Of a stretch of DNA of 64,000 nucleotides, positions 1-64,000 are shown in pieces. The notes below the pieces were generated by a model, which was not told where the DNA came from, did no database searches, and saw only the letters and a program-made list of their open reading frames with translations. Numbering within the stretch: position 1 is the first letter of the stretch; every line of letters begins with the position of its first letter. Source of the stretch: Tenggerimyces flavus (GTDB taxonomy: Bacteria > Actinomycetota > Actinomycetes > Propionibacteriales > Actinopolymorphaceae); assembly GCF_016907715.1 (NCBI RefSeq), contig NZ_JAFBCM010000001.1:2480001-2544000 (forward strand), read 5' to 3'. A program made the translations under genes and the position numbers.

Positions 1-2
1 CG

Positions 3-1001
3 GGGATCACGGGTCAGGACGGTTCGTACCTGGCGGAGCTGTTGCTCGCCAAGGGGTACGAGGTCCACGGGCTGATCAGGCGGGCGTCGACGTTCAACAC
101 CCACCGCATCGACCACCTCTACCAGGACCCGCACGAGTCGGCGGCGCGGCTCTTTCTCCATCACGGCGACCTGACGGACGGCTCGGCGATCATGTCGCTG
201 GTGGCCCGGCTGCAGCCCGACGAGATCTACCATCTGGCGGCCCAGTCGCACGTGCGGGTGTCGTTCGACCAGCCCGAGTACACCGGCGACGTGACGGGCG
301 TGGGGACGACGCGGCTGCTGGAGGCGATCCGTTCGACGGGCGTCTCGACGCGGTTCTACCAGGCTTCGTCGTCGGAGATGTTCGGCGCTTCGCCGCCGCC
401 GCAGTCGGAGGAGACGCCGTTCTATCCGCGGTCGCCGTACGGTGCGGCGAAGCTCTACGCGTACTGGATGGCGCGGAACTATCGCGAGGCGTACGGAATG
501 TTCGCGGTGAACGGGATCCTGTTCAACCACGAGTCGCCGCGGCGCGGTGAGACGTTCGTGACGCGGAAGATCACCCGGGCGGTGGCGCGGATCAAGCTTG
601 GGCTCGAGTCCTCGCTGTACTTGGGGAATCTCGACGCGGTGCGCGACTGGGGCTACGCGCCGGAGTACGTGGACGCGATGTGGCGGATGCTGCAGGCGGA
701 CTCGGCGCGCGACTACGTGGTGGCGACGGGGACGCGGTTCTCGGTGCGGGACTTCGTCTCCGCGGCTTTCGCCTGCGTGGAGCTGGACTGGGAGCAGTAC
801 ATCCGCTACGACGCCCGCTATGAGCGGCCGACCGAGGTCGACGAGCTGATTGGCGACGCCTCGCTGGCCCGCAAGGAGCTGGGCTGGGAGGCTCAGGTGC
901 ACGCGCCCGAGCTGGTGCGGATCATGGTCGAGGCGGACGTGCGGCGGCTCTCGGAGGAGCTGGACGGGTCGGCGGCGCGGCGGACGAGGTACGACCCGTG
1001 A
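3..1001 (+). CDS. gmd: GDP-mannose 4,6-dehydratase, 5'-truncated by the window edge
   Basis: Converts GDP-D-mannose to GDP-4-keto-6-deoxy-D-mannose, the first step towards GDP-L-fucose or related 6-deoxyhexoses, in the cytoplasm. The frame is already open at base 3 with [15 protein letters not shown], the Rossmann NADP-binding loop that lies about nine residues from the N-terminus in known Gmd proteins, so only a few codons are missing. SSSEMFG and SPYGAAK carry the SDR Ser/Thr and Tyr-x3-Lys catalytic residues, and [16 protein letters not shown] is typical of Gmd. The 332 visible residues fit the family length. The stop overlaps the next start as GTGA, so it is cotranscribed with the fucosyltransferase. 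No GDP-fucose synthase is visible; it may lie upstream. Confidence 0.95.
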
Positions 1002-1846
1002 GCACGGTGGTCTCACTGCGGGGTGGGCTGGGCAATCAACTCTTCCAATGGGCGTTGGCCGTTGCGTTGTCCGAGAACGGGCACCGCGTGGTGTTCGACA
1101 CCGTGCGACTGCGCGGTGACCGGCCGTTGGCGATCGCTCCGCTGCTGTCGTCGTTCCCGCGGTTGTCGCGGCCAGTGGGGCTCGGCCTGGTGGCGCTGGA
1201 CAAGGCGGGTCTGCTCTCTCGCCTGCCCGGGTTGCGCGTGGTGCGGGAGCCCTCGTTCGGCTACGTCTCCCACCTGGGCTCGCTATTGGGGCCGCGGAAC
1301 TACCTCCTGGGCTACTGGCAGTCGCCGCGCTACTTCGAGTCGGCTGCTGCGTCCATCCGCGAGCGAGTGACGGCGTTCGGCCGCTCGACGCTGACGCCGG
1401 AGGGCCATGCGCTGCTGGCTGAGGTCCTCGCCGCGGGCGACGTCGCGGCGGTGCACGTTCGCCGCGGCGACTACGTGACCAACCCGGTGGCGGCCGCCCA
1501 CCACGGAACGTTGGGCGACGACTACTACGCGCTGGCCACGAAGCAGCTGCGCGAGGCCGGGGCGAACCGCTTCCTGTACTTCAGCGACGACCTCGACTGG
1601 GTTCGGGCCAACCTCGCCCAACCCGACGACGTGTTGGTCCCGCGAACGGTGGCGACCGAGCCGATCGGCGAGATCGCCCTGATGGCGGCGTGCGCGGGTC
1701 GGGTGATCGCGAACAGCTCGTTCAGCTGGTGGGCCGCCTGGCTTGCCGACGCCAGCCCCCTCTCGACCGTCGCCCCGGCGCAGTGGTTCGCCGACAACCA
1801 CGCCGACGCCACCGACCTCGTCCCCTCGAATTGGATCCGGCTATGA
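998..1846 (+). CDS. GT11-family alpha-1,2-fucosyltransferase
   Basis: Predicted to transfer L-fucose from GDP-fucose onto a glycan acceptor (282 aa, soluble or peripheral). The N-terminal [13 protein letters not shown] is the GT11 nucleotide-sugar signature. HVRRGDY near residue 151 is the conserved HxRRxD donor-binding motif shared by alpha-1,2 and alpha-1,6 fucosyltransferases, and [11 protein letters not shown] near residue 238 is the third family motif. The GTG start overlaps the gmd stop by 4 bases, so donor synthesis and use are translationally coupled. The family is clear; the acceptor and linkage are inference. Confidence 0.9.
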
Positions 1847-2016
1847 CCCAGCCACCCACCCAGCCGCCCACGCGGGGATCCGTCACGGGCCTGCGCTGGG
1901 AGACGTCGGAGTCCGGCGGCTGGCTCATTCCGCCCTCGATGCGTCAGCCAGCCACGCCGCCCGCCGCGGGGGAGACGTCCACAGCTGCGCGGACAGCTGA
2001 GCGGCCGGTGACCTAA
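1843..2016 (+). CDS. possible 57-aa Pro/Thr-rich small protein
   Basis: A short frame begins with ATG overlapping the fucosyltransferase stop as ATGA and would encode 57 residues starting [12 protein letters not shown], with no recognisable domain, signal peptide or membrane segment. The coupled start and a fair share of G/C third positions are the only support. It fills most of the gap before the next gene, and could equally be an accidental frame in a 3' untranslated region. I do not recognise it. Confidence 0.25.
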   Translation: MTQPPTQPPTRGSVTGLRWETSESGGWLIPPSMRQPATPPAAGETSTAARTAERPVT

Positions 2017-2050
2017 AATCGCAGGTCAGGGCAGCTTGGGAGGGCAGCAG

Positions 2051-3007
2051 ATGGCGGGGGTGACCGCTCCACAGACGGGCACGCGGACGTGGCCGTTGCC
2101 TGCGCTGCCCACTGTCGCCGTCGTGGTCTGCACCAGGGACCGGCGCGAGCTCCTCCATCGAGCGCTGAACGCGATCGCCAAGCAGGACTACGAGGGAAGC
2201 ATCGAGCTCGTCGTCGTCTTCGACCAGTCCGAACGCTTCGACCTCCCCGCCGACGACAACCGGCCGGTCAAGATCCTCGACAACCAACGCAAGCCGGGCC
2301 TCGCCGGCGCTCGCAACACCGGGATCGAGGCGGCCGACACCGACCTGGTCGCGTTCTGCGACGACGACGACGAGTGGCACCCCAGCAAGATCTCCGCCCA
2401 GGTCGACGCCCTCCAGCAACGCCCCGACTGCTGCTTCGTCGCCACCGGCATGGTCGTCCACTATGAGGGCCGCCAGCTGCGACGCCCGGTCCCGTACGAG
2501 GAAGTCACCCTCCTCGAGCTCCTCCCGAACAGGATCGCCGAGATCCACCCGAGCTCGTTCCTGTTCGAACGCACAGCCCTCAAGCACAGGATCGGCCTCG
2601 TCAACGAGGACCTCCCCGGCGCGTACGGCGAGGACTACGACCTGATGCTGCGCGCCGCTCGCGTCGCCCCGCTGCTGTGCGTCCGCGAGCCGCTCGTCGA
2701 CGTCTACTGGCACCAGTCCTCCTTCTTCGCCTCGAAGTGGGAGGTGATCGTCGACGCGCACAGCTACCTGCTCGAGGCGCACCCCGAGTACCGCAGGCAG
2801 CCGCGGTTCGGCGCCTGGCACGAGGGCAAGATCGCGTTCGCGTACGCCGCGCTCGGCAAGCACAAGGACGCCCGCCGGTGGGCCGTCAGAGCGCTCAAGC
2901 ACCAGCCGACCCAGAAGCAGGCGCTCGTCGCCCTCGCCGCCTCGTTCCGACTGATCAACCCCACCTGGGTCCAGAAGCTCGCCCAACGAACCGGCCGAGG
3001 CGTATGA
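2051..3007 (+). CDS. GT2-family glycosyltransferase
   Basis: Inverting GT-A glycosyltransferase, probably adding one sugar to a lipid-linked repeat unit on the cytoplasmic face. TVAVVVCTRDRRELLHRAL begins the nucleotide-binding fold, GLAGARNTGI is the usual GT2 helix, and AFCDDDDEWHP near residue 110 supplies the metal-binding DxD. The start at 2051 is preferred because GGGAGG lies 7-12 bases upstream; an in-frame TTG at 2036 would add five residues but overlaps that ribosome site. The gene ends with an ATGA overlap onto the polymerase gene. Donor and acceptor sugars cannot be read from the sequence. Confidence 0.88.
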   Translation: MAGVTAPQTGTRTWPLPALPTVAVVVCTRDRRELLHRALNAIAKQDYEGSIELVVVFDQSERFDLPADDNRPVKILDNQRKPGLAGARNTGIEAADTDLVAFCDDDDEWHPSKISAQVDALQQRPDCCFVATGMVVHYEGRQLRRPVPYEEVTLLELLPNRIAEIHPSSFLFERTALKHRIGLVNEDLPGAYGEDYDLMLRAARVAPLLCVREPLVDVYWHQSSFFASKWEVIVDAHSYLLEAHPEYRRQPRFGAWHEGKIAFAYAALGKHKDARRWAVRALKHQPTQKQALVALAASFRLINPTWVQKLAQRTGRGV

Positions 3008-4302
3008 CCGCCGCCGCGACGAAGCAGAAGAACGTGCTGCCGGCCTGGCCGGTCCTCGCGTTCTTCGTCGGCTATCCCGTCGCGTGGGTGCTCGGCCTCG
3101 CGCCGTTCTGGATCGCGCTCGCCGCCGTCCCGATGCTCGCGATGCTCATCGTCTACCGCGACATCCGGTTCCCCAAGGCGTTCCTGCCCTGGGCGCTCTT
3201 CTGGGTGTTCCTGCTCGCCTCCGCGCTCATGCTGGACGAGCCGCTTCGCCTTGTGGGCTTCGGTTTCCGCGTCGGTAACTACCTCGGCGCGACGATTGCG
3301 TTCGTGTACGTCTACAACGCCTGGCAGCGCCTCACCGTACGCAAGCTCGCGTTCGGGATCCTCGTCTTCTTCCTGTTCGTCGTCGCCGGCGGCTACCTCG
3401 GCGTGCTGTTCCCCACCGGCGAGCTGCAGACGCCGATGTCGCGGCTGCTGCCCGGCGCGCTGATGGACAACGAGTACGTCCGGGACCTCGTCATCCCGAA
3501 GTTCGCCCAGCAGCAGACGCCCTGGGGCTCGCCGGTCACGTTCAGCCGGCCGAGCGCGCCGTTCCCGTACACGAACGGCTGGGGCGTCAACCTCGCCTTG
3601 CTCCTCCCGTTCGTCCTGCTGGCGTGGACGAAGCTCCGCACGCTCCGCGGCAAGGTCCTGCTCGCGGTCGCGCTGCTCGCGGCGCTGGTGCCGGCGACGG
3701 CGACGCTCAACCGCGGCATGCTCCTCGCGGTCGGCGCCGCGTTCGCGTACGGCGCGGTTCGGCTGCTGTTCAAGGGCGACGCCCGGGCGTTCCTCGCGCT
3801 GGTCGTGGTGTCGGTGATCGGCGTCGGGATCCTGCTCGCCTCCGGATTCACCCAGCAGCTCGAGTTACGCCAGACGTACAGCAACACCTCCGACGGCCGA
3901 AGTCGCATCTATGCCGAGACGTTCGAGAAGACGCTGCAGTCGCCGGTCCTCGGGTACGGCGCGCCAAGACCGTCCGAACACGTCGACATCTCGCTCGGGA
4001 CACAGGGCCACTTCTGGAACGTGATGTTCTCCCACGGCCTCATCGCGCTCGTGATGTTCGAGGTGTTCCTGATCCTGCTCGTCTGGGGCACGCGGCGACT
4101 CCGCAGCGGCGCGACGCTCGCGCTCCATCTCGTTCCGGTGACCGGGCTCGTCGCGCACCTCTACTACGGTCTGGACGGGCCGCAGCTCGTCCTCCTTCTC
4201 GTCGGCGGCGCCCTCGGTCTGCGCGAGGCGCACCGGATCAGGCAGCAGAAGGGGCCACCGGAGAGGGAACCCGAACCAGAGCTCGCGGAGGCCACGAAGT
4301 GA
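3004..4302 (+). CDS. O-antigen ligase/polymerase-like (Wzy/WaaL) membrane protein
   Basis: A 432-residue polytopic membrane protein of the O-antigen polymerase/ligase superfamily. About ten hydrophobic segments run from VLAFFVGYPVAWVLGL to VLLLVGGALGL, and a large external loop with GYGAPRPSEH and GTQGHFWN lies in the C-terminal half, as in Wzy_C proteins. It would join or transfer polysaccharide repeat units outside the membrane. The ATG overlaps the preceding stop (ATGA) and the gene ends in a GTGA overlap with the flippase gene. Codon 288 (3865-3867) is the rare leucine codon TTA. Polymerase versus ligase cannot be settled from sequence. Confidence 0.82.
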   Translation: MTAAATKQKNVLPAWPVLAFFVGYPVAWVLGLAPFWIALAAVPMLAMLIVYRDIRFPKAFLPWALFWVFLLASALMLDEPLRLVGFGFRVGNYLGATIAFVYVYNAWQRLTVRKLAFGILVFFLFVVAGGYLGVLFPTGELQTPMSRLLPGALMDNEYVRDLVIPKFAQQQTPWGSPVTFSRPSAPFPYTNGWGVNLALLLPFVLLAWTKLRTLRGKVLLAVALLAALVPATATLNRGMLLAVGAAFAYGAVRLLFKGDARAFLALVVVSVIGVGILLASGFTQQLELRQTYSNTSDGRSRIYAETFEKTLQSPVLGYGAPRPSEHVDISLGTQGHFWNVMFSHGLIALVMFEVFLILLVWGTRRLRSGATLALHLVPVTGLVAHLYYGLDGPQLVLLLVGGALGLREAHRIRQQKGPPEREPEPELAEATK

Positions 4303-5789
4303 CCTCGACCCGGCAGGAGCTCGCCGGCGTCGCGCGCGGCGGTGCGATCAGCTTCGTCGGCGCGGCGTTCGCTGCCCTCGGCGGCTTCGTCCTCACGATC
4401 GTCGTCACGCGCGGCATCGGCGCGGAGGGCGCGGGTGTCGTGTTCCAGGCGATCGCGGTGTTCACGATCGCGTTCAACGTCGCGAAGCTGGGCGCCGACA
4501 CCGGCCTGCTCTGGCAGCTGCCGCGGCTCGCGGCGAGCGGCCTCGCGCACGAGTCCCGCCGCGCCGTCCTCGCCGCGCTCGTCCCCGTGGCCATCGCGAG
4601 TGTGGCAGCAGCCGTCGTGGTGTACGCCGCCAGCGGCTTGATCGCCGGCGACGAGTCGTCGTACGCGAACGCGCTCCGCGCGATGGCACCGTTCCTGCTC
4701 GTCGCCGCGCCGATGGTCGTGCTGCTCGCGGCGACCCGCGGCTTCGGCGACGTGGTCCCGTTCACCGTCGTCAACAACCTCGCGCTCCCGGCCCTCCGCC
4801 CGCTCGCCGCCGGCGTCGCGATGCTGGCGGGCGGCGGAGTGATCGCGGTCGTGTACGCCTGGTCGGCCCCGCTGTGCGTGGGCCTCGCGATCGCCGCCTG
4901 GATCGTCTGGAAGCAACTGCGTCGCCAGCCCACCACCGGCAAGCAGGCCTGGGCCGGCTGGTCGGAGTTCTGGCGTTTCACCTTGCCCCGTGGGGCATCC
5001 GCCGTTCTGGAGATCGTGCTCGTCTGGGCCGACGTGCTGATCGTCGGAGCGATGCTCGGCCCGGCCGAGGCCGGCATCTACGCCGCCGCGAGCCGCTTCA
5101 TCACGTCCGGAACGATCGCCGAGCAAGCCCTCCGCCTCGCGATCGCGCCGCGCTTCAGCTCCCTGCTGACGCAGGGTCTGAAGGACCGCGTGCAGAGCCT
5201 GTACGGCGTCTCGGCCGGCTGGATCATGCTCGCGTCGTGGCCGATCTACGTGTCGCTCGCGCTGTACGGCGACGTCGTGCTCGGCATCTTCGGGCCGCAG
5301 TTCACCGCCGCGTCGACGGCGCTGGCGATCCTCGCGGTCGGCATGATGATCGCGCTCGCCGCCGGGAACATCCAGTCCCTGTTGCTGATGAGCGGCAACA
5401 GCACGTGGCAGTTCGGCAACAAGGTCGCCGCGGTGGCGCTGAACGTGACCGCCAACCTCGTGCTCGTTCCCGCGTACGGCATCGTCGGCGCCGCGATCGC
5501 CTGGTCGGTCACGATGACGTTCGACGCGCTCGTCACGGTCGCCGAGGTCCGCCACCTGGTCGGCGTGCGGCCGGAGCTCGGGCGGCTGCTCCGCGTCGCC
5601 GTTCCCGTGGCGGTCTGCTACCTCGCGGTCGGGCTCGTCGCCCGCTGGCTGTTCACACCGTCGGTGCCGATGGTGGTGGGCGCGGTGCTGGTGTCGACGG
5701 CCCTGTACGGCCTGTGGTGCTGGCGTGAACGCCGTACGTTCGACCTCTCGACGTTCAAGAACGTCTTGTTGCGAAGGCAGGAATCCTAA
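4299..5789 (+). CDS. Wzx-like polysaccharide flippase (MOP superfamily)
   Basis: A 496-residue integral membrane protein with about 12-14 predicted helices, opening with GAISFVGAAFAALGGFVLTIVVTRG, the start typical of lipopolysaccharide/teichoic flippases of the MOP superfamily. It is expected to move undecaprenyl-linked repeat units across the membrane for the Wzy-like protein encoded immediately upstream. The GTG start is set by a 4-base overlap with that gene; the open frame extends further upstream but runs antiparallel to the polymerase's coding signal. The next gene begins on the base after the stop codon. The substrate is inferred only from its neighbours. Confidence 0.85.
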   Translation: MTSTRQELAGVARGGAISFVGAAFAALGGFVLTIVVTRGIGAEGAGVVFQAIAVFTIAFNVAKLGADTGLLWQLPRLAASGLAHESRRAVLAALVPVAIASVAAAVVVYAASGLIAGDESSYANALRAMAPFLLVAAPMVVLLAATRGFGDVVPFTVVNNLALPALRPLAAGVAMLAGGGVIAVVYAWSAPLCVGLAIAAWIVWKQLRRQPTTGKQAWAGWSEFWRFTLPRGASAVLEIVLVWADVLIVGAMLGPAEAGIYAAASRFITSGTIAEQALRLAIAPRFSSLLTQGLKDRVQSLYGVSAGWIMLASWPIYVSLALYGDVVLGIFGPQFTAASTALAILAVGMMIALAAGNIQSLLLMSGNSTWQFGNKVAAVALNVTANLVLVPAYGIVGAAIAWSVTMTFDALVTVAEVRHLVGVRPELGRLLRVAVPVAVCYLAVGLVARWLFTPSVPMVVGAVLVSTALYGLWCWRERRTFDLSTFKNVLLRRQES

Positions 5790-6671
5790 ATGGGGTTGAA
5801 GGATCGCGCGCCGCGCTGGGTCAAGGACGTCGCGAACGTGGCGACGCGGCAGTACGCGGCGGCGACCTCGCGGTGGCGGCCGTGGCCGGACTTCCTGCTG
5901 ATCGGCACCAAGCGCGGCGGCACGACGTCGCTGTTCAACTACCTGCTGCAGCACCCGGGGATCCTGGGCATGTTCCCGCAGGCACGCGGACTGAAGAGCC
6001 CGGCGTACTTCTTCGAGCACTTCGCGCGCGGGGAGAGCTGGTACCGCTCGCACTTCCACACCTCCGCGTACCGCTCGACCGCCGCGCGGCGGCTCGGCTA
6101 CCGGCCGCTGTCGGGGGAGTCGTCGCCGTACTACCTCTACGACCCGCGGATCGCGGCCCGCGTCGCGAACGCGATGCCGTCGGTCAAGATCATCGTGCTG
6201 CTGCGGCATCCGGTGAAGCGGGCGTTCTCGCAGTACCAGGACAACGTGCAGAACGGTCTGGAGCCGCTGTCCTTCGAGGACGCGCTGGCTGCCGAGCCGG
6301 CGCGGGTCGAGGGCGAGCTGGAACGGATCTCCGCGGACCCGTTCGCCTACAGCTTCGCGCACGACTTCTTCAGCTACCGCGACCGCGGCGTCTACCTGCC
6401 GCAGCTCGAGCGCTGGTACGACGCGCTGCCCGAGTCCCAGCTGCTCGTGCTGCCGAGCGAGGCGTTCTACGCCGACGAGCAGGCGGTCTTCGACCAGACA
6501 TGCTCGTTCCTCGGCCTGCCTCCGTACGCGCTCCCGCGTAAGGAACGGCGCAACCACGTCCCGGCGCCGAAGATGAACGACGCCACCTGGGCCGAGCTGT
6601 GCGACTTCTACGCCCCCCACAACGAAGAAGTCGCCAAACGGCTCGGCCCCGCCTTCAGCTGGCCCACCTAA
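5790..6671 (+). CDS. PAPS-dependent sulfotransferase family protein
   Basis: A 293-aa sulfotransferase-fold protein. LLIGTKRGGTTSLFNYL near residues 37-53 is the 5'-phosphosulfate-binding loop for the donor PAPS, and LLRHPVKRAFSQYQ supplies the 3'-phosphate-binding Arg and Ser. A later stretch, LLVLPSEAFYAD, is common in carbohydrate sulfotransferases of the heparan/chondroitin type. It directly abuts the flippase gene (TAAATG), so it is the last gene of the + strand polysaccharide operon and probably sulfates the glycan or its lipid-linked precursor. Target sugar and position are unknown. The next gene is convergent, 110 bases away. Confidence 0.85.
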   Translation: MGLKDRAPRWVKDVANVATRQYAAATSRWRPWPDFLLIGTKRGGTTSLFNYLLQHPGILGMFPQARGLKSPAYFFEHFARGESWYRSHFHTSAYRSTAARRLGYRPLSGESSPYYLYDPRIAARVANAMPSVKIIVLLRHPVKRAFSQYQDNVQNGLEPLSFEDALAAEPARVEGELERISADPFAYSFAHDFFSYRDRGVYLPQLERWYDALPESQLLVLPSEAFYADEQAVFDQTCSFLGLPPYALPRKERRNHVPAPKMNDATWAELCDFYAPHNEEVAKRLGPAFSWPT

Positions 6672-6781
6672 GGGCCAGCCCGCTCCAGCCGGACAACGAA
6701 CTGGGTGAGGGGCACCCTTGTCCCATAGGTTCGGACCGGGGGCACCCCGACCCAACCGGGTGCAGGTGCGCCGGCGGAGGC

Positions 6782-7354
6782 CTAGCGGCGGCGGATGTCG
6801 AGGCGGTGCGTGGGCTGGTGGTGGTGCGGACGGCGTTCGGTACCTCGCTCGACCAGGTTCTCCACCATCGAACCGAAGCGGGCGATCGTGCCCGAGATGT
6901 CGTTGCGCCCGTCCACGACGGTGTACGCCGACGGCTCGGCCAGCGCGCTGTCGAGCTCGGCCCGCAGTGCGGCGACCGACTCGGCCACCTTCACGTACCC
7001 GTCCTTGGCCAAGCGACGGGTGAACGCCACCTGGTGGTCGTCGACGGCCTCGGACAGTCGGGACAGCCGCGGCACCACGACCGGAAGCCGGCCGGACGAA
7101 CGGGCGTCCATGATCGTCCCCGGGCCTCCCTGCCCGACGACGACCGTCGCGTTTCTCATCAGATCCAGCATCTGGTCACGTGCGTACATCTGCTGTCCCT
7201 GAGCCCCCAACGGCAGCCGTGACGTCATGTGCTGAACCACGCACTCGACGTTGCCGCCCACGCTGGCGAGCCAGTCCTCGGTCCACTCCATCAACCGGTC
7301 GAACCGGTGATGGTCTGAACCGACGGTGACAAACACCAACGGTTGAACGATCAT
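6782..7354 (-). CDS. Alg13/PssE-like glycosyltransferase catalytic subunit
   Basis: A 190-aa half-glycosyltransferase matching the C-terminal nucleotide-sugar-binding half of GT28 enzymes, like eukaryotic Alg13 and streptococcal PssE/Cps14G. It starts PLVFVTVGSDHHRFDRLM, and ATVVVGQGGPGTIMDA is the donor-binding segment with the conserved Gly-Gly-x-Gly region. Such proteins work only with a membrane-anchored acceptor subunit, which is encoded just upstream on the same strand. The ATG is preceded by GGGGAGGAAA. The final residues, from about GTERRPHHH, are basic and low in complexity and may not be conserved. Confidence 0.85.
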   Translation of the reverse strand: MIVQPLVFVTVGSDHHRFDRLMEWTEDWLASVGGNVECVVQHMTSRLPLGAQGQQMYARDQMLDLMRNATVVVGQGGPGTIMDARSSGRLPVVVPRLSRLSEAVDDHQVAFTRRLAKDGYVKVAESVAALRAELDSALAEPSAYTVVDGRNDISGTIARFGSMVENLVERGTERRPHHHQPTHRLDIRRR

Positions 7355-7431
7355 GCGATTTCCTCCCCAGGCGCTTTTTCCCCGCGCGACCCCTATGTGA
7401 CGCTATGACTCCTCACCGTTTCCATTCGGCT

Positions 7432-7881
7432 CTATAACGTTCGACCGACGACGACGCCCTTGGGATAGCTGCGTCGTTGTTCCTCCCATTGCAGGCAGAA
7501 CAAGTCCGCGAACGGATAACAGACTCGGCCCGTGATCGTGGGCGAGTCGATCCGGTCGTAGACCTCGAGATACACGGTGCGGGCCCCGAACAGCTTGCCC
7601 AGTGGGAAGTATGGGATAGCCAAGCCCGCTCCAGTGGAGACTACGACGTCTGGCCGGTAAGTGCGTAGCACCTTGGTGGCCAATACCGCATTGCGGAACA
7701 GGTTCGGCACATGGCGGGTCGTCGGGTGGTGACCCCAGATCACCTGCTCGTCCGCGAGCTGTGTCTTGGCCGGTTCGAGATCGAACGTCACCCACAGACG
7801 TTCGTGCTCCTCCCACCACGGCCGCAGCGCCATCAGCTGGGCGAGGTGGCCCCCGGTCGAGCACACGAAGAGGATGCGCAT
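7432..7881 (-). CDS. Alg14/PssD-like glycosyltransferase membrane subunit
   Basis: A 149-aa protein matching the N-terminal, acceptor-binding half of GT28 enzymes (Alg14, PssD/Cps14F). The start MRILFVCSTGGHLAQL contains the diagnostic GGHL motif; DVVVSTGAGLAIPYF and an Arg/Tyr-rich LEVYDRIDSPT segment follow, and the protein ends in GVVVGRTL, as PssD proteins do. It should recruit the catalytic partner encoded 77 bases downstream to the membrane to make one glycosidic bond of the exopolysaccharide. The gene starts three bases after the stop of the chain-length gene, so the three - strand genes form one operon. Confidence 0.88.
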   Translation of the reverse strand: MRILFVCSTGGHLAQLMALRPWWEEHERLWVTFDLEPAKTQLADEQVIWGHHPTTRHVPNLFRNAVLATKVLRTYRPDVVVSTGAGLAIPYFPLGKLFGARTVYLEVYDRIDSPTITGRVCYPFADLFCLQWEEQRRSYPKGVVVGRTL

Positions 7882-7884
7882 CGT

Positions 7885-9438
7885 TCACGACCTCGACTTC
7901 GAACTGGACCCGAACCCACGCGGCTTGCCGACCGACCCCTCGTCGGTTTCGCCTGTGGGCATGGACGTTGTGGGCCGAAGCCCGGGAACCGGCTCGGGCC
8001 GGCCCGCGACGAACAGCGAGCCGAGCAACCGGGCGCCGACCTGCTCGAGGTCGTCGACCAGCAGCCGTGCCTCGTGCCCGTCGGTCTTGTGCTTGCTGAG
8101 CACGAGGATCACGCCGCCCACGGCCTGCGCGACGTCGAGCACCGTGGCCTGGTCCTGCCAGCTGTGCCCGGCGACGACGATGCGTTCGCTCCCCAGCGCC
8201 TTCACCATGCCGCCGGTCAGCCCGCCGCCGAGCGCGAGGCTCGCGACGGAGAGGCGATGGATGGCTTCGGAACGTACCGGCCGCGGCAACGAAAGGGGGC
8301 CGTCGCCGGCCTCCGGCGCCGCGGTGATCAACGGACGTGGCCCGACGCGGAGCGCGCGCAGGATCACCTCGGCCGCCGGCGAGTGTGGCAGCAGCAACGT
8401 CGTGTGGGCGCCCGCGCTGGCGAGCGCGACCGCGAGCCCGGTCGCGACGACCGCGGAGGAGTCGATGTCGTCGCCGGTCACCAGCATCGAGTCGGGACGT
8501 TCGAGCGCGAACAGCTTGGTGAGCGCGACCCGGTACGCCTGCGCCTGCCCGCGGGAGTCGGTACCCCGGCCGCCGAGGATCGCCAGTGGTCGCTGCCCGA
8601 CCAGCGTCTCGACGTCGCGTACGTTCGCGATCCGCTTGCGTCGCAGCTGCTGGAACAGCGCGAGGCTGAGTCCAGCCAGCAGGCCGACCGTGAACCCGAC
8701 GCCGAGGAAGATCAGTGCCTTCGGCGAGGTCGGCTCGCGTGGCGGCAGCGCCTGGTCGATGATGTGGCCGGCGTTGATGGAGTACGTGGTGAGACGGCTC
8801 TCCTGGCTGCGCAGCGTGCTGAGCTCCTGCAGCACCAGCTGGCGTTGCAGAGCCGACTCGGACTCCTTCGCCTTGCTCGAGCCGGCGTCGGCGATCTGTT
8901 CCTCGATCTGGCGAAGGTCGCCCTCGAGCGTGTCGATCCGGCCGTTGAGGTTGCGGAGCTGTTCGGTGGCCTGGTCGCGGACGACGCTGCTGCGGTACGC
9001 AAGGTACGCCTCGGCGAACGCGTTCGCGCCGTTCGCCGCGCTGGCCGCGGAGCCGGCGTCGAACTGGATCTCCAGCACCTCGGACTCGCGCGGCGCGGTG
9101 ACCCGGAGAGAACCGAGCAGCTCGCGCGGCTCCTGGTCGTTGCCGAGCTCGTCCGCGGCGAGCGCGGCGACGGTCGTGGACCGGAGGATCGCGGCCTCGG
9201 TGGTCGTGTTGACCGCGCCACGGCCGCCGCTGTCGGCGAGCGGATCGCTGGCGATCGGGTTGACGGTGACGACCGAGGTGGCGGTGTAGGTCTTGGGCAC
9301 GACGAAGACCGCGATGGCCGCCAAAGCGACGCCCGCGATCACCCCCGCCGCGATGAGTTTGTACCCATAGCGGAGCAAGGCGAAGAAGTCGGACAATGAC
9401 ACATTGTTACCAATGCCCGAATCGTCACCATCTCGCAT
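7885..9438 (-). CDS. Wzz/CapA-like chain-length determinant with degenerate kinase-like tail
   Basis: A 517-aa polysaccharide co-polymerase. The first 65 residues hold the Wzz signature: SLSDFFALLRYGYKL, a membrane helix (LIAAGVIAGVALAAIAVFVV) and PKTYTATSVV. A periplasm-facing coiled-coil region around residues 130-220 follows, then a second helix near residue 250 (ALIFLGVGFTVGLLAGLSLALF). The C-terminal 240 residues resemble the cytoplasmic BY-kinase fold, but the expected Walker A GKST is replaced by TGDDIDSSAVV and there is no terminal tyrosine cluster. It probably sets chain length for the Wzy-like protein without being an active tyrosine kinase. Promoter sequences should lie in 9439-9596. 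Confidence 0.85.
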   Translation of the reverse strand: MRDGDDSGIGNNVSLSDFFALLRYGYKLIAAGVIAGVALAAIAVFVVPKTYTATSVVTVNPIASDPLADSGGRGAVNTTTEAAILRSTTVAALAADELGNDQEPRELLGSLRVTAPRESEVLEIQFDAGSAASAANGANAFAEAYLAYRSSVVRDQATEQLRNLNGRIDTLEGDLRQIEEQIADAGSSKAKESESALQRQLVLQELSTLRSQESRLTTYSINAGHIIDQALPPREPTSPKALIFLGVGFTVGLLAGLSLALFQQLRRKRIANVRDVETLVGQRPLAILGGRGTDSRGQAQAYRVALTKLFALERPDSMLVTGDDIDSSAVVATGLAVALASAGAHTTLLLPHSPAAEVILRALRVGPRPLITAAPEAGDGPLSLPRPVRSEAIHRLSVASLALGGGLTGGMVKALGSERIVVAGHSWQDQATVLDVAQAVGGVILVLSKHKTDGHEARLLVDDLEQVGARLLGSLFVAGRPEPVPGLRPTTSMPTGETDEGSVGKPRGFGSSSKSRS

Positions 9439-9596
9439 GCCTGAACCCCTTAGGCGACCTTTACTCGCCTACGTATCGTAATCGTCGGGCCAGAAAACGG
9501 GCCCTTCTTAGAAGAAACGGTGAACGTACCCGAACGGTTAGCTCAACCGACAGTCACTGCTCAAGCACGGGCAACCATACAGACAGTCACGGCACG

Positions 9597-10799
9597 CTAG
9601 CGAGCAGCATCCACAAGTGCGGGATAAAGCGCCGGAGTCCAATCGGAGCCAGCCGCGGCCGAGCGCCAGGTACGTACGAGCATCTCGGCGAGATAGAGGC
9701 GAACGAACGCCGCGGCATGGGTGTCGGACACTCCATAACGATGCAGGAGCTCCGGCCCGCGGTGGTGCAGTTCGGTCACAGCGTCCGTAACCGGCCGACT
9801 CTCCCGAACTACCCGAATCTGGAACAGCCAGTGCAACGCGTCCAGCCCGAACGGCACCCCGTCGCGGCTGTGTTCCCAGTCCCAGGCATAGAGCGTCCCG
9901 CCGGCCTCGCCCTGGTTCCACGGGACCCAGTCGCCATGCCAGCGGCCGATCGCGACGGGGTCGCCCGCGGGAAGGTCGTCGAGCAGCCTCGTCGCGACCG
10001 TAGCGAGCCGCGCCTCGGGCAGCTTGAACGCGAGCTCGTCGATCTCCGCGCGCAGCCGGGCGACGTGCGGCGCGTCTCGTACCGGCGCCTGCGAGGTCGG
10101 CGGGACGAGCTCGCGGAGCCGTTCCGCCAGCGGCGGCTCGTCGCCGCGGCGCGCGCGGACGTCGTACGGCAGCGGCGCGGTCACGACGATCGCGAGGTCC
10201 TGCCAGCGCCCGGTATGCAGGAGTGCGGGCGCCGCGGCGTTCGGCCCCGACCGGACCTCGGCGAGCGCGGCGGCCTCGGTCGCGACCAGGTCGCGGGTCG
10301 CGTCGTTCCAGCCGACCTTCGCGTACCCGACACTCTCGCCGGCATCGTCGAACAGCTGCAGCGTCGGCTTGTGGTGCTTGCTCAGTACGCCCATCGCGGC
10401 ATGCAGGCGAGGCTTGCCGAGAACGTGGGCGAGGTGGTCGGCAAGCAACCACCGCGGCCGGTCCACCGCAGGGACCGAGTCGCGGACGAGGATGTTCAGA
10501 TGGTGCGGCGCCGGCGGCAACCCGAGCTTCGCCGCGGTCCCGAGCACAGCGCGGCTGAGCCGGACGCGTCCCGACCGCAGCCCGTTGTAGCGGAGCAGTG
10601 TCGCGGCGGTGACCCGCGGCGAGGTGCGCGGGATGAGGAAGCGAGCCCGAGAACGGTTCGGCGCGATCGCGTACCGCTCGGCGACTGTCCAGCCGGGGGA
10701 GACCTTCGCGTCCCAGCCGATCGCGAGCCGATCGGCGGCCAGTCCTCCGCCCCAGAGCTGGGTGACGAGCCGGCGCAGATCCTCCGAGACGTCCGTCAC
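9597..10799 (-). CDS. aminoglycoside phosphotransferase (APH)-fold protein
   Basis: A 400-aa protein whose C-terminal half carries the APH/choline-kinase catalytic signature. GRWHGDWVPWNQG near residue 280 supplies the catalytic Asp and metal-ligand Asn (HxD-x4-N), and YAWDWEHS supplies the second metal-binding Asp. The N-terminal 150 residues are not a recognisable lobe from sequence alone. The GTG start overlaps the stop of the beta-helix gene as GTGA, so the two are translationally coupled. Placement at the edge of the polysaccharide locus suggests a small-molecule or glycan kinase rather than an antibiotic-resistance enzyme; the substrate is unknown. Confidence 0.75.
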   Translation of the reverse strand: MTDVSEDLRRLVTQLWGGGLAADRLAIGWDAKVSPGWTVAERYAIAPNRSRARFLIPRTSPRVTAATLLRYNGLRSGRVRLSRAVLGTAAKLGLPPAPHHLNILVRDSVPAVDRPRWLLADHLAHVLGKPRLHAAMGVLSKHHKPTLQLFDDAGESVGYAKVGWNDATRDLVATEAAALAEVRSGPNAAAPALLHTGRWQDLAIVVTAPLPYDVRARRGDEPPLAERLRELVPPTSQAPVRDAPHVARLRAEIDELAFKLPEARLATVATRLLDDLPAGDPVAIGRWHGDWVPWNQGEAGGTLYAWDWEHSRDGVPFGLDALHWLFQIRVVRESRPVTDAVTELHHRGPELLHRYGVSDTHAAAFVRLYLAEMLVRTWRSAAAGSDWTPALYPALVDAAR

Positions 10800-11863
10800 G
10801 ACCGCCGGTGGACCAGGCCGGCGAGGTTGCCGAAGCCGGTGGGCGCGACCAGCCGGCCCTCGTCGACCATCGAGGCCGGCACGTTGAAGCCGTACCGCTG
10901 GTGTGGGCTGCCGAGCCGGTCGAACGACTGGCAGCCGATCAGCGCCTGCGACTCGTTGTCGCCTACGACGTAGAAGCCGTCGGCCGTCTTCGGGGTGCCG
11001 CCGACGTCGTGGAAGCCGGCGGTGTCGGCGACGCAGCCGTTGAAGACGTTCTTGTCGTACTCGATGTACCAGCCGTGCGAACGGGTGTCCTGCGACTCGC
11101 AGACGCTGAACTTGTTGCGCGTACCGCGGACGTAGTAGCCGTAGTCGCGGCAGTACCAGGCCTTGCACGCGACGAAGAACGAGTTCGTCGTGCCGACGAA
11201 GAAGCCGGCCGAGTCGATGCCTGGCTTGGTGGTCGTACCCTCGCAGGCCATCCACCAGGAGTCGCTGTTGGTGCAGTGGAACGCGTGCCGCCCCGCCCGT
11301 CTTGACCGGACGAGCTGGGTGACGGTCGCGCGGGCGTCGCCGCGGTACCAGATGTTGTCCTGGATCGCGTCGTACACCCAGAGATTGACGAGCCGATGCA
11401 TCGGATCCGGCTCGTCCTCGTAGTAGCTGCCGCGGCCGACCGGGTTGAGGTCGATGCCGGTGATCGCGAGGCGGTTGGCGTTGACCACGAGGTTGGAGAC
11501 CACGAAGCCGTCGCACTGCTTGCCGTCGCCGATCGCGAGGACGCTCGGGAGGTCCGCGACGCTCGCGAGGAGCCTGGAGGACTGGCCGGAGCCGGTGAGC
11601 GAGGCGCCGGGCCGGGCGATGATCGGCTTGCTGATCTTCCAGTCGCCGGGGCTCAGCTGCACGCTCTGGACGCCGTCGTCGAGCGCGGCCTGGATGCTGT
11701 CCTTGGGGGTGAGGCGGATGACCGTCTCGCGGCCGCGCGGGTCGTCGTTGGCGGCAGCGGCGGACCCACCGATGGCGGAGACGCCGAACGCGGTCCCCAT
11801 ACCAACGGTCATCGAGCGAAGAATGTCGCGGCGGTCCAACCCCGTGCCTCTCGTGACGATCAT
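10796..11863 (-). CDS. Tat-exported right-handed beta-helix (pectate-lyase-fold) protein
   Basis: A 355-aa exported protein. The N-terminus has a twin-arginine signal, GLDRRDILRSMTVGMG, followed by a hydrophobic core and SAAAAND as a probable cleavage region. The mature part contains PKDSIQAALDDGVQSVQLSPGDW, a common entry to pectate-lyase-like beta-helices, then many short Asn/Gly/Val-rich turns (NLVVNANRLAITGIDLN, NKFSVCESQDTR, NVFNGCVADTAG). No catalytic residues can be assigned with confidence; polysaccharide binding, lysis or epimerisation are all possible. The ATG at 11863 is chosen because it directly precedes the Tat motif. It is coupled to the APH-fold gene. Confidence 0.75.
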   Translation of the reverse strand: MIVTRGTGLDRRDILRSMTVGMGTAFGVSAIGGSAAAANDDPRGRETVIRLTPKDSIQAALDDGVQSVQLSPGDWKISKPIIARPGASLTGSGQSSRLLASVADLPSVLAIGDGKQCDGFVVSNLVVNANRLAITGIDLNPVGRGSYYEDEPDPMHRLVNLWVYDAIQDNIWYRGDARATVTQLVRSRRAGRHAFHCTNSDSWWMACEGTTTKPGIDSAGFFVGTTNSFFVACKAWYCRDYGYYVRGTRNKFSVCESQDTRSHGWYIEYDKNVFNGCVADTAGFHDVGGTPKTADGFYVVGDNESQALIGCQSFDRLGSPHQRYGFNVPASMVDEGRLVAPTGFGNLAGLVHRRS

Positions 11864-11877
11864 GTAAGCGTAGCTGT

Positions 11878-12567
11878 TCACCAGCCTCGGGTGGCCCATT
11901 CCCGCAGGTGCGGACGTTCCGCGCCGACGGTGGTGTCCCTGCCGTGGCCTGGGTGGATCTGTGTCTCGTCTGGTGTGTCGGCGAGCAGGCCGCGTATGGA
12001 GCGCATGATCGCCTCGAAGCTGGTGAGCGGCCACTGCGCGCCGGTGAGGCCGGGGCCGCCGGGGAAGAGGGTGTCGCCGGTGAACAGGTGGCCCTCGATC
12101 GCGAGGCAGATGCTGCCGGGACTGTGGCCAGGGGTGTGTTTGACGGTGATCTCCAGCTCGCCGATGGCGATGGTGTCGGCGTCCTGGAGTGGGCGGTCCA
12201 CCGTTCCGTCCCACAGCTGGCCGGTGGCTCGCGGAGGTCTTCCCACGGCGAGGAGGTCCTCGGTGGCGGTGCCGGCGTCGAAGTGGCCGTGCTCTTCGAG
12301 GTGGGCGAGCTCGTGCTGCCAGACCTCTTTCTCTGCTGGGTGCGCGAGGACGGGCGCTTTGAGCTGGTGCGTGAGGATGGGGATCGCGAGGACGTGGTCG
12401 TAGTGGGCGTGGGTGAGGACGATCGCCCTGATGTCCAGGCCGTCGACAGCCTGGAGGATACGGTCGGGCTCGGCGCCGGGGTCGATGAGCGCGGCCTCGT
12501 TCGTTCCCGGCGCTCGGATGATCCAGCAGTTGGTGTCGAGGTCGCCGACGACGACCTTGTCGATCAT
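11878..12567 (-). CDS. MBL-fold metallo-hydrolase, glyoxalase II-like
   Basis: A 229-aa metallo-beta-lactamase-fold hydrolase. THAHYDHV near residue 52 is the THxHxDH zinc motif, followed by HTPGHSPGS, LFTGDTLF and HPGHGRDTT, which provide the remaining metal ligands in the order seen in glyoxalase II and related thioester hydrolases. It is cytoplasmic, with no signal peptide. The start ATG overlaps the stop of the DsbA-like gene as ATGA, and the run of three genes 13710 to 11878 on the - strand looks like one operon. The substrate is not determined by sequence; glutathione or mycothiol thioesters are plausible. Confidence 0.88.
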   Translation of the reverse strand: MIDKVVVGDLDTNCWIIRAPGTNEAALIDPGAEPDRILQAVDGLDIRAIVLTHAHYDHVLAIPILTHQLKAPVLAHPAEKEVWQHELAHLEEHGHFDAGTATEDLLAVGRPPRATGQLWDGTVDRPLQDADTIAIGELEITVKHTPGHSPGSICLAIEGHLFTGDTLFPGGPGLTGAQWPLTSFEAIMRSIRGLLADTPDETQIHPGHGRDTTVGAERPHLREWATRGW

Positions 12568-13241
12568 GTGGCTGCGAGGCGGAGCAGGCGTTCGGCCCAG
12601 CCGTGGTCCTTCTCCGCGGCGATCGGGTAGCCGGCCGCGAACGGGCCGTCCCAGCGCACGTCGATGCCGGGGTTGTGCGCGTCGGTGCCGTCGGCGAGGA
12701 ACAGGTGCGGGCTGCCCTTGATGCTGTCGGACTGCGCGACTTCGTGGTCCTCGCTGACGTTGGCGCGGTGGGTGCCATGGTCGAGCGCGTTGGTGAGGTG
12801 CGCGACGTCGACGGTGCCGGTCTCGTTCGCCACGTCGAGGATCACCTGGCGGTGCGCGATCGACCGCGACTCGAGCCAGAACGCCTTGCGGAGTGCGCGA
12901 TCCAGGTCCTCCGACTGTTGCAGGCCCTGTTCCTTGGCGGCGTGGATCGCCTCGTTCGCCAGCAGCACGGTCGAGGGGTACTCCCAGTCGGGCGCTGACC
13001 AGAGCCGCCAGCCGAGCTCGGGCACGACCTGGCCTAGGCCGACCGCCTCGCTGTCGGTGCCGGGCCGCTTGTGTGGGCCGTCGAACAGTTCGAGCGCGAA
13101 CGTGTGGTGGTCGATTTTGACGTCGAGGCCGAGCTCGTCGCGGGTGTCGAGGAGGCGGTGGATCGCGTAGTGGGCGAACGGGCAGAGCAGGTCCGACCAG
13201 ACCTGGATCGTTCCTGGCTGCGTGGCGGGGCGCTGGGTCAT
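12564..13241 (-). CDS. DsbA-like thioredoxin-fold protein lacking CxxC
   Basis: A 225-aa protein of the DsbA/FrnE-like thioredoxin superfamily. The opening IQVWSDLLCPFAHYAIHRL places the active-site loop where FrnE proteins have CPWC, but here it reads CPFA, leaving one cysteine. GSPHLFLADGT provides the cis-proline-type region, GSP rather than the usual TP or VP. No export signal, so cytoplasmic. The missing second cysteine argues against a dithiol oxidoreductase; a glutathione- or mycothiol-S-transferase-like role is possible. It is coupled to the MBL hydrolase gene downstream and lies 4 bases after the PPOX gene. Confidence 0.78.
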   Translation of the reverse strand: MTQRPATQPGTIQVWSDLLCPFAHYAIHRLLDTRDELGLDVKIDHHTFALELFDGPHKRPGTDSEAVGLGQVVPELGWRLWSAPDWEYPSTVLLANEAIHAAKEQGLQQSEDLDRALRKAFWLESRSIAHRQVILDVANETGTVDVAHLTNALDHGTHRANVSEDHEVAQSDSIKGSPHLFLADGTDAHNPGIDVRWDGPFAAGYPIAAEKDHGWAERLLRLAAT

Positions 13242-13245
13242 TCGT

Positions 13246-13710
13246 TCAGTCCTCGTGTTCGGTGCCGGGTGGGTTGGCGCTGAAGCGCTTGGGGCTCAGG
13301 AGTACTGCCGTGCGACGGTCGGCGGCCATCTCGCGGTCGTACTCGTCGAGATCGTCGTGCTGCCCGCCGGCGGCGTGGTAGATGTTGCGCAGCAGGTGGC
13401 GTAGTCCTTCGGCGTCGAGTCCGTCGAGCTTGTCGTCGGGTCCGGCGAGCTCGGTTGGGCCCTCGACCGCGACCCACTCCCAGCCGGCGCGGAAGACGAG
13501 CGTGGCGTACGGGTTCGCGCGGAGATTCGTGAGCTTCGCCGTACGCCCGCGGGCGACGAACGCGACCGTCGGCTCGCCGGTCGTCGGGTGGTCGAGGATG
13601 CCGGCGTTCACCACCGACACCGCCGACCGCCCGGCCGCGGGGCGCTGCGTGACGAGCACGGCCAGCCAGTGCTCCTGACTGCCGAGCTCACGGATCAGCT
13701 CGAGGCTCAT
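13246..13710 (-). CDS. PPOX-class FMN/F420-dependent oxidoreductase family protein
   Basis: A 154-aa split-barrel flavin-binding protein of the pyridoxamine-phosphate-oxidase-like class, as in the actinobacterial F420-dependent subgroup. The N-terminal LAVLVTQRPAAGRSAVSVVNAG and VAFVARGRTAKLTNLRANPYATL give the typical strand, R-x-K-x2-N-L and N-P pattern of cofactor-binding residues. It probably reduces a small substrate using F420 or FMN; which one is not visible. It is the first gene of the - strand operon with the DsbA-like and MBL genes. A palindromic repeat lies in its upstream region. Confidence 0.8.
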   Translation of the reverse strand: MSLELIRELGSQEHWLAVLVTQRPAAGRSAVSVVNAGILDHPTTGEPTVAFVARGRTAKLTNLRANPYATLVFRAGWEWVAVEGPTELAGPDDKLDGLDAEGLRHLLRNIYHAAGGQHDDLDEYDREMAADRRTAVLLSPKRFSANPPGTEHED

Positions 13711-13749
13711 GCCATCGAACGTACCGGACCCTGGTCCGCTTCGCCAACC

Positions 13750-13846
13750 GGCAAATGATCGTGTTTACACGGTGGATGGGCGCTTCACCTGGCGTCTACT
13801 CCGCGTAAAGCGGCAAATGATCATGTAAACATGATCATTTGTCCGC
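13750..13846. repeat. two-hairpin intergenic repeat, copy A
   Basis: Intergenic repeat in the divergent region between the PPOX gene and mfd. Its distal palindrome has arms CAAATGATCATG and CATGATCATTTG around the loop TAAA (13814-13841), extended by GCGG/CCGC with a one-base insertion. Next to it is a weaker hairpin, CGCTTCAC...GTAAAGCG, containing CACCTGGCGTCTACT. A degenerate second start, GCAAATGATCGTG-TTTA-CAC, occupies 13751-13770. Three related copies lie at about 21.7, 35.9 and 55.9 kb. The AT-rich palindrome stands out against GC-rich surroundings. Confidence 0.85.
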
Positions 13847-13975
13847 AGCGGGAGCGGCGTCCGGCAGTAAAGGGAGCGGGCATTGTCGGCGGGCTCGGAT
13901 AGGCTGGAGAAGCAAGCCCTCACCCCCGTCGATTTCGTCGAAGGGGGCATTCTGTGCTGCCCTGAAGAGGAGCCC

Positions 13976-16900
13976 ATGAGTCTCGCTCACCTCGTTGAGC
14001 TCACCACCTCCGACACCGCGCTGGGCGAGGCCGTCGCTCAGGCGCGCGACGCCGTGCCCGGCACCAGGCTGTCGCCGCTCGACCTCACCGCGCCCAAGGC
14101 GCTGCAGCCGCTCGTCGTCGCCGCCCTCGCGGCCGACGCGAACGCCGGCGGGGCGGGACGTACGGTGCTCGCCGTCACCGCGACCGGCCGCGAAGCCGAG
14201 GACCTCACCGCCACCCTGCAGAGCCTGCTCGGCGACGAGGACGCCGCCGCCTACTACCCGGCCTGGGAGACGCTCCCGCACGAGCGCCTCTCGCCGCGAT
14301 CCGACACCGTCGGCCGCCGGCTCGCGATCCTCCGCAGGCTGGTCCACCCCGACGACGAGAACCCCAGCCCCAAGGTCGTCGTCGCGCCCGTCCGTTCGGT
14401 CCTCCAGCCGCAGGTGAAGGGCCTCGCCGACCTCGAGCCCGTCAGCCTTCACGTCAAGGACGAGATCGACCTCGAGGTCCTCGTCCGCAAGCTCGCGGCC
14501 GCCGCGTACACCCGCGTCGACCTGGTCGAGCGGCGCGGCGAGTTCGCCGTCCGCGGCGGCATCGTCGACGTGTTCCCGCCGATCGACGAGCACCCGGTGC
14601 GGGTGGAGTTCTTCGGCGACGAGGTCGACGAGATCCGCTACTTCAAGGTCGCGGACCAGCGTTCGCTCGGCCCGGCCGAGCACGGGCTGTACGCGCCGCC
14701 GTGCCGCGAGCTGCTGCTCACCGACGCCGTACGCGACCGGGCGGCCAAGCTCGCCGTCGAGCACCCCGAGCTCGAGGAGTTGTTCGAGAAGCTCGCGCAG
14801 GGGCACGCGGTCGAGGGCATGGAGTCGCTCGCGCCCGTTCTCGTCGACGACCTGGAGCTGCTGCTCGACATCCTCCCGCCGGCGACGCACGTTCTGGTGT
14901 GCGATCCCGAGCGGGTTCGGACGAGGGCGCACGACCTCGTCGCGACGAGCGAGGAGTTCCTGCAGGCGTCCTGGGCGGCGGCCGCGGGCGGTGGGCAGGC
15001 GCCGATCGACCTCGGCCCGGCCGCATACCGCAGCCTCGCCGACGTCCGCGGGCACGCGATGTCGGCCGACCTCGCGTGGTGGAGCGTCTCCCCGTTCGCC
15101 CTCGACGCCGAGACCACCACGGCTGCGCCGCAGCGCACCGAGATGGGCGAGCTCATCCAGCTCGATGTCGACATCGAGGCCGGCGCGATCGAGTCGCACG
15201 CGATCGGCGCCGAGGCCGCGGTCGCGTACCACGGCGACACCGAGCGCGCGCTCGCCGACATCAAGGGCTGGCTCGCCGACGGGTGGCGCGTCGTGTACGT
15301 CACCGAGGGCCACGGCCCGGCGGAACGTATCGTCGAGGTGCTCACCGGCGGCGATATCGCAGCCAGGCTTGCCAAATCGGACTTCGAAGAGCCCCAGCCG
15401 TCCGTCGTGCACGTGGTGTGCGGGCGGCTCGACCACGGGTTCGTCGCGCCGGCGTTGAAGCTCGCGGTGCTCGCCGAGGAGGACCTGGTCGGCCGCGCCG
15501 GACCGTCCACCAAGGACATGCGCCGGATGCCAACGCGGCGTCGGCGGACGATCGACCCGCTGGAGCTGAAGCCCGGCGACTACGTCGTGCACGACCAGCA
15601 CGGGGTCGGCAAGTACCTCGAGATGGCCGAGCGCACGGTGGGTACGGGCGCGGCGCGGACGACGCGCGAGTACCTGCTGATCGAGTACGCGCCGTCCAAG
15701 CGCGGGCAGCCAGGCGACCGGCTGTTCGTACCGACCGACCAGCTCGACCTGGTGACGCGGTACGTCGGTGGCGAGGACCCGTCGCTGGACAAGATGGGCG
15801 GCTCGGACTGGGCGAAGCGCAAGGGCCGGGCACGCAAGGCGGTCAAGCAGATCGCCGCGGAGCTGATCAAGCTGTACGCGGCGCGGCAGGCGACGGAGGG
15901 GCACGCGTTCGGGCCGGACACGCCGTGGCAGCGCGAGTTGGAGGACGCGTTCCCGTACGTCGAGACCTCCGACCAGCTCGCGACGATAGAGGACGTCAAG
16001 GCAGACATGGAGAAGACGGTTCCGATGGACCGGCTGATCTGTGGTGACGTGGGGTACGGCAAGACCGAGATCGCGGTGCGCGCGGCGTTCAAAGCGGTGC
16101 AGGACGGGAAGCAGGTGTCGATCCTGGTGCCGACGACTTTGCTTGTGCAGCAGCATCATTCGACGTTCGCCGAACGGTTCGCGCCGTTCCCGGTGACGGT
16201 GAAGGCGTTGTCGCGGTTCCAGACCGACAAGGAGGCCAAGGAGGTCCTCAACGGTCTCGCGGCGGGCTCTGTCGATGTGGTGATCGGGACGCATCGGCTG
16301 CTGTCGAAGGAGGTCGGCTTCAAGGACCTCGGGCTGATCGTGGTCGACGAGGAGCAGCGGTTCGGCGTGGAGCACAAGGAGCAACTCAAGGCTCTGCGCG
16401 CTTCGGTCGACGTACTGACGATGTCGGCGACGCCGATCCCGCGGACGCTGGAGATGGCGATCACCGGCATCCGGGAGATGTCGACGATCATGACGCCGCC
16501 GGAGGAACGCCATCCAGTGTTGACGTTCGTCGGTGGGTACGACGAGAAGCAGGTGGTCGCGGCGATCCGGCGCGAGCTGTTGCGCGAGGGCCAGGTGTTC
16601 CTGGTGCACAACCGCGTGCAAACGATCGAGCGCGCGGCCGCCCGGATTCGCCAGCTGGTGCCGGAGGCGCGGGTCGCGGTCGGGCATGGGCAGATGAGTG
16701 AGCACCAGCTCGAGCAGGTCATGGTCGACTTCTGGGAGAAGCGGGCGGACGTGCTTGTTTGTACGACGATTGTCGAAGCGGGCTTGGACATTTCGAACGC
16801 GAACACGTTGATCGTGGAGCGGTCGGACCTGTTCGGGCTGTCGCAGATGCACCAGCTGCGCGGGCGGGTCGGTCGTGGCCGCGAGCGGGCGTACGCGTAC

Positions 16901-17623
16901 TTCCTCTACCCGCCGGAGAAGCCGCTCACCGAGACCGCGCACGAGCGGCTGGCGACGTTGGCGCAGAACACCGAGATCGGCGCGGGCATGGCGGTCGCGA
17001 TGAAGGACCTGGAGATCCGCGGGGCGGGCAACCTGCTCGGCGGTGAGCAGTCCGGGCACATCGCGGACGTCGGCTTCGACCTCTACATCCGGCTCGTGGG
17101 AGAGGCCGTGGCGGAGTTCCGCGGCGACGTTCCCGAGGAGGACAACGAGGTCAAGGTCGAGCTGCCGATCGACGCGCACCTGCCGCACGACTACGTGGAC
17201 TCGCAGCGGTTGCGGCTGGAGATGTACCAGCGGCTGGCCGCCGTGCGGTCGCTGGATGAGGTCGCGGCGGTGGCCGAGGAGTTGTCGGACCGGTACGGCA
17301 CTTTGCCGCAGCCGGTGGAGAACCTCCTCGAGGTGGCCCGCTTCCGCTTGAAGGCGTCCGCTGTGGGGCTGACCGACGTGACTGTGCAGGGAAACGCGAT
17401 CCGCTTCGCGCCGGTGGAGCTGCGGGAATCGCAGGAAATGCGGCTCAACCGGCTGTACCCGCGGACGATCGTCAAGCGCCAGTTGCGCACCATCCTCGTT
17501 CCCCGCCCCGCCACGGCGCCCATCGGCGGGACGCCGTTGCGTGACTTGGAGCTGCTCAAGTGGTGCGGCGACCTCATCGACGCCATCCTCGTGGACGCTC
17601 CGGCGCCGGCCAAGAAGGCGTGA
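13976..17623 (+). CDS. mfd: transcription-repair coupling factor Mfd
   Basis: A 1215-aa ATP-dependent translocase that displaces RNA polymerase stalled at DNA lesions and recruits UvrA. The N-terminal third is UvrB-like; the CarD-like RNA-polymerase-interacting domain begins near residue 528 (LKPGDYVVHDQHGVGKYLEM). The helicase motor has Walker A GDVGYGKTE near residue 690, DEEQRFG near 790, SATPIPRTLEM and GRVGRGRERAYAYF. The C-terminal TRCF domain includes LRLEMYQRL. The ATG at 13976 follows AGAGGAG by five bases. The length fits the family. It precedes a possible toxin pair and the mazG-eno-ppx core block. Confidence 0.97.
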   Translation: MSLAHLVELTTSDTALGEAVAQARDAVPGTRLSPLDLTAPKALQPLVVAALAADANAGGAGRTVLAVTATGREAEDLTATLQSLLGDEDAAAYYPAWETLPHERLSPRSDTVGRRLAILRRLVHPDDENPSPKVVVAPVRSVLQPQVKGLADLEPVSLHVKDEIDLEVLVRKLAAAAYTRVDLVERRGEFAVRGGIVDVFPPIDEHPVRVEFFGDEVDEIRYFKVADQRSLGPAEHGLYAPPCRELLLTDAVRDRAAKLAVEHPELEELFEKLAQGHAVEGMESLAPVLVDDLELLLDILPPATHVLVCDPERVRTRAHDLVATSEEFLQASWAAAAGGGQAPIDLGPAAYRSLADVRGHAMSADLAWWSVSPFALDAETTTAAPQRTEMGELIQLDVDIEAGAIESHAIGAEAAVAYHGDTERALADIKGWLADGWRVVYVTEGHGPAERIVEVLTGGDIAARLAKSDFEEPQPSVVHVVCGRLDHGFVAPALKLAVLAEEDLVGRAGPSTKDMRRMPTRRRRTIDPLELKPGDYVVHDQHGVGKYLEMAERTVGTGAARTTREYLLIEYAPSKRGQPGDRLFVPTDQLDLVTRYVGGEDPSLDKMGGSDWAKRKGRARKAVKQIAAELIKLYAARQATEGHAFGPDTPWQRELEDAFPYVETSDQLATIEDVKADMEKTVPMDRLICGDVGYGKTEIAVRAAFKAVQDGKQVSILVPTTLLVQQHHSTFAERFAPFPVTVKALSRFQTDKEAKEVLNGLAAGSVDVVIGTHRLLSKEVGFKDLGLIVVDEEQRFGVEHKEQLKALRASVDVLTMSATPIPRTLEMAITGIREMSTIMTPPEERHPVLTFVGGYDEKQVVAAIRRELLREGQVFLVHNRVQTIERAAARIRQLVPEARVAVGHGQMSEHQLEQVMVDFWEKRADVLVCTTIVEAGLDISNANTLIVERSDLFGLSQMHQLRGRVGRGRERAYAYFLYPPEKPLTETAHERLATLAQNTEIGAGMAVAMKDLEIRGAGNLLGGEQSGHIADVGFDLYIRLVGEAVAEFRGDVPEEDNEVKVELPIDAHLPHDYVDSQRLRLEMYQRLAAVRSLDEVAAVAEELSDRYGTLPQPVENLLEVARFRLKASAVGLTDVTVQGNAIRFAPVELRESQEMRLNRLYPRTIVKRQLRTILVPRPATAPIGGTPLRDLELLKWCGDLIDAILVDAPAPAKKA

Positions 17624-17657
17624 TTCAGGTAGCCTGATCAGGGAAAGGAGGTCAACG

Positions 17658-18023
17658 ATGGCAGCCGACGAACCCCGCCCAGCCCCACCCGGCGCGGGCT
17701 ACGCCGCGAACCGCCCGTACTTCGTCGCGGACACCCTCGACGACCTCCACGGCCCGACCTCCGGAGTCGTGCACTTGGACGCGCGTCTGGACTGGTCGGG
17801 CGAGCCGGTGTACGACCTCGACGATCCCATCGAGCTCGCTTACCTGTACGAGGTCGTTCTCCGCGAAGGGTCCCGCCATGAGGAGTTCGCTCGCTGGCTC
17901 GACCGCCCGACTCTGATCCGACTGTGGCCCACGTTGTTCCTCCCTGCTCGGGTGAGGGCCTTGTGGGAGCGGACGTTTCCTGTGCTCGCGCACGAGGCTC
18001 CGCGCACGGCAGCCGCCGGCTAG
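17658..18023 (+). CDS. uncharacterised small protein paired with AbiEii-like nucleotidyltransferase
   Basis: A 121-aa protein with an excellent ribosome site (AAAGGAGG). It has no catalytic motif I recognise. Visible features are ADTLDDLHGPTSG, DWSGEPVYDLDDP, and a C-terminal WPTLFLPARVRALWERTFPVL that looks like a helical or DNA-binding-like tail. Proteins of this type recur in actinobacteria beside nucleotidyltransferases; that is from memory, not a search. Its stop overlaps the start of the AbiEii-like gene (TAGTG), so the two are coupled, making an antitoxin or partner role a reasonable inference. It is not a copy of the classical AbiEi antitoxin. Confidence 0.7.
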   Translation: MAADEPRPAPPGAGYAANRPYFVADTLDDLHGPTSGVVHLDARLDWSGEPVYDLDDPIELAYLYEVVLREGSRHEEFARWLDRPTLIRLWPTLFLPARVRALWERTFPVLAHEAPRTAAAG

Positions 18024-18667
18024 TGGACCCACTGCAGGAGCGGCTCGCCGAGATCGGCCTGCGAGCCTTGGGCGAGTTCGGTTTCGCCTTGGCAGGTGGG
18101 CAAGCCATCCAGGTACACGGGATCGTCGATCGACCGAGCGATGACATCGACCTGTTCGTCGCGTGGGACCGGAAGGACCAGTTCGACCGAGCGGTGGACG
18201 TGATCGTCGATGCCTACCGGTCCGCTGGCTACGGGGTCGCGATCGAGAAGCGATACGAGACCTTCGCGCGACTCGCCGTCTCCGACGGTGCGGGCTCGGG
18301 CGAGACTTCGGTCGACCTCGCGGCCGACTGGCGCCAGCATCAGCCCGTGCAGATGGCTATCGGACCGGTGCTCCATCTCGATGACCTGGTCGCCTCGAAG
18401 ATGAGCGCTCTCTACGGCCGAGGCGAACCGAGGGACTTCATCGACATCGACGCCGTTCTTCGTTCCGGGAGATTCAGTCGCGAGGACGTTCTGAGGCTGG
18501 CCGAGAACGCCGACGCCGGCTTTGTCCGCTCGATGTTCGCGCAGTCGATCGCACGCATCGACCGGCTACCCACCAGGCTGTTCGAGCGCTATGGCTTGTC
18601 CGCCGAGCAGGTCGACGAGTCCCGGGCGCGGTTCGCGGAGTGGCGGGACCAATTGCTGGGGGATTGA
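18023..18667 (+). CDS. AbiEii-type nucleotidyltransferase (possible toxin)
   Basis: A 214-aa minimal nucleotidyltransferase-fold protein. FALAGGQAIQVHG and PSDDIDLFV give the GG...DxD catalytic pattern; TSVDLAADW supplies a possible third acidic residue, and HLDDLVASKMSALYGRGEPRDFIDI closely follows the AbiEii/JHP0933 pattern. Family members in type IV toxin-antitoxin systems modify tRNA or other targets by adding nucleotides; others are housekeeping nucleotidyltransferases. The GTG start at 18023 overlaps the stop of the small upstream gene by one base. Toxin activity here is an inference from family and coupling only. Confidence 0.8.
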   Translation: MDPLQERLAEIGLRALGEFGFALAGGQAIQVHGIVDRPSDDIDLFVAWDRKDQFDRAVDVIVDAYRSAGYGVAIEKRYETFARLAVSDGAGSGETSVDLAADWRQHQPVQMAIGPVLHLDDLVASKMSALYGRGEPRDFIDIDAVLRSGRFSREDVLRLAENADAGFVRSMFAQSIARIDRLPTRLFERYGLSAEQVDESRARFAEWRDQLLGD

Positions 18668-18771
18668 TCAATCGGGGTTGACGATTGGTCTCATCACGGC
18701 CGGTGATGGGCAATCGTCTGACGTATGCTGCAGGTTCCGAGTGCACCATCGAGCTGGAGGAAGACGCGTCT

Positions 18772-19602
18772 ATGAGCAAGGTCCCCACGATCGCTTTCAA
18801 CAACGGTGTGGAGATCCCGCAGCTGGGATTCGGTGTCTGGCAGGTGCCCGAGGAGCTGGTCGTCGACGCCGTGCGGGTGGCGATCGAGACTGGTTATCGC
18901 AGCATCGACACGGCCGCGATCTACGGTAACGAAGAGGGTACGGGGCGGGCGATTGCCGAGTCTGGCGTTGCGCGCGACGAACTGTTCGTCACTACCAAGC
19001 TCTGGAACTCCGAGCAGGGCTACGACAGCACGCTGGCGGCGTTCGACGAGAGCATCAAGAAGCTCGAGCTGGACTACGTCGACCTCTACCTGATCCACTG
19101 GCCGTCGCCGCACCGGGACAAGTACGTCGAGACCTGGAAGGCGTTCGAGCAGCTACTCAACGACGGCCGCGTCAAGTCGATCGGCGTCTCGAACTTCCAC
19201 CAGCCCCACCTGCAGCGCCTCCTGGACGAGACCGACATCGTGCCGGTGCTCAACCAGATCGAGCTGCACCCGTACCTCCAGCAGGCAGCCCTCCGCACCT
19301 TCTGCGCCGAGCACGGCATCCTCACCGAGGCCTGGAGCCCCCTCGCCTCCGGCGGCGACGTGCTGACGGACCCGCTGATCGCCAAGCTGGCCGACAAGTA
19401 CGGCAAGACGCCCGCCCAGGTCATCCTGCGCTGGCACCTCCAGCTCGGCAACGTCGTGATCCCGAAGTCGGTCACGCCGAGCCGCATCAAGGAGAACTTC
19501 GAGGTCTTCGACTTCGAGCTCACCGCCGAGGACGTCGCGGCGTTCGCCCCGCTGGAGAAGGGCTTCCGCACCGGCCCCGACCCGGACACGTTCACTGCAT
19601 AA
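18772..19602 (+). CDS. aldo/keto reductase (AKR5-like)
   Basis: A 276-aa NADPH-dependent aldo/keto reductase of the 2,5-diketo-D-gluconate reductase type. SIDTAAIYGNEEG contains the catalytic Asp and Tyr, FVTTKLWN the Lys and LIHWPSP the His of the AKR tetrad; IPKSVTPSRIKEN binds the NADPH phosphate. The ATG at 18772 follows GGAGG at about 11 bases; the open frame continues upstream but without a better start. Single-gene unit convergent with the response regulator, whose stop is 10 bases away. Physiological substrate unknown. Confidence 0.92.
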   Translation: MSKVPTIAFNNGVEIPQLGFGVWQVPEELVVDAVRVAIETGYRSIDTAAIYGNEEGTGRAIAESGVARDELFVTTKLWNSEQGYDSTLAAFDESIKKLELDYVDLYLIHWPSPHRDKYVETWKAFEQLLNDGRVKSIGVSNFHQPHLQRLLDETDIVPVLNQIELHPYLQQAALRTFCAEHGILTEAWSPLASGGDVLTDPLIAKLADKYGKTPAQVILRWHLQLGNVVIPKSVTPSRIKENFEVFDFELTAEDVAAFAPLEKGFRTGPDPDTFTA

Positions 19603-19612
19603 GGCAGACCCG

Positions 19613-20269
19613 CTAGGGGATCGCGTGCCCGGTGTCCCAGGCCCAGGCCGCGATCCCCACCCGGTTCCGCACCGCCAACTTCCTTTGTACGTTGGCGATA
19701 TGCGTCTTCGTCGTTCCTGGTGAGATGAAAAGCTCGGCGCCGATCTCGGCGTTCGTCTTCCCCTGAGCCACCAGGCGGACGACCTCGAGCTCGCGTTCGG
19801 TCAGCGTTTCCTGAGGCGACCGGTGCGACGACGCCGCCTCCTTCGCGCGGAGCTGCTGCAGCAGCCGGACAGTCACCTGCGGCGCGATCAGCGTGTCCCC
19901 CGCCATCGCCGCGCGTACGGCCTCCACCAGCAGCGTCGGCCCGGAGCGCTTCAGCAGGAATCCGCAAGCCCCGTTGCGCAAAGCCGTGTTCACGTACTCG
20001 TCGAGGTCGAACGTCGTCACCACCACCACGCGCACCGGATCCGCCACGTCCGGCCCAGCCAAGAGACGTGTGACCTCCAGTCCGTCCAGCTTGGGCATCC
20101 GGATGTCCGCGAGCAGGACGTCCGGCCGCAGCAGCCGCGCCAGCTCCACCGCTGAGGCGCCATCCGCGGCCTCGCCCACCACCTGCATGTCGGGCTGGGC
20201 GTCCAGGATCAGCCGGAACCCGCTGCGCACGTTCTCCTGGTCGTCCGCGATGACAATGCGTGTGCTCAT
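19613..20269 (-). CDS. NarL/LuxR-family response regulator
   Basis: A 218-aa DNA-binding response regulator. The receiver domain (about 1-120) has acidic D9/D10, the phosphoacceptor D55 in LLADIRMPK, Thr in VVTTFDLDEYV and the Lys in GFLLKRS. The C-terminal LuxR helix-turn-helix begins LTERELEVVRLVAQGKTNAE and continues IGAELFISPGTTKTHIANV. It is coupled to the histidine kinase gene upstream (4-base overlap of its ATG with the kinase stop), giving a standard two-component pair. Target genes and signal are unknown. Confidence 0.95.
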   Translation of the reverse strand: MSTRIVIADDQENVRSGFRLILDAQPDMQVVGEAADGASAVELARLLRPDVLLADIRMPKLDGLEVTRLLAGPDVADPVRVVVVTTFDLDEYVNTALRNGACGFLLKRSGPTLLVEAVRAAMAGDTLIAPQVTVRLLQQLRAKEAASSHRSPQETLTERELEVVRLVAQGKTNAEIGAELFISPGTTKTHIANVQRKLAVRNRVGIAAWAWDTGHAIP

Positions 20270-21456
20270 TCAGAATCCATCTCTGGCAGGGGAAGGACGG
20301 CCTCGGTACGCCACCCGTCGGCATCCAGCGGTCCGGCGGTCAACGTTCCACCGACGGCCTCAACCCGCTCGGTCAAGCCCAGCAGGCCGAGCCCGCTCCG
20401 CGGCCGCTCGGTTCCGCCGAGAGCCGGCGCGTGGCCGGCCGACTCGTCGTTCGTGACCGTGACTGTCAACGCGGCCTTGTCGGCTGTCACGGCGACCTTG
20501 ACGGACCGAGCGGACGGCGCGTGCCGGCGTACGTTCGTCAACGCCTCCACGACGACCCGGTACGCCGTCGTGTTGACCTCGCGTGGAACGGTGTCCGCCA
20601 AACCCGCGGGAAGCGAGAGCGACACCGCGGCCGACCCGCTCGCCCCGAAGCGCGACACCACCTCGGGCAGCTCCGCCAACCCCTGAGCCGGCGAGCGCGT
20701 CGAGAGGTCCGTGGCGTCGTGCAGCATGTGCACGGTCCGATCCATCGCGTCCAACGCCTGCAGCCCCGCGTCCTCGATTCGCTTCAACGCCGCGAGTGCC
20801 TCGGCCGGGTTCGACGGCAGGATCACCTGCGCCGCCTGGGCCTGAACGACGATCCCGCTCACGTCGTGGGCCACGAAGTCGTGCAGATCGCGCGCGAGAT
20901 CCATCCGCTGCGCGCGCCGAGCGGTGTCGACCGCACGTTCGCGCTTCTCGTCCAGCCAGCGGATGTAGATCCCGATCCCCGCCGCGCCCAGCGACCCGAG
21001 CCCCCAGAAGCCGATCAGGCCGACGAACTCCAACGGGCTGGCCGGGATCACCGAGCGGAGCAGGATCGCCGCCTGCGCGAGGGCCGCCGCGCCGCCCGCC
21101 ATGACCGCGACGGGGATCGTCGCCGACCGTGCGCACCAGGCGATCAACGCCAGCAGGGCAGCGGTCTCGACGAGCATGAGGAAACCGAGGAACGTCTCGG
21201 TGTTCTCGATCGCCGCACGACGTTCGACCGCGGTGAACACCGTCGCCGCGAACGACATCGTCGCCGCCGTCGCCGTGACGATCGGCACCCGGGAACGGGT
21301 GTACGGCCAGGAGATCGCGAGCGCGAGCCACCCACCGCTGGCCGCGGCGGTGGCGACGGGGAACGGTGAGCCGACCGCGAACGCCATCCACACGCCCGCA
21401 AGCACGACGACCGCCCCCGCGGCGACGCCGATCCACGTTCGTGTCTGTTGACCCAC
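20266..21456 (-). CDS. sensor histidine kinase (HisKA_3 / NarX-like class)
   Basis: A 396-aa membrane histidine kinase. The N-terminal half has about six hydrophobic segments (WIGVAAGAVVVLAGVWMAF and following). The dimerisation/phosphoacceptor helix RMDLARDLHDFVAHDVSGIV carries the phosphorylated His, and the ATPase domain has AYRVVVEALTNVRRHA (N box) and GLGLLGLTERVEAVGG (G2). It phosphorylates the LuxR-type regulator encoded by the overlapping downstream gene. The GTG at 21456 gives the start VGQQTRTWIGVAAG just before the first helix; a farther GTG at 21555 would place the start inside a repeat-bearing segment and is less likely. Confidence 0.9.
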   Translation of the reverse strand: MGQQTRTWIGVAAGAVVVLAGVWMAFAVGSPFPVATAAASGGWLALAISWPYTRSRVPIVTATAATMSFAATVFTAVERRAAIENTETFLGFLMLVETAALLALIAWCARSATIPVAVMAGGAAALAQAAILLRSVIPASPLEFVGLIGFWGLGSLGAAGIGIYIRWLDEKRERAVDTARRAQRMDLARDLHDFVAHDVSGIVVQAQAAQVILPSNPAEALAALKRIEDAGLQALDAMDRTVHMLHDATDLSTRSPAQGLAELPEVVSRFGASGSAAVSLSLPAGLADTVPREVNTTAYRVVVEALTNVRRHAPSARSVKVAVTADKAALTVTVTNDESAGHAPALGGTERPRSGLGLLGLTERVEAVGGTLTAGPLDADGWRTEAVLPLPEMDSE

Positions 21457-21488
21457 GGCAGCCCAGCCTAGTTCTTGGCCCGCTCTCC

Positions 21489-21774
21489 CGACCTCTGCCG
21501 AACGGCCGATCGCAACCCTCGCCGCATGGTGCCTGAGCAGATGGCCAATGATCACGGAAACCTGCCGTGCGCCTCGCCGGCAGGCTTGGTCGACCTATGT
21601 AGATCAAGGACGCCGGTCTCAGACCGATATATGTAGATTAATATCTGCTCTACCTGGCGAATGGGCGCTTCACCTGGCGTCTACCCCACGTGAAGCGGAC
21701 AATGATCAGGTTTACATGATCATTGGCGCGGGTCTGCGGGGCCGAGGAAGCGACCTCGGCCGAACGGCCGATCG
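21489..21774. repeat. noncoding segment flanked by 24-bp direct repeats
   Basis: Between the kinase and the TetR gene, two 24-base direct repeats with one mismatch flank a 238-base noncoding stretch: 21489-21512 and 21751-21774, each beginning CGACCTC and ending GAACGGCCGATCG. The enclosed DNA holds a small hairpin (CCTGCCG at 21561 with CGGCAGG at 21578), an AT-rich stretch with two ATGTAGAT repeats (21597-21640), and palindromic repeat copy B. The layout looks like a duplicated boundary around an inserted segment. No coding frame is convincing here. Confidence 0.7.
21648..21725. repeat. two-hairpin intergenic repeat, copy B
   Basis: Second copy of the repeat family. Hairpin 1 is CGCTTCAC...GTGAAGCG around CTGGCGTCTACCCCAC. 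The distal palindrome, CAATGATCAGG-TTTA-CATGATCATTG (21700-21725), has one arm mismatch and is one A shorter than in the other copies. An extra CTCTACCTGGCGAATGGG precedes it. The copy lies inside the direct-repeat-flanked segment between two - strand genes. Confidence 0.82.
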
Positions 21775-21777
21775 TCG

Positions 21778-22407
21778 TCAGCGCGGCGGGAACGCGGCTC
21801 GCAGGAACTCGGGGGTGCGCGCCAACAGCCGTACGTAGACGCTCCGCTCCCACGGCACGCCGGGCTCGTTCGCGAGGTACTGGCTGGAGACGCCGGCCAT
21901 CGCCACCGCCACGATGCCCATCGCCTCCTGGGACGCGCCGCCCGGCCCGAGCTCGCCCTGGCGGACTGCTCGCCGGAGGGCCGTACGGAACAGCTCGACC
22001 ATCTGCTTGCTCGGCTCGAACGCCTCCTCGCTGGGCTCGAAGCCGGGGACCGGGCGCCAGAACAGCAGCTGAGCCAGGGGGAGGTTCGCCATCGCCCAGC
22101 GCATCCCGGCCTCCTGCGCCTTGGTGACGGCCGCGAGCCCGGACTCGACGCCCTGGACGGCTGTGGACATCGCGTCGAGATGGGCTCGCTGACCGCGGGC
22201 GAACAGTTCGTCGTAGATCGCGTGCAGCGACGGGAAGTACTTGTAGAGGGAGGGTGGCTGGACGCCGATCCTTCGCGCCACCTCGCTCAGCGCGAGCCCG
22301 CCCACTCCGCGCTCGGCCATCAGGTCGAGCGCGACCTCGAGGATCTCCTCGATCGTCTGCTGCCGCCTCAGCCCGCGCCGGTCCGTTCGCTCCACCGCTT
22401 CCGTCAT
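21778..22407 (-). CDS. TetR-family transcriptional regulator
   Basis: A 209-aa regulator. The N-terminal helix-turn-helix spans about residues 15-60: TIEEILEVALDLMAERGVGG, then LALSEVARRIGVQPPSLYKYFP with the classic LYKYF recognition helix. The C-terminal ligand domain is of the type with FEPSEEAFEPSKQMVELF, seen in several actinobacterial TetR proteins with a TetR_C_13/WHG-like fold. It is divergent from the SRPBCC gene with a palindromic AT-rich site between them, so it probably represses both itself and that gene. Ligand unknown. Confidence 0.9.
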   Translation of the reverse strand: MTEAVERTDRRGLRRQQTIEEILEVALDLMAERGVGGLALSEVARRIGVQPPSLYKYFPSLHAIYDELFARGQRAHLDAMSTAVQGVESGLAAVTKAQEAGMRWAMANLPLAQLLFWRPVPGFEPSEEAFEPSKQMVELFRTALRRAVRQGELGPGGASQEAMGIVAVAMAGVSSQYLANEPGVPWERSVYVRLLARTPEFLRAAFPPR

Positions 22408-22421
22408 GGGCCTAGGCTACA

Positions 22422-22458
22422 TTGACAAGCAATAGCTAATTATATTAGCTTTAGCTAT
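22422..22458. promoter_or_regulatory. candidate promoter and TetR operator
   Basis: In the 76-base divergent gap between the TetR and SRPBCC genes, TTGACA (22422-22427) is a perfect -35 hexamer on the + strand. Immediately downstream is an AT-rich inverted repeat, ATAGCTAA (22432-22439) and TTAGCTAT (22451-22458), with an inner AGCTAA/TTAGCT pair. The repeat would cover the -10 region, a typical place for a TetR operator. No other sequence this AT-rich occurs nearby. Binding is inferred. Confidence 0.6.
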
Positions 22459-22483
22459 CGATGCTCGCGAGGGGGAGAATCTC

Positions 22484-23005
22484 ATGCAGACGCTCGACAC
22501 CGACCAGGTCACCCGCCTTATCGCCGCGACGCCCGAAGCGCTGTACGCGATCGTGTCCGACGTCACGCGGACACCCGAGCTGAGCCCGGAGATCCTCGCG
22601 GCGGAGTGGGTCGACGCCGCCTCCGGCCCGGTCGTCGGGGCGAGGTTCCGCGCGACGAACAAGGTCAGCCGCGGGCCGAGCTGGACGAACGAGCCCGAGG
22701 TCCTGGTCGCCGACCCCGGGCGCGAGTTCGCCTTCGTCCGCCGCGAGAAGACCGCCGGCCACGTCATGTGGCGCTACCGCTTCTCGCCGGTCGAGGGCGG
22801 CACGGAGGTGACCGAGTCGTACGAGGTGACCAAGCCGATCCCTTGGTTCGGCTGGGTGATCATCACGTACGTGTTCGGCAGCAAGAACCGCCGAGCCGAG
22901 CTCCGAGCCGGCATGGAAGAGACCCTGCGCCGGCTGGAAGAGGTCGGCACACTGGGGGCATGCCGCGGATCAGCAATAAGGCGGGACAGTTCGGCGAGTC
23001 GGTGA
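22484..23005 (+). CDS. SRPBCC-superfamily (START-like) protein
   Basis: A 173-aa polyketide-cyclase/START-like fold protein. LIAATPEALYAIVSDVTRTPELSP is the typical opening strand and helix, WRYRFSPVEGGTEVTESYEV the central strands, and a long C-terminal helix follows (NRRAELRAGMEETLRRLEEV). Such proteins bind hydrophobic ligands. It is divergent from a TetR gene and probably regulated by it. The last 46 bases overlap the start of the aminotransferase gene in another frame, so its final residues (CRGSAIRRDSSASR) are probably not structurally important. Confidence 0.82.
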   Translation: MQTLDTDQVTRLIAATPEALYAIVSDVTRTPELSPEILAAEWVDAASGPVVGARFRATNKVSRGPSWTNEPEVLVADPGREFAFVRREKTAGHVMWRYRFSPVEGGTEVTESYEVTKPIPWFGWVIITYVFGSKNRRAELRAGMEETLRRLEEVGTLGACRGSAIRRDSSASR

Positions 23006-24132
23006 TTCGGGAGACCTTCCGACTGGCTGCCGAGCACGGCGCGATCAACCTCGGGCAGGGCTATCCGGACTTCCCTTGTCCGCCCGAGCTCAAGGAGGCG
23101 GCGGCGCGCGCCATCCATGCCGACCTGAACCAGTACCCGATGACGTACGGCATGCCCGAGCTCCGCCAGGCCATCGCCGACAAGACCGCCAGAACGTACG
23201 AGGGCTGGCAGGTCGACCCCGACACCGAGCTCTGCGTCACCTGCGGCGCCACCGAGGCGCTCGTCGCGGTCACGTTCGCGCTGCTCGATCCGGGCGACGA
23301 GGTCGTGATGTTCGAACCCTGGTACGAGAACTACCAACCGAACGCGATCCTCGCCGGCGCGATCCCAAGACTCGTCCAGCTCCGCGAGCCCGACTGGACG
23401 TTCGACGAGCAGGAGCTGCGCAGCGCGTTCGGCAACAGGACCAAGGCGATCGTCATCTGCCACCCCAACAACCCCACCGGCAAGGTCTACAGCCGCGAGG
23501 AGCTGGAGCTCATCGCCGAGCTCTGCCAGCAGTGGGACGTCACGCTCGTCGTCGACTCCATCTACGAGCACATCCACTACCTCGGCCAAGGCGGGTACCT
23601 CCCACCCGCGCGCATCGCGGGCCTCGAGGACCGGACGATCACCGTCAACGCGATGTCGAAGACGTACGCGGTCACTGGCTGGCGGGTCGGCTGGACCGTC
23701 GCGCCGCCAACGCTGACAAAGGCGATCCGCAAAGTGCACGACTTCCTCACCATCGCCGCCCCAGCACCACTCCAGGCCGCCGGCGTCACCGCCCTCGAGC
23801 TGCCAGCGACGTACTACGACGACCTCGCCATCAAGTACAGAGAACGCCGCGACCTGCTCTGTGACGCACTGGAAGACATCGGCTTCGAGCTCAGGCGCCC
23901 AGACGGCTCCTACTACGTCCTCGCCGACACCAGAAGGCTCGACCCAGACCGGGACGGAACGCGGTTCGCCCGCAGGCTGATCACCGAGATCGGCGTCTCC
24001 TGCGTCCCCGCCGCGAGCTTCTGGCGCCCCGAACACCACGAGGCCGGGAGGAGCAAGGTGCGCTTCGCGTTCCCGAAGCGGCCAGAGACCCTGCGTGCGG
24101 CGGCGGAGCTACTGACCAAGCTCCAAGGCTGA
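22960..24132 (+). CDS. PLP-dependent class I aminotransferase
   Basis: A 390-aa fold-type I aminotransferase resembling kynurenine/methionine aminotransferases. INLGQGYPDFPCPPEL and NQYPMTYGMPELRQAI are N-terminal substrate-domain motifs; CHPNNPTGKVYSREEL is the conserved Asn-Pro-Thr-Gly loop, and AMSKTYAVTGWRVGW contains the PLP-binding lysine. The ATG at 22960 follows GGGGG closely and overlaps the SRPBCC gene by 46 bases; it gives the start MPRISNKAGQFGESVIRE expected for the family. Substrate specificity cannot be read. Probably cotranscribed with the SRPBCC gene. Confidence 0.92.
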   Translation: MPRISNKAGQFGESVIRETFRLAAEHGAINLGQGYPDFPCPPELKEAAARAIHADLNQYPMTYGMPELRQAIADKTARTYEGWQVDPDTELCVTCGATEALVAVTFALLDPGDEVVMFEPWYENYQPNAILAGAIPRLVQLREPDWTFDEQELRSAFGNRTKAIVICHPNNPTGKVYSREELELIAELCQQWDVTLVVDSIYEHIHYLGQGGYLPPARIAGLEDRTITVNAMSKTYAVTGWRVGWTVAPPTLTKAIRKVHDFLTIAAPAPLQAAGVTALELPATYYDDLAIKYRERRDLLCDALEDIGFELRRPDGSYYVLADTRRLDPDRDGTRFARRLITEIGVSCVPAASFWRPEHHEAGRSKVRFAFPKRPETLRAAAELLTKLQG

Positions 24133-24177
24133 CACCGTACGATCTGCTGCGAAGAGCTGCCCAGAAAGGACGTCGAC

Positions 24178-24816
24178 GTGATCCGCAAGCCTCGCGCCGC
24201 ACTCGCCGCCATCGGCCTCGCCGCCGCACTCGGTCTCGCTGGCTGTGGCGGGCTCGGCGCCGCCGGGATGGCCGCGGAGGTCGACGGCCAGACGATCACG
24301 GTCGAGTACGTCCAGAAGCAGGCCAAGGACATGGCCGAGCTGACCAAGCGCGAGAGCGCCGCCGACCTGAAGAGCAACCAGCAGCTGGTGCTCGGCAACC
24401 TGGTCGGGCAGCACCTGGTCAACGCCGCCGCGACGACCGCCGAGGTCGAGGTGACCGACGCGGACGTCAGCAAGCTCGTCGCCGACCTCAAGAAGCAGAC
24501 CCAGCAGATCCTGCAGAACAACGGCACGCCGCCGCCGCCGGACATGCTGGAGGGGTACGCGCGGTACGTCCTGCTGCTGGACAAGCTCGCGGCCAAGCTG
24601 CTCGGCAAGGAGCTCGACCCGGAGTCCCAGGCCGACCAGGAGAAGGCGCAGCAGCTCCTCGCCGTCGAGATCACCAAGACCGCCAAGCGCGTCGGGGTGA
24701 AGGTCAACCCGCGTTTCGGCAAGTGGAACGGCACCTCGATCACGCCCGAGGGCGGCGACCTCGTCAAGATCACCCCTCCGGAAGGCGCGGCGCCGGAGGC
24801 GCCCGCGGGGTCGTGA
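24178..24816 (+). CDS. SurA N-terminal-domain-like lipoprotein
   Basis: A 212-aa secreted lipoprotein. The signal peptide ends in a lipobox, LGLAGCGGL, so Cys22 or close by would be lipidated. AAEVDGQTITVEYVQKQAKDM and the helical QLVLGNLVGQHLVNAAA match the SurA/PrsA-type chaperone N-domain, but no parvulin domain is present at this length. Likely an extracytoplasmic folding factor. The GTG start follows GAAAGGA. The gene is coupled to mazG by a GTGA overlap, an arrangement recurring in actinobacteria near mfd and eno. Confidence 0.82.
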   Translation: MIRKPRAALAAIGLAAALGLAGCGGLGAAGMAAEVDGQTITVEYVQKQAKDMAELTKRESAADLKSNQQLVLGNLVGQHLVNAAATTAEVEVTDADVSKLVADLKKQTQQILQNNGTPPPPDMLEGYARYVLLLDKLAAKLLGKELDPESQADQEKAQQLLAVEITKTAKRVGVKVNPRFGKWNGTSITPEGGDLVKITPPEGAAPEAPAGS

Positions 24817-25787
24817 CCGCGGGCCGAGTCGTCCTGCTGCTCACCTCGCCGCGAGTAGCTCCCGGACTGCTCGGCTGGCCCGCCTGGGACGCGCTCCGCA
24901 CGGCGAACGTCGTGTGGACGCCGGATCCCGAGCACCCCCAGCTCCCGTACCTCGCAGCAGCCGGCGTCGACGTCGCGCCGGTGAAGCCAGCGAGTACGGC
25001 CGAGTGGGCGCACGCGCTGATTGCCGAAGCCCGCAAGAGCAGGACCGTCGTCTGGCTGGCGAGCGAAGCCGGCGACCCCGGGCTGGCCGAGTCCCTGGCC
25101 AACCAGCTCGCCCTCGAGGTCGAGGACCTGCCGAGCCTGGAGGTCGTGCCCGCGTCGTACGACCTGCCCGGTGCCCGCATGCTCGACCTCGTCGACGTGA
25201 TGGACCAGCTCCGCGACCGCTGCCCGTGGGTGCAGTCGCAGACGCATCGCACGCTGGTGAAGTACCTCGTCGAGGAGGCGTACGAGACCGTCGAGGCGCT
25301 CGAGACCGGGGACGAGGCGCACCTGCGCGAGGAGCTCGGTGACCTCCTGTTCCAGGTCGTCTTCCACTCCAGGCTCGCCGAGGAGCACGACCAGCCGTTC
25401 TCCCTCGACGACGTGGCGGGCGACCTGGTGGCGAAGCTGATCCGCCGCAACCCGCACGTGTTCGGCGACGCGACGACGACGGACGTCGCCGAGATCGAGT
25501 CCGCCTGGGACCAGCTGAAGGCCGAGGAGAAGCAGCGGGCGTCGGCGGTCGAGGGCGTCCCGTTGGCCCTGCCCGCGCTGACGTTGGCGGAGAAGGTGCT
25601 CGGCCGGGTGGCGCGGACCGACCTCGACGTACGGACGGGCGAGCCGGCGAACGAAGAGGACCAGCTCGGCAAGGACCTGTTCGCACTGGTCCAGAAGGCG
25701 CGGGCGACCGACCTCGACCCCGAACAGGCGCTGCGCGACGAGATCCGCCGCTATCTCGCGGCGGTCCGCGCGGCAGAAAGTGACTGA
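24813..25787 (+). CDS. mazG: MazG nucleoside triphosphate pyrophosphohydrolase
   Basis: A 324-aa NTP pyrophosphohydrolase that hydrolyses damaged or excess nucleoside triphosphates to monophosphates. The N-terminal about 120 residues form an extra actinobacterial domain of unclear role. The core MazG segment begins LDLVDVMDQLRDRCPW, with the metal-binding pattern in KYLVEEAYETVEA and REELGDLLFQVVFH (ExxE...ExxD) and RRNPHVFGD. The GTG start overlaps the lipoprotein stop by 4 bases. The position between the mfd and eno genes matches the usual actinobacterial neighbourhood. Confidence 0.93.
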   Translation: MTAGRVVLLLTSPRVAPGLLGWPAWDALRTANVVWTPDPEHPQLPYLAAAGVDVAPVKPASTAEWAHALIAEARKSRTVVWLASEAGDPGLAESLANQLALEVEDLPSLEVVPASYDLPGARMLDLVDVMDQLRDRCPWVQSQTHRTLVKYLVEEAYETVEALETGDEAHLREELGDLLFQVVFHSRLAEEHDQPFSLDDVAGDLVAKLIRRNPHVFGDATTTDVAEIESAWDQLKAEEKQRASAVEGVPLALPALTLAEKVLGRVARTDLDVRTGEPANEEDQLGKDLFALVQKARATDLDPEQALRDEIRRYLAAVRAAESD

Positions 25788-25923
25788 GCGCCCGTTTTGC
25801 GAGGGTCGTGCGAGATAGCGGTTTCTGGTGTGCTAGAAATTGCACTCTCTGTAGACGAACCACTACCCATCGTCATCGCGCGACCTTCCCCACGCGCGGA
25901 CTCCCACGCCCTGGAGCGGGATC

Positions 25924-28900
25924 GTGTCGTTCACCAACCCCATCTCTCGTCGGCTGCTGCGCGCCGGTTCCGCGATGGCTGTCATCGCCGCCGTCGGCTT
26001 CGCCGGCGCCGCGCCCGCGCAGGCCATCGCGCAGTCCATCGCGCAGACCAAGCCGAAGGCCGCCGCACCTGCTGACCCGAAGGTCCTGTTCACCGAGGAC
26101 TTCGAGAACACCGGCACCGACCCGGTCCGCCTCGACGCCTACCAGGGCAAGAGCCACGGCTACGTGGCCGACCCCGCGTGGCTGCAGGGCTGCAACGGCT
26201 GGGTCGCCTCCTGGCAGGCCCCGGCCGACGCCGCCGCTCCCGTCGCCGACTGCGGTGCCGCGAACTGGTGGAACCTGTCGCGCGGCCTCTCGTACTCCCT
26301 CGGCGCCCTGCACCAGAAGGCCGAGACCAACCACGGCGTGTCCGCCTACACCTACGGAAACCCGGGCGCGGACAAGGTGCAGTTCGAGACCAAGCAACCG
26401 ATCGCGCTGCCGACAAAGGGCCGGTTCGTCACGTTCTCCGTCGACGCCGCCGAGAACAGCTGCCACGCGCTCCACGCCGCGCTGAAGTTCTACCTCGTGG
26501 ACGGTGCGCAGTCGATTCCGACGTTCACCACGCCGATCGACCCGTGCACCGACCCGAACGCGAAGATCGTGCCGAGTCCGGCGAACAGCGTCGACTCCGG
26601 CCCGACCGCGACCCGCGCGGGGACGTACGCCGGCAACAAGGCCGTGCTGTTCGACGGTGACCAGCTCGGCATCCGGCTGGTGAACGGGCAGGGCAGCGGT
26701 GGCGGCAACGACGCGGCTTTCGACAACATCCGCGTGCTCGACGTGACGCCGAAGCTGGCGAAGGCGTTCGCGCCCGCGAATGTCGACGTCGGCGAGACCT
26801 CCCGGCTGACGTTCACGGTGACGAACACCTCCGAGCTCGCCGAGAAGGCCGACTGGACGTTCACGGACACGCTGCCCGAAGGCCTCGACATCGCCGGTGA
26901 CGGCGGCTTCACGTCGACCTGCGCGCCCTTCTCGTTCAGCCTGGACCACACCGGCGGTGTCCTGACGATGACGGGCACCCTCGCGGCTGGTCAGGAGACC
27001 TGCGAGGCGTCGGTGAACGTCGTCTCGAAGAGCCCCGGCACATACGAGAACTGCGCGAAGAACCTCGCGCTCACCGGCCTCGACGCGCCCGAGTGCGCCA
27101 CGCTCGAGGTCGTCGCGCCGCCCACGTTCCCCTGCGAGGTCTCGACTGTCTTCCTCTCCCAGGGCATCCCCACGGGCCTGAAGGCGCAGGAGTACAGCGC
27201 CGGCGGGTCGGACTTCGTGCCGGTCGGCCCGGCGAGCGACTGGCGGTACAACGCGATCGGTGTCAACCCCAAGGACGGCTACATCTACGGGATGAGCACC
27301 GGCCCCGAGGGCGGACACCAGCCGGGTCGGCTGCTGCGAATCGACGCGACCGGCAAGGTCACCAGCCTCGGCGCACCCCAGGGTGACGCGGAGCTCGCGG
27401 CCAACGGCAGCATCGTCGGCGCGTTCGACGACGACGGCACCTACTACTCGATCGTGGCGAACCACCTCACCAAGGTGGACGTGACCACGACCCCGGCGGC
27501 CGCTCAGGTGGTCGGCCCGGTGGCAGGCTGGACGCCGGCCGACTTCGCGTACGCCGACGGCTTCTTCTGGGGCCAGTCGCGCGTGGGCACCGTGACCACG
27601 CTCTACCGGCTGAACCCGGCCGACGCGAGCGTCGTGACGTTCACCTCGCCTGTGCAGAACGCCCCCGAGAACGGCCAGTACGGCGCGGCCTGGCGGTACG
27701 GCAACGGCAACCTCGGGTTCAGCGCGAACGTGACCGGCAACAACCACCAGATCGCGGTCGCCAACCCTGGTTCGGCGAACCCGACGTTCACGCTCGTCTC
27801 GACGGTTCCGGGGCCCGTTCCCGGCCAGAACAACAACGACGGCACCGGCTGCATCAGCAAGCCCGCCGACCTGGCGATCGAGAAGTCCGCCCCGTCGGCG
27901 GTCGACCCGTCCGGTGAGGTCCGCTGGACGCTGAAGGTGACGAACAACGGCGCCGGGATCGCCTCCGGCTTCACCGTCACCGACCAGCTGCCGGCCGAGG
28001 TGACCGAGCTGTCGACGCCGACGGTTGGCGCGAAGATCGACGACCACACGCTGACGTACAACGGCGGGCGGCTCGAGGTCGGCGACTCGGTCGAGATCGT
28101 GGTCGTCGGCAAGGCGCCAGCGACGTACGAGACCTGCTTCTCCAACAGCGCTTCGGTCACCGGGAACGAGAACGACCCGAACCCGGACAACGACAAGGCG
28201 AGCGTCAAGACGTGCACCGGCGGCGAGCCGGCGTACACGCTGACGAAGACCTCGTCGGCCGCTGACGGTGCCGTCAAGGCGGGCGACAAGGTCGTCTACA
28301 CGCTGACCGTCACCAACACCGGGAAGGCCGAGGTCACGCCGACCGTGACCGACGACCTGTCCGGCACGCTCGACGACGCCTCGTACAACGGCGACGCCGC
28401 CGCGTCGGACGGGCCGGCGCCGACGGTGTCGGAGCCGACGCTGACCTGGTCGGGCCCGGTGCCGGTCGGTGGCACGGTGACGATCACGTACTCGGTGACG
28501 GTCAAGCCGACCGCCGAGCAGGGCGACCACGTGCTGAAGAACGCGGCCAGCGGTGACGGTCCGATCCAGGACTGCCCGGCCAAGCCGTGCGCGACGACGA
28601 CCAACCCGGTCGCCTCGTACACGCTGGCCAAGACCGCGGACCCGGCGGCCGGTACGGCGGTCGAGGCGGACCAGAAGATCACCTACACGCTGACCGTCAC
28701 CAACACCGGCGGTGCTCCGGTGACGCCGACCGTGACCGACGACCTGACCGACGTGCTGGACGACGCCTCGTACAACGGTGACGCGGCGGCGTCGGACGGC
28801 TCGGTGCCGTCGGTGTCGGAGACGACGCTGACCTGGACCGGCGCGGTGCCGGTCGGCGGGACCGTGACGATCACGTACTCGGTGACCGTCCTGGCGTTCG

Positions 28901-29919
28901 ACGCGCAGGGCGACCACACGCTCGCGAACGCGGCGAGCGGTGACGGTCCGATCGACGGGTGCGAGGCGACGCCTTGTGTGTCGACCGAGAACCCGTCGGG
29001 TGGCTACACGATCGCCAAGTCCGTCGACCCGGAGAGCGGGACGGCCGTGTCGGGCGGCGACGTGCTGACGTACACGGTCGAGGTGCAGAACGTGGGCGCC
29101 GCTCCGCTGACGCCGACGGTGACCGACGACCTGTCCGCGGTGTTGGACGACGCCACGTACAACGGTGACGCCTCGGCTTCGTCCGGGCCGGCGCCCACGG
29201 TGTCGGGGTCGACGCTGACGTGGTCCGGGCCGCTGCCGGTGGGCGCGACGGTGACGATCACGTACTCGGTGAAGGTCCTGGCGTTCTCCGAGCAGGGCGA
29301 CCACCTGCTGAAGAACGTGGCGAGCGGCGACGGCCCGGTCTCGGGCTGCAAGACGGCGCCGTGCGCGACGACGGAGAACTCCTCGGGCGGCTACACGCTG
29401 AGCAAGTCGGCCGACCCGGCGTCCGGGGAGTCCGTCGCCGACGGGCAGAAGGTGACGTACCGCGTTCTGGTCGCCAACAAGGGTGCGGCGCCGGTGTCGC
29501 CGGTCGTGACCGACGACCTGTCGGGCGTGCTGGACGACGCCACGTACAACGGTGACGCCGCCGCGTCGGACGGCTCTGCCGTGGCGGTGTCGGGGTCGAC
29601 GCTGACTTGGTCGGGCACGGTGCCGGCGGGCAAGACGGTGACGATCACGTACTCGGTGACCGTGCTGTCGTACGACGACCAGCACGACCACAAGCTCGGG
29701 AACGTGGTCTCCGGTGACGGGCCGCTGCAGGGCTGCGAGGCCGGCAAGCCGTGTGCCCGTACGGACAACCCGGCCGCGAATCCTCCGGTCGGAGCGCGGC
29801 TGCCGAAGACCGGCGGGGAGCTCCTGCTGGTCGGCGGTGGCGCGTCGTTGCTGCTGATCCTGGGCCTGCTCGGCCTGGTGGCGGCGACCCGCGCCGGACG
29901 GATGCGGGCCAGCCGCTAG
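25924..29919 (+). CDS. LPXTG-anchored giant surface protein with DUF11-type tandem repeats
   Basis: A 1331-aa secreted, sortase-anchored protein. The signal peptide ends at AAPAQA near residue 36. A jellyroll-like domain follows (about 40-275), then a DUF11-like domain (DVGETSRLTFTVTNTSELAE), a beta-propeller-like region around 410-640 (NAIGVNPKDGYIYGM), another DUF11 domain, and four tandem repeats of 128-129 codons (about 771-1285). Each repeat contains TVTDDL, YNGDA, TVTITYSV and a Cys pair. LPKTGGELLLVGGG at about 1293 is the sorting signal, followed by a helix and a basic tail. GTG start with GGAGCGGG upstream. Probably an adhesin or stalk; a strong terminator follows. No sortase is visible in the window. 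Confidence 0.9.
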   Translation: MSFTNPISRRLLRAGSAMAVIAAVGFAGAAPAQAIAQSIAQTKPKAAAPADPKVLFTEDFENTGTDPVRLDAYQGKSHGYVADPAWLQGCNGWVASWQAPADAAAPVADCGAANWWNLSRGLSYSLGALHQKAETNHGVSAYTYGNPGADKVQFETKQPIALPTKGRFVTFSVDAAENSCHALHAALKFYLVDGAQSIPTFTTPIDPCTDPNAKIVPSPANSVDSGPTATRAGTYAGNKAVLFDGDQLGIRLVNGQGSGGGNDAAFDNIRVLDVTPKLAKAFAPANVDVGETSRLTFTVTNTSELAEKADWTFTDTLPEGLDIAGDGGFTSTCAPFSFSLDHTGGVLTMTGTLAAGQETCEASVNVVSKSPGTYENCAKNLALTGLDAPECATLEVVAPPTFPCEVSTVFLSQGIPTGLKAQEYSAGGSDFVPVGPASDWRYNAIGVNPKDGYIYGMSTGPEGGHQPGRLLRIDATGKVTSLGAPQGDAELAANGSIVGAFDDDGTYYSIVANHLTKVDVTTTPAAAQVVGPVAGWTPADFAYADGFFWGQSRVGTVTTLYRLNPADASVVTFTSPVQNAPENGQYGAAWRYGNGNLGFSANVTGNNHQIAVANPGSANPTFTLVSTVPGPVPGQNNNDGTGCISKPADLAIEKSAPSAVDPSGEVRWTLKVTNNGAGIASGFTVTDQLPAEVTELSTPTVGAKIDDHTLTYNGGRLEVGDSVEIVVVGKAPATYETCFSNSASVTGNENDPNPDNDKASVKTCTGGEPAYTLTKTSSAADGAVKAGDKVVYTLTVTNTGKAEVTPTVTDDLSGTLDDASYNGDAAASDGPAPTVSEPTLTWSGPVPVGGTVTITYSVTVKPTAEQGDHVLKNAASGDGPIQDCPAKPCATTTNPVASYTLAKTADPAAGTAVEADQKITYTLTVTNTGGAPVTPTVTDDLTDVLDDASYNGDAAASDGSVPSVSETTLTWTGAVPVGGTVTITYSVTVLAFDAQGDHTLANAASGDGPIDGCEATPCVSTENPSGGYTIAKSVDPESGTAVSGGDVLTYTVEVQNVGAAPLTPTVTDDLSAVLDDATYNGDASASSGPAPTVSGSTLTWSGPLPVGATVTITYSVKVLAFSEQGDHLLKNVASGDGPVSGCKTAPCATTENSSGGYTLSKSADPASGESVADGQKVTYRVLVANKGAAPVSPVVTDDLSGVLDDATYNGDAAASDGSAVAVSGSTLTWSGTVPAGKTVTITYSVTVLSYDDQHDHKLGNVVSGDGPLQGCEAGKPCARTDNPAANPPVGARLPKTGGELLLVGGGASLLLILGLLGLVAATRAGRMRASR
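28234..29778 (+). repeat. four in-frame tandem repeats with 387-bp period
   Basis: Inside the surface-protein gene, a 387-base unit recurs four times in frame. The codon TAC of the YNGDA motif falls at 28384, 28771, 29158 and 29545, exactly 387 bases apart. The unit boundary codon (TAC of YT[LI]xK) lies at 28234, 28618, 29005 and 29392, showing one codon missing from the first unit. Each unit is a DUF11-type Ig-like domain with a Cys-x-Cys-containing linker. High DNA identity between units suggests recent duplication or gene conversion. Confidence 0.93.
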
Positions 29920-29930
29920 CGGTAACCTGA

Positions 29931-29972
29931 CGAAGCCCGGCCCCGCGGTGACGATCGCGGGGCCGGGCTTCG
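29931..29972. terminator. strong hairpin terminator after the surface-protein gene
   Basis: A perfect 17-base inverted repeat: CGAAGCCCGGCCCCGCG (29931-29947) and its complement CGCGGGGCCGGGCTTCG (29956-29972), around an 8-base loop. It begins 11 bases after the surface-protein stop and is followed by CCTTGTCC rather than a T-run, as is common in high-GC actinobacteria. It separates that gene from eno. The remaining gap to eno (29973-30095) should contain the eno promoter; no clear hexamers are obvious. Confidence 0.88.
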
Positions 29973-30053
29973 CCTTGTCCTGGCCGCGATGGCTGTCTGC
30001 GATGGTTGCCACAATGCGGGTCGGTCCTCGGGCCTCGCACCAGGCGCGGCTAG

Positions 30054-31388
<1,335 letters not shown>

Positions 31389-31394
31389 GCCCCC

Positions 31395-32030
31395 ATGCCG
31401 GGTCCCCGTCGCAGCCCGCGTCCCGCCGCTCGTGGCAGGACGCGGGCAGGCACGTCCCCGGGTTCGCCGGGGCGTGGCGCGCGGTCGGGCCCGGAACGTA
31501 CGCGCCGCACCGTCCCCACCGACGCCCCGGCCGGCCCGCCGCCGGCCGGTCCGTCGGGGCCCTCCGCCGCGGCGAGGCGGTCCAGCCTCACCGGCCGGGC
31601 CGCGATCCTCGCGCTCGTGCTGGCGGCGCTGGTCGTCTCGTACGCCTCGTCGCTGCGCGCGTGGGCCGAGCAGCGCTCGCAGATCGCCGAGCTGAAGGCC
31701 GAGCAGGCGGACCGTACCGAACGCGTCGGCGAGCTCGAGGACGAGCTGAACCGCTGGAACGATCCGGCGTACATCGAGGCCCAGGCGCGCGAACGGTTCG
31801 GCTGGGTGCTGCCCGGCGAGACCGGCTACAAGGTCGTCGACGAGACCGCGGGCGAGACCGCCAAGCCCCCGACCGAGAAGTCGTCGGCGAAGGGCAACGC
31901 GGCGCGGCCCTGGTGGTCGACCTTGTGGGGCAGCGTGGAGAACGCCGGCAACCCACCGGTCCCGTCGGCGGAGCCGAAGAAGCCCAAACCGGCGGCGACG
32001 ATCGACCCCGAAGTCACGCCCGGCCAGTGA
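31395..32030 (+). CDS. FtsB/DivIC-like septum formation initiator
   Basis: A 211-aa bitopic division protein. A long Pro/Arg/Gly-rich cytoplasmic N-terminus (about 65 residues) precedes one membrane helix (AAILALVLAALVVSYASSL). A coiled coil follows (EQRSQIAELKAEQADRTERV and on to ELEDELNRW), then the conserved DPAYIEAQARERFGWVLPGE, where the family usually has a Gly/Met-rich motif. The Pro/Lys-rich C-terminal 70 residues are extra. FtsB-like proteins bridge FtsL and FtsQ in the divisome. Coupled to DUF501 by a GTGA overlap. Confidence 0.9.
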   Translation: MPGPRRSPRPAARGRTRAGTSPGSPGRGARSGPERTRRTVPTDAPAGPPPAGPSGPSAAARRSSLTGRAAILALVLAALVVSYASSLRAWAEQRSQIAELKAEQADRTERVGELEDELNRWNDPAYIEAQARERFGWVLPGETGYKVVDETAGETAKPPTEKSSAKGNAARPWWSTLWGSVENAGNPPVPSAEPKKPKPAATIDPEVTPGQ

Positions 32031-32524
32031 CGGTTTCCCCCTCCGACCTCGACGCGGTCAGCGCGCAGCTCGGCCGGCCGGCGCGTGGCGTACGAGCGGT
32101 CGCGCACCGCTGCGGCTGCGGCCTGCCGGACGTCGTCGAGACGCTGCCGCGATTGCCGGACGGTACGCCGTTCCCGACCACGTTCTACCTGACCTGCCCG
32201 CGCGCCGCCGCCGAGATCGGGCGGCTGGAGGCGAGCGGGCTGATGCGCGAGTGGACGTCGCGGCTCGAGTCCGACCCCGAGCTGGCCGCCGCGTACCGCA
32301 AGGCGCACGAGGCGTACCTCGCGCACCGCGAGGCGATCTCGTCGGTGCCGGAGATCGCCGGCGTCTCGGCGGGCGGCATGCCGGACCGGGTGAAATGCCT
32401 GCACGCGCTGGTCGGCCACGCCTTGGCGGCTGGGCAGGGCGTCAACCCGCTCGGCGACGAGGCGCTGGAGTTGCTGCCGGATTGGTGGGCCGAGGGGCCC
32501 TGTGTGGGTGAGGAGCCCGGATGA
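32027..32524 (+). CDS. DUF501 domain protein
   Basis: A 165-aa conserved actinobacterial protein of unknown function. The N-terminal LGRPARGVRAVAHRCGCGLPDVVETLPRLPDG and PFPTTFYLTCPRA are the usual start of DUF501, and KCLHALVGHALAAG near residue 130, with nearby Cys and His residues, is strongly conserved in the family. Four-base overlaps join it to ftsB-like and ppx genes on both sides. Metal binding has been suggested by its Cys/His spacing, but I can only note the residues, not a function. Confidence 0.9.
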   Translation: MTVSPSDLDAVSAQLGRPARGVRAVAHRCGCGLPDVVETLPRLPDGTPFPTTFYLTCPRAAAEIGRLEASGLMREWTSRLESDPELAAAYRKAHEAYLAHREAISSVPEIAGVSAGGMPDRVKCLHALVGHALAAGQGVNPLGDEALELLPDWWAEGPCVGEEPG

Positions 32525-33432
32525 GGGTCGCGGCGATCGACTGTGGGACGAACTCGATCCGGCTGCTGGTGGCCGAGGTCTCCGCTGCTGCTGGGACGCT
32601 GGTGGATCTCGATCGGCGGTTGGAGATCGTGCGGCTCGGGCAGGACGTGGACCGGACCGGGCAGCTGGCGCCGGAGGCATTGGAACGGACGTTCGCCGCC
32701 TGTGAGGTGTACGCCGCGCGCATCGCCGAGCTCGGTGCGGAGCGCGTGCGCTTCGTCGCCACCTCGGCGACCCGGGACGCGTCGAACCGAGCGGAGTTCG
32801 TGGACGGCGTGCGTTCGCTCCTCGGGGTCGAGCCGGAAGTCGTGACGGGCGCGGAGGAGGCGGCGCTCTCGTTCGCCGGTTCCACGCGCGAGCTCACCGA
32901 GGGCGGACCGTACCTCGTCGTCGACATCGGCGGTGGGTCGACGGAGTTCGTGCTCGGCGGTGCTTCGCCGGAAGCCTCGATCTCGGTGGACCTGGGGTGC
33001 GTACGGCTCACCGAGCGCCACCTGAACACCTCGCCGCCCACGATGGAGGGTGTCTTCGCGGCGCTGGCCGAGGTGGAGCGGCAGCTCGACCTCGCCGCCG
33101 CGGCGGTGCCGCTCGAGCAGGCGAAGACGTTCGTCGGCCTCGCCGGAACGGTGACGACTGTGGCCGCGATGGTGCTGGACCTCCCCGCGTACGAGCCGGA
33201 ACGCATCCACCACGCGCGCATCTCCGCGGCGGACGTGCACACCGTCACCGAGCGGTTGCTGCACCTGTCGCACGAGCAACGTGCCGCGCTGCCGTTCATG
33301 CATCCCGGTCGCGTCGACGTGATCGGCGCGGGTGCGCTGATCCTGGACTGCATCGTGCAACGGGCGAAGGCCGCCGAGGTCGTCGTGAGTGAGCACGACA
33401 TCCTCGACGGCATCGCCTGGTCACTTGCTTAG
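32521..33432 (+). CDS. Ppx/GppA exopolyphosphatase family phosphatase
   Basis: A 303-aa ASKHA-fold phosphatase that degrades polyphosphate or pppGpp. VAAIDCGTNSIRLLVAEV is the phosphate-1 motif; VRFVATSATRDASN, GAEEAALSFAGST and YLVVDIGGGSTEFVLG (phosphate-2) follow, then VGLAGTVTTVAAM. At this length it is the short, single-core form found in actinobacteria. The ATG overlaps the DUF501 stop. Its own TAG stop (33430-33432) uses the TA at the left edge of an inserted MITE-like element, so the 3' end of this gene is a repeat boundary. Confidence 0.93.
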   Translation: MRVAAIDCGTNSIRLLVAEVSAAAGTLVDLDRRLEIVRLGQDVDRTGQLAPEALERTFAACEVYAARIAELGAERVRFVATSATRDASNRAEFVDGVRSLLGVEPEVVTGAEEAALSFAGSTRELTEGGPYLVVDIGGGSTEFVLGGASPEASISVDLGCVRLTERHLNTSPPTMEGVFAALAEVERQLDLAAAAVPLEQAKTFVGLAGTVTTVAAMVLDLPAYEPERIHHARISAADVHTVTERLLHLSHEQRAALPFMHPGRVDVIGAGALILDCIVQRAKAAEVVVSEHDILDGIAWSLA

Positions 33433-33602
33433 GGCATGTCTCTCAAATATCGCCGGGCGCGCGACACCCCACATCCCGCCTGGCCGCGGTCCAGCTCGTC
33501 ACCCATATAACCAATATGAGTTCCTCCTGCACCACGCCCAGCCGGGCGCGGGGCGCCGCGCGCTCGCGCGCTTTGCCGACGCTCTTTGAGAGACACGCCC
33601 TA
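33430..33602. mobile_element. MITE-like element, copy 1
   Basis: A 173-base noncoding element with 18-base terminal inverted repeats: TAGGGCATGTCTCTCAAA at 33430-33447 and, at 33585-33602, the complement of TAGGGCGTGTCTCTCAAA (17 of 18 match), flanked by TA. The interior shares CATCCCGCCTGGCCGCGGT and CTCCTGCACCACGCCCAGC with the copies near 36.1 and 63.5 kb. It encodes no transposase, so it would move with a transposase supplied in trans. Its ends provide the stop codons of both flanking convergent genes. Confidence 0.85.
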
Positions 33603-34469
33603 GTGGGGTGAGGGGACGGTCGTCAGCAGCCTGCCGTCCTCGTCGTAGGCCTCGACCTTCGTCAACGTCACCTCGGTCTTGGTGACGATGAAGTACTGCC
33701 GCAGCTCCCAGTCCAGCGTCCAGCCCGCGACGACGCCCTCGTACCTCTTGCCCTTCGCGTCGATCCCGACGACGCGGTGGACGGTGGTGGCGGCGCGGCC
33801 GGCGTAGAACTCTTGGCCGGTCTCGACGTGGTCGCCGTCGCCGTCGACGGGGAGGTTGAGCGCGTGCGTCGACGTCAACGTGGCGTTGCCGGGGTCGTCC
33901 GGTTGCGGGAGCGTCGTGCCCGAGCAGCCGGCGCCCTCGCCGGGGTTCTCCGGCCCGCCGCTCAGCCACAGCGTGTGGTAGCAGAGCATCGGCTTGCCGG
34001 ACACGTTCCGCGGCGCGTCCGCCGCGACCCGGTACGCGCCGAGCGCCCAGCGGCTGCCGTCGGTTCCCGCGACGACGTCGATCGGGACGAACTGGCCGTC
34101 GCCGAGGTCGTCGATTCGCCGTGCGGCCCGGAAGACCTCCTCGGCCTCCCGCGTCGTGAGGCGGCCTCTGGCGTCCGGCCAAAGCTCCAGCGACGGGTTC
34201 GGCGAGGGATGGACATCGGTCGGCGCCGGCGCGGGGAGCGAGGGCGTGGCAGCCGGCGTGATCGTCGGCGCGGGCCGGGTGAGCGCGTGGACGCCGAACG
34301 CTCCGGCCACCGCGACGCTGGCCGCCGCGAGGCCGAGGAGAACGGGCCGTGCCGTACTCCGCCTCCGTAGCTGCGGCTCGGTCGCCCGCCACAGCGCGTC
34401 GAGGTCCACGCGCCGGGTCGACGCCTGGTCGTCGAGTGCTTCGCGCACCCTGTCTTCGAGCCTGTTCAT
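33600..34469 (-). CDS. membrane-anchored anti-sigma-like protein
   Basis: A 289-aa protein encoded immediately downstream of, and overlapping, an ECF sigma gene. The cytoplasmic N-terminus (MNRLEDRVREALDDQAS) precedes one membrane helix near residue 45 (VLLGLAAASVAVAGAFGVHAL), a Pro/Thr-rich linker and an external domain of about 200 residues with several Gly-rich strands and two Cys. This architecture and placement fit a transmembrane anti-sigma factor or its partner, though no zinc-binding ASD motif is seen. Its TAG stop lies in the right edge of the MITE-like element. Confidence 0.6.
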   Translation of the reverse strand: MNRLEDRVREALDDQASTRRVDLDALWRATEPQLRRRSTARPVLLGLAAASVAVAGAFGVHALTRPAPTITPAATPSLPAPAPTDVHPSPNPSLELWPDARGRLTTREAEEVFRAARRIDDLGDGQFVPIDVVAGTDGSRWALGAYRVAADAPRNVSGKPMLCYHTLWLSGGPENPGEGAGCSGTTLPQPDDPGNATLTSTHALNLPVDGDGDHVETGQEFYAGRAATTVHRVVGIDAKGKRYEGVVAGWTLDWELRQYFIVTKTEVTLTKVEAYDEDGRLLTTVPSPH

Positions 34470-34975
34470 GACTGCTTCTCCAAGCTGTCGGCGAGCTCCC
34501 GGAGAGCCCGTGAGACGTGCGACTTGACGGTGGTGGGCGAGACGCCCATCACGGCGCCGGCCTCGGCGTCGGAGAGGTCCATCCAGTAGCGGAGGACGAG
34601 CGCCTCGCGCCGCCGTACCGGCAGCCGGTCGACGGCGCGGAGCAGCTCGCGGTGCTCGTCCCTGATGACCACGGCTTCCTCCGCCGAGGCTGCCGGCGGC
34701 TCGGGCGGGGGCTGTTTGCGCCGCACGACATGCAGATGCCGGTGTCGGCCACGGACCAGGTTGACCACGGTCCGCTGGACGTAGCTCACCGGGTCGCGCG
34801 CCCGGTCCCACGCCTGGTAGAGCCGAACGAACGCCTCCTGCGCCACGTTCTCCGGGTCGTCGGCTCCGAGCAGCGCGGCCAGCCGCACCATCCGCGCCGC
34901 GTGCCCGTAGAACAGCTCCCCGAACTCCCCGCGTGCCGTGTCCACCTCGGGACCCGCCTTCGTCAGTAGCTCCAC
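34466..34975 (-). CDS. ECF-type RNA polymerase sigma factor (SigE-like family)
   Basis: A 169-aa sigma-70-family factor with regions 2 and 4 only. Region 2 includes FGELFYGHAARMVRLAALL and DPENVAQEAFVRLYQAWDR; region 4 has LPVRRREALVLRYWMDLSDA and GAVMGVSPTTVKSHVSRALR, the DNA-recognition helix. It would direct transcription of an extracytoplasmic-response regulon held in check by the anti-sigma-like protein encoded in the overlapping downstream gene. The GTG at 34975 is chosen as the first start giving normal length; no strong ribosome site precedes it, so a start farther upstream is possible. Confidence 0.88.
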   Translation of the reverse strand: MELLTKAGPEVDTARGEFGELFYGHAARMVRLAALLGADDPENVAQEAFVRLYQAWDRARDPVSYVQRTVVNLVRGRHRHLHVVRRKQPPPEPPAASAEEAVVIRDEHRELLRAVDRLPVRRREALVLRYWMDLSDAEAGAVMGVSPTTVKSHVSRALRELADSLEKQS

Positions 34976-35042
34976 GCTAGATAGATGCGCGACCGGGCTG
35001 GAAGTTGCACACGGTCTGTCCGCTTCCTGGCAGAGTCGGCCC

Positions 35043-35861
35043 ATGCGCGTACTGGTCTCGGTGGACATGGAGGGCATCGCCGGTGTCGTCGACGGCGTGG
35101 ATGTGCGGCCGGGGGAGAGTGAGTACGAGCGCAACCGGGAGCTGATGACGGCTGAGGCCAACGCCGCGGTGCGGGGCGTCTTCGCACACGCGGGGTCGGC
35201 CGAGGTGTTGGTGAGCGACGCGCACGCGCGGTTCCGCAACCTCCTCCCTGAGCGGCTCGACCGGCGTGCCCGGCTGCTGCGCGGCAAGCCCAAGCAGTGG
35301 GGCATGCTCGCCGGCATCGAGTCGGGCGTGGACGCGGTCGTGTTCGTCGGCTACCACGGCAAGGCCGGCTCGGCGCAGTCCGTTCTCGCCCACACGGTGA
35401 ACGGCGGGGTGTTCGCCGACGTGCGGTGCAACGGCACCTCGCTGGGCGAGATCGGCCTGAACGCCGCGCTGGCCGCACATCACCAGGCCGTCCCCGTCCT
35501 CGTCGCGGGCGACGACACGGTCGCGGCCGAGGCCGGCGGGATCGTCCCCGGCATCCACGCCGTCGTGGTCAAGCGCGCCCTCGGCGCCCGTGCAGCCGAG
35601 TCGCTGCACCCCGAGGAGGCGTGCGCCCGTATCGAGGCCGGCGTCCCCGACGCCCTCCGCGACCGCGCCGCCGTCCGCCCACCCCGCTTCGGCGACCAGG
35701 TCCAGCTGGAGATCGACGTCCTCAGCCCCGGCATGACCGAGCTAGCCCTGCTCATCCCGGGCATGGAGCGCCTGGACGGCTGCACCCTCCGTTACCAGGC
35801 TGCCGACTTCCCGACCGCGTACCGCCTGGTCCAGCTCGTCTCCGTCCTCGGGAGCAGCTAG
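35043..35861 (+). CDS. M55-family D-aminopeptidase (DppA-like)
   Basis: A 272-aa zinc-dependent D-aminopeptidase of the DppA family, which releases D-amino acids such as D-Ala from peptides and may help recycle peptidoglycan peptides. VLVSVDMEGIAGVV holds the Asp-x-Glu metal ligands; SDAHARFRNLLP, VGYHGKAGS and VPVLVAGDDTVAAEA provide the remaining ligand and catalytic regions. Cytoplasmic, no signal peptide. Single gene, divergent from the sigma factor. A two-hairpin repeat and a MITE-like element follow in the 361-base gap downstream. Confidence 0.9.
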   Translation: MRVLVSVDMEGIAGVVDGVDVRPGESEYERNRELMTAEANAAVRGVFAHAGSAEVLVSDAHARFRNLLPERLDRRARLLRGKPKQWGMLAGIESGVDAVVFVGYHGKAGSAQSVLAHTVNGGVFADVRCNGTSLGEIGLNAALAAHHQAVPVLVAGDDTVAAEAGGIVPGIHAVVVKRALGARAAESLHPEEACARIEAGVPDALRDRAAVRPPRFGDQVQLEIDVLSPGMTELALLIPGMERLDGCTLRYQAADFPTAYRLVQLVSVLGSS

Positions 35862-35914
35862 CCTCGATCTTTCGTCCGGCGGTGGGTTCGACCGGTCCGC
35901 CGCGCCCCGCCCCA

Positions 35915-35981
35915 GGGCAAATGATCATGTTTACATGATCATTTGCCCCTTTACGTGGGGTGGACGCCAGGTAGAGCGGCG
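35915..35981. repeat. two-hairpin intergenic repeat, copy C
   Basis: Third copy, in inverse orientation. The palindrome has perfect 15-base arms, GGGCAAATGATCATG (35915-35929) and CATGATCATTTGCCC (35934-35948), around TTTA. The companion segment CTTTACGTGGGGTGGACGC and CAGGTAGAGCGG follows at 35949-35981. It begins 53 bases after the D-aminopeptidase stop and could act as a terminator, but the arms are AT-rich in the middle. The rest of 35862-36222 is the MITE-like element and spacer. Confidence 0.85.
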
Positions 35982-36014
35982 ACTGGCCGGGTAAGGCGAC
36001 CACGACGCTTCACC

Positions 36015-36219
36015 TACGGAGTGCCTTCCCTCTCAGCTCACTCGAGACGTCGCCACACCTCTCGCAATCCCGCCTGGCCGCGGTGCACGTCGTCACCCAA
36101 GGACAAACGATGAATTCCTCCTGCACCACGCCCAGCCGGGCGCGCTCTGTGAATTTCCTTGGGGCCGCGCGCCATCGCGCCGCGCGCGATGACCGACGCT
36201 ACTTAAGAGACACGGCCTA
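36015..36219. mobile_element. MITE-like element, copy 2 (left end degenerate)
   Basis: Shares the interior of the other two copies, from ATCCCGCCTGGCCGCGGTGC through ATTCCTCCTGCACCACGCCC. It has a clear right end, CTTAAGAGACACGGCCTA (36202-36219), the complement of TAGGCCGTGTCTC. The left terminal repeat is badly eroded or carries an insertion, so the left boundary near 36015 is approximate. It lies between the D-aminopeptidase and a small membrane frame that starts 4 bases after the right end. Confidence 0.7.
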
Positions 36220-36222
36220 GCC

Positions 36223-36366
36223 GTGAACGCGATCGTCATCGTCCTGTTCGTCGTACAGAGCCTTCAGGCACCGGCCGTCGCAGCCCTGGGAGCGGCCGCC
36301 GTCATCTGCGCCGCGTTCGCCGTCCTGGAGTACCGCGCGACCCGGGCCGTGCCGCAGGAGCAGTAG
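36223..36366 (+). CDS. small two-helix membrane protein or gene remnant
   Basis: A 47-aa frame starting with GTG three bases beyond the right end of a MITE-like element. It encodes two hydrophobic stretches, NAIVIVLFVVQSL and AVAALGAAAVICAAFAVL, then a basic/acidic tail, EYRATRAVPQEQ. No ribosome site is visible before the GTG, and the frame could be the C-terminal remainder of a membrane protein cut by the element. No family recognised. Its stop region contains TAGACCAGT, like half of a DasR-type operator. Confidence 0.4.
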   Translation: MNAIVIVLFVVQSLQAPAVAALGAAAVICAAFAVLEYRATRAVPQEQ

Positions 36367-36528
36367 ACCAGTGGTCCGCAACGCGCCCCCAACGGCCCTG
36401 GTCAGCCGCAAAGGCCCAGGCCAGCCAGCGGACGGGTGGTCTACATTCGATCCGTCAGGGGATAGCGCCAGCCCGCGATCTGGCGTCAAGTAGAGAGGCA
36501 GCGGCGGAGTAGGGAAGGAGTGTCGGCT

Positions 36529-37281
36529 ATGCAGAGCTCGCCCCCCGGCAAGGTTGGAGAGATCCGAGCACGGCTGCTCAGCCTCGTCGACAACCTCCCC
36601 GAGGGCGCCCTGTTGCCGTCCGAACGCGAGCTCGCCGCCAAATGGCAGGTCTCTCGGATGACCCTCCGCAGAGCCATGGACGAGCTCGTCGCCGAAGAGC
36701 TGCTCATCCGCAGACAAGGCAGCGGTACGTTCACCTGCCGCCCCAAGGTCGTCCGGCGGCTGGTGATGACCTCGTTCTCCGACGACATGCGCCGGCGTGG
36801 ACTCACGCCGGGCAGCACGACGCTGGAGTTCCGCCGGCACCGCGCGGACCGCGGCCTGGCACGCCGGCTTCGCATCCCGGTCGGGGACATGGTCCTCGCG
36901 TTCATCCGCCTCCGAACGGCCGACGACGTGCCGATGGTGGTCGAACGCACCAGCCTCCCCGACGCCTACGTCCCCGGTCTGCAGCCGGAGGACCTCAACA
37001 ACTCCTGGTACGAGCTCCTCGCCGTCCGCTACGGCGTCGAGGTCGCCACCGGCACGTCACGGCTCGAGCCAGCGATGCCCGACACCCGGACCGCCGAATG
37101 GCTCGGCATCCCGGTCACTCAACCCTGCTTGGTGTTTCGAACGACAGTCCTCGATGGCCGCGGGCGCGTCTTCGAAACCGGCAGTGCCGTCTATCGCGGT
37201 GACCGCTACACCCTCACCGCCGAGCTCCGACCTCCACGACAGGTCGTCCGCCCCAACGTCGGCATGGGGCCCACGGGGTAA
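36529..37281 (+). CDS. GntR/HutC-family regulator, DasR-like
   Basis: A 250-aa regulator with an N-terminal winged helix (PSERELAAKWQVSRMTLRRA and LLIRRQGSGTFTCRP) and a C-terminal UTRA ligand domain (MTSFSDDMRRRGLTPGSTTL to VYRGDRYTLTAELRPPR). The DMRRRGLTP and YRGDRY segments resemble DasR, the GlcNAc-responsive regulator of streptomycetes. The ATG at 36529 follows GGGAAGGAG by 8 bases. It heads the sugar ABC-nanE cluster, and a phosphorylated amino sugar is the likely effector. Operator-like half-sites lie upstream; a full palindrome lies before the SIS-GH84 operon. Confidence 0.9.
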   Translation: MQSSPPGKVGEIRARLLSLVDNLPEGALLPSERELAAKWQVSRMTLRRAMDELVAEELLIRRQGSGTFTCRPKVVRRLVMTSFSDDMRRRGLTPGSTTLEFRRHRADRGLARRLRIPVGDMVLAFIRLRTADDVPMVVERTSLPDAYVPGLQPEDLNNSWYELLAVRYGVEVATGTSRLEPAMPDTRTAEWLGIPVTQPCLVFRTTVLDGRGRVFETGSAVYRGDRYTLTAELRPPRQVVRPNVGMGPTG

Positions 37282-37308
37282 AGTCCCTCCCTCGCAACGG
37301 AGTCAGTC

Positions 37309-38607
37309 ATGTCAACCCTCACACGTCGCCACCTCGTGGGCTCAATCGCCTTGCTGGCAGTGGTTTCCGCCCTCGCCGCCTGCGGCAACAACGGAGCGGG
37401 CACGGCCGATGGCAAGGTCACCTTGACGTTCTGGTCGCACACGCACCCGCCGATGGTCGAGCTCAACAAGAAGCTCGTCGCGGAGTACGAGAAGCAACAC
37501 ACCAACGTGAAAGTCCAATACGAGACGATCCCGAACGACCAGTTCGGAACGAAGATGCTGACCTCGCTGTCGAACGGCAGCGGCCCGGACATCATCAACA
37601 TGGACGACAGCGCGCTGCGCGGCGAGTACCTGCCGAAGAAGCTGCTCGCCCCGATCGACCCCGAGGGCTTCGGCGCCAAGTCGGTCGACGAGATTCGCGC
37701 CAAATACAACGAAGGTACGCTCGACGGCGCCTCCGCGGACGGCCAGCTGTACGGCGTTCCCAGCGAGTTCAACGCCACCGCGTTCGTCATCAACACCAAG
37801 CACTTCAAGGACGCCGGGCTCGATCCCGCGAAGCCGCCGGCCACTTGGGACGACGTCACGACGTACGGCAAGAAGCTCGTCGCCGCCGGACACGAGCAGG
37901 CGTTCAGCTTCAACTACCTGCACTCCGGCTGGTACACCCAGCAGCTGCAGACTTTGCTCAACCAGACCGGCGGCGAGATCGCCGATCCGAAGACGCTGAA
38001 GGAAGCCGTCACCTCGCCCGAGGCCGTGAAAGCCCTGCAGATCTGGGCGAAACTCGCCACCGGACCGGACAAGGTGCACGACCCGAACGCCTCGTCGAGA
38101 GACGCGACGTCGCCGTTCTCCGACCTCGCGACCGGCCGCCAGTCGATGGCCGTCGTCTATCCCTGGTCGATGGAACAGATCCGGCAGAGCAACCCCGACA
38201 CGTACAAGGAGCTCCAGGTCGTCCCGCTGCCGCAGGTCGATCCGGCCAAGCCGGTCAACCGCTGGTACGCGTACTACTGGGCCGTAAACGTCGCCAGCAA
38301 GCAGCAGCCCGAGGCGTGGAAGTTCATCTCGTTCATGGCCGACAACCACGAGCGTTGGATCGCCGACGTCGACTTCATCCAACCCGTCAAGGGCTGGGAG
38401 ACCAGCGCGGCCGCGAAAGAGCTGCCCGCGTTGGACGTCTGGGCGGGCGCGTACGCGAACGGCGCGTTCGACACCGTCGTTCCGCACTACGCCGAGATCC
38501 AGGACGCCGTGACCGAGATGGTCAACGACGCCGTATTCAACGGAGTCGCCCCCGAGGAGGCGGCGAAGAAGGCGGCCGACCAGATCCAGCGCAGCCTGGA
38601 CAGCTAG
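37309..38607 (+). CDS. ABC sugar transporter, solute-binding lipoprotein
   Basis: A 432-aa extracellular binding protein of the carbohydrate (CUT1) class. The signal peptide ends in lipobox SALAACGNN. Typical features are LTFWSHTHPPMVELNKKLV, ETIPNDQFGTKMLTSLSNGSGPDII, GQLYGVPSEFNATAFVINT and NRWYAYYWAVNVASKQQPEA. It captures a sugar, from context probably an amino-sugar oligomer or monomer, and delivers it to the two permeases encoded next. Starts 27 bases after the regulator. The ATPase is missing from the cluster, as usual where one MsiK-like ATPase serves several importers. Confidence 0.93.
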   Translation: MSTLTRRHLVGSIALLAVVSALAACGNNGAGTADGKVTLTFWSHTHPPMVELNKKLVAEYEKQHTNVKVQYETIPNDQFGTKMLTSLSNGSGPDIINMDDSALRGEYLPKKLLAPIDPEGFGAKSVDEIRAKYNEGTLDGASADGQLYGVPSEFNATAFVINTKHFKDAGLDPAKPPATWDDVTTYGKKLVAAGHEQAFSFNYLHSGWYTQQLQTLLNQTGGEIADPKTLKEAVTSPEAVKALQIWAKLATGPDKVHDPNASSRDATSPFSDLATGRQSMAVVYPWSMEQIRQSNPDTYKELQVVPLPQVDPAKPVNRWYAYYWAVNVASKQQPEAWKFISFMADNHERWIADVDFIQPVKGWETSAAAKELPALDVWAGAYANGAFDTVVPHYAEIQDAVTEMVNDAVFNGVAPEEAAKKAADQIQRSLDS

Positions 38608-38613
38608 CCGACG

Positions 38614-39546
38614 ATGGCGATTCTCAGCAACAGGACGTCCGAGCGGTCCGCGGAGGTCGATCCCGCGGACCCCGGACGCCGTGGGCGGCGGAGGCGGCGC
38701 GGGATCGGGCTCTCGCGCGACGTGATCGGCGCGCTGCTCGCCGTTCCCGCCGTCGTCCTGTTCGCGGCGTTCGCGGTCTACCCGATGCTGCGGGTGTTCT
38801 ACCTGAGCGTCTTCGACTACAACCTGACCTCGGATCCCGAGTTCGTCGGGCTGGCCAACTTCGCCTTCCTGGCAACGGATTCGCGCTTCCACGAGGCGCT
38901 CGGCCAGACCGGCTTCTACGTGCTCGGTACGTACGGTCCCGCCCTGATCCTCGCGCTCGTCCTCGCCCAGGCGCTGCACACCAAGACCCGCGGCATGGGC
39001 CTGGTGCGGCTGCTGTACTTCGTCCCGGTCGCGATGAGCTGGGTCGCCGTCTCGGTGATCTGGCGCGTCGTGCTGCACCCGGACGGCCTGCTCAACCAGG
39101 CGCTGTCGATCGACGTGAACTGGCTGACCAGCTCCTCGACCGCGCGCTGGGGCCTGGTGATCATGAGCGTCTGGAAGGAGATGGGCTTCTTCCTGATCCT
39201 GTTCCTCGCCGGGCTGCAGGCCATCTCGCCCGACCTGCACGAGGCCGCGTCGCTCGACGGCGCCGGCAGCTTCCGCAGATTCTGGCATCTGACCCTGCCG
39301 TTGCTGCGACCCGTGACCGCGGTGTGTGCTGTGATGGCGGTGATCCGGGGGTTTCAGGCGTTCAGCCCGCAAGTCGTACTGACGGGCGGCTCGTTCGAGA
39401 CCGAGGTGATCAACCTGTTCGTGTACAAGACCGCGTTCGAGAACGCGCGCATGGGACGCGCGTCCGCGGTCGCCGTCCTGATGTTCGGGGCGTTGCTCCT
39501 GCTCACGCTCATCCAGCTCCGCGCGTTCCGGAGGCGAGACCGGTGA
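38614..39546 (+). CDS. ABC sugar transporter permease (MalF/UgpA type)
   Basis: A 310-aa inner-membrane permease with six predicted helices after an Arg-rich start. The first helix is GALLAVPAVVLFAAFAVYPM. The cytoplasmic EAA loop reads LHEAASLDGAGSFRRFWHLT near residue 210 and docks the ATPase. It pairs with the second permease, which overlaps it by 4 bases, and with the lipoprotein encoded 6 bases upstream. Substrate is inferred from NanE and GH84 genes nearby. Confidence 0.93.
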   Translation: MAILSNRTSERSAEVDPADPGRRGRRRRRGIGLSRDVIGALLAVPAVVLFAAFAVYPMLRVFYLSVFDYNLTSDPEFVGLANFAFLATDSRFHEALGQTGFYVLGTYGPALILALVLAQALHTKTRGMGLVRLLYFVPVAMSWVAVSVIWRVVLHPDGLLNQALSIDVNWLTSSSTARWGLVIMSVWKEMGFFLILFLAGLQAISPDLHEAASLDGAGSFRRFWHLTLPLLRPVTAVCAVMAVIRGFQAFSPQVVLTGGSFETEVINLFVYKTAFENARMGRASAVAVLMFGALLLLTLIQLRAFRRRDR

Positions 39547-40370
39547 GCGCCACGCTCGGCCGCGTCCTGCGCGTCTCGCTCACCACGCTGGGCGGGCTGA
39601 TCTTCGTGTCTGTGTTGGTGTACGCGACGCTGTCGGCGCTCAAGCCAGCGAGCGAGGTGCTCGCCGTTCCGCTGTCGTGGTTGCCGAGTACGTTCGAATG
39701 GTCCAACTTCGCGCTGCCGTTCACCGAGACGCCGTTCGCGCGCTACTACCTGAACAGCGTCGTGGTGGGCGTCAGTGTCACCGTGCTGAACGTGGTGACG
39801 TGCACGGCGGCTGGGTACAGCTTCTCCAAGTTCGGCTACCGCGGCCGGAACGCGGTCTTCGTGATCATCCTGGCCACGTTGATGGTGCCGGTCGAGATCA
39901 TCTACGTGCCATTGTACGCCCTGGTCTTCCAGCTGGGTTGGGTGAACTCGTTCGCGGGCCTGATCATCCCAGCCGGCACGAGCGCGTTCGGCATCTTCCT
40001 GATGCGGCAGTCGATCGACTCGGTGCCGGACGAGCTGCTCGAGGCGGCTCGGCTGGACGGTGCGGGCGAGCTTCGTACGCTCGTGTCGATCGTCGCGCCG
40101 GTCGTCCGCGCGCCGATCGCCGCGTTGGCGCTGTTCATCTTCATGACGAACTGGGACAGCCACCTGTGGCCCCTGCTGGTGGGCGCCGACGACGCCCACC
40201 GCACCCTGCCCGTCGGCCTGGCCGCGATGCAGGCGAACAACCTCGGCAGTGCGGGAGTGCCGATGATGATGGCAGCGGCGCTGCTGGCTCTGCTGCCGAC
40301 TTTGTTGCTGTTTCTCTCGCTACAGCGAAGGTTTGTCGAGGGAGTGACCATGACTGCGGGAATGAGGTGA
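39543..40370 (+). CDS. ABC sugar transporter permease (MalG/UgpE type)
   Basis: A 275-aa second permease of the CUT1 importer. The first helix is LTTLGGLIFVSVLVYATLSAL, followed by five further helices, with the EAA loop LLEAARLDGAGELRTLVSIV around residue 165. The GTG start lies within the upstream permease's stop (GTGA). Together the two permeases form the transmembrane channel. nanE begins three bases after the stop. Confidence 0.93.
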   Translation: MSATLGRVLRVSLTTLGGLIFVSVLVYATLSALKPASEVLAVPLSWLPSTFEWSNFALPFTETPFARYYLNSVVVGVSVTVLNVVTCTAAGYSFSKFGYRGRNAVFVIILATLMVPVEIIYVPLYALVFQLGWVNSFAGLIIPAGTSAFGIFLMRQSIDSVPDELLEAARLDGAGELRTLVSIVAPVVRAPIAALALFIFMTNWDSHLWPLLVGADDAHRTLPVGLAAMQANNLGSAGVPMMMAAALLALLPTLLLFLSLQRRFVEGVTMTAGMR

Positions 40371-40373
40371 GCT

Positions 40374-41045
40374 GTGGTGTCAAGACTGCCGTACGCGGCG
40401 GGTGCGTTGATCGTGTCGTGTCAGGCGCGACCGGGCAATCCGCTGCATGGTCCGGAGCCGATGTCGCTGATGGCGAAAGCCGCCGTTGACGGCGGGGCGT
40501 CCGGGATCCGCGCCAATGGACCGGTGGATGTCGCGGCGATCCGCGCCGAGGTGTCCGTGCCGATCATCGGCATCTACAAGGTGGGCGACCCGTCTGGCGT
40601 TTTCATCACGCCGACGGTGGAGTCGGCCGCCGACGTCGTACGAGCGGGCGCCGACGTCGTCGCCTTGGACGGGACGCTGCGGCCTCGTCCGAACGGGCAC
40701 ACGTTGGCGACGCAGATCGAGTGGATCCATGCTGAGCTGGGCGTTCCCGTTCTGGCGGACGTGGACAGCGTCGAGTCGGCGCTCGTGGCGCGGGACGCTG
40801 GCGCTGACGCGGTGGCGACGACGTTGTCCGGCTACACGAACGGGTCGGTGCCGACAGACCCGGACATCCGACTGGTCGCAGACCTGGCGGCGAAGCTGGA
40901 CTGCGAGGTCGTCGCGGAGGGGCGGTATCGGACCGCTGCGGACGTCCGGGCCGCTCTCGACGCCGGTGCGCACGCGGTCGTCGTGGGTACGGCGATCACG
41001 AACCCGTTGGCGATCACGCGGTGGATGGTGGAGGCGATGCGGTGA
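40374..41045 (+). CDS. nanE: N-acetylmannosamine-6-phosphate 2-epimerase
   Basis: A 223-aa TIM-barrel enzyme converting ManNAc-6-P to GlcNAc-6-P, feeding amino sugars into glycolysis by NagA/NagB. IVSCQARPGNPLHGPEPMS is the N-terminal signature; the catalytic Lys lies in PIIGIYKVGDPSGVFITPT and the catalytic Glu in CEVVAEGRYRT; VALDGTLRPRPNG and AVVVGTAITNP bind phosphate. Two in-frame GTG codons (40374, 40377) could start it. Its stop overlaps the ceramidase-like gene. No NanA or NanK is visible, so free sialic acid use is not shown. Confidence 0.93.
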   Translation: MVSRLPYAAGALIVSCQARPGNPLHGPEPMSLMAKAAVDGGASGIRANGPVDVAAIRAEVSVPIIGIYKVGDPSGVFITPTVESAADVVRAGADVVALDGTLRPRPNGHTLATQIEWIHAELGVPVLADVDSVESALVARDAGADAVATTLSGYTNGSVPTDPDIRLVADLAAKLDCEVVAEGRYRTAADVRAALDAGAHAVVVGTAITNPLAITRWMVEAMR

Positions 41046-42256
41046 GGTGCGGGCACGGCGTGCACCCGTTCTCGATCCCGGACGGCTCCTTGATGGGCGG
41101 GTACGCGGCCCGTCTTGGTGGTAGTCAAGGCGTGCTTGACGGTCTTGAGGTGCACGCCTTCACAGTGTCGTCGGGCTCGCGGCGGCTGGTGTGGTTGGTG
41201 CTGGACGTGGTGGCGGTGAACGTCGACCTGGTTGCCTCGATCACCGATGCTGTCGTGGCTGCTGTGCCGTCTACTGCCGCTGAGCTGGTCTGGGTGAGCG
41301 CGACGCATACGCACTCCGGGCCGGAGACGCGTGTTGGTGCCCTTGGTGAAGAGACGCCTGCGTGGCTGGTCTCGCTGCTGGTGCCGGCGGCCGTTCTCGC
41401 GGTGCGGCGGGCGGTGGCGGAGGAGGCCTCGGCGTCGCTGACCTGGCATCGCGGTCGGTTGGACGGCGTGGGCGCGCAGCGGAGTGGGCCCGCTCCTCGG
41501 TCGTGGGTGCCGGTCGACGTTCTCGCTGTGCGTGGGCCTGCTGGTCTGTCCGGGGCGGTGGCGGTGCTGCCCGTTCATCCGACCGTGTTGGGTGCCGACT
41601 CCTGCGTGGTGAGCGCTGATCTGGCGGGGGCTGTGCGTCGTTCTCTGGGCGAGCAGTTGGGTGCGCGTACGTGGGTGATGGTCGCGACCGGGGCGGCAGG
41701 CGACGTGTCGACGCGCTTACACCGGCGTGCGCAGACGCCCGAGGAGCTTTCCTGGCTTGGTGAGCTGGCGGCGAGCCAGCTGGTCAACCTGCTCGCGACG
41801 AACGGTTTCGAGGTCGCCGGAGCGCTCGACGGAGCCGTTTCTCCCGACCTGCCCATGCCGGCGCGTACCGATGCGCCGGACACCTCGACGATCGAGGCTC
41901 ATCGAGCCCGGCTCGTCGCGGCCCGGGCGAGCGGCGACCCGTTCGCCGTCCGGGAGGCGGAGACCGCGTTGCAGGGTGCCGAGCTCGGTGTCGGCCGGCG
42001 TTCTCCGTCCCCCCGGCTCGCCGTGTCGGTGCTGCGGATCGGCGACTTCACGCTGGTCGGGCTGGGCGGCGAACCGTACCTCGACCTCGCCGACCTGCTG
42101 CCGCCGAAGTCGGTGCTGGTCGGCTACACCGGCGGGTACCTGGGGTACCTGCCGACGCGAGCGGCGTACGCGACGCCGACCTACGAGGTGAACATGACGC
42201 CGGTGGCACCGGGCGGTGCCGAACTCGCGATCGAGGCTGCCGAGCGGCTCCGCTAG
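41042..42256 (+). CDS. neutral/alkaline ceramidase N-domain-like protein
   Basis: A 404-aa protein matching the N-terminal catalytic domain of neutral ceramidases. It opens HPFSIPDGSLMGGYAAR, has the metal-binding WVSATHTHSGPE with two conserved His, and later VMVATGAAGDVSTR and VGLGGEPYLDL. No signal peptide and no C-terminal Ig-like domain, unlike secreted ceramidases, so it probably acts in the cytoplasm on an N-acylated substrate, perhaps an N-acyl amino sugar. Codon 226 (41717-41719) is TTA. It is coupled to nanE by a 4-base overlap and shares a CTAG stop region with the convergent hemerythrin gene. Confidence 0.78.
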   Translation: MRCGHGVHPFSIPDGSLMGGYAARLGGSQGVLDGLEVHAFTVSSGSRRLVWLVLDVVAVNVDLVASITDAVVAAVPSTAAELVWVSATHTHSGPETRVGALGEETPAWLVSLLVPAAVLAVRRAVAEEASASLTWHRGRLDGVGAQRSGPAPRSWVPVDVLAVRGPAGLSGAVAVLPVHPTVLGADSCVVSADLAGAVRRSLGEQLGARTWVMVATGAAGDVSTRLHRRAQTPEELSWLGELAASQLVNLLATNGFEVAGALDGAVSPDLPMPARTDAPDTSTIEAHRARLVAARASGDPFAVREAETALQGAELGVGRRSPSPRLAVSVLRIGDFTLVGLGGEPYLDLADLLPPKSVLVGYTGGYLGYLPTRAAYATPTYEVNMTPVAPGGAELAIEAAERLR

Positions 42257-42723
42257 TCGTCTCCCCGCTCGAGGAAGGCGGGTCGTTCCCGTTCCCACTC
42301 GGGCACGTGGAGCGAGTTCAGCGCCGTGATGATCTTCTTCTCCTCGTAGAAGAAGTGCGACTCGAGCAGTACCGCGATGCCATCCAGCTCGCGGCCGATG
42401 GCCACGCGGTCGCCGGTGTCGAGGAGGTGCTGGAGGCGCTGCAGCAGGTGTTCGATCTGCCCGTGGTCGCGGCTCAGCGTGTCGAGGACAGGACTCAGCG
42501 TCGGGAACTGCTCGCGCAGCAAGGTGAACGCGTCGGAGTCCTCGCCGGTGTGGTGGCGGGTGATCGCGTGGCAGAACGCCAGGCAGTGGGTTCGTAGGTC
42601 GACGGCGGGCGAGTCCACGTTCTCGCGCAGGTGCGTGATCGTGTCGCGGAGCCAGTCATGGACGGCGATGAGCTGATTGCCGAACGCCGTGAGCCGGTCG
42701 TTCGCAGCGGAGATGTCATTCAA
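42253..42723 (-). CDS. hemerythrin HHE-domain protein
   Basis: A 156-aa four-helix-bundle protein of the HHE cation-binding family, likely binding a di-iron centre for oxygen or nitric oxide sensing, or iron storage. The His/Glu ligands fit LIAVHDWLRDTITHLREN, CHAITRHHTGEDSDAF, LSRDHGQIEHLLQRLQHLL and LLESHFFYEEKKI. The TTG at 42723 gives the natural start MNDISAANDRL, but no clear ribosome site precedes it. Its stop (CTA on the top strand) overlaps that of the ceramidase-like gene. Confidence 0.88.
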   Translation of the reverse strand: MNDISAANDRLTAFGNQLIAVHDWLRDTITHLRENVDSPAVDLRTHCLAFCHAITRHHTGEDSDAFTLLREQFPTLSPVLDTLSRDHGQIEHLLQRLQHLLDTGDRVAIGRELDGIAVLLESHFFYEEKKIITALNSLHVPEWERERPAFLERGDD

Positions 42724-42758
42724 GGCGAACGCATGACATCACCTCGCCGGGCCGGCCG

Positions 42759-43385
42759 TCAAGTGCGCCGACGAACTCCCGTCGCGAGGAAGTAGAGCGC
42801 CGCGAAGTACGTCACCATCACCAGCACCCCCTGCTGCGGAACGACTTCCCGCCCCGCCAGACCGACGGCGATCAGCGTGTCCGACACGACGAACAACGCA
42901 CCGCCCAGGCCCGTACGCCGGTTCAACCCCGCGGCCACGATCGCCATCGCGACCACCAGCAGGCTGTACCCCGCCAACTGGAATCGCAACTCACCGAGGT
43001 CCGACCACAGCCACCAGAGCCCCAGGACCCAGACCACCAGGTAGGCCAGCACGATCGGCACCCGGAGCCGCGCCCGGCGCAGGACCAGGAGCACGATGAA
43101 ACACAGATGCGCCAGCCCGAACATCACGACGCCAACGACGAACAGGCCGTCGAGATCGAGCACGACGTCCGCCGCGGCACACAACAGCAGCGCCAGCGCG
43201 AGCAGCCCGCCGCGCCGAGTAGCCAGCGCGTACGCCAGAAGTGTCAACGCCGGAAGCGGTTTGGTGATCGACGTCCACGGCTCGACGTCGGCCAGCATCA
43301 GCCCGAGATGGGCGATCGCGAGGAGGAAGAACCCCGTCAGCAACACCGGCGCCACGCTGCGCTCGGTCCCCGTGTGCGTAGTCAC
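42759..43385 (-). CDS. YhhN/lysoplasmalogenase-family membrane protein
   Basis: A 208-aa protein with about eight hydrophobic helices of the YhhN/TMEM86 family, some members of which hydrolyse lysoplasmalogens. PLPALTLLAYALATRR and LCAAADVVLDLDGLFVVGVVMF hold the conserved KPL-type and Asp-rich motifs. The GTG at 43385 or one at 43400 could be the start; neither has a good ribosome site. It lies 35 bases after the GH84 gene on the same strand and may share its transcript. Confidence 0.8.
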   Translation of the reverse strand: MTTHTGTERSVAPVLLTGFFLLAIAHLGLMLADVEPWTSITKPLPALTLLAYALATRRGGLLALALLLCAAADVVLDLDGLFVVGVVMFGLAHLCFIVLLVLRRARLRVPIVLAYLVVWVLGLWWLWSDLGELRFQLAGYSLLVVAMAIVAAGLNRRTGLGGALFVVSDTLIAVGLAGREVVPQQGVLVMVTYFAALYFLATGVRRRT

Positions 43386-43420
43386 CGAAGCACTATGCAC
43401 CAGTTGGCCGCTAACCGCCT

Positions 43421-45082
43421 CTAGCGAACGGCAGTGAGCACGTCCCGCACGAAGCGGTCGGCCACCCCGTCGGCGACCTTCACCGGCACGCTCGGGTCGT
43501 TCGGGTCCACCTCGGACCTCGCCCGCGAGACCAACGTGTCGAGCCGAGTCGTCAGGGTCCGAACGGCCTGAGCATCGCTCTCGCGATGCGCGCGGAGCAG
43601 GTCCAGGCAGGTCGCCATCGCCTCGCCCCAGACCGTCATCGTCGTGAGCCAGGGCCGCGTCTCGGTGGCGAACGCCGGCTCCAGCCCACCCTTCAGCACG
43701 TCCGGTGCCGCGGCGAACGCGACGACGTGGCGTTCGAACGTCGTGATCGCCGCGTCGTCTTTCGCCAACCAGGCTGGCCAGAACGCCTCGATCGCGGCGG
43801 CCAGCTCGGGAGCGTCGACACCGGTGATCGTCTCCAGCCAGTGCTGGGTGTCGCAGAACATCCGCAGCGCCGTGGAGACGTTCTCGTCGCCCTTCGCGTA
43901 CTCGTCGAGCGAGTCCTGCCAGGACTGCTGCGGGTCGAAGCGTTCCGGGTTCCAGGCGTAGTCCGCCACGGAGTAGAGGCCCAGCTTGCTGGCGGCGGCC
44001 TGGTTCATCGGGTTGGCGACGACGCCGACGAGCTGGTCCGCAAGGCGGGGTTGACGACCGGTGTACGGGGCGAGCGCGAGCCGGCCGCGTTGGTAGTCGT
44101 TGACCGGGTAGTTGTCCCAGAGCATGATCCGATGCCCGAAGAGCTGTAACGGCGAGACGTCGTCGTGCTGTGCGACGAACGCCTCGACGACGCGGTTGAG
44201 CAGGTACGCCTGGGCCGTGCCGGCGGCGCCGCCTCCCGTGCCGAAGCGTTCCTCGTCCGCGGCACAGTTCCAGTCGGTGTAGCTGATGTCGTCGAGCGGA
44301 ACGTTGAACGAGCGCACGCCGATCGCGTACAGCTGTTCGAACTTCGCCACCAGAGCAGCGAGGTCGTCGTTGCTGGAGTAGCAGACCGAGAGGCCGGGGG
44401 AGAGCGCGTACGTAAACGTGACGTGGTGGTCCCGAGCCTGTGCGACGAGCGAGGCGAGCTGGGCGAGCTCGGTGTCGGGGTACGGGTCGCGCCACCGTTC
44501 GCGCAGGTACGGGTCGTCCTTCGGCGAGTACTGGTAGGTGTTCAGCTTGTGCGCGCCGTAGAACGCGAGCTGGTCCGCGCGATCCTCGTCGGACCACGGG
44601 CTGCCGTAGAAGCCCTCGATCGCTCCGCGTACGGACAGCCGCGGCCAGTCCCTGATGGCGATGCTGGGCAGGCGATCGGTGCCGTCGAGGAGCTGGCGGA
44701 ACGTGTGGGCGGCGTAGTACGTACCCGTCGGGTCGGCGCCGGCGAGGGTCACGACGCTCCGGTCGCCGGCTCGGCCGCTCGCGAGCACGTACCCCTCGGC
44801 GGGGAGGTCCTCGGGTCCTTTGACGTTCAGGCGTTGGAGAATGCGCGCGGTGGTGGGGTTCTCCGCGGGGCCGCCGAGGTAGACGAGCAGGTGCTCGTTC
44901 GGCACCACGTCGCGGGCGCGGACGTGCCGGACCTCGGCGCCGGCGCCGCGCAGCGTTGCCTCGAGGACGCGCCGCGCGGCGGGGTCGGTGTCCGGGCCGT
45001 TGATGACGGCGACGACGCTCGGAATCGGCGTGCTGGTTGCCGATTCGACGACCTCTTGAGGTGTCGGGCAGATACGGCTCAA
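43421..45082 (-). CDS. GH84 beta-N-acetylglucosaminidase
   Basis: A 553-aa glycoside hydrolase family 84 enzyme that removes terminal beta-GlcNAc by substrate-assisted catalysis. The N-terminal about 150 residues form the GH20b-like alpha/beta domain. The barrel begins VRGAIEGFYGSPWSDEDR, and SFNVPLDDISYTDW carries the catalytic Asp-Asp pair. HKLNTYQYSPKDDPYLRERW, QLFGHRIMLWDNYPVNDY and WNPERFDPQQSW are typical. No signal peptide, so intracellular, acting on imported fragments. The TTG start at 45082 overlaps the SIS gene stop as TTGA. It fits a chitin- or peptidoglycan-fragment pathway. Confidence 0.92.
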   Translation of the reverse strand: MSRICPTPQEVVESATSTPIPSVVAVINGPDTDPAARRVLEATLRGAGAEVRHVRARDVVPNEHLLVYLGGPAENPTTARILQRLNVKGPEDLPAEGYVLASGRAGDRSVVTLAGADPTGTYYAAHTFRQLLDGTDRLPSIAIRDWPRLSVRGAIEGFYGSPWSDEDRADQLAFYGAHKLNTYQYSPKDDPYLRERWRDPYPDTELAQLASLVAQARDHHVTFTYALSPGLSVCYSSNDDLAALVAKFEQLYAIGVRSFNVPLDDISYTDWNCAADEERFGTGGGAAGTAQAYLLNRVVEAFVAQHDDVSPLQLFGHRIMLWDNYPVNDYQRGRLALAPYTGRQPRLADQLVGVVANPMNQAAASKLGLYSVADYAWNPERFDPQQSWQDSLDEYAKGDENVSTALRMFCDTQHWLETITGVDAPELAAAIEAFWPAWLAKDDAAITTFERHVVAFAAAPDVLKGGLEPAFATETRPWLTTMTVWGEAMATCLDLLRAHRESDAQAVRTLTTRLDTLVSRARSEVDPNDPSVPVKVADGVADRFVRDVLTAVR

Positions 45083-45843
45083 GGCTCTCCCAGCCGGATG
45101 CGGTCGCCGTACCGGTCGACCAGGGCGGCGTTGTGCCGGTCGCCTTCCGGGGTGTTCATGGAGACCATGACCGGCGGAGTCTCGCCGGCTTGGAGCAGGA
45201 TGCCGCAGATCTCCGAGACCAGCATCTGCACGATCAGCGCGCTGGAGATCGTCGAGGTGGGCGCGGTCGCTCCGCCGGTCGGCAGTGGGAGGGTGGCGTC
45301 GCCGTACGGGCCGCAGTTGTCGATGACGATGTCGGCGAGCTCGTACAGCTTCTTGCCGGACTCGTGCCGCGAGGTGATGTTGCTGCTGTGCTCGTGCGAG
45401 GTGATCGCGACGACCTGGTGGCCGCGTTCCTTGGCGAGGATGGCCATCTCGACGATGGAGCCGTTGCCGCCGGACTGGCTGGCGATCACGAAGACGTCGG
45501 CGGGGTGGATGTCGGCGAGGTCGAGGATGCGGCGAGCGAGGTCGGGATCGCGTTCGACGAGCGGGTCGAGGATCTCTTCCGGCTCGGATTTGCCGTACAT
45601 CACCAGGTCCTTGACCCAGAGCTGGTGCGCGGGAACGAGTCCGCCGGCGCGCCCGGCGAGCTCGAGCGCGATGGCGCGGGAGTGGCCGGTGCCGAACGCC
45701 TGGATGATGCCGTCGTTCGCCAGGGCGTTGGCGATCAGCTCGGCGGCCTGCCTGATGTTGCCGGTCTGGGTCGCGATGACCTGGCTGACGACGCGTTGCG
45801 CCTGCTCGGCTGCAGCGGTGAGGTTCACCGACGGGTGGGACAA
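45079..45843 (-). CDS. SIS-domain phosphosugar-binding protein (UPF0309-like)
   Basis: A 254-aa SIS-fold protein, likely a phosphosugar isomerase or etherase. GIIQAFGTGHSRAIALELAG and VFVIASQSGGNGSIVEMAIL form the two sugar-phosphate loops, and HEHSSNITSRHESGKKLYEL is typical of UPF0309. The TTG start at 45843 is chosen because AAGGAGG lies five bases upstream on this strand. It leads a - strand operon with GH84 and possibly the YhhN gene. A DasR-like palindrome 45 bases upstream suggests control by the GntR regulator of the facing operon. Confidence 0.88.
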   Translation of the reverse strand: MSHPSVNLTAAAEQAQRVVSQVIATQTGNIRQAAELIANALANDGIIQAFGTGHSRAIALELAGRAGGLVPAHQLWVKDLVMYGKSEPEEILDPLVERDPDLARRILDLADIHPADVFVIASQSGGNGSIVEMAILAKERGHQVVAITSHEHSSNITSRHESGKKLYELADIVIDNCGPYGDATLPLPTGGATAPTSTISSALIVQMLVSEICGILLQAGETPPVMVSMNTPEGDRHNAALVDRYGDRIRLGEP

Positions 45844-45888
45844 CGACGCCTCCTTGATGCTGGAACACTTCGACGCTAGGGCCGGTGG

Positions 45889-45904
45889 CCTGGTGGTGAC
45901 CAGG
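45889..45904. promoter_or_regulatory. candidate GntR (DasR-like) operator
   Basis: CCTGGTGGTGACCAGG is a 16-base inverted repeat with 6-base arms (CCTGGT/ACCAGG), 45 bases upstream of the SIS gene start. It shares TGGT....GACCA with the DasR operator consensus (A[C/G]TGGTCTAGACCA[C/G]T), 9 of the 12 core positions. Its position and the DasR-like regulator nearby support an operator role; binding is inferred. Confidence 0.5.
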
Positions 45905-46032
45905 TCACGGGCGACCTCGAGGAGACCATTCGGCGGTGCGTCGGGTGTCCTGGGGTGTCGTGACCAGGGTCGATTCTCGCCGGGGAGGGCGCACTGGTCT
46001 AGTCCTGTTCCTCTTCGGGCACAATCGGCGGC

Positions 46033-46857
46033 GTGTTGCCACATCCGCTGACCGGCGTGCTGTTCCCCTCTCCGGTGCCGCCGGGGACGGGCTGGCCGGA
46101 CGATCCTGCTCCCTTGTCGACGCCGGTGGCTGACTCCGCCGCGGCCGTCGAGTCGTTGGCCGCGTCCGCCTCGCTGCCCGAGCTGGTGGCGCGTCAGTCG
46201 GTCTGCAGCGCCTGCCCGCGGCTGGTGACCTGGCGGGAGGCGGTGGCGGTGGCCCGGCGCCGTTCGTTCGAGAACGAGCCGTACTGGGGCCGCCCGATCG
46301 CCGGCTGGGGCTCGCCCACTCCTGGGCTGCTGTTGGTCGGCCTCGCGCCGGCGGCCCACGGCGGGAACCGTACGGGGCGGATCTTCACCGGCGACCGCTC
46401 CGGCGACTGGCTCTTCGCGGCCCTGCACCGGGCCGGCTTCGCGGCCCAGTCGACGAGCACCCACGCGGGCGACGGCCAGGCGCTGCTCAACGCCCGCATG
46501 GTCGCGGCAATCCGGTGCGCGCCGCCGGACAACAAGCCGCTGCCGTCCGAACGCGACACCTGCTTCCCCTGGCTTACCCGCGAGGTCTCGCTGGTCGCCC
46601 CGTCCGTCCGCTGCATCGTGGCCCTGGGCTCGTACGGCTGGGACGCCGCACTGCGCGCCTTCCGAGCCGCCGGCTATGCGATCCCGCGGCCCAAGCCCAA
46701 GTTCGGCCACGCCGCCGAGACCGAGCTGCGGTCCGAGTCATCCTCGGCAGTCCTGCTGGGCTCGTACCACCCCAGCCAACAGAACACCTTCACCGGCCGC
46801 CTCACCGCCGACATGCTCGACGCCATCTTCACCCGAGCGCGCGAGCTCGTCGGCTAA
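46033..46857 (+). CDS. uracil-DNA glycosylase, family 5-like (UdgB)
   Basis: A 274-aa DNA-repair glycosylase. Cys residues in [20 protein letters not shown] contribute to the iron-sulfur site of family 4/5 enzymes. Motif A reads [16 protein letters not shown], where the family 5 pattern lacks the catalytic Asp of other UDGs, and [16 protein letters not shown] is motif B. It would remove uracil and deaminated bases. GTG start; an upstream start is possible. It converges on and overlaps the DUF1801 gene by four bases. Confidence 0.9.
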
Positions 46858-47282
46858 GTGGCCTTGCCGCCGCGGACGGCTGGGCCGACCTGGGCCGCGT
46901 GGCGGAGGAGGTCGGCGACGACGTCGAGGTCGACGTCGGACAGGCGCTTGATGCGTACGCAGCCCTTGCCGATGGACGCCTTCGGCAACTTCGACTGGTA
47001 CGAGCCGGCGATGTAGCCCTCGTCCTCGTTCGCCGCGATCACGTACAGCGAGATGTACTGCTTGTTGTTCGCGATCCCCACCAGCGTCGCGTCGCCCTCG
47101 CGGCCGGAGGCGTACTTATAGTGGAACGGCCCGTAGCCGAGCGCGCCGCCCATCATCGTCGGTTCCAGCTCGGGCACCGTCCGCAGCACCAGCTCGTGCA
47201 GCGCCCTGATCTCACTCCGCCGCGGCTCGTCGAGCGCCGCGATGTACTCGTCGTGCGTCTTCGCCTCCGACTGTCCATGCAT
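46854..47282 (-). CDS. DUF1801 domain protein
   Basis: A 142-aa YdhG-like protein of unknown function. It shows the usual layout: [49 protein letters not shown], and [21 protein letters not shown] near the C-terminus. Cytoplasmic. It overlaps the UDG gene by four bases at the 3' ends (shared CTAA). No functional link to its neighbours is evident. Confidence 0.85.
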
Positions 47283-47318
47283 GCCGCCATCATGACCCGC
47301 CGCACCGACACCCGTGGG

Positions 47319-47975
47319 CTACTTCCCCAACAGCTCCGCCACCTGCAGCACCGCGTCCAAGGACGGCAGCGCGGTCGCGGGGTCGAGCCGGCCGGGCCAG
47401 TATGCGAGCAGGTCCGACCCGTAGAGGCTCCACGGCGGTACGGAACCCGCCACGTGCGCCGCCACCAGAGCCGGCCCGACCAGCTGCCGCGCGACCTCGG
47501 GCGACTCCGTCGCGATCCGGTAGCGCTCGTCGAACTCGGCCACGCCGATCTCGGTGTCCGCCGGCCCGGTCAGCCACCGCCACAGCTGGGAGCCGCCAGA
47601 ACGTTCGACCACCTCGATCGGCGGATACGTGCCCTCGACGGACACCACGCAGACCAGGAAGCGGTGCGTGCTCGTCCCCGACTGCGTCGTCACGTGGTAC
47701 TCGTACTCCGCCAACCCGACCGTCCGCCCAGCACGCTGGCCGGCGAAGAGGAAGCGCACCCCCACCGCACGAGTGCCCGGCAGCCGCTCGGTCCACCGCA
47801 CCGGCGTCCCCTCCGGGTACGCGGTGAAGCCCTGCGCCGAGGCCCAGGACGCGACGGTCGAGGCCCAGAGCTCCTCCCGCCGCCGCGCGCGGTTGAGCAG
47901 CGGGACCATGATCGCCAGAACGAGGCCCACCACGATCAGGATCAGGACGACGCCACCGACCAGGACGATTTCCAT
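47319..47975 (-). CDS. single-pass membrane protein, tandem paralogue 1
   Basis: A 218-aa protein with an N-terminal membrane anchor (MEIVLVGGVVLILIVVGLVLAIMVPLL), a basic stop-transfer (NRARRRE) and a cytoplasmic domain. It is clearly homologous to the gene immediately upstream on the same strand: both contain GFTAYP.GTPVRWTERLPG, YPPIEVVERSGGS, LWRWLTGPADTEIGV, PPWSLYGSDLLAYWPGR and AELLGK at the end. Unknown function, no motif I recognise. A recent tandem duplication is the best explanation. ATG at 47975; a GTG seven codons upstream is possible. Confidence 0.72.
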   Translation of the reverse strand: MEIVLVGGVVLILIVVGLVLAIMVPLLNRARRREELWASTVASWASAQGFTAYPEGTPVRWTERLPGTRAVGVRFLFAGQRAGRTVGLAEYEYHVTTQSGTSTHRFLVCVVSVEGTYPPIEVVERSGGSQLWRWLTGPADTEIGVAEFDERYRIATESPEVARQLVGPALVAAHVAGSVPPWSLYGSDLLAYWPGRLDPATALPSLDAVLQVAELLGK

Positions 47976-47985
47976 CGGCGTGACC

Positions 47986-48666
47986 CTACTTCCCAAGCAG
48001 CTCTGCCACCCGGACCACCGCGTCCAGGCACGGCAGCGCGGTCTTGGCGTCGAAGCGCCCCGGCCAGTACGCGAGCAGGTCGGACCCGTACAGACTCCAC
48101 GGCGGTACGGATCCCTCGACGTGCGCGGCCACCAGAGCCGGCCCGACCAGCTGTCGCGCCACCTCGGGCGACTCTGTCGAGACCCGGTAACGCGCGTCGA
48201 AGTCCGCCACTCCGATCTCGGTGTCCGCGGGTCCGGTCAGCCACCGCCACAGCTTCGAGCCACCGGACCGTTCCACGACCTCGATCGGCGGGTACTCGGC
48301 GCCCACGTCGGCCACGCAGACCAGGTACCGCTTGGTCGAGGTGATTGTCTGCGGCTGGTTGTTGATCATCTGCGTCGTGGTCTCGTGGTACTCGTACTCC
48401 GCCACCCCGACCGTCCGCCCACCGCGCTGACCAGCGAAGAGCATCCTCACCCCGGTCGCGCGGTGTCCCGGCAATCGCTCGGTCCACCGGACCGGGGTGC
48501 CCGGCGGGTACGCGGTGAAGCCCAGCGACCCGGCCCACGACGCGATCGCCGACGTACGGGCTCGTTCCCGCCGGCGCGCGATCAGGCCAAGCGGAATCGC
48601 TATCACCAGACCGATGCCGACGACGATGATGACCAGAAAGATGATCGCGAAAACGATGCCTTCCAC
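47986..48666 (-). CDS. single-pass membrane protein, tandem paralogue 2
   Basis: A 226-aa paralogue of the next gene on this strand, with an N-terminal helix (IVFAIIFLVIIVVGIGLVIAIPL) and RRRERARTS after it. It differs mainly by an insertion around TTTQMINNQPQTITSTK, between two strands of the shared domain. The GTG at 48666 sets MEGIVF as the start. The stop lies 11 bases before its paralogue's start, so they form one operon. Unknown function; divergent from ndh with 143 bases between. Confidence 0.72.
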   Translation of the reverse strand: MEGIVFAIIFLVIIVVGIGLVIAIPLGLIARRRERARTSAIASWAGSLGFTAYPPGTPVRWTERLPGHRATGVRMLFAGQRGGRTVGVAEYEYHETTTQMINNQPQTITSTKRYLVCVADVGAEYPPIEVVERSGGSKLWRWLTGPADTEIGVADFDARYRVSTESPEVARQLVGPALVAAHVEGSVPPWSLYGSDLLAYWPGRFDAKTALPCLDAVVRVAELLGK

Positions 48667-48760
48667 GACGCGAAGGATAGGGGTGGTTCGACATGATGGG
48701 ACAAGCCGGACACCGTCCACGCGTGTCGGAATACCCGGGCCAGTGTGAGCGCTATGACAT

Positions 48761-48776
48761 TGTGAACGGTTTCACG
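48761..48776. promoter_or_regulatory. candidate Rex operator before ndh
   Basis: TGTGAACGGTTTCACG, 33 bases before the ndh start, matches the streptomycete Rex operator TGTGAACGCGTTCACA at 13 of 16 positions and retains the TGTGAA...TTCAC inverted arms. Rex senses the NADH/NAD+ ratio and represses respiratory genes. The position fits operator control of the ndh promoter. Binding is inferred. Confidence 0.6.
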
Positions 48777-48809
48777 AGCACGATAGGGTGAAGCCGACCG
48801 AGGAGGTGA

Positions 48810-50183
48810 ATGGACGTGAACACACGCCACGTCCTCATCGCCGGTGGCGGGTACGTCGGGATGTATACCGCGCTCCGGCTCCAGAAGTCCCTGCGAAGCG
48901 AGCTCAAGCGGGGCGAGGTCAAGATCACCGTGGTCGACCCGCGGTCCTACATGACGTACCAACCATTCCTCCCCGAGGCGGCCGCCGGAAGTGTCGAGCC
49001 GCGACACGTCGTCGTGCCGCTGCGCCGGGTGCTGCCGAAGACGGACGTGATCACCGGTCGCGTGCTTTCCATCAACCACGCAAGCAAAACCGCGCGGATC
49101 GAGCCGCGCGCCGGTGAGGCGTACGACCTGAAGTACGACGTGCTGGTGAGCGCTCTCGGCTCGGTGGCTCGGACGCTTCCGATTCCGGGTCTCGCCGAGC
49201 AGGGCATCGGCTTCAAGCAGGTCGAAGAGGCCATCGCGTTGCGCAACCACGTACTCGACCGGCTCGACCTCGCCGCGTCCACCGATGACGAAGAGGTGCG
49301 GCGCCGGGCGCTGAACTTCGTGTTCGTCGGCGGCGGGTACGCGGGCGTCGAGGCGCTCGCCGAGCTGCAGGACATGGCTTGGTACGCGGTGTCGCGGTAC
49401 TACGAGGACATCAAGCCCGAGGAGATGCGCTGGGTTCTCGTCGAGGCGTCGAACCGGATCCTGCCGGAGGTGGGTGAGGATCTCGGCCGCTACACCGTCG
49501 ACCGGCTGCGCGAGGCGCACATCGACGTGAAGCTCGAGACGCGGCTGGAGTCGTGCGTCGACGGGCACGTGGTGCTGTCGGACGGCACGACGTTCGACTC
49601 CGACACGATCGTGTGGACCGCTGGGGTGAAGGCCAACCCGGTGCTCGCGAAGACCGACCTGCCGCTCGATGAGAAGGGCCGGGTCCGTACGCGGACCGAC
49701 CTGCGCATCGAGGGTCTGGACGACGCGTGGGCCGCCGGCGACGCCGCGGCGGTGCCGGACGTGACCGGCGCGCCCGGGGCTTTGACCTCGCCGTCGGCGC
49801 AGCACTCGTTGCGGCAGGCCAAGCTGCTGGGGACGAACATCACCGCCTCGCTCCGCGGCGGCGAGCTCCGCGACTACCGGTGGAAGCACCTCGGGTCGCT
49901 GGCCTCGCTCGGCCTGCACAAGGGCGCGGCGCAGCTGGTCGGCATCAAGATCAAGGGCTGGCCGGCCTGGTTCCTGCACCGGTCGTACCACCTGCTGCAG
50001 ATGCCGACGCTGAACCGCAAGATTCGGATCGCGCTCGACTGGACGCTGGCCTTGTTCTTCCGGCGCGAGGTCGTGTCGCTGGGTGATCTGCAGCACCCGC
50101 GGGACGAGTTCCGGCGTACGGCGACGCCGTTCTCCGCGAAGGCTGAGGTGCCCGCGCCCCGGAAGGTCGGCTCGCGGCGATAA
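48810..50183 (+). CDS. ndh: type II NADH dehydrogenase
   Basis: A 457-aa membrane-associated, non-proton-pumping NADH:quinone oxidoreductase. HVLIAGGGYVGMYTALRL binds FAD, FVFVGGGYAGVEALAEL binds NADH, and IVWTAGVKANP and DAWAAGDAAAVPD complete the FAD site; AQHSLRQAKLLGTNI is the usual quinone-side helix. The C-terminal amphipathic region (GIKIKGWPAWFLHRSYHLLQM) probably anchors it. ATG with AGGAGG four bases upstream. A Rex-like operator lies in the promoter region. It is followed by the methyltransferase gene on the same strand. Confidence 0.92.
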   Translation: MDVNTRHVLIAGGGYVGMYTALRLQKSLRSELKRGEVKITVVDPRSYMTYQPFLPEAAAGSVEPRHVVVPLRRVLPKTDVITGRVLSINHASKTARIEPRAGEAYDLKYDVLVSALGSVARTLPIPGLAEQGIGFKQVEEAIALRNHVLDRLDLAASTDDEEVRRRALNFVFVGGGYAGVEALAELQDMAWYAVSRYYEDIKPEEMRWVLVEASNRILPEVGEDLGRYTVDRLREAHIDVKLETRLESCVDGHVVLSDGTTFDSDTIVWTAGVKANPVLAKTDLPLDEKGRVRTRTDLRIEGLDDAWAAGDAAAVPDVTGAPGALTSPSAQHSLRQAKLLGTNITASLRGGELRDYRWKHLGSLASLGLHKGAAQLVGIKIKGWPAWFLHRSYHLLQMPTLNRKIRIALDWTLALFFRREVVSLGDLQHPRDEFRRTATPFSAKAEVPAPRKVGSRR

Positions 50184-50325
50184 CCTCTTGAGTGCCCTTT
50201 GACGGGCATTCTTAGGGAGACCCGCGAGTCTTCTGTCTGCATCGCCAGGCCGTTTTCGGATGTTCACCGCGCTCCTGGTCTGGCGCGGCGGCCGGAGGGG
50301 ATCCTTATTTTGCGAAGGGGGAACG

Positions 50326-51591
50326 GTGGCCGGTTCCGATGTGGCCGAACGGCTGCACGACGTACTGCTGCGGCTGTTCGGCCGTGAGGCGCCGTTCCGG
50401 ATCCGCGCCTGGGACGGGTCGGAGGCCGGGCCCGCCGACGCGCCCGTGGTGCTGGTGCACTCGCGGCGCGCGTTGCGCCGGATGCTCTGGCGGCCCGACG
50501 AGCTGGGCCTCGCTCGCGCGTACGTGGCGGGCGAGGTCGACGTCGAGGGCGACCTGCTCTCTGCTTTGAAGCGGCTGGCGCCTTTTGGGCGCTTCATCGG
50601 CCGGCGGCCCGATCTGACTGCTGCCGATCGTCGGGAGCTCTTGCGTACGGCTGTGTTGTTGGGTGCGGTCGGGCCGGCGCCGAAGCCGCCGCCGGAGGAG
50701 TCGGTGCGGCCGCTGCCGGTGGGGCGGGACCGGGCGGTGATCAGTCACCACTACGACGTGGGGAACGAGTTTTACTCTTACGTGCTTGGGCCTTCTCTGG
50801 TCTTTTCCTCTGCGTACTTTGCTGATCCTGCTCTCGATCTGGAGGCTGCGCAGCGGGCGAAGCTGGATCTGGTGTGCCGCAAGCTGGGGTTGACGGCGGG
50901 AATGCGGCTGCTGGACGTGGGCTGTGGGTGGGGGTCGCTGCTGTTGCACGCGGCTTCTGAGTACGGCGTTCGCGGGGTGGGGATCACGGTGTCGGCGGAG
51001 CAGGCCGAGCTGGCGCGGAAGCGGATCGCCGAGGCTGATCTCGCTGACCGGTTGGAGATTCGGCTCGCTGACTGGCGGGAGGTCGACGACGGTCCGTACG
51101 ACGCGATCGCTTCGCTGGGTCTGACCGAGCACGTGGGGGCGGAGCATCTGGGTTCGTACGCGTCGTCGATGTTCGCGTTGCTGCGCGGTGGCGGGCGGTT
51201 GCTGAACCACCAGATCGCGCGCTCGGGCGAGTCGAGCGCGCCGGTGCGTTCCTTCGTCGACGCCTACGCGGCGCCCGAGGGCGAGCTGGTGCCGTTGGGA
51301 ACGATCATCTCCGCCCTGGAGGACGCGTCCTTCGAGGTGCGCGACGTCGAGTCGCTGCGCGAGCACTACGCCCGTACCTTGCGGGCGTGGGTCTCGAACC
51401 TCGAGGAGCACTGGTCCGCCTGCGCCTCCCGCACCTCACCGGGGCGCGTGCGTGCCTGGCACCTCTACATGGCAGCGTCAGCGTTGGCGTTCGAAGCAGC
51501 CCGCATCTCGGTCCACCAGGTGTTGGCGGTCTGCCCCCACGCCGACGGCCGCAGCGAGGTTCCGTTGACTCGTCGCGACTGGATCCTCTAG
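50326..51591 (+). CDS. cyclopropane-fatty-acyl-phospholipid synthase-like methyltransferase
   Basis: A 421-aa SAM-dependent methyltransferase of the CFA/mycolic acid cyclopropanase group. VISHHYDVGNEFYSYVLGPS and MRLLDVGCGWGSLLLHAAS (SAM motif I) are diagnostic; GVRGVGITVSAEQAE and SLGLTEHVG follow. CFA enzymes methylate double bonds of phospholipid acyl chains. The GTG at 50326 follows AAGGGGGAA; a start 66 bases upstream is possible but lacks a good site. A tRNA gene begins 23 bases after the stop, and no clear terminator lies between them. Confidence 0.9.
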   Translation: MAGSDVAERLHDVLLRLFGREAPFRIRAWDGSEAGPADAPVVLVHSRRALRRMLWRPDELGLARAYVAGEVDVEGDLLSALKRLAPFGRFIGRRPDLTAADRRELLRTAVLLGAVGPAPKPPPEESVRPLPVGRDRAVISHHYDVGNEFYSYVLGPSLVFSSAYFADPALDLEAAQRAKLDLVCRKLGLTAGMRLLDVGCGWGSLLLHAASEYGVRGVGITVSAEQAELARKRIAEADLADRLEIRLADWREVDDGPYDAIASLGLTEHVGAEHLGSYASSMFALLRGGGRLLNHQIARSGESSAPVRSFVDAYAAPEGELVPLGTIISALEDASFEVRDVESLREHYARTLRAWVSNLEEHWSACASRTSPGRVRAWHLYMAASALAFEAARISVHQVLAVCPHADGRSEVPLTRRDWIL

Positions 51592-51614
51592 CCCTTCAGT
51601 ACGCTGAGCACCGC

Positions 51615-51690
51615 GCCCCCGTAGCCCAACTGGTCGAGGCGGCCCACTTAAAATGGGTGCCAGCTGTGGGTTCGAATCCCACCGGGGGCA
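51615..51690 (+). tRNA. tRNA-Leu(UAA)-like, short variable arm
   Basis: Cloverleaf with a perfect 7-bp acceptor stem (GCCCCCG/CGGGGGC), discriminator A and no encoded CCA. The D-arm has 3 bp with a GG in the loop; the T-arm is GTGGG-TTCGAAT-CCCAC. The anticodon stem GCCCA/TGGGT encloses CTTAAAA, giving anticodon UAA (51649-51651), which reads UUA leucine codons. The variable region is only seven bases (GCCAGCT, 51659-51665), whereas bacterial tRNA-Leu normally has a long, base-paired variable arm. An alternative pairing shifted by one would give anticodon AAA, but with a poorer stem. Confidence 0.8.
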
Positions 51691-51888
51691 CGAGGCGGCC
51701 TCCCCTGCTCGCGCGACCTTTGGTCGGCTTCGGTGCGAACGGCGCGGCTGTCCCGCGTTCGTAGGGAGACCCAACTGATCCCCTAACCAGCCAATCTCGC
51801 GGTCGGATCCACGCCGATTCGGCTTGCCGCCACGGAGACTTGGACTCATCCCGTCTGGCGTTCCTTGGGGCAGCGAGAGGTGAGGCAG

Positions 51889-52707
51889 GTGAAGCTGGTC
51901 GTTCTATCGGCAGCGGCGATCGTGGTCTGGGCGGCGTTCATCACCATCAACGGGACTATTCAGTCGGCAGGAACAACGGGGGTCGTCGCATCGACGGTTC
52001 TGGTGCTCGCGGTGGCGATTCAGCGCGTCAACGGTGTTCAGCGTTGGCTTCAAGCACCGAAGAACGATCGCATCGAGCAGGTCCGAACAATTGTCGAGGA
52101 GACGCTGATCGACCTCTGCATGAAGAGGCGAGTCACCGACGACCTCCTCGGTCTCTGCATTCACGTCTGGGAGGTTCCGCTGTGGTACCGCAAGATCCTG
52201 CCGTCCCAGGTGCGGATCTATCTGAAAGACATGATCAAGAAGCGACCGTTCGCCGGCCTGGCGAAGTTCACCATCCGTCCGCAGCTCCAACGGCTGGTCG
52301 CCGTCAGTCTGACGTCGCCGCCCGCTCCGAGTGGGGTGAGGTTCAGGAAGGGCGTGGGCCTCGTGGGCGTGTGCGTGATGAAGAACGACCGTTCGGAGTT
52401 CGTCACGCTGGACATCTCGCGGAACGAGTACCAGGCAGCCCTGCGGGACGATGCGATGTGGGCCACCAGCCATCCGTCGATCACGCGGAACCTGAGGTGG
52501 GAGGACGCCAGGAAGCTGGCCAACTCCTACGGGCAGGTCATCGCGCACGTCGTGCAGGACGTCCGATCCGGTGAGGCGATCGGTTGCGCGACGATCAGCT
52601 TCTCCAGTGCCTCGCCCCAGCTGTTCGACCTCACCACAGCCCTGAACTGCCGGCGACGGCTGAACGTCCTGGTGGCCGGGTTGTCGAAGATCATGACCGG
52701 ACAGTGA
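51889..52707 (+). CDS. unrecognised membrane-anchored protein
   Basis: A 272-aa protein with two N-terminal hydrophobic segments (VVLSAAAIVVWAAFITING and GVVASTVLVLAVAI), then a cytoplasmic part with a GAF- or CHASE-like feel around VWEVPLWYRKILPSQV and GVGLVGVCVMKNDRSEF, although I cannot assign a domain. Codon use is less GC-biased than in the neighbours. It starts 198 bases after the tRNA, where integrating elements often insert, so it may be horizontally acquired. GTG start with GAGG about 8 bases upstream; TTG at 51865 is an alternative. Confidence 0.6.
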   Translation: MKLVVLSAAAIVVWAAFITINGTIQSAGTTGVVASTVLVLAVAIQRVNGVQRWLQAPKNDRIEQVRTIVEETLIDLCMKRRVTDDLLGLCIHVWEVPLWYRKILPSQVRIYLKDMIKKRPFAGLAKFTIRPQLQRLVAVSLTSPPAPSGVRFRKGVGLVGVCVMKNDRSEFVTLDISRNEYQAALRDDAMWATSHPSITRNLRWEDARKLANSYGQVIAHVVQDVRSGEAIGCATISFSSASPQLFDLTTALNCRRRLNVLVAGLSKIMTGQ

Positions 52708-52720
52708 GGACTGCGAACCG

Positions 52721-52936
52721 ATGCTTCGGATCGAGCGGTTTCAGCCTGGAGAACTCGAAGGCGAGATCGACCCACGCGACTACGGCTTCGAGGTGATCCG
52801 GCAGGAGCCGCCGTCCGATCGGGAGCTGGCCGGCGAGTTGGCGAGCCTGTACGCGCGGGCGAAGAGGCGTACCGGGGTCACCATCCCGGAGCTCGAACCG
52901 TTGCTCCCGAGCGAGGCGTCAGGGCAGGGGGTTTGA
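52721..52936 (+). CDS. small hypothetical protein
   Basis: A 71-aa acidic, soluble frame starting 13 bases after the preceding gene and ending inside the convergent TetR gene. It has a helical stretch (DRELAGELASLYARAKRRTG). No motif recognised and no strong ribosome site, so the start is uncertain. It may be cotranscribed with the upstream membrane protein as a two-gene unit. Confidence 0.45.
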   Translation: MLRIERFQPGELEGEIDPRDYGFEVIRQEPPSDRELAGELASLYARAKRRTGVTIPELEPLLPSEASGQGV

Positions 52937-53497
52937 CGAGGGGCGGAGGCTGTCGAGGAGGAGGGCGAAGTAGCGGCGCCAGCCGTTGGGGGGTGTGACG
53001 TGCATGGTGTTCATCAGCATCACCACCAGGACCGGGATGTCGTCCGGCTGGAGGTCGGCCCGTACGAGGCCGCGGGACTGGGCTTGGCGCATCAGTTGAG
53101 CCAGTTCGTCGAAGAAGCGGTTCGCCAGCGCGCCGATGACCGTTCCGGGGTCGCGGGCTGCCTTGATCGTGCCGTGCTCCTCCTCCGTCAGCACCAACGC
53201 TGCCTCCAAGGCGGAGACCATCGCGTTCCAGGGGTCGTCGTCGGCGACCGCGCGCGCCAGGACGGGCTCCACCAGCTCGGCATACCGCGCTTCGAGGATC
53301 GAACGGATCAGCTCGTCCTTCGAGGCGAACCGCCGATACAACGTCGCCACCCCGACGCCTGCCCGGCGGGCGATGTCTTCCAGGGGTACGTCCGCACCAT
53401 CCGGTTCGGCGAAGGCCAGCCGCGCTTCGCACATCAGGCGCTCGGCGTTGCGCGCGGCGTCGGCGCGAAGAGGGCGGACGGGGGTGTTCACGTTCAC
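52919..53497 (-). CDS. TetR-family transcriptional regulator
   Basis: A 192-aa regulator. The helix-turn-helix is VPLEDIARRAGVGVATLYRRF, followed by ASKDELIRSIL. The C-terminal domain (AAARDPGTVIGALANRFFDE-like) is of the TetR_C_33 type seen with many actinobacterial regulators. It is divergent from the P450 gene, and a 30-base near-perfect palindrome between them is the likely operator. Effector unknown; control of the P450 and ferredoxin is inferred. Confidence 0.9.
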   Translation of the reverse strand: MNVNTPVRPLRADAARNAERLMCEARLAFAEPDGADVPLEDIARRAGVGVATLYRRFASKDELIRSILEARYAELVEPVLARAVADDDPWNAMVSALEAALVLTEEEHGTIKAARDPGTVIGALANRFFDELAQLMRQAQSRGLVRADLQPDDIPVLVVMLMNTMHVTPPNGWRRYFALLLDSLRPSSNPLP

Positions 53498-53545
53498 AAG
53501 GTAGCAAACGGTAGTTGGCTCTCACTTGTGTTACCGTGCCAGGAC

Positions 53546-53575
53546 GGCTAAACGAGAGTCCGGTCTCGGTTAGCC
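53546..53575. promoter_or_regulatory. candidate TetR operator
   Basis: In the divergent gap before the P450 gene, GGCTAAACGAGA (53546-53557) and TCTCGGTTAGCC (53564-53575) form a 12-base inverted repeat with one mismatch, spaced by six bases. Its centre lies about 40 bases from the P450 start. A single strong palindrome between a TetR gene and its probable target is the usual operator arrangement. Confidence 0.6.
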
Positions 53576-53600
53576 CCACCCAGGAAGGAACCCCTGGCTG

Positions 53601-54764
53601 ATGACCGAGACTCCGACGCTCCCCGTCCACCTCCGCCGAGACGGCTACGAACCCATCCCCGAGCTCGCCAAGCTCCGCGAGGAGCAACCCGTCTCACCCG
53701 CGGAGATGCTGAACGGCGGCACCGGCTGGCTGGTCACGAGGTACGACGACGTCCGCCACGTGCTGAGCGACGTCGAGAACTTCAGCAACCGCTGGGAGCC
53801 CTCGGAGACCGGCGGCGACGGCTCGGGCTTCCTGCTCGGCTACGACCCGCCCGACCACACCTCGCTGCGCAAGCTCCTCACCGGCGAGTTCACGGTCCGC
53901 AGACTGCGACGCCTCGAGCCGCGCATCAACGCGATCATCGCCGAGCACTTGGACAAGATGGAGCAGACCGGCCCGCCCGCCGACCTGGTCGAGGCGTTCG
54001 CGCTGCCCATCCCGTCGCTGGTCATCTGCGAGCTACTCGGCGTCCCGTACGCGGACCGCGCCGACTTCCAACGCCGGAGCAACATCCGGCTCGACCTGTC
54101 GCTCCCGCTCGACTACCGCATGGAGGTCGAGGCGGAAGGCCTGGAGTACATGGCCAACCTCGTCGCCGAGCAGCGGCGGGACCCCGGCGAGGACATGATC
54201 GGCATGCTCATCCGCGAGCACGGCGACGCCATCACCGACCGCGAGCTGTCCGGTCTCGCCGACCTCCTGCTGCTCGCCGGGCACGAGACGACGTCGAATA
54301 TGCTGGGCCTCGGAACCCTTCTGCTGTTGCAGAATCCCGAACAACTCGCCTTCGCAAGGGATCCCCGCAACATCGACCAGGCCGTGGAGGAGATGCTCCG
54401 CTACCTGTCGATCGTCCGTACGGTGATCCCGCGCCTCGCCAGGACCGACGTCGAGCTCGGCGGCCAGCAGATCTCCGCCGGCGACGTCGTCGTCTGCTCG
54501 GTTCCCGCCGCCAACCGCGACCCTGTGCTCGACCCGCGCGCGGACGAGTTCGACGTGTCGCGCAAGATCGCGGCGCATCTCGCGTTCGGCCACGGCCTGC
54601 ACCACTGCCTCGGCGCGCCACTGGCGCGGATGGAGATGCGGCTGGCGTTCCCGGCACTGTTCGAACGGTTCCCCACGCTGCGGTTGGGGATCCCGGTGGA
54701 GAACGTGAAGTACCGCGCGTTCTCCTTCGTTTTCGGCGTCGCCGAGCTTCCCCTAGAGTGGTGA
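53601..54764 (+). CDS. cytochrome P450
   Basis: A 387-aa soluble bacterial P450 monooxygenase. [15 protein letters not shown] is the I-helix oxygen-activation motif near residue 226, [12 protein letters not shown] the ExxR region, and [16 protein letters not shown] near 329-338 the heme-binding loop with the axial Cys. [17 protein letters not shown] and PAANRDPVL are typical of CYP107-like enzymes. Its ferredoxin partner is encoded 27 bases downstream, and the TetR gene upstream is a probable regulator. Substrate unknown. Confidence 0.95.
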
Positions 54765-54791
54765 ACGAGTCGTCGTAGGAGGGAGTCGGTC

Positions 54792-54998
54792 ATGCGTCTC
54801 GAGGTCGATCGCGATGTCTGCATCGGGTCCGGCAACTGCGTGTTGACGGCGCCGGACATCTTCGACCAGGACGACGACGGGGTGGTGACGTTGCTCGTCG
54901 CCGACCCCGACGCCGACTCTGATACGCGCATTCGTGAAGCCGTCGAACGCTGCCCGTCCGGAGCGCTCGCGATGGTCCAACGCGAGCCGGCGCGCTAG
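54792..54998 (+). CDS. ferredoxin, 3Fe-4S type
   Basis: A 68-aa ferredoxin. VDRDVCIGSGNCVLTAPDIFD has Cys10 and Cys16 with Ser/Gly between, where 4Fe-4S types have an extra Cys; CPSGALAM provides the C-terminal Cys-Pro. This pattern is typical of 3Fe-4S electron donors for actinobacterial P450s. GGAGGGAG lies upstream of the ATG. It lies in the P450 operon, and its stop overlaps that of the convergent truncated hydrolase (shared CTAG). Confidence 0.93.
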   Translation: MRLEVDRDVCIGSGNCVLTAPDIFDQDDDGVVTLLVADPDADSDTRIREAVERCPSGALAMVQREPAR

Positions 54999-55318
54999 TA
55001 CGTCAACTGCCTCAGCACTCTCCGCATCGCCTCGATGCTGATGCCGATCGGGCCGCCGAAGTTCACGAGCACCGAGCCCTTGGCCGGGCGGTCGCCGTCG
55101 GAACGGAGCCGGCCCAGTGTCAACGTCAGCTTGCGTCCGGTCGGGCGGCTCCAGTCGACAGGCACGCGCAGTGTGGCGCACTCGATGCCCACCGTGCCGC
55201 CGCCGTCCGGGCACGGGCCCCAGGCCAGGGGAGAGGCGTACGCGGGCGGGGCGACGAGCGCGGACACCGTACCGGCGAGGGCCACCGCGAGCGTCGCGAG
55301 ACGAAGAAGGGGCTTCAT
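54995..55318 (-). pseudogene. truncated TAP-like alpha/beta hydrolase
   Basis: A 107-aa frame resembling the first fifth of secreted tripeptidyl aminopeptidases. It has a signal peptide ending YASPLAWGPC, then ATLRVPVDWSRPTGRKLTL and VLVNFGGPIGIS, close to the family's VLVNPGGPGGSG oxyanion region, but stops shortly after (RRVLRQLTY). Serine, aspartate and histidine catalytic residues are all absent. The protein would normally run about 450-500 residues. Probably a remnant, although a short secreted protein cannot be excluded. Confidence 0.65.
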
Positions 55319-55413
55319 GCGTGGAAGGATTCCGGGCGCCGTGCGCATCGGACCGCGGTCCGTCCGACCGTGGTCAGAGGCGGCCCAGGCGAGGATCGGG
55401 CTATCGTCAGCCC

Positions 55414-55788
55414 ATGACGGCCTGGTCAGACGTCTGCGCGCTCGCCGAACGGTTGCCGCGCGCTCTGCTCGGGGAGGCGCACGAGGGATCGCCGGCCTGG
55501 TACGTGGGGCGGCATCCGTTCGCTCGGCTGCGGTGGGACGACGACGGGCACGAGCTGTTGCAGGTGTGGACCGGAGATATGGACACCGAGCAGGCGCTCG
55601 TAAACCGGCGCGAGGACTTCCCGGTGATCTGGACGTACCGGTTCCGGGTGAGCATGTGGTGCCGACTCGACCGGCTCGGCCCACGCGAGACCGCCGAGCT
55701 GGTGCTCGACTCGTACGGCATCCGCGGTGGCCCCGGCCCGCGGAAGGAAGTCCTCGAGGGGAACTACCTCCCGCCTGACGAGCACTGA
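55414..55788 (+). CDS. MmcQ/YjbR-family protein
   Basis: A 124-aa protein of the MmcQ/YjbR DNA-binding-like fold. It opens DVCALAERLPRALLGEAHEG and has SPAWYVGRHPFARLRWD, TEQALVNRREDFPVIWT and ELVLDSYGIRGGP in the family order. Unknown function, cytoplasmic. It stands alone between the truncated hydrolase and the repeat copy D. A hairpin follows its stop. Confidence 0.72.
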   Translation: MTAWSDVCALAERLPRALLGEAHEGSPAWYVGRHPFARLRWDDDGHELLQVWTGDMDTEQALVNRREDFPVIWTYRFRVSMWCRLDRLGPRETAELVLDSYGIRGGPGPRKEVLEGNYLPPDEH

Positions 55789-55798
55789 CGCAGAGCAA

Positions 55799-55822
55799 AG
55801 CCCCGGTGGTGACGACCGGGCT
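55799..55822. terminator. hairpin terminator after MmcQ-like gene
   Basis: AGCCCCGGT (55799-55807) and ACCGGGCT (55815-55822) pair with one bulged base around a seven-base loop, 10 bases past the stop, followed by CTCTTG. The remaining gap to 56023 holds repeat copy D and no convincing gene. Confidence 0.5.
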
Positions 55823-55898
55823 CTCTTGCGAGCTGCAGAGAACCAGGTGGCTTGGACCTGTGGCGTAAGTCGGCGGTATTGGTGGACGGGGCGCCGAT

Positions 55899-55985
55899 GC
55901 CGCTTTACCTGGCGAGTGGGTGCTCTACGCGGGGTGTAACCCAGGTAGAGCGGCAAATGATCATGTAAACATGATCATTTGCCGC
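55899..55985. repeat. two-hairpin intergenic repeat, copy D
   Basis: The most complete copy. Hairpin 1 pairs CCGCTTTACCTGG (55900-55912) with CCAGGTAGAGCGG (55941-55953), with one mismatch. The palindrome has perfect 16-base arms, GCGGCAAATGATCATG (55950-55965) and CATGATCATTTGCCGC (55970-55985), around TAAA. The two hairpins share GCGG. Located between two convergent genes. Confidence 0.88.
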
Positions 55986-56023
55986 CACTGGGGAGTCATC
56001 CAGGCACGTTCGTCAGCAGGTGG

Positions 56024-56842
56024 CTAGTCGTCGCCGCGCAGGATGGCGAAGATGCGCAGGAGCTCGATGTACAGCCACACCATCGTGACCGTGAGGCCGA
56101 ACGCCGCGAACCAGGCGTCCTTCTCCGGGGCGCCGGACTTGATGCCCTGCTCGACGTAGTCGAAGTCGAGCAGCAGGTTGAAGCACGCCAGGGCCACGCC
56201 GATGATCGCGAAGATCAGGCCGATGCCGCCGAGGCCGGACAGACCCAGGTTCAGGCCGAACAGGCTCAGCACCAGGTTGGCCATCACCAGCAGGAAGAAG
56301 CCCGCGGTGAGGCCGATGACGAAGCGCTTGAACTTGCCCGTCACCCGGATCACGCGGAACTTGTACAGCGCGAGCATGCCGGCCGCCGCGCACAGCGTGC
56401 CGAGGACGGCCTGCGGCACGATGCCGCTCGACCCGAGGCCGCGGGACGCGTACGCGTCGAGCAGCTCGCTCGCCTGGCCGACGAAGATGCCCTCGACCGC
56501 CGCGTACCCGAGGATCACCGCCGGGTTCGTGACGTGCTTGAGGCTGATGAAGAAGCCGATGCCGAGCCCGACCAGCGCGGCGCCGATCAGGTAGAGGCCG
56601 TTGGGGTTGGTGAAGTACCAGGTCGCGCCGGCGACGAGGATCACCGTGCCGAGCGTCATCGCGGTCCGCGCGACGACGTCGTCGATCGTCATCGCGCCCT
56701 TGGCGCCCTGGGGTCCCTGGTACGACGGCGCCGTGTACATGTCGCGAAGCTGGTCGGCGGACATGCCCTGCGCCTGGGCGGCGTAGCCCGCGCTCTTGAA
56801 GGCGCCGTCCTTCCGAGCGAAGACGGGGTTCTTGCTGTGCAT
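56024..56842 (-). CDS. Bax inhibitor-1/YccA-family membrane protein
   Basis: A 272-aa membrane protein with an about 50-residue cytoplasmic N-terminus and seven predicted helices of the BI-1 (TMBIM) family. Typical segments are MTLGTVILVAGATWYF, VTNPAVILGYAAVEGIFVG, FVIGLTAGFFLLVMANLVLSL and FDYVEQGIKSGAPEKDAW with conserved acidic residues. BI-1 proteins are pH-regulated calcium leak channels in some bacteria. ATG start; the divergent metallophosphoesterase gene begins 277 bases away, with no gene in between. Confidence 0.9.
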   Translation of the reverse strand: MHSKNPVFARKDGAFKSAGYAAQAQGMSADQLRDMYTAPSYQGPQGAKGAMTIDDVVARTAMTLGTVILVAGATWYFTNPNGLYLIGAALVGLGIGFFISLKHVTNPAVILGYAAVEGIFVGQASELLDAYASRGLGSSGIVPQAVLGTLCAAAGMLALYKFRVIRVTGKFKRFVIGLTAGFFLLVMANLVLSLFGLNLGLSGLGGIGLIFAIIGVALACFNLLLDFDYVEQGIKSGAPEKDAWFAAFGLTVTMVWLYIELLRIFAILRGDD

Positions 56843-57118
56843 CCTCGAGGTCCTCCTCCGCCTGGTGGCGGGACGGGCGGTGCTTGGTGGGTGGAGCAGT
56901 GTGGCAATGGTAATGAACAGGTAAAGCGGCTGTCGTCATTCCGAACGACGAACTCCCCGCGTCGTTCGTTCCCGAGACTAGGGCAAAACGGACAAGACGC
57001 CCCGGATGGCCAACTCCGGCGGAGAAGGGGTCGTTCGGTCCAATGTCGGGTGTACGTCAGACGGCTGTCACCTGGCGGCTCTTTGCTTCGGGCGTCAAAC
57101 CTCGAGGGAGGAACAGCC

Positions 57119-59251
57119 GTGTTGAGACCCCAACATGCAGTACTCCGCAAGGTAGGTGTCGTGCTGATCGCCGCCGGAGCGCTCAGCGTCGTCGCCGCGG
57201 GGGCACAGCTCGCCGAGCCGAGGGCGACCGCCGTCGCCGCTCCGGCCCCCAACGCAGCAGCCGCCCTGCCGAGCGACCCGGCCCGCCCGCCGGAGTCGCG
57301 GCTCAAGCCGTCCGCCCAGGTTGACTACGTCGGCAAGGTGCAGGTGGTGCCAGCGGCCGAACACTCCAAGGCCGAAACCGAGACCGTGTCCGGTGTCGTC
57401 TTCCACGACCTCAACCGGGACGGCAAACGCCAGCTCCGCGAGCCCGGCATCAAGGGCGTCACCGTCGCGAACGGTCGCGACGTCGCGACGACCGACCGCG
57501 ACGGCCGGTACGCCCTGCCGGCGCTGGCTGACATGAGCGTGTTCGTCACCAAGCCGGCGAACTACGCCGTACCGCTGGACGAGGACGGCATCCCGCAGAT
57601 GTCGTACCAGCACAAGCCCGCCGGATCGCCGAAGCTGCGGTTCGGTGGCCTGGCGCCGACCGGCCCGCTGCCGGCGGCGATCAACTTCCCGATGGTGCCC
57701 ACGAAGGTCACCAAGAAGTTCGACTGCGCGATCATGGGCGACACCCAGCCGTACTCGAACAACGAGGTCGGGTACGTCCGCGACACCGTCACCAAGGACC
57801 TCGTCGGCAGTGACCTGTCGAAGACCGAGTGCATGCTGATCCTCGGCGACGTCGTCGGCGACGACCTCGGGCTGCTGCCCCGGTTCAAGGACATGATGAG
57901 CGTCCTCGGGCTGCCGCAGTACTACGTGTACGGCAACCACGACATGGACTGGGACGCCAAGAGCGACGCCGACGCGGCCGACACCTGGCGGCGTGAGTAC
58001 GGCCCGCCGTACTTCTCCTTCGACATCGGCGAGGTCCACTTCGTCGTGATCGACAACCTCATCTACCCCTGCACAGCGGAGGACCTGCCGCCGAACTGCA
58101 AGAACCCGAACAGCAACTACGCTGGCCGGGTCGCTGACCAGCAGCTGGAGTGGCTGAAGAACGACCTGGCGCGGGTGCCGAAGAACAAGCTGGTCGTGCT
58201 CAACCACCACGTGCCGCTGGTGTCGTTCATCGACAACGAGCAGCTGCCGCACCAGACCGCGAACGCCAACGCGATCTACAAGCTGCTCGAGGGTCGGCCG
58301 GCGCTGGACCTGTCCGGCCACACGCACACGCTGGAGAACATGATCCCCGGCGAGTCGTACAAGGGCTGGAAGGGCGCGGTGGGCGTCGAGAAGGCGCCGA
58401 TCCACCACATCGTCGCCGGTGCTCCGTCAGGCGCCTGGTGGTCCGGTGACCTCGACATCAACGGCGTGCCCGAGACGATCTCGCGGCTGGGCGAGCCGCG
58501 TGGGTATCACGTGTTCAAGTTCGACGGGCCCAAGTACGTCGACACGTTCTACGGATCCGGGCTCGACCCGGATCTGCAGATGTGGTTGTCGTTCAACACC
58601 CCGCAGTTCCGCGAGTGGTTCACCAAGCTGCGCGCGTGGACGGCCGAGAACCCGCCGACCTCGGGCAAGGTGCCTCCGGTCAACTTCAACGACCTGGCCG
58701 ACCTGAAGCTGTTCACGCCGGCCGACCTCGAGTCCGGGGTGTTCCTGACCGCGAACGTGTGGAACAGCACGAAGGACTCCAAGGTGAACGTGAGCATCGA
58801 CGGCGGCAAGCCGTTCGCGCTGACGCGTACCCAGGAGGGCAACGGCGAGGCGATCAAGCTCGGCGTGGACTACGCCGACCCGTTCTCGGCGGTGCGGCAG
58901 CTGCAGGTCGCGCGGTACGGGTTCCAGAGCACGTCGGGCAACCCGCGGGCGCAGGGCTTCGAGACCGGGCGCGGCGACAAGGCCGGGCCGGGCGTGCCGC
59001 AGAGCGGGTCGCCGTCGTACATCGCAGAGAAGTCCAGCCACCTGTGGCGGGTCAAGATGCCGGTGGGCTTGGAGATCGGGACGCACGTGGCCCAGATCTG
59101 GTTCAAGGACCGGTACGGACAGAAGTTCAGCGACGAGATGATCTTCGAGGTGCGCGAGCAGCGGCCGCCGCAGTTCTGGCGGACCGAGCCCTGGGAGACC
59201 GAGACGGCGGCGGAGACCTCCGCCCGGGTCGAGAACGGCATGCCTCGCTAG
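57119..59251 (+). CDS. secreted calcineurin-like metallophosphoesterase with SdrD/Cna-B-like domain
   Basis: A 710-aa secreted phosphoesterase. The signal peptide is followed by a Pro/Ala-rich linker; a Cna-B/SdrD-type Ig fold starts near residue 92 (VSGVVFHDLNRDGKRQLREPG). The metallophosphoesterase core has AIMGDTQPY, MLILGDVVGDD, YYVYGNHDMDWD, VVLNHHVPL and LSGHTHTLEN, the complete D-x-H/GD/GNHD/GHxH metal set. A C-terminal beta-rich domain (AQIWFKDRYGQKFSDEMIFEV) follows. GTG with GGAGG upstream. Calcineurin C-terminal types of this form act on extracellular phosphate esters; the substrate is unknown. A hairpin follows its stop. Confidence 0.9.
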   Translation: MLRPQHAVLRKVGVVLIAAGALSVVAAGAQLAEPRATAVAAPAPNAAAALPSDPARPPESRLKPSAQVDYVGKVQVVPAAEHSKAETETVSGVVFHDLNRDGKRQLREPGIKGVTVANGRDVATTDRDGRYALPALADMSVFVTKPANYAVPLDEDGIPQMSYQHKPAGSPKLRFGGLAPTGPLPAAINFPMVPTKVTKKFDCAIMGDTQPYSNNEVGYVRDTVTKDLVGSDLSKTECMLILGDVVGDDLGLLPRFKDMMSVLGLPQYYVYGNHDMDWDAKSDADAADTWRREYGPPYFSFDIGEVHFVVIDNLIYPCTAEDLPPNCKNPNSNYAGRVADQQLEWLKNDLARVPKNKLVVLNHHVPLVSFIDNEQLPHQTANANAIYKLLEGRPALDLSGHTHTLENMIPGESYKGWKGAVGVEKAPIHHIVAGAPSGAWWSGDLDINGVPETISRLGEPRGYHVFKFDGPKYVDTFYGSGLDPDLQMWLSFNTPQFREWFTKLRAWTAENPPTSGKVPPVNFNDLADLKLFTPADLESGVFLTANVWNSTKDSKVNVSIDGGKPFALTRTQEGNGEAIKLGVDYADPFSAVRQLQVARYGFQSTSGNPRAQGFETGRGDKAGPGVPQSGSPSYIAEKSSHLWRVKMPVGLEIGTHVAQIWFKDRYGQKFSDEMIFEVREQRPPQFWRTEPWETETAAETSARVENGMPR

Positions 59252-59260
59252 AGCAACCAG

Positions 59261-59953
59261 TCACATGGAAAGGGCCCGCACGGTGGTGGGAATGTCACCG
59301 TGCGGGTCCACCGGCGGGCGTTCCGGCGCTCGTTCCATCCGGGCCACCGCCGCGCTGATCCGGTCCATCCGGAACACCCGGTACGCCTCTCGCAGCCGGC
59401 ACCAGCCGATCACGTACCAGGCGTCGTTGACCGAGACGAAGCCCGTCGGCTCGATCACCCGGCTGGTCACGGCGTCCTTGATGTCGGTGTAGTCGATCTC
59501 GAGCACCCGCCGCTCGGCCAGCGCCTGCCCGACGATCCCCGGGATGCCGCCGCCGGCGTCGGCCTGCTCGGGAACCAGGACGCGCTGCACGAGCTCGCCC
59601 GCCGAACGCCGGTCCGCGTCCGACATCGCCGCCGCGATCTTCGCCAGCCCGCTGCGGGCCGCGTCCGACCAGGGCGTCGGGCCGGCCAGGGCCAACGCCG
59701 CGACCATCGCGACCGCCTCGGCGGGCGTGAAGTTCAACGGTGGCAGCGTCATCGCCGCGTCGACCGAGTAGCCGCCGCGCCGCCCGTTCGTCGCCCAGAT
59801 CGGCACGCCCGCCTGCTGCAGGGCCGACAGGTCGCGCTCGATCGTGCGTACGGACACCTCGAAGCGCTCCGCCAGCCAGGAGGCGCTGCGAGCGCGCGGC
59901 GCCACGGCACGCAGCTCCTCCACCACGGCGTACATGCGCTCGGTCTTGTTCAC
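59261..59953 (-). CDS. WYL-domain transcriptional regulator (YafY-like)
   Basis: A 230-aa regulator with an N-terminal winged helix (WLAERFEVSVRTIERDLSAL) and the C-terminal WYL domain (IDYTDIKDAVTSRVIEPTGF with AWYVIGWCRLREAYRVFRMD). The GTG at 59953 gives MNKTERMYAVVEELRA, the usual start; an in-frame TTG at 59983 would add ten residues. Target genes unknown. Its final codons form the right arm of a hairpin that could terminate the convergent metallophosphoesterase gene. Confidence 0.87.
   Translation of the reverse strand: MNKTERMYAVVEELRAVAPRARSASWLAERFEVSVRTIERDLSALQQAGVPIWATNGRRGGYSVDAAMTLPPLNFTPAEAVAMVAALALAGPTPWSDAARSGLAKIAAAMSDADRRSAGELVQRVLVPEQADAGGGIPGIVGQALAERRVLEIDYTDIKDAVTSRVIEPTGFVSVNDAWYVIGWCRLREAYRVFRMDRISAAVARMERAPERPPVDPHGDIPTTVRALSM
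59275..59306. terminator. hairpin terminator for the metallophosphoesterase gene
   Basis: CCCGCACGGTG (59275-59285) and CACCGTGCGGG (59296-59306) form a perfect 11-base stem with a ten-base loop, 23 bases after the metallophosphoesterase stop. It lies within the last codons of the convergent WYL gene, so one sequence serves as a terminator on one strand and as coding sequence on the other. No T-run follows. Confidence 0.5.
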
Positions 59954-59987
59954 CGACCGCAGTGTCACACCGCCCACCGACAACCCG

Positions 59988-60359
59988 CTACTTCGACCCC
60001 GGCGTGAAGATGGCGAACTGGTTGCCGGAGCGGTCCTTCAGGTACGCGAACGGCGTCGAGGAGTCCGGCGAGGCGTGGACGACCGTGGCGCCGAGCTTCT
60101 CTGCCCGCTCACAGGCGTCCTTGATGTCGGCGACCTGGACGTAGAACACCGCGTGGTTCGGCAGCTGCCCGCCGGTCACCATGAAGCCGCCGCTCGGGGC
60201 CTGCGCGCCGCGGTAGGAGATCAGCCGGTAGTCCATCCCCTCGGCCGCCGAGTTCGGGTCGGACGCGAACGTCCAGCCGAACAGCTCGCCGTAGAACTCC
60301 TCGGTGGCCTTGGCGTCGTCGCTCGCGACCTCGAACCACGTCACAGTGTCGTTGCTCAT
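59988..60359 (-). CDS. VOC (glyoxalase-like) family protein
   Basis: A 123-aa vicinal-oxygen-chelate fold protein. VTWFEVASDDAKATEEFYGELFGWTF is the common opening, GGQLPNHAVFYVQVADI the middle strand with a metal-ligand-like His, and AYLKDRSGNQFAIFTPG the last strand. AAGGAG lies five bases before the ATG. Follows the GDPD gene and precedes the WYL gene on the same strand. Substrate unknown; small size fits single-domain VOC proteins. Confidence 0.88.
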   Translation of the reverse strand: MSNDTVTWFEVASDDAKATEEFYGELFGWTFASDPNSAAEGMDYRLISYRGAQAPSGGFMVTGGQLPNHAVFYVQVADIKDACERAEKLGATVVHASPDSSTPFAYLKDRSGNQFAIFTPGSK

Positions 60360-60436
60360 GAATGCTCCTTCTCAAAGGTGTTTCGAACCGATGAGAAGAG
60401 CTTCGACGGCCTACGCGACAGCCCTATGTCGGTGTT

Positions 60437-61420
60437 TCAGCAGGGATCCTCGCCAGGCTGCCCGGGCCGCACGACGTTCCGTGCGTCGAGCACCGCCTCC
60501 AGCCGGGAGGGGAACGCCGGCATGATCCCGTCGACGCACATGTCCACCAGTTGGCCGTACAGCGCGTCGGACTCCGGCTGCCCGCTCATCCACACGTGCA
60601 CCGCGTACCCCCTCGCGTGCGCCCGCTTGACCACCGCGGGCGTCGCGATCTTGAGTCCGCCGTACTCCACCGGCAGCTGCAGGGCCGCGGTGCCCGCCGG
60701 CGGCGAGATGCCCAGCGTGACGAACGCGAGCGTCCGCACGATCCCCGGCGCGGTCGGGATCTTCGGCGCGAGCTGGTGGAACTGAGCGACCGCCGCGTCG
60801 TTGAACGACACCACGATCACGTCCGTCCGGCCCTTGGCTTTCAGGACGGTCGCGAGGATGCCCGCGTTGCGCAGGAACGACGCGACGTCGGTGTCGCTGG
60901 TGCCCTTGATCTCGATGTTCAACGGCACGGTGGGGAACGCCGCGAGCACCTCGCGCAGTGTCGGCACGCGGAAGTCCGTCGCGCTGTAGCCGGCCGGCGG
61001 CGGGACCGCGCCTGTCCGGACGCCGCGGAACGGGTACGACGCGGGCGGCAGCCCCGCGACGGTGCCGCGGTCGGGCACGAACTCGTACGCCGCGTCCAGC
61101 GCCTGCACCTGGGCCACGGTCTTGTCGCGCACCCGGCCGGTGCCCTCGGTCGTCCGGTCGACGGTCGCGTCGTGGGTCACCACGAGCTCGCCGTCGGACG
61201 TCGCGTGGACGTCGAGCTCGAGCACGTTCGCGCCGAGCGCGACGGCGCGCTTGAACGCGTACATCGTGTTGGACGGCGCCTCGTTCTCTCCGCCCTGGTG
61301 GGCCATGTTGAGGACGCGCAGGTCGAGCCAGGGGTTCGTCGGGGCCGCGTACGCGGACTGGGTGCCGGCCGTCAGAGCGACAACGCCGGCCACGATCGCC
61401 AACCGCAGAAGGATCTTCAT
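60437..61420 (-). CDS. secreted glycerophosphodiester phosphodiesterase family protein
   Basis: A 327-aa TIM-barrel phosphodiesterase with a signal peptide (LAIVAGVVALTAGTQSAYAA). The N-terminal MAHQGGENEAPSNTMYAF replaces the usual HRG with HQG, ANVLELDVHATSDGELVVTHDATVDRTT carries the metal-binding Glu-x-Asp and the catalytic His, and LNIEIKGT follows. It would hydrolyse glycerophosphodiesters outside the cell. Cys is its last residue. Ends 77 bases before the VOC gene start. Confidence 0.9.
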   Translation of the reverse strand: MKILLRLAIVAGVVALTAGTQSAYAAPTNPWLDLRVLNMAHQGGENEAPSNTMYAFKRAVALGANVLELDVHATSDGELVVTHDATVDRTTEGTGRVRDKTVAQVQALDAAYEFVPDRGTVAGLPPASYPFRGVRTGAVPPPAGYSATDFRVPTLREVLAAFPTVPLNIEIKGTSDTDVASFLRNAGILATVLKAKGRTDVIVVSFNDAAVAQFHQLAPKIPTAPGIVRTLAFVTLGISPPAGTAALQLPVEYGGLKIATPAVVKRAHARGYAVHVWMSGQPESDALYGQLVDMCVDGIMPAFPSRLEAVLDARNVVRPGQPGEDPC

Positions 61421-61460
61421 GTGCGTGCCTCCCGTTCACGTTGAGAGACAGCGTGCCGCC

Positions 61461-62561
61461 TCAGCGCAACGAACGGAAGAACTCCCGGAGATCAGCGACC
61501 AACAGGTCCGCTGCTTCCATGGCCGCGAAGTGTCCGCCGCGGTCGAACTCCGACCAGTGCACGACGTTGTGCTCGCGCTCCACCAGCCGCCGGATCGCCG
61601 GGTCGGTCGGGAACACCGCGACCCCGGTCGGGACGCCGGAGATCGAGGTGTCGACGCCGGCCGCCTCGGCCATCCGGACCTCGTAGTAGAGCTGCGCGGA
61701 CGACGCCGCGGTCTCGGTGAACCAGTACAGCGACACGTCGGTGAGCAGGTGGTCGCGGTCGATCGCGTCCTCGGGCAGCTCGTGCGCCGGGTCGGTCCAC
61801 TCCTTGAACTTCTCCACCAGCCAGGCGAGCAGGCCTGCGGGGGAGTCGGTGAGCGCGTACGCGACGGTCTGCGGGCGGGTCGACTGCACCGCGGCGTACC
61901 CGGTGCCCTCGGCGCGTACGTACTCCGCGAACGCCCCCCGCTCTGGAGACAGCTCCTCCGCGCCTTCGGGAGAGCGGAGGCCGCCGTTGATGTGGACGCC
62001 GACGACGTGCTCAGGGGCGACGCGGCCGAGGTCGGGCGAGACGAGCGAGCCGGTGTCGCCGCCCGCGGCGCCGTACCGCTCGTACCCGAGCCGCGCCATC
62101 AGCTCGGCCCAGGCGCGGGCGATCCGCTCGTGGTTCCAGCCCGGGCCGGACAGCGGCGTGGAGAAGCCGAAGCCGGGCAGGGACGGGATCACCAGGTGGA
62201 ACTCGTCGCTGAGCGGCTCGATCACCTCGAGGAACTCCACGACCGAGCCCGGCCAGCCGTGCGTGAGGATCAGCGGCAGCGCGTCCTCGTTCGGCGACCG
62301 GACGTGCAGGAAGTGGATCGGCTGCCCGTCGATGGTCGTGCGGGACTGCGGGTACGCGTTGAGCCGCTGCTCCCAGGCACGCCAGTCGTACGCCGTCGCC
62401 CAATGGTCGGCGAGCCCGCGCAGGTAGTCGACCGGGACGCCGCGCGACCAGCCGACGCCCGCCAACTCCGAAGCCCAGCGGGTGGCCGCCAGCCGGGCGT
62501 GAAGGTCAGAGATCGCGGCCTCGGGGACCGCGATCTCGAAGGACTCGAAAGAGTGGCTCAG
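61461..62561 (-). CDS. epoxide hydrolase-family protein, probable CTG start
   Basis: A 366-aa alpha/beta hydrolase of the microsomal-type epoxide hydrolase family. If translation starts at CTG 62561, the N-terminal EHN segment [20 protein letters not shown] is retained; the first ordinary start (TTG 62465) loses 32 residues of it. [13 protein letters not shown] is the oxyanion region, [17 protein letters not shown] the nucleophile Asp and [16 protein letters not shown] the catalytic His. The stop of the DUF4287 gene lies six bases upstream. The open frame continues past the CTG with no ATG, GTG or TTG in reach. Confidence 0.85.
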
Positions 62562-62566
62562 ACGCT

Positions 62567-62797
62567 CTAGTCGAAGCAGCGCTGTGCGCGCTGGAGATCC
62601 GACTCGTGCACGATCGCCGTCGCGTGTCCGTGCGCGAGACCGTACTCGTCGCGCAGCCAGTTCACCCGGTCATCGAAGCGTAGGAACGTTGGTCCTGCTT
62701 CCATGGCTTTGAACCACTCAGGGAGTTCACGTCCGGTCGCGTGGGGGATCCGCGCGACGAGGTTCTGATGTGTCTCTTCGGAGTGGTGTAGAGCCAT
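62567..62797 (-). CDS. DUF4287 domain protein
   Basis: A 76-aa protein close to the DUF4287 pattern: [19 protein letters not shown] and [39 protein letters not shown], often found alone in actinobacteria. Unknown function. It ends six bases before the probable CTG start of the epoxide hydrolase gene, suggesting translational coupling. The gap 62798-62944 holds nothing recognisable. Confidence 0.8.
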
Positions 62798-62944
62798 GGG
62801 GGGCCTCCCAGAGATCGGGGTCAGGACCGGTCAGAGTCGAACCATGGAACGAGCGTGCCTGACGAACGGCGTACTCGCAACCCCTCCGCTCAATCTACGG
62901 ACAGTCACTGGACTTCTACAGAGCGTGCGATGGTCGGAAGGGGT

Positions 62945-63412
62945 TCAATCTGCCGTTACCAAGCGTGCGGGAAAGCCTCCTTGTGCCTGCGGTCCCCAGC
63001 TCTCGATGTCGATCTCCAGCAGGCATTTGGCCTGCCGTTCCATCGCCGCGCGGTACTCGTCCCAGTCGGGGTGCTCGCCGCTGATGCAGCGGTAGTAGTC
63101 GACCAGGCCGTCCATCGCGGCGGGCAGGTCGAGGACGCGTCCGGTGCCGTCGACCTGGATCCACGGGTCGCCGCCGTCGGACAGCACGCACAGGCTGACG
63201 GCCGGGTTGCGCCGGACGTTGCGGGCCTTCGCGCGTTCGGGGTACGTCGAGATCACGATGCGGTCGTTCGAGCTGATGCCGAGCGTGACGGGAGACAACT
63301 GCGGCCGCCCATCGCGGCGCGTGGTCGCGAGGATGCCGCGGTGCCTCGGCCGCAGGAACTCGAGCACCTCGGCGCGGCTCAGCTTGGTCTCGGTAGCGAT
63401 CTGGGGACTCAT
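62945..63412 (-). CDS. PPOX-class F420-dependent oxidoreductase family protein
   Basis: A 155-aa split-barrel flavin/F420-binding protein. VLEFLRPRHRGILATTRRDG and PQLSPVTLGISSNDRIVIST open the barrel; RAKARNVRRNPAVSLCVL is the cofactor-binding R-x-K-x2-N-x4-P region, and WIQVDGTGRVLDL follows. The ATG at 63412 has GGGG just upstream; ATG 63424 is an alternative at the edge of a MITE-like element. That element supplies nearly all of the leader sequence. Different from the 13.2 kb PPOX gene and only distantly related. Confidence 0.85.
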   Translation of the reverse strand: MSPQIATETKLSRAEVLEFLRPRHRGILATTRRDGRPQLSPVTLGISSNDRIVISTYPERAKARNVRRNPAVSLCVLSDGGDPWIQVDGTGRVLDLPAAMDGLVDYYRCISGEHPDWDEYRAAMERQAKCLLEIDIESWGPQAQGGFPARLVTAD

Positions 63413-63423
63413 GTCCCCGACCA

Positions 63424-63605
63424 TAGGCCGTGTCTGCCAAAGATCGCCTGACGCGCGACACCTCGCATCCCGCCTGGCCGCGGTGCACGTCGTCACCCAT
63501 AGGACAAACTATGAATTCCTCCTGCACCACGCCCAGCCGGGCGCGATGCGCCGCGCGCCATCGCGCGGAGCGCGATGACCAGCGCTATTTGCCAGATACG
63601 GCCTA
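63424..63605. mobile_element. MITE-like element, copy 3
   Basis: A 182-base copy with terminal inverted repeats TAGGCCGTGTCTGCCAAA (63424-63441) and, at 63588-63605, the complement of TAGGCCGTATCTGGCAAA (16 of 18 match). The interior repeats ATCCCGCCTGGCCGCGGTGC and ATTCCTCCTGCACCACGCCC. It sits 12 bases before a PPOX start, and its right end gives the stop of a small - strand gene. Confidence 0.83.
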
Positions 63606-63764
63606 CGCGGTGCTGAGCCAGACGGAATCGTCTGGAGCCAGCAACAGGCAGGCCGCGCAAGTGACTTCCTCCATGGACGGCTCGCCTTCGCCCCGGACCA
63701 CCACGTCACATCGCGGAATCCCGTTCGTCCACGCGTGCACGGTGTAGCCGTACCGGATGTTCAC
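63603..63764 (-). CDS. small hypothetical protein ending in a MITE
   Basis: A 53-aa frame with a good ribosome site (AGGGAGG, 8 bases before a GTG). It has two Cys close together (TCAACLLLAP) but no family I recognise. The TAG stop is contributed by the right end of the MITE-like element, so the native C-terminus may have been different. Not a duplicate of any other gene in the window. Confidence 0.5.
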   Translation of the reverse strand: MNIRYGYTVHAWTNGIPRCDVVVRGEGEPSMEEVTCAACLLLAPDDSVWLSTA

Positions 63765-63960
63765 GGATCTCGACCTCCCTCGTCGACTGCCGCGGTTTCC
63801 ATCACGGTAAGCAACAATCGACGGCTCTGCCTGCCAGTTCGCGCGTGTCGCCTCCGGTCCCGGCGAGCTTGGGGCGGGCTTGCGCTGATATGTCGGATGC
63901 GGGCTTCGCCGGCAGAGGCTGGTTAGAATCCCCCCTGAACTGTCGTAGGAGAGGCTGCTC

Positions 63961-64000
63961 ATGACGGATGGCATCTGGGGTCGGGTGCATCGCGACCTAC
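63961..64000 (+). CDS. unidentified gene, start only
   Basis: An ATG with GGAGAGG about 7 bases upstream begins MTDGIWGRVHRDL before the window ends. Too short to assign. The 196-base gap before it (63765-63960) holds no obvious gene; TTAGAAT at 63923 could serve as a -10 element, but the spacing to any -35 is unclear. Confidence 0.55.
   Translation, partial: MTDGIWGRVHRDL

Follow-up and report, generated by a model that had tools for sequence, protein, structure and literature searches.

A four-unit DUF7927 array is the probable crosslinked stalk of a fibrillar-adhesin-like surface protein in Tenggerimyces flavus

The window analysed here is a 64,000-nucleotide stretch of the Tenggerimyces flavus assembly GCF_016907715.1 (contig NZ_JAFBCM010000001.1, positions 2,480,001 to 2,544,000 of the forward strand). 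It contains a gene for a large surface protein with four in-frame repeats of regular length, which raises the question of what the array is and whether its regularity reflects recent duplication. We consider it very probable that the four units are CnaA-like DUF7927 domains forming the membrane-proximal stalk of a fibrillar-adhesin-like protein, with candidate Lys-Asn crosslinks and an LPKTG anchor, that they duplicated within this lineage, and that the gene was added between mazG and eno. Direct support comes from the domain architecture, family membership, residue triads, predicted fold, divergence and monophyly of the units, and from the absence of the gene from same-family genomes; bond formation, sortase anchoring and adhesion we infer.

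The protein is encoded by a single open reading frame (Table 1). Four Pfam families score above their cut-offs in the 1331-residue product, namely DUF7927 (E = 1.4e-113, four stretches), DUF11, DUF7933 and DUF6923, as does the NCBIfam isopeptide-forming domain TIGR04226 (81.9 bits against a cut-off of 30). Tandem stalk domains, a criterion for fibrillar adhesins, are present as DUF7933, DUF11 and the four DUF7927 units. The first-pass annotation had described a surface protein in which a repeat stalk precedes an LPXTG-type tail, and this is borne out by the domain order and by LPKTG at codon 29800. There are 20 cysteines in the whole protein: four in the head, four in the DUF7933 region, two flanking DUF6923, two in the DUF11 region and two in each repeat. 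This even number in every module suggests that disulfides form within modules. In our interpretation the protein is a rod of the fibrillar-adhesin-like kind, composed of an uncharacterised head, a propeller-like DUF6923 module, a predicted six-domain crosslinked stalk and an LPKTG tail, with presumed roles in anchoring and adhesion. Such a rod would keep the head and the propeller-like module distant from the wall. An antisense open frame of 1379 codons (25873-30012, minus strand) covers the whole gene and most likely just mirrors its GC-rich coding frame.

Table 1. Position of the surface protein gene, its domains and adjacent elements within the window.
Feature	Position	Strand	Details
Surface protein gene, 1331 aa	25924..29919	+	GTG start, GGAG upstream, TAG stop
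Putative signal peptide, residues 1-34	25924..26025	+	inferred by eye, no prediction program
Head, residues 46-275	26059..26748	+	Cys 90, 110, 180, 208; weak jelly-roll hint (HpiC1-like)
DUF7933 Ig-like domain, residues 276-382	26749..27069	+	candidate isopeptide K280/D315/N380
DUF6923 propeller-like module, residues 410-644	27151..27855	+	Cys404 and Cys643 flanking
DUF11 (CLIPPER) domain, residues 649-762	27868..28209	+	candidate isopeptide K654/D687/N741
Repeat 1, DUF7927, 128 aa	28234..28617	+	candidate K775/D810/N873; Cys884, Cys889
Repeat 2, DUF7927, 129 aa	28618..29004	+	candidate K903/D939/N1002; Cys1013, Cys1018
Repeat 3, DUF7927, 129 aa	29005..29391	+	candidate K1032/D1068/N1131; Cys1142, Cys1147; model mean pLDDT 94.6
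Repeat 4, DUF7927	29392..29778	+	candidate K1161/D1197/N1260; Cys1271, Cys1277
LPKTG, hydrophobic stretch, Arg-rich tail	29800..29916	+	sub-threshold in TIGR01167 and PF00746
Hairpin, 19-bp, terminator-like without T run	29931..29972	+	z -6.0 for 81-nt stretch

The tandem array is real and far beyond chance. Tandem Repeats Finder delimited it at 28296-29704 (period 387, 3.6 copies, 77% matches) and an ungapped repeat finder recovered four copies of 300 nt, at 77% to the reference copy. As first noted, the YNGDA codons at 28384, 28771, 29158 and 29545 are spaced by 387, 387 and 387 nt, and one codon is missing from unit 1, which has 128 residues against 129 with the gap at unit position 13. Unit 4 has one additional residue between its two cysteines (CX5C against CX4C). 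The units had also been called nearly identical; four in-frame units with a period of 387 hold, but near-identity does not, as whole-unit pairwise identity is 71.1-78.4% for nucleotides and 62.8-70.3% for amino acids. The longest exact run common to unit pairs is 22-29 nt, and NG86 dS between units is 0.33-0.49. Since third codon positions are rich in GC in these genes, codon agreement was compared with the expectation from codon usage alone: at shared residues, units use the same codon in 70-79% of cases against 56-63% expected (z 2.1 to 4.2). Synonymous sites retain some signal of common origin, most of which is gone, and are well on the way to saturation. Judged by this divergence, the units are too different for recent duplication, and the recent unequal recombination that had been deduced from their regularity is replaced by old copies. 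The locus corrects a natural misreading, since tandem domains can be perfectly spaced without having been duplicated recently; the period would be maintained by domain size and fold while the sequence drifts.

The same measurements bear on whether this is a variable-length adhesin of the Periscope type, in which frequent recombination would keep repeats nearly identical and strains would differ in repeat number and in the distance of the head. Periscope Proteins, as described in PMC8201768 (SasG, Rib, Sgo_0707), resemble the window protein in that a stalk of tandem domains links an N-terminal head to a wall-anchor tail, and the exact 387-nt period is what such a reading would lead one to expect. 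The Periscope Protein study sought repeats over 50 residues with at least 80% identity and describes length variation as widest where repeat identity is highest. The units of the window lie well under that 80% threshold, with no exact run beyond 29 nt and synonymous sites well toward saturation, which makes the Periscope-type reading improbable for this array. Elsewhere in the family, domain counts differ and recent duplication occurs: two relatives that are whole within their fetched stretches have 9 and 7 domains (L054 and L055), and in another (L087, G215:C2, domains at residues 1280-1815) an 804-nt block of two repeats has been duplicated and its copies are 99.6% identical. The general idea of recent duplication and differing domain counts is therefore right for the family and wrong for the window array, and the family shows two regimes side by side, with aged arrays such as that of the window and freshly duplicated ones such as that of L087.

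To place the units, 228 near-full domains were compared. The window units are 63-72% alike mutually and at most 51% alike to any outside domain, and they form one clade with a support of 0.969. This mutual likeness and single clade indicate that the array grew inside this lineage, and not recently; its sequences describe lineage-specific but old duplications, in which four units would have arisen within the lineage and then diverged. A relative from the same order (L067, G310) carries the head, DUF7933, DUF6923 and a DUF7927 array in the same order as here, but has 10 array domains instead of four, and its units are at most 50% identical to those of the window. Longer arrays were found in L061 and L063, whose domains (at least 12 each) align one to one across species with a three-domain super-period, and in L062, whose array of at least 16 domains shares this higher-order period; all three counts are lower bounds as the open frames run off the fetched stretches. 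A scan of named genomes gave one distant relative (L002), and two scans of viral contigs gave no relative that tblastn confirmed.

All four units match the DUF7927 profile at 90.4-111.8 bits, far above its curated cut-off of 31, and these are the only four places in the 8.5-Mb genome where DUF7927 exceeds it. The array units are thus members of the DUF7927 family, and the kind of stalk that they form is already known. DUF7927, DUF7933 and DUF11 are isopeptide families according to Costa and colleagues (PMC12617251), and for DUF7927 (PF25549) that work predicts a Lys-Asn isopeptide bond with Lys-Asp and Lys-Asn separations of 36 and 100 residues. In the window, units 2-4 have separations of 36 and 99 residues, against 35 and 98 for unit 1. 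A Lys/Asp/Asn triad is present in all six Ig-like domains (the four DUF7927 units, DUF7933 and DUF11), with positions in DUF7933 and DUF11 chosen using hand-written patterns. In 226 non-window domains from fetched relatives, Lys is found in 194 of 196 ungapped cases, Asp in 205 of 226 and Asn in 194 of 226. The window units therefore resemble the published family in profile match, triad and spacing, and in both the bond is a prediction. Our literature search found DUF7927 and DUF7933 mentioned only in PMC12617251 and returned no mention of DUF6923.

The fold of unit 3 was modelled using AlphaFold2 with an alignment of 13 rows, six from the domains of the window protein and seven from L002. The model (pLDDT 94.6) has a CnaA-like fold that places Lys5 on strand 1, Asp41 on strand 3 (38-42) and Asn104 on the penultimate strand. 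Foldseek gave a single match with E <= 0.001, to 9IFR (9.1e-06), the solved structure of a CLIPPER (DUF11) domain that contains a Lys-Asn bond and belongs to a fibrillar adhesin of Acinetobacter. Under VIA-align, 9IFR (Z 12.9, rmsd 2.2, 114 aligned) was tied with the PrgB Ig domains of 8beg (Z 13.1, rmsd 2.4, 118 aligned). Antigen I/II and pilin domains came next, as did integrins at Z 11.9. Fold similarity alone is unspecific because integrin Ig-like domains reach this last score. The likeness to 9IFR extends to the strands that carry Lys (strand 1) and Asn (penultimate) and to two cysteines near the domain end, but sequence identity is 21-23%, the Pfam family differs, and the cysteine motif is CTTC there against CX4C or CX5C here. 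An earlier three-row model of repeats 2-3 was set aside (pLDDT 76.6; its Asn segment fell in a helix of low confidence), and fold matches of this two-repeat model were near noise level.

Taken together, family, triad and fold point to a multiply crosslinked stalk. The units could instead act simply as structural Ig-like spacers that lack covalent crosslinks: PMC12617251 describes some DUF11 domains without isopeptide signatures, and sequence profiles of the stalk domains gave neither a convincing relative nor a DUF7927 structure in the PDB. This is unlikely given that the triad occurs in four of four units and in most relatives, with its residues on the expected strands of the model. Under the crosslinked reading, each DUF7927 domain would, after secretion, most likely weld itself through an internal Lys-Asn amide between the first and penultimate strands, with Asp as catalyst, and the nearby cysteine pair may add a disulfide. 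DUF7933 and DUF11, being of the same class, would bring the total to up to six crosslinked stalk domains. With its crosslinks taken as predicted, the locus is a clear actinobacterial example of such a stalk; the actinobacterial character of the host can also be read from its gene content, GC content and sortase classes.

The LPKTG motif is followed by a hydrophobic stretch and an Arg-rich tail, which would attach the protein to the wall or membrane. This sorting signal falls short of the curated cut-offs of TIGR01167 (9.3 of 15.9 bits) and PF00746 (8.2 of 20) and is absent from the 29 LPXTG matches listed for the genome. Two consecutive basic residues in the tail are a criterion used in PMC13251363, and the tail after LPKTG lacks such a pair. 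The genome contains eight sortase-domain matches. An NCBIfam scan of five of these eight placed one in class E and one in class F above cut-off and none in class C, while the other three scanned sortases were below cut-off, two of them matching class F best and one class E. Class E sortases are described as preferring LAXTG in PMC5148588. Two nearly identical class-F-type sortase loci (L006 and L007; G000:7342054-7345470 and 6749132-6752548) lie in the same genome, and in each an LPXTG-anchor match immediately precedes the sortase domain in a different frame.

These results also weigh on the idea that the protein is not a monomeric fibrillar adhesin but a pilin assembled by sortase. The name of TIGR04226 refers to fimbrial proteins and the pilins BcpA, RrgB and EbpB are among the structural matches, but no other gene accompanies this one between mazG and eno, its neighbouring frames contain neither a sortase nor a second pilin, and the five scanned sortases (of eight) are best matched by class E or class F and none by class C. 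A pilin is therefore very improbable.

To characterise the genomic setting of the fibrillar-adhesin-like protein, seven same-family genomes were compared, with neighbour gene names assigned by reading the sequences and not from annotation. All seven keep the order lipoprotein, mazG, eno, divIC-like and DUF501, with a mazG-eno gap of 98-328 nt and without the gene, and none of the seven has a match to the protein. The simplest reading is that the gene was gained here rather than repeatedly lost elsewhere, and it would thus be an addition between mazG and eno. Upstream of eno, a segment common to relatives is retained (a 15-nt match to L075). A search for flanking duplications as a mark of insertion found a longest direct match between the flanks of only 8 nt.

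At the other end of the protein, the first-pass annotation had proposed a jelly-roll-like head and a propeller-like middle. The middle gains modest support from DUF6923, whose profile weakly matches glutamine cyclotransferase propellers (3mbr, E 0.0019), and the head weak support from a sub-threshold HpiC1-like match in 3 of 12 aligned heads (best E 9.7e-05). Neither Pfam nor NCBIfam has a family that scores above cut-off in the head, no known adhesive domain was matched, its profile gave no convincing relative in the PDB, and a search for it in phages found nothing. The head is present in 11 of 28 loci examined, followed by DUF7933 in all 11. In a phylum sample it occurs in 2 of 296 genomes, among nine candidates scored per genome in the matches listed, these two being the window's own genome and a source of the query alignment. 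Tentatively, the head may represent an undescribed ligand-binding family, possibly a calcium-binding jelly roll, that is always fused to DUF7933. Mounted on crosslinked stalks, it would move as a single-gene cassette and so be scattered unevenly among lineages, and in this genome it would have landed upstream of eno together with a terminator-like hairpin of its own; we hold this possible rather than probable.

Two further loci are of note. In one (L057, G010:C1 around 1278859-1279170), the homologue is broken by a single in-frame TAG between head and stalk. In the other (L100), a long hypothetical protein on a plasmid of the Gram-negative Pelagibacterium (NZ_CP101830.1) aligns to residues 55-1201 with 31% identity.

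Follow-up and report, generated by a model that had tools for sequence, protein, structure and literature searches.

A tRNA-Leu(UAA) gene with a class I-size variable region

The window, a 64,000-nt stretch of Tenggerimyces flavus DNA covering C1:2480001-2544000 of the 8.52-Mb single-contig genome, carries one tRNA gene, at 51615-51690. ARAGORN predicted a tRNA-Leu(taa) at 51615-51691, and the Rfam family RF00005 matched 51615-51690 with 56.7 bits (E 1.5e-9). The gene, its parts and its upstream neighbor are as follows.

50260-51591, + strand: cyclopropane/mycolic acid synthase-like gene (PF02353), 23 bp upstream of the tRNA (domain, synteny)
51615-51690, + strand: tRNA-Leu(UAA) gene with a short variable region and no encoded CCA (ARAGORN, Rfam RF00005)
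51615-51621, + strand: 5′ strand of the acceptor stem, GCCCCCG, fully paired with 51683-51689 (sequence, fold)
51624-51640, + strand: D arm GCCCAACTGGTCGAGGC, 17 nt (sequence)
51642-51658, + strand: anticodon arm of 5 bp, one of them G-U, with loop CTTAAAA (sequence, fold)
51649-51651, + strand: anticodon TAA (UAA), for UUA (ARAGORN)
51659-51665, + strand: variable region GCCAGCT, 7 nt, the last base being U48, the partner of A15 (sequence)
51666-51682, + strand: T arm GTGGG-TTCGAAT-CCCAC (sequence, fold)
51690, + strand: discriminator base A73 (sequence)

The gene folded into a complete cloverleaf in which every arm paired, with an acceptor stem GCCCCCG/CGGGGGC and a D stem of 3 bp (10-25, 11-24 and C12-G23) next to a C13/A22 mismatch. 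The D arm carried A14, A15, G18G19 and C20a, and the 7-nt variable region was unpaired and little above the class I norm of 4-5 nt. A sequence-only reading of this DNA had described folding arms, a UAA anticodon, a 7-base variable region, a 3-bp D-stem and A73, and the sequence, ARAGORN and Rfam confirmed this description throughout. The variable region was neither paired nor as long as the 10 nt or more of a class II tRNA, and the 7/5 acceptor branch and absence of a long variable arm set the molecule apart from allo-tRNAs and tRNA-Sec-like forms, which combine a long variable arm with a branch other than 7/5. Its variable region of no more than 10 nt, C12-G23, C13/A22, A15:U48 and A73 are the features of actinobacterial short-arm tRNA-Leu.

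Conservation of the gene and the tRNA set of the genome

In the family f1, which is Actinopolymorphaceae as inferred from exact-pattern matches in three Actinopolymorpha species, the UAA tRNA gene was present in all eight genomes searched; identity was 92-100%, the variable regions measured 7-10 bases and were unpaired, and C20a was a common family feature. The PF02353 gene upstream was syntenic in all eight genomes as well, and finding the same locus and gene across the family argues against a mobile gene or a pseudogene. A rival explanation would place the true UUA decoder at another locus and treat this one as a pseudogene, the remnant of an integration site or an additional, mobile tRNA; it is consistent with the missing encoded CCA, with the lack of a match to a sigma-70-like promoter for this gene, and with the short tRNA-Leu genes borne by phages and plasmids. 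However, the gene was intact at one syntenic position in 8/8 family genomes, other tRNAs of the genome likewise have no encoded CCA, and the single-contig genome held no other UAA tRNA; we regard the explanation as highly improbable, and a pseudogene or att remnant was rejected on the grounds of family-wide conservation and synteny.

Typing of the 48 tRNA matches found by Rfam in the 8.52-Mb genome revealed no second UAA anticodon, and an independent whole-genome pattern for any UAA tRNA gave two further matches, neither of which was called a tRNA. The window tRNA is the sole UAA tRNA found in the genome, and there is therefore no place for the "unusual second UUA decoder" proposed earlier. 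Long-arm (class II) tRNA-Leu genes were limited to the CAA, CAG and GAG anticodons, and the UAA and UAG tRNAs existed as short forms only. The single tRNA-Leu(UAG) found (L093:9118-9191, − strand) was short-armed with a 5-nt variable region, indicating that CUA is also read by a short-arm tRNA.

Leucine identity elements

In E. coli, leucylation of tRNA-Leu relies on A73, the trans-Levitt pair A15-U48, G18G19 and A20a; the sequence and folding of the long arm are uncorrelated with leucylation, and variants deprived of both the anticodon arm and the long arm remain active (PMC9976931, a 2023 review). The premise that bacterial LeuRS expects a long arm thus does not hold for E. coli, since the arm is no identity element there (PMC9976931). 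The window tRNA contained the leucine set A73, A14, A15:U48 and G18G19, together with the 3-bp D stem and its 13/22 mismatch; A20a was found in most other short forms and is replaced by C20a here. A14, A15, U48 and A73 were common to all seven tRNAs with a Leu anticodon in the genome, whether long or short.

Outside leucine, the combination of A15:U48 and A73 occurred only in the tRNA-Lys and tRNA-Ala(TGC) of the genome, which makes Lys or Ala the nearest candidates if the UAA tRNA were charged with another amino acid and recoded UUA, a reassignment that would be cheap because UUA is rare. However, the Lys and Ala tRNAs have a D stem of 4 bp, whereas the window tRNA has the 3-bp leucine-type stem with the 13/22 mismatch. 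The acceptor stem does not contain G3:U70, the usual AlaRS signal, and the anticodon has no U35, the base that LysRS uses. Taken with the reading of UUA as leucine in TTA-rich relatives that have the same tRNA type (below), these features make recoding extremely unlikely. An anticodon switch from a Lys, Ala or Arg tRNA was rejected on the leucine-type D arm and on the acceptor stem and T arm shared by the long and short UAA tRNAs of family f58.

The meaning of UUA

TTA accounted for 22 of about 111,000 codons sampled in the source genome, and this rarity in a GC-rich genome places decoding there beyond a statistical test. We aligned the LeuRS genes of seven AT-rich f29 genomes, which have the short UAA tRNA only, to the LeuRS of the source genome. 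Leucine stood opposite 85 of the 123 TTA codons (69%), the others facing mostly Met, Ile, Tyr, Val and Phe, and the same alignment placed leucine opposite 68% of TTG and 60% of CTT codons; TTA thus behaved like TTG and showed no preference for a non-cognate residue. In the source genome itself, TTA codon 280 of FtsX corresponded to leucine in the best PDB match and TTA codon 85 of CbiM to leucine in Nonomuraea gerenzanensis, and TTA codon 129 of CbiM faced Thr, Gly or Leu depending on the homologue, at a site that is not conserved and hence uninformative. So far as sequence can tell, UUA is leucine. The suggestion of a tRNA that carries another amino acid and recodes UUA found no support, given the leucine identity elements and the alignment of UUA with leucine in short-only relatives; the alternative reading as a variant tRNA-Leu(UAA) was borne out by the complete cloverleaf and the same elements. 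A candidate new genetic code is thereby removed, with no sign of a code change from the short UAA tRNA.

Almost certainly, to judge from these comparisons, the window tRNA is the ordinary chromosomal tRNA-Leu(UAA) of this actinobacterium, short-armed and probably essential, which the resident LeuRS is expected to charge with leucine and which would read the very rare UUA and possibly UUG by wobble. It has no long arm because a short-arm subclass of tRNA-Leu is in use in its lineage, as in most of the Actinomycetes sampled. In this subclass, 5-10 unpaired bases replace the long arm, the features presumably read by LeuRS (A14, A15:U48, G18G19, A73 and the 3-bp D stem) are retained, and the core change to C12-G23, usually with A9, may compensate for the loss of the arm.

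Short and long forms across Actinomycetes

The short UAA-tRNA pattern matched in 189 of 296 genomes sampled across the class Actinomycetes, a count that includes some genomes with 13-nt arms, and the long pattern in 74 of 296, many of them chance matches in the AT-rich genomes of family f29. The long form was concentrated in f22 (Streptomyces-like, of the bldA type), f16, f17 and a few more families; f7, f23, f36, f37, f39, f41 and others had the short form and were essentially devoid of the long one. For most of the actinobacterial families sampled, the short form is the usual UAA tRNA; across the wider phylum the two UAA forms both occurred, at times inside one family. The UAG tRNA-Leu was mostly long in the class and short in f17, f20 and the source genome; because this distribution differs from that of UAA, the isoacceptors appear to have changed independently. 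Most genomes of f20 and f21 (G092 and G110, for example) matched neither UAA pattern; in these genomes the UAA tRNA may have a different base 37 or a divergent T arm.

The source genome contains two tandem LeuRS genes, one coding for a normal enzyme with the editing domain PF13603 (P0002) and the other for a 716-aa paralogue (P0001; L091:7158-9308, − strand, genome C1:6269157-6271307) that is devoid of the CP1 editing domain (no PF13603) and retains the HVGH and KMGKS motifs. The coexistence of this paralogue with the short tRNA is consistent with a dedicated second LeuRS serving that tRNA. However, the P0001-type paralogue was found in six Actinopolymorpha-like genomes (G002-G007) and not in G001, a genome of the same family that has the short tRNA, and most genomes of the order with the short tRNA are without the 716-aa form. 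Since presence of the paralogue does not track the short tRNA, a special LeuRS was rejected, and we consider such a division of labor very unlikely. Relatives of the paralogue with an insert the size of an editing domain seemingly serve as the main LeuRS in a handful of further genomes of the order, namely G010, G021, G023, G026 and G035.

Change of the arm and of the D-stem core

Full UAA tRNA sequences were compared from four families, among which f58 was the clearest case. There the acceptor stem GGGGGCG/CGCCCCTA and the T arm GTGGGTTCGAGTCCCAC were common to long and short UAA tRNAs, whereas the variable region measured 15 nt in the long and 5 nt in the short form and the D arm read GGCGGAATCGGTAGACGC in the long and AGCCCAATCGGCAGAGGC in the short form. 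The sharing of acceptor and T arms by long and short UAA tRNAs within families therefore points to repeated change of the arm.

The core was compared in 66 collected tRNA-Leu sequences, 55 short and 11 long, which are related by descent, so that the counts represent non-independent events and give no direction of loss or gain. Pair 12-23 was C-G in 54/55 short and G-C in 11/11 long tRNAs, and base 9 was A in 48/55 short and G in 11/11 long ones; A14, U48 and A73 were invariant in all 66, short and long, and A15 was missing from one. We consider it reasonably probable that tRNA-Leu has lost its class II arm widely and repeatedly in Actinomycetota and phages, isoacceptor by isoacceptor, accompanied by a flip of pair 12-23 from G-C to C-G and usually by a change of G9 to A9, yielding a working tRNA of class I size.

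Relation to known leucine tRNAs

Like E. coli tRNA-Leu and the Streptomyces bldA tRNA-Leu(UAA), the window tRNA has A14, A15:U48, G18G19, A73 and a 17-nt D arm with a 3-bp stem; with bldA it shares the anticodon and, as predicted from it, UUA decoding. It differs from bacterial class II tRNA-Leu in its unpaired variable region of 7 nt, compared to about 13-17 nt, and in having C12-G23 instead of G12-C23, A9 instead of G9, and C20a. Short-loop tRNA-Leu is on record from mycobacteria: a cluster-encoded tRNA-Leu(TAG) has a short loop (PMC6582537), and only Leu-2, -3 and -5 of M. tuberculosis are named as long (PMC11541572). These, too, are actinobacterial isoacceptors with a class I-size loop (PMC6582537, PMC11541572), but the mycobacterial cluster gene is an extra copy, unlike the window tRNA, which is the sole chromosomal UAA isoacceptor and has a 7-nt loop. 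Animal mitochondrial tRNA-Leu(UUR), recognized chiefly via A73 and A14 (PMC9976931), is likewise a leucine tRNA without the long arm; it is organellar and structurally eroded, whereas the window tRNA forms a stable GC-rich cloverleaf.

tRNA-Leu has been described as long-armed in every organism and organelle, animal mitochondria excepted (PMC9976931). As a universal statement for cytosolic tRNA-Leu, this is wrong for Actinomycetota, and the recurrent loss proposed above, if true, would mean that LeuRS, EF-Tu and the ribosome of free-living bacteria can do without the class II arm. In a literature search of partial coverage we found no paper that treats short tRNA-Leu as a class, the mycobacterial papers mentioning it in passing. 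The gene is a further case of a known, little-described short tRNA-Leu, and the class-wide short pattern with its changed core may be undescribed. The many natural long/short pairs within single families make Actinomycetes useful for probing the function of the class II arm. Tools for tRNA-seq that expect a loop of 13-22 nt for leucine tRNAs (PMC6297222) could miss or misassign the short ones.

Short tRNA-Leu genes were also found in Sinorhizobium phage Phosso (Leu(taa)), Pseudomonas phage vB_PseuGesM_254 and Mycobacterium phage BeanWater (L168, L169, L170). These phage tRNAs are about 74-79 nt long, several have the D arm of the window tRNA and, unlike it, they are accessory copies; the proteobacterial hosts of such phages are expected to have long-arm tRNA-Leu. 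Two additional short-arm genes, tRNA-Leu(gag) and tRNA-Leu(cag), stand in tandem in the source genome (L092:9846-9997, − strand, genome C1:4522845-4522996), and as a pair they are missing from the other family genomes. A pair 74-79% similar to them lies in G017, where it is part of a tRNA array that also includes Pro, Arg and Gln tRNAs, and the tandem genes are possibly the remnant of a mobile tRNA array.
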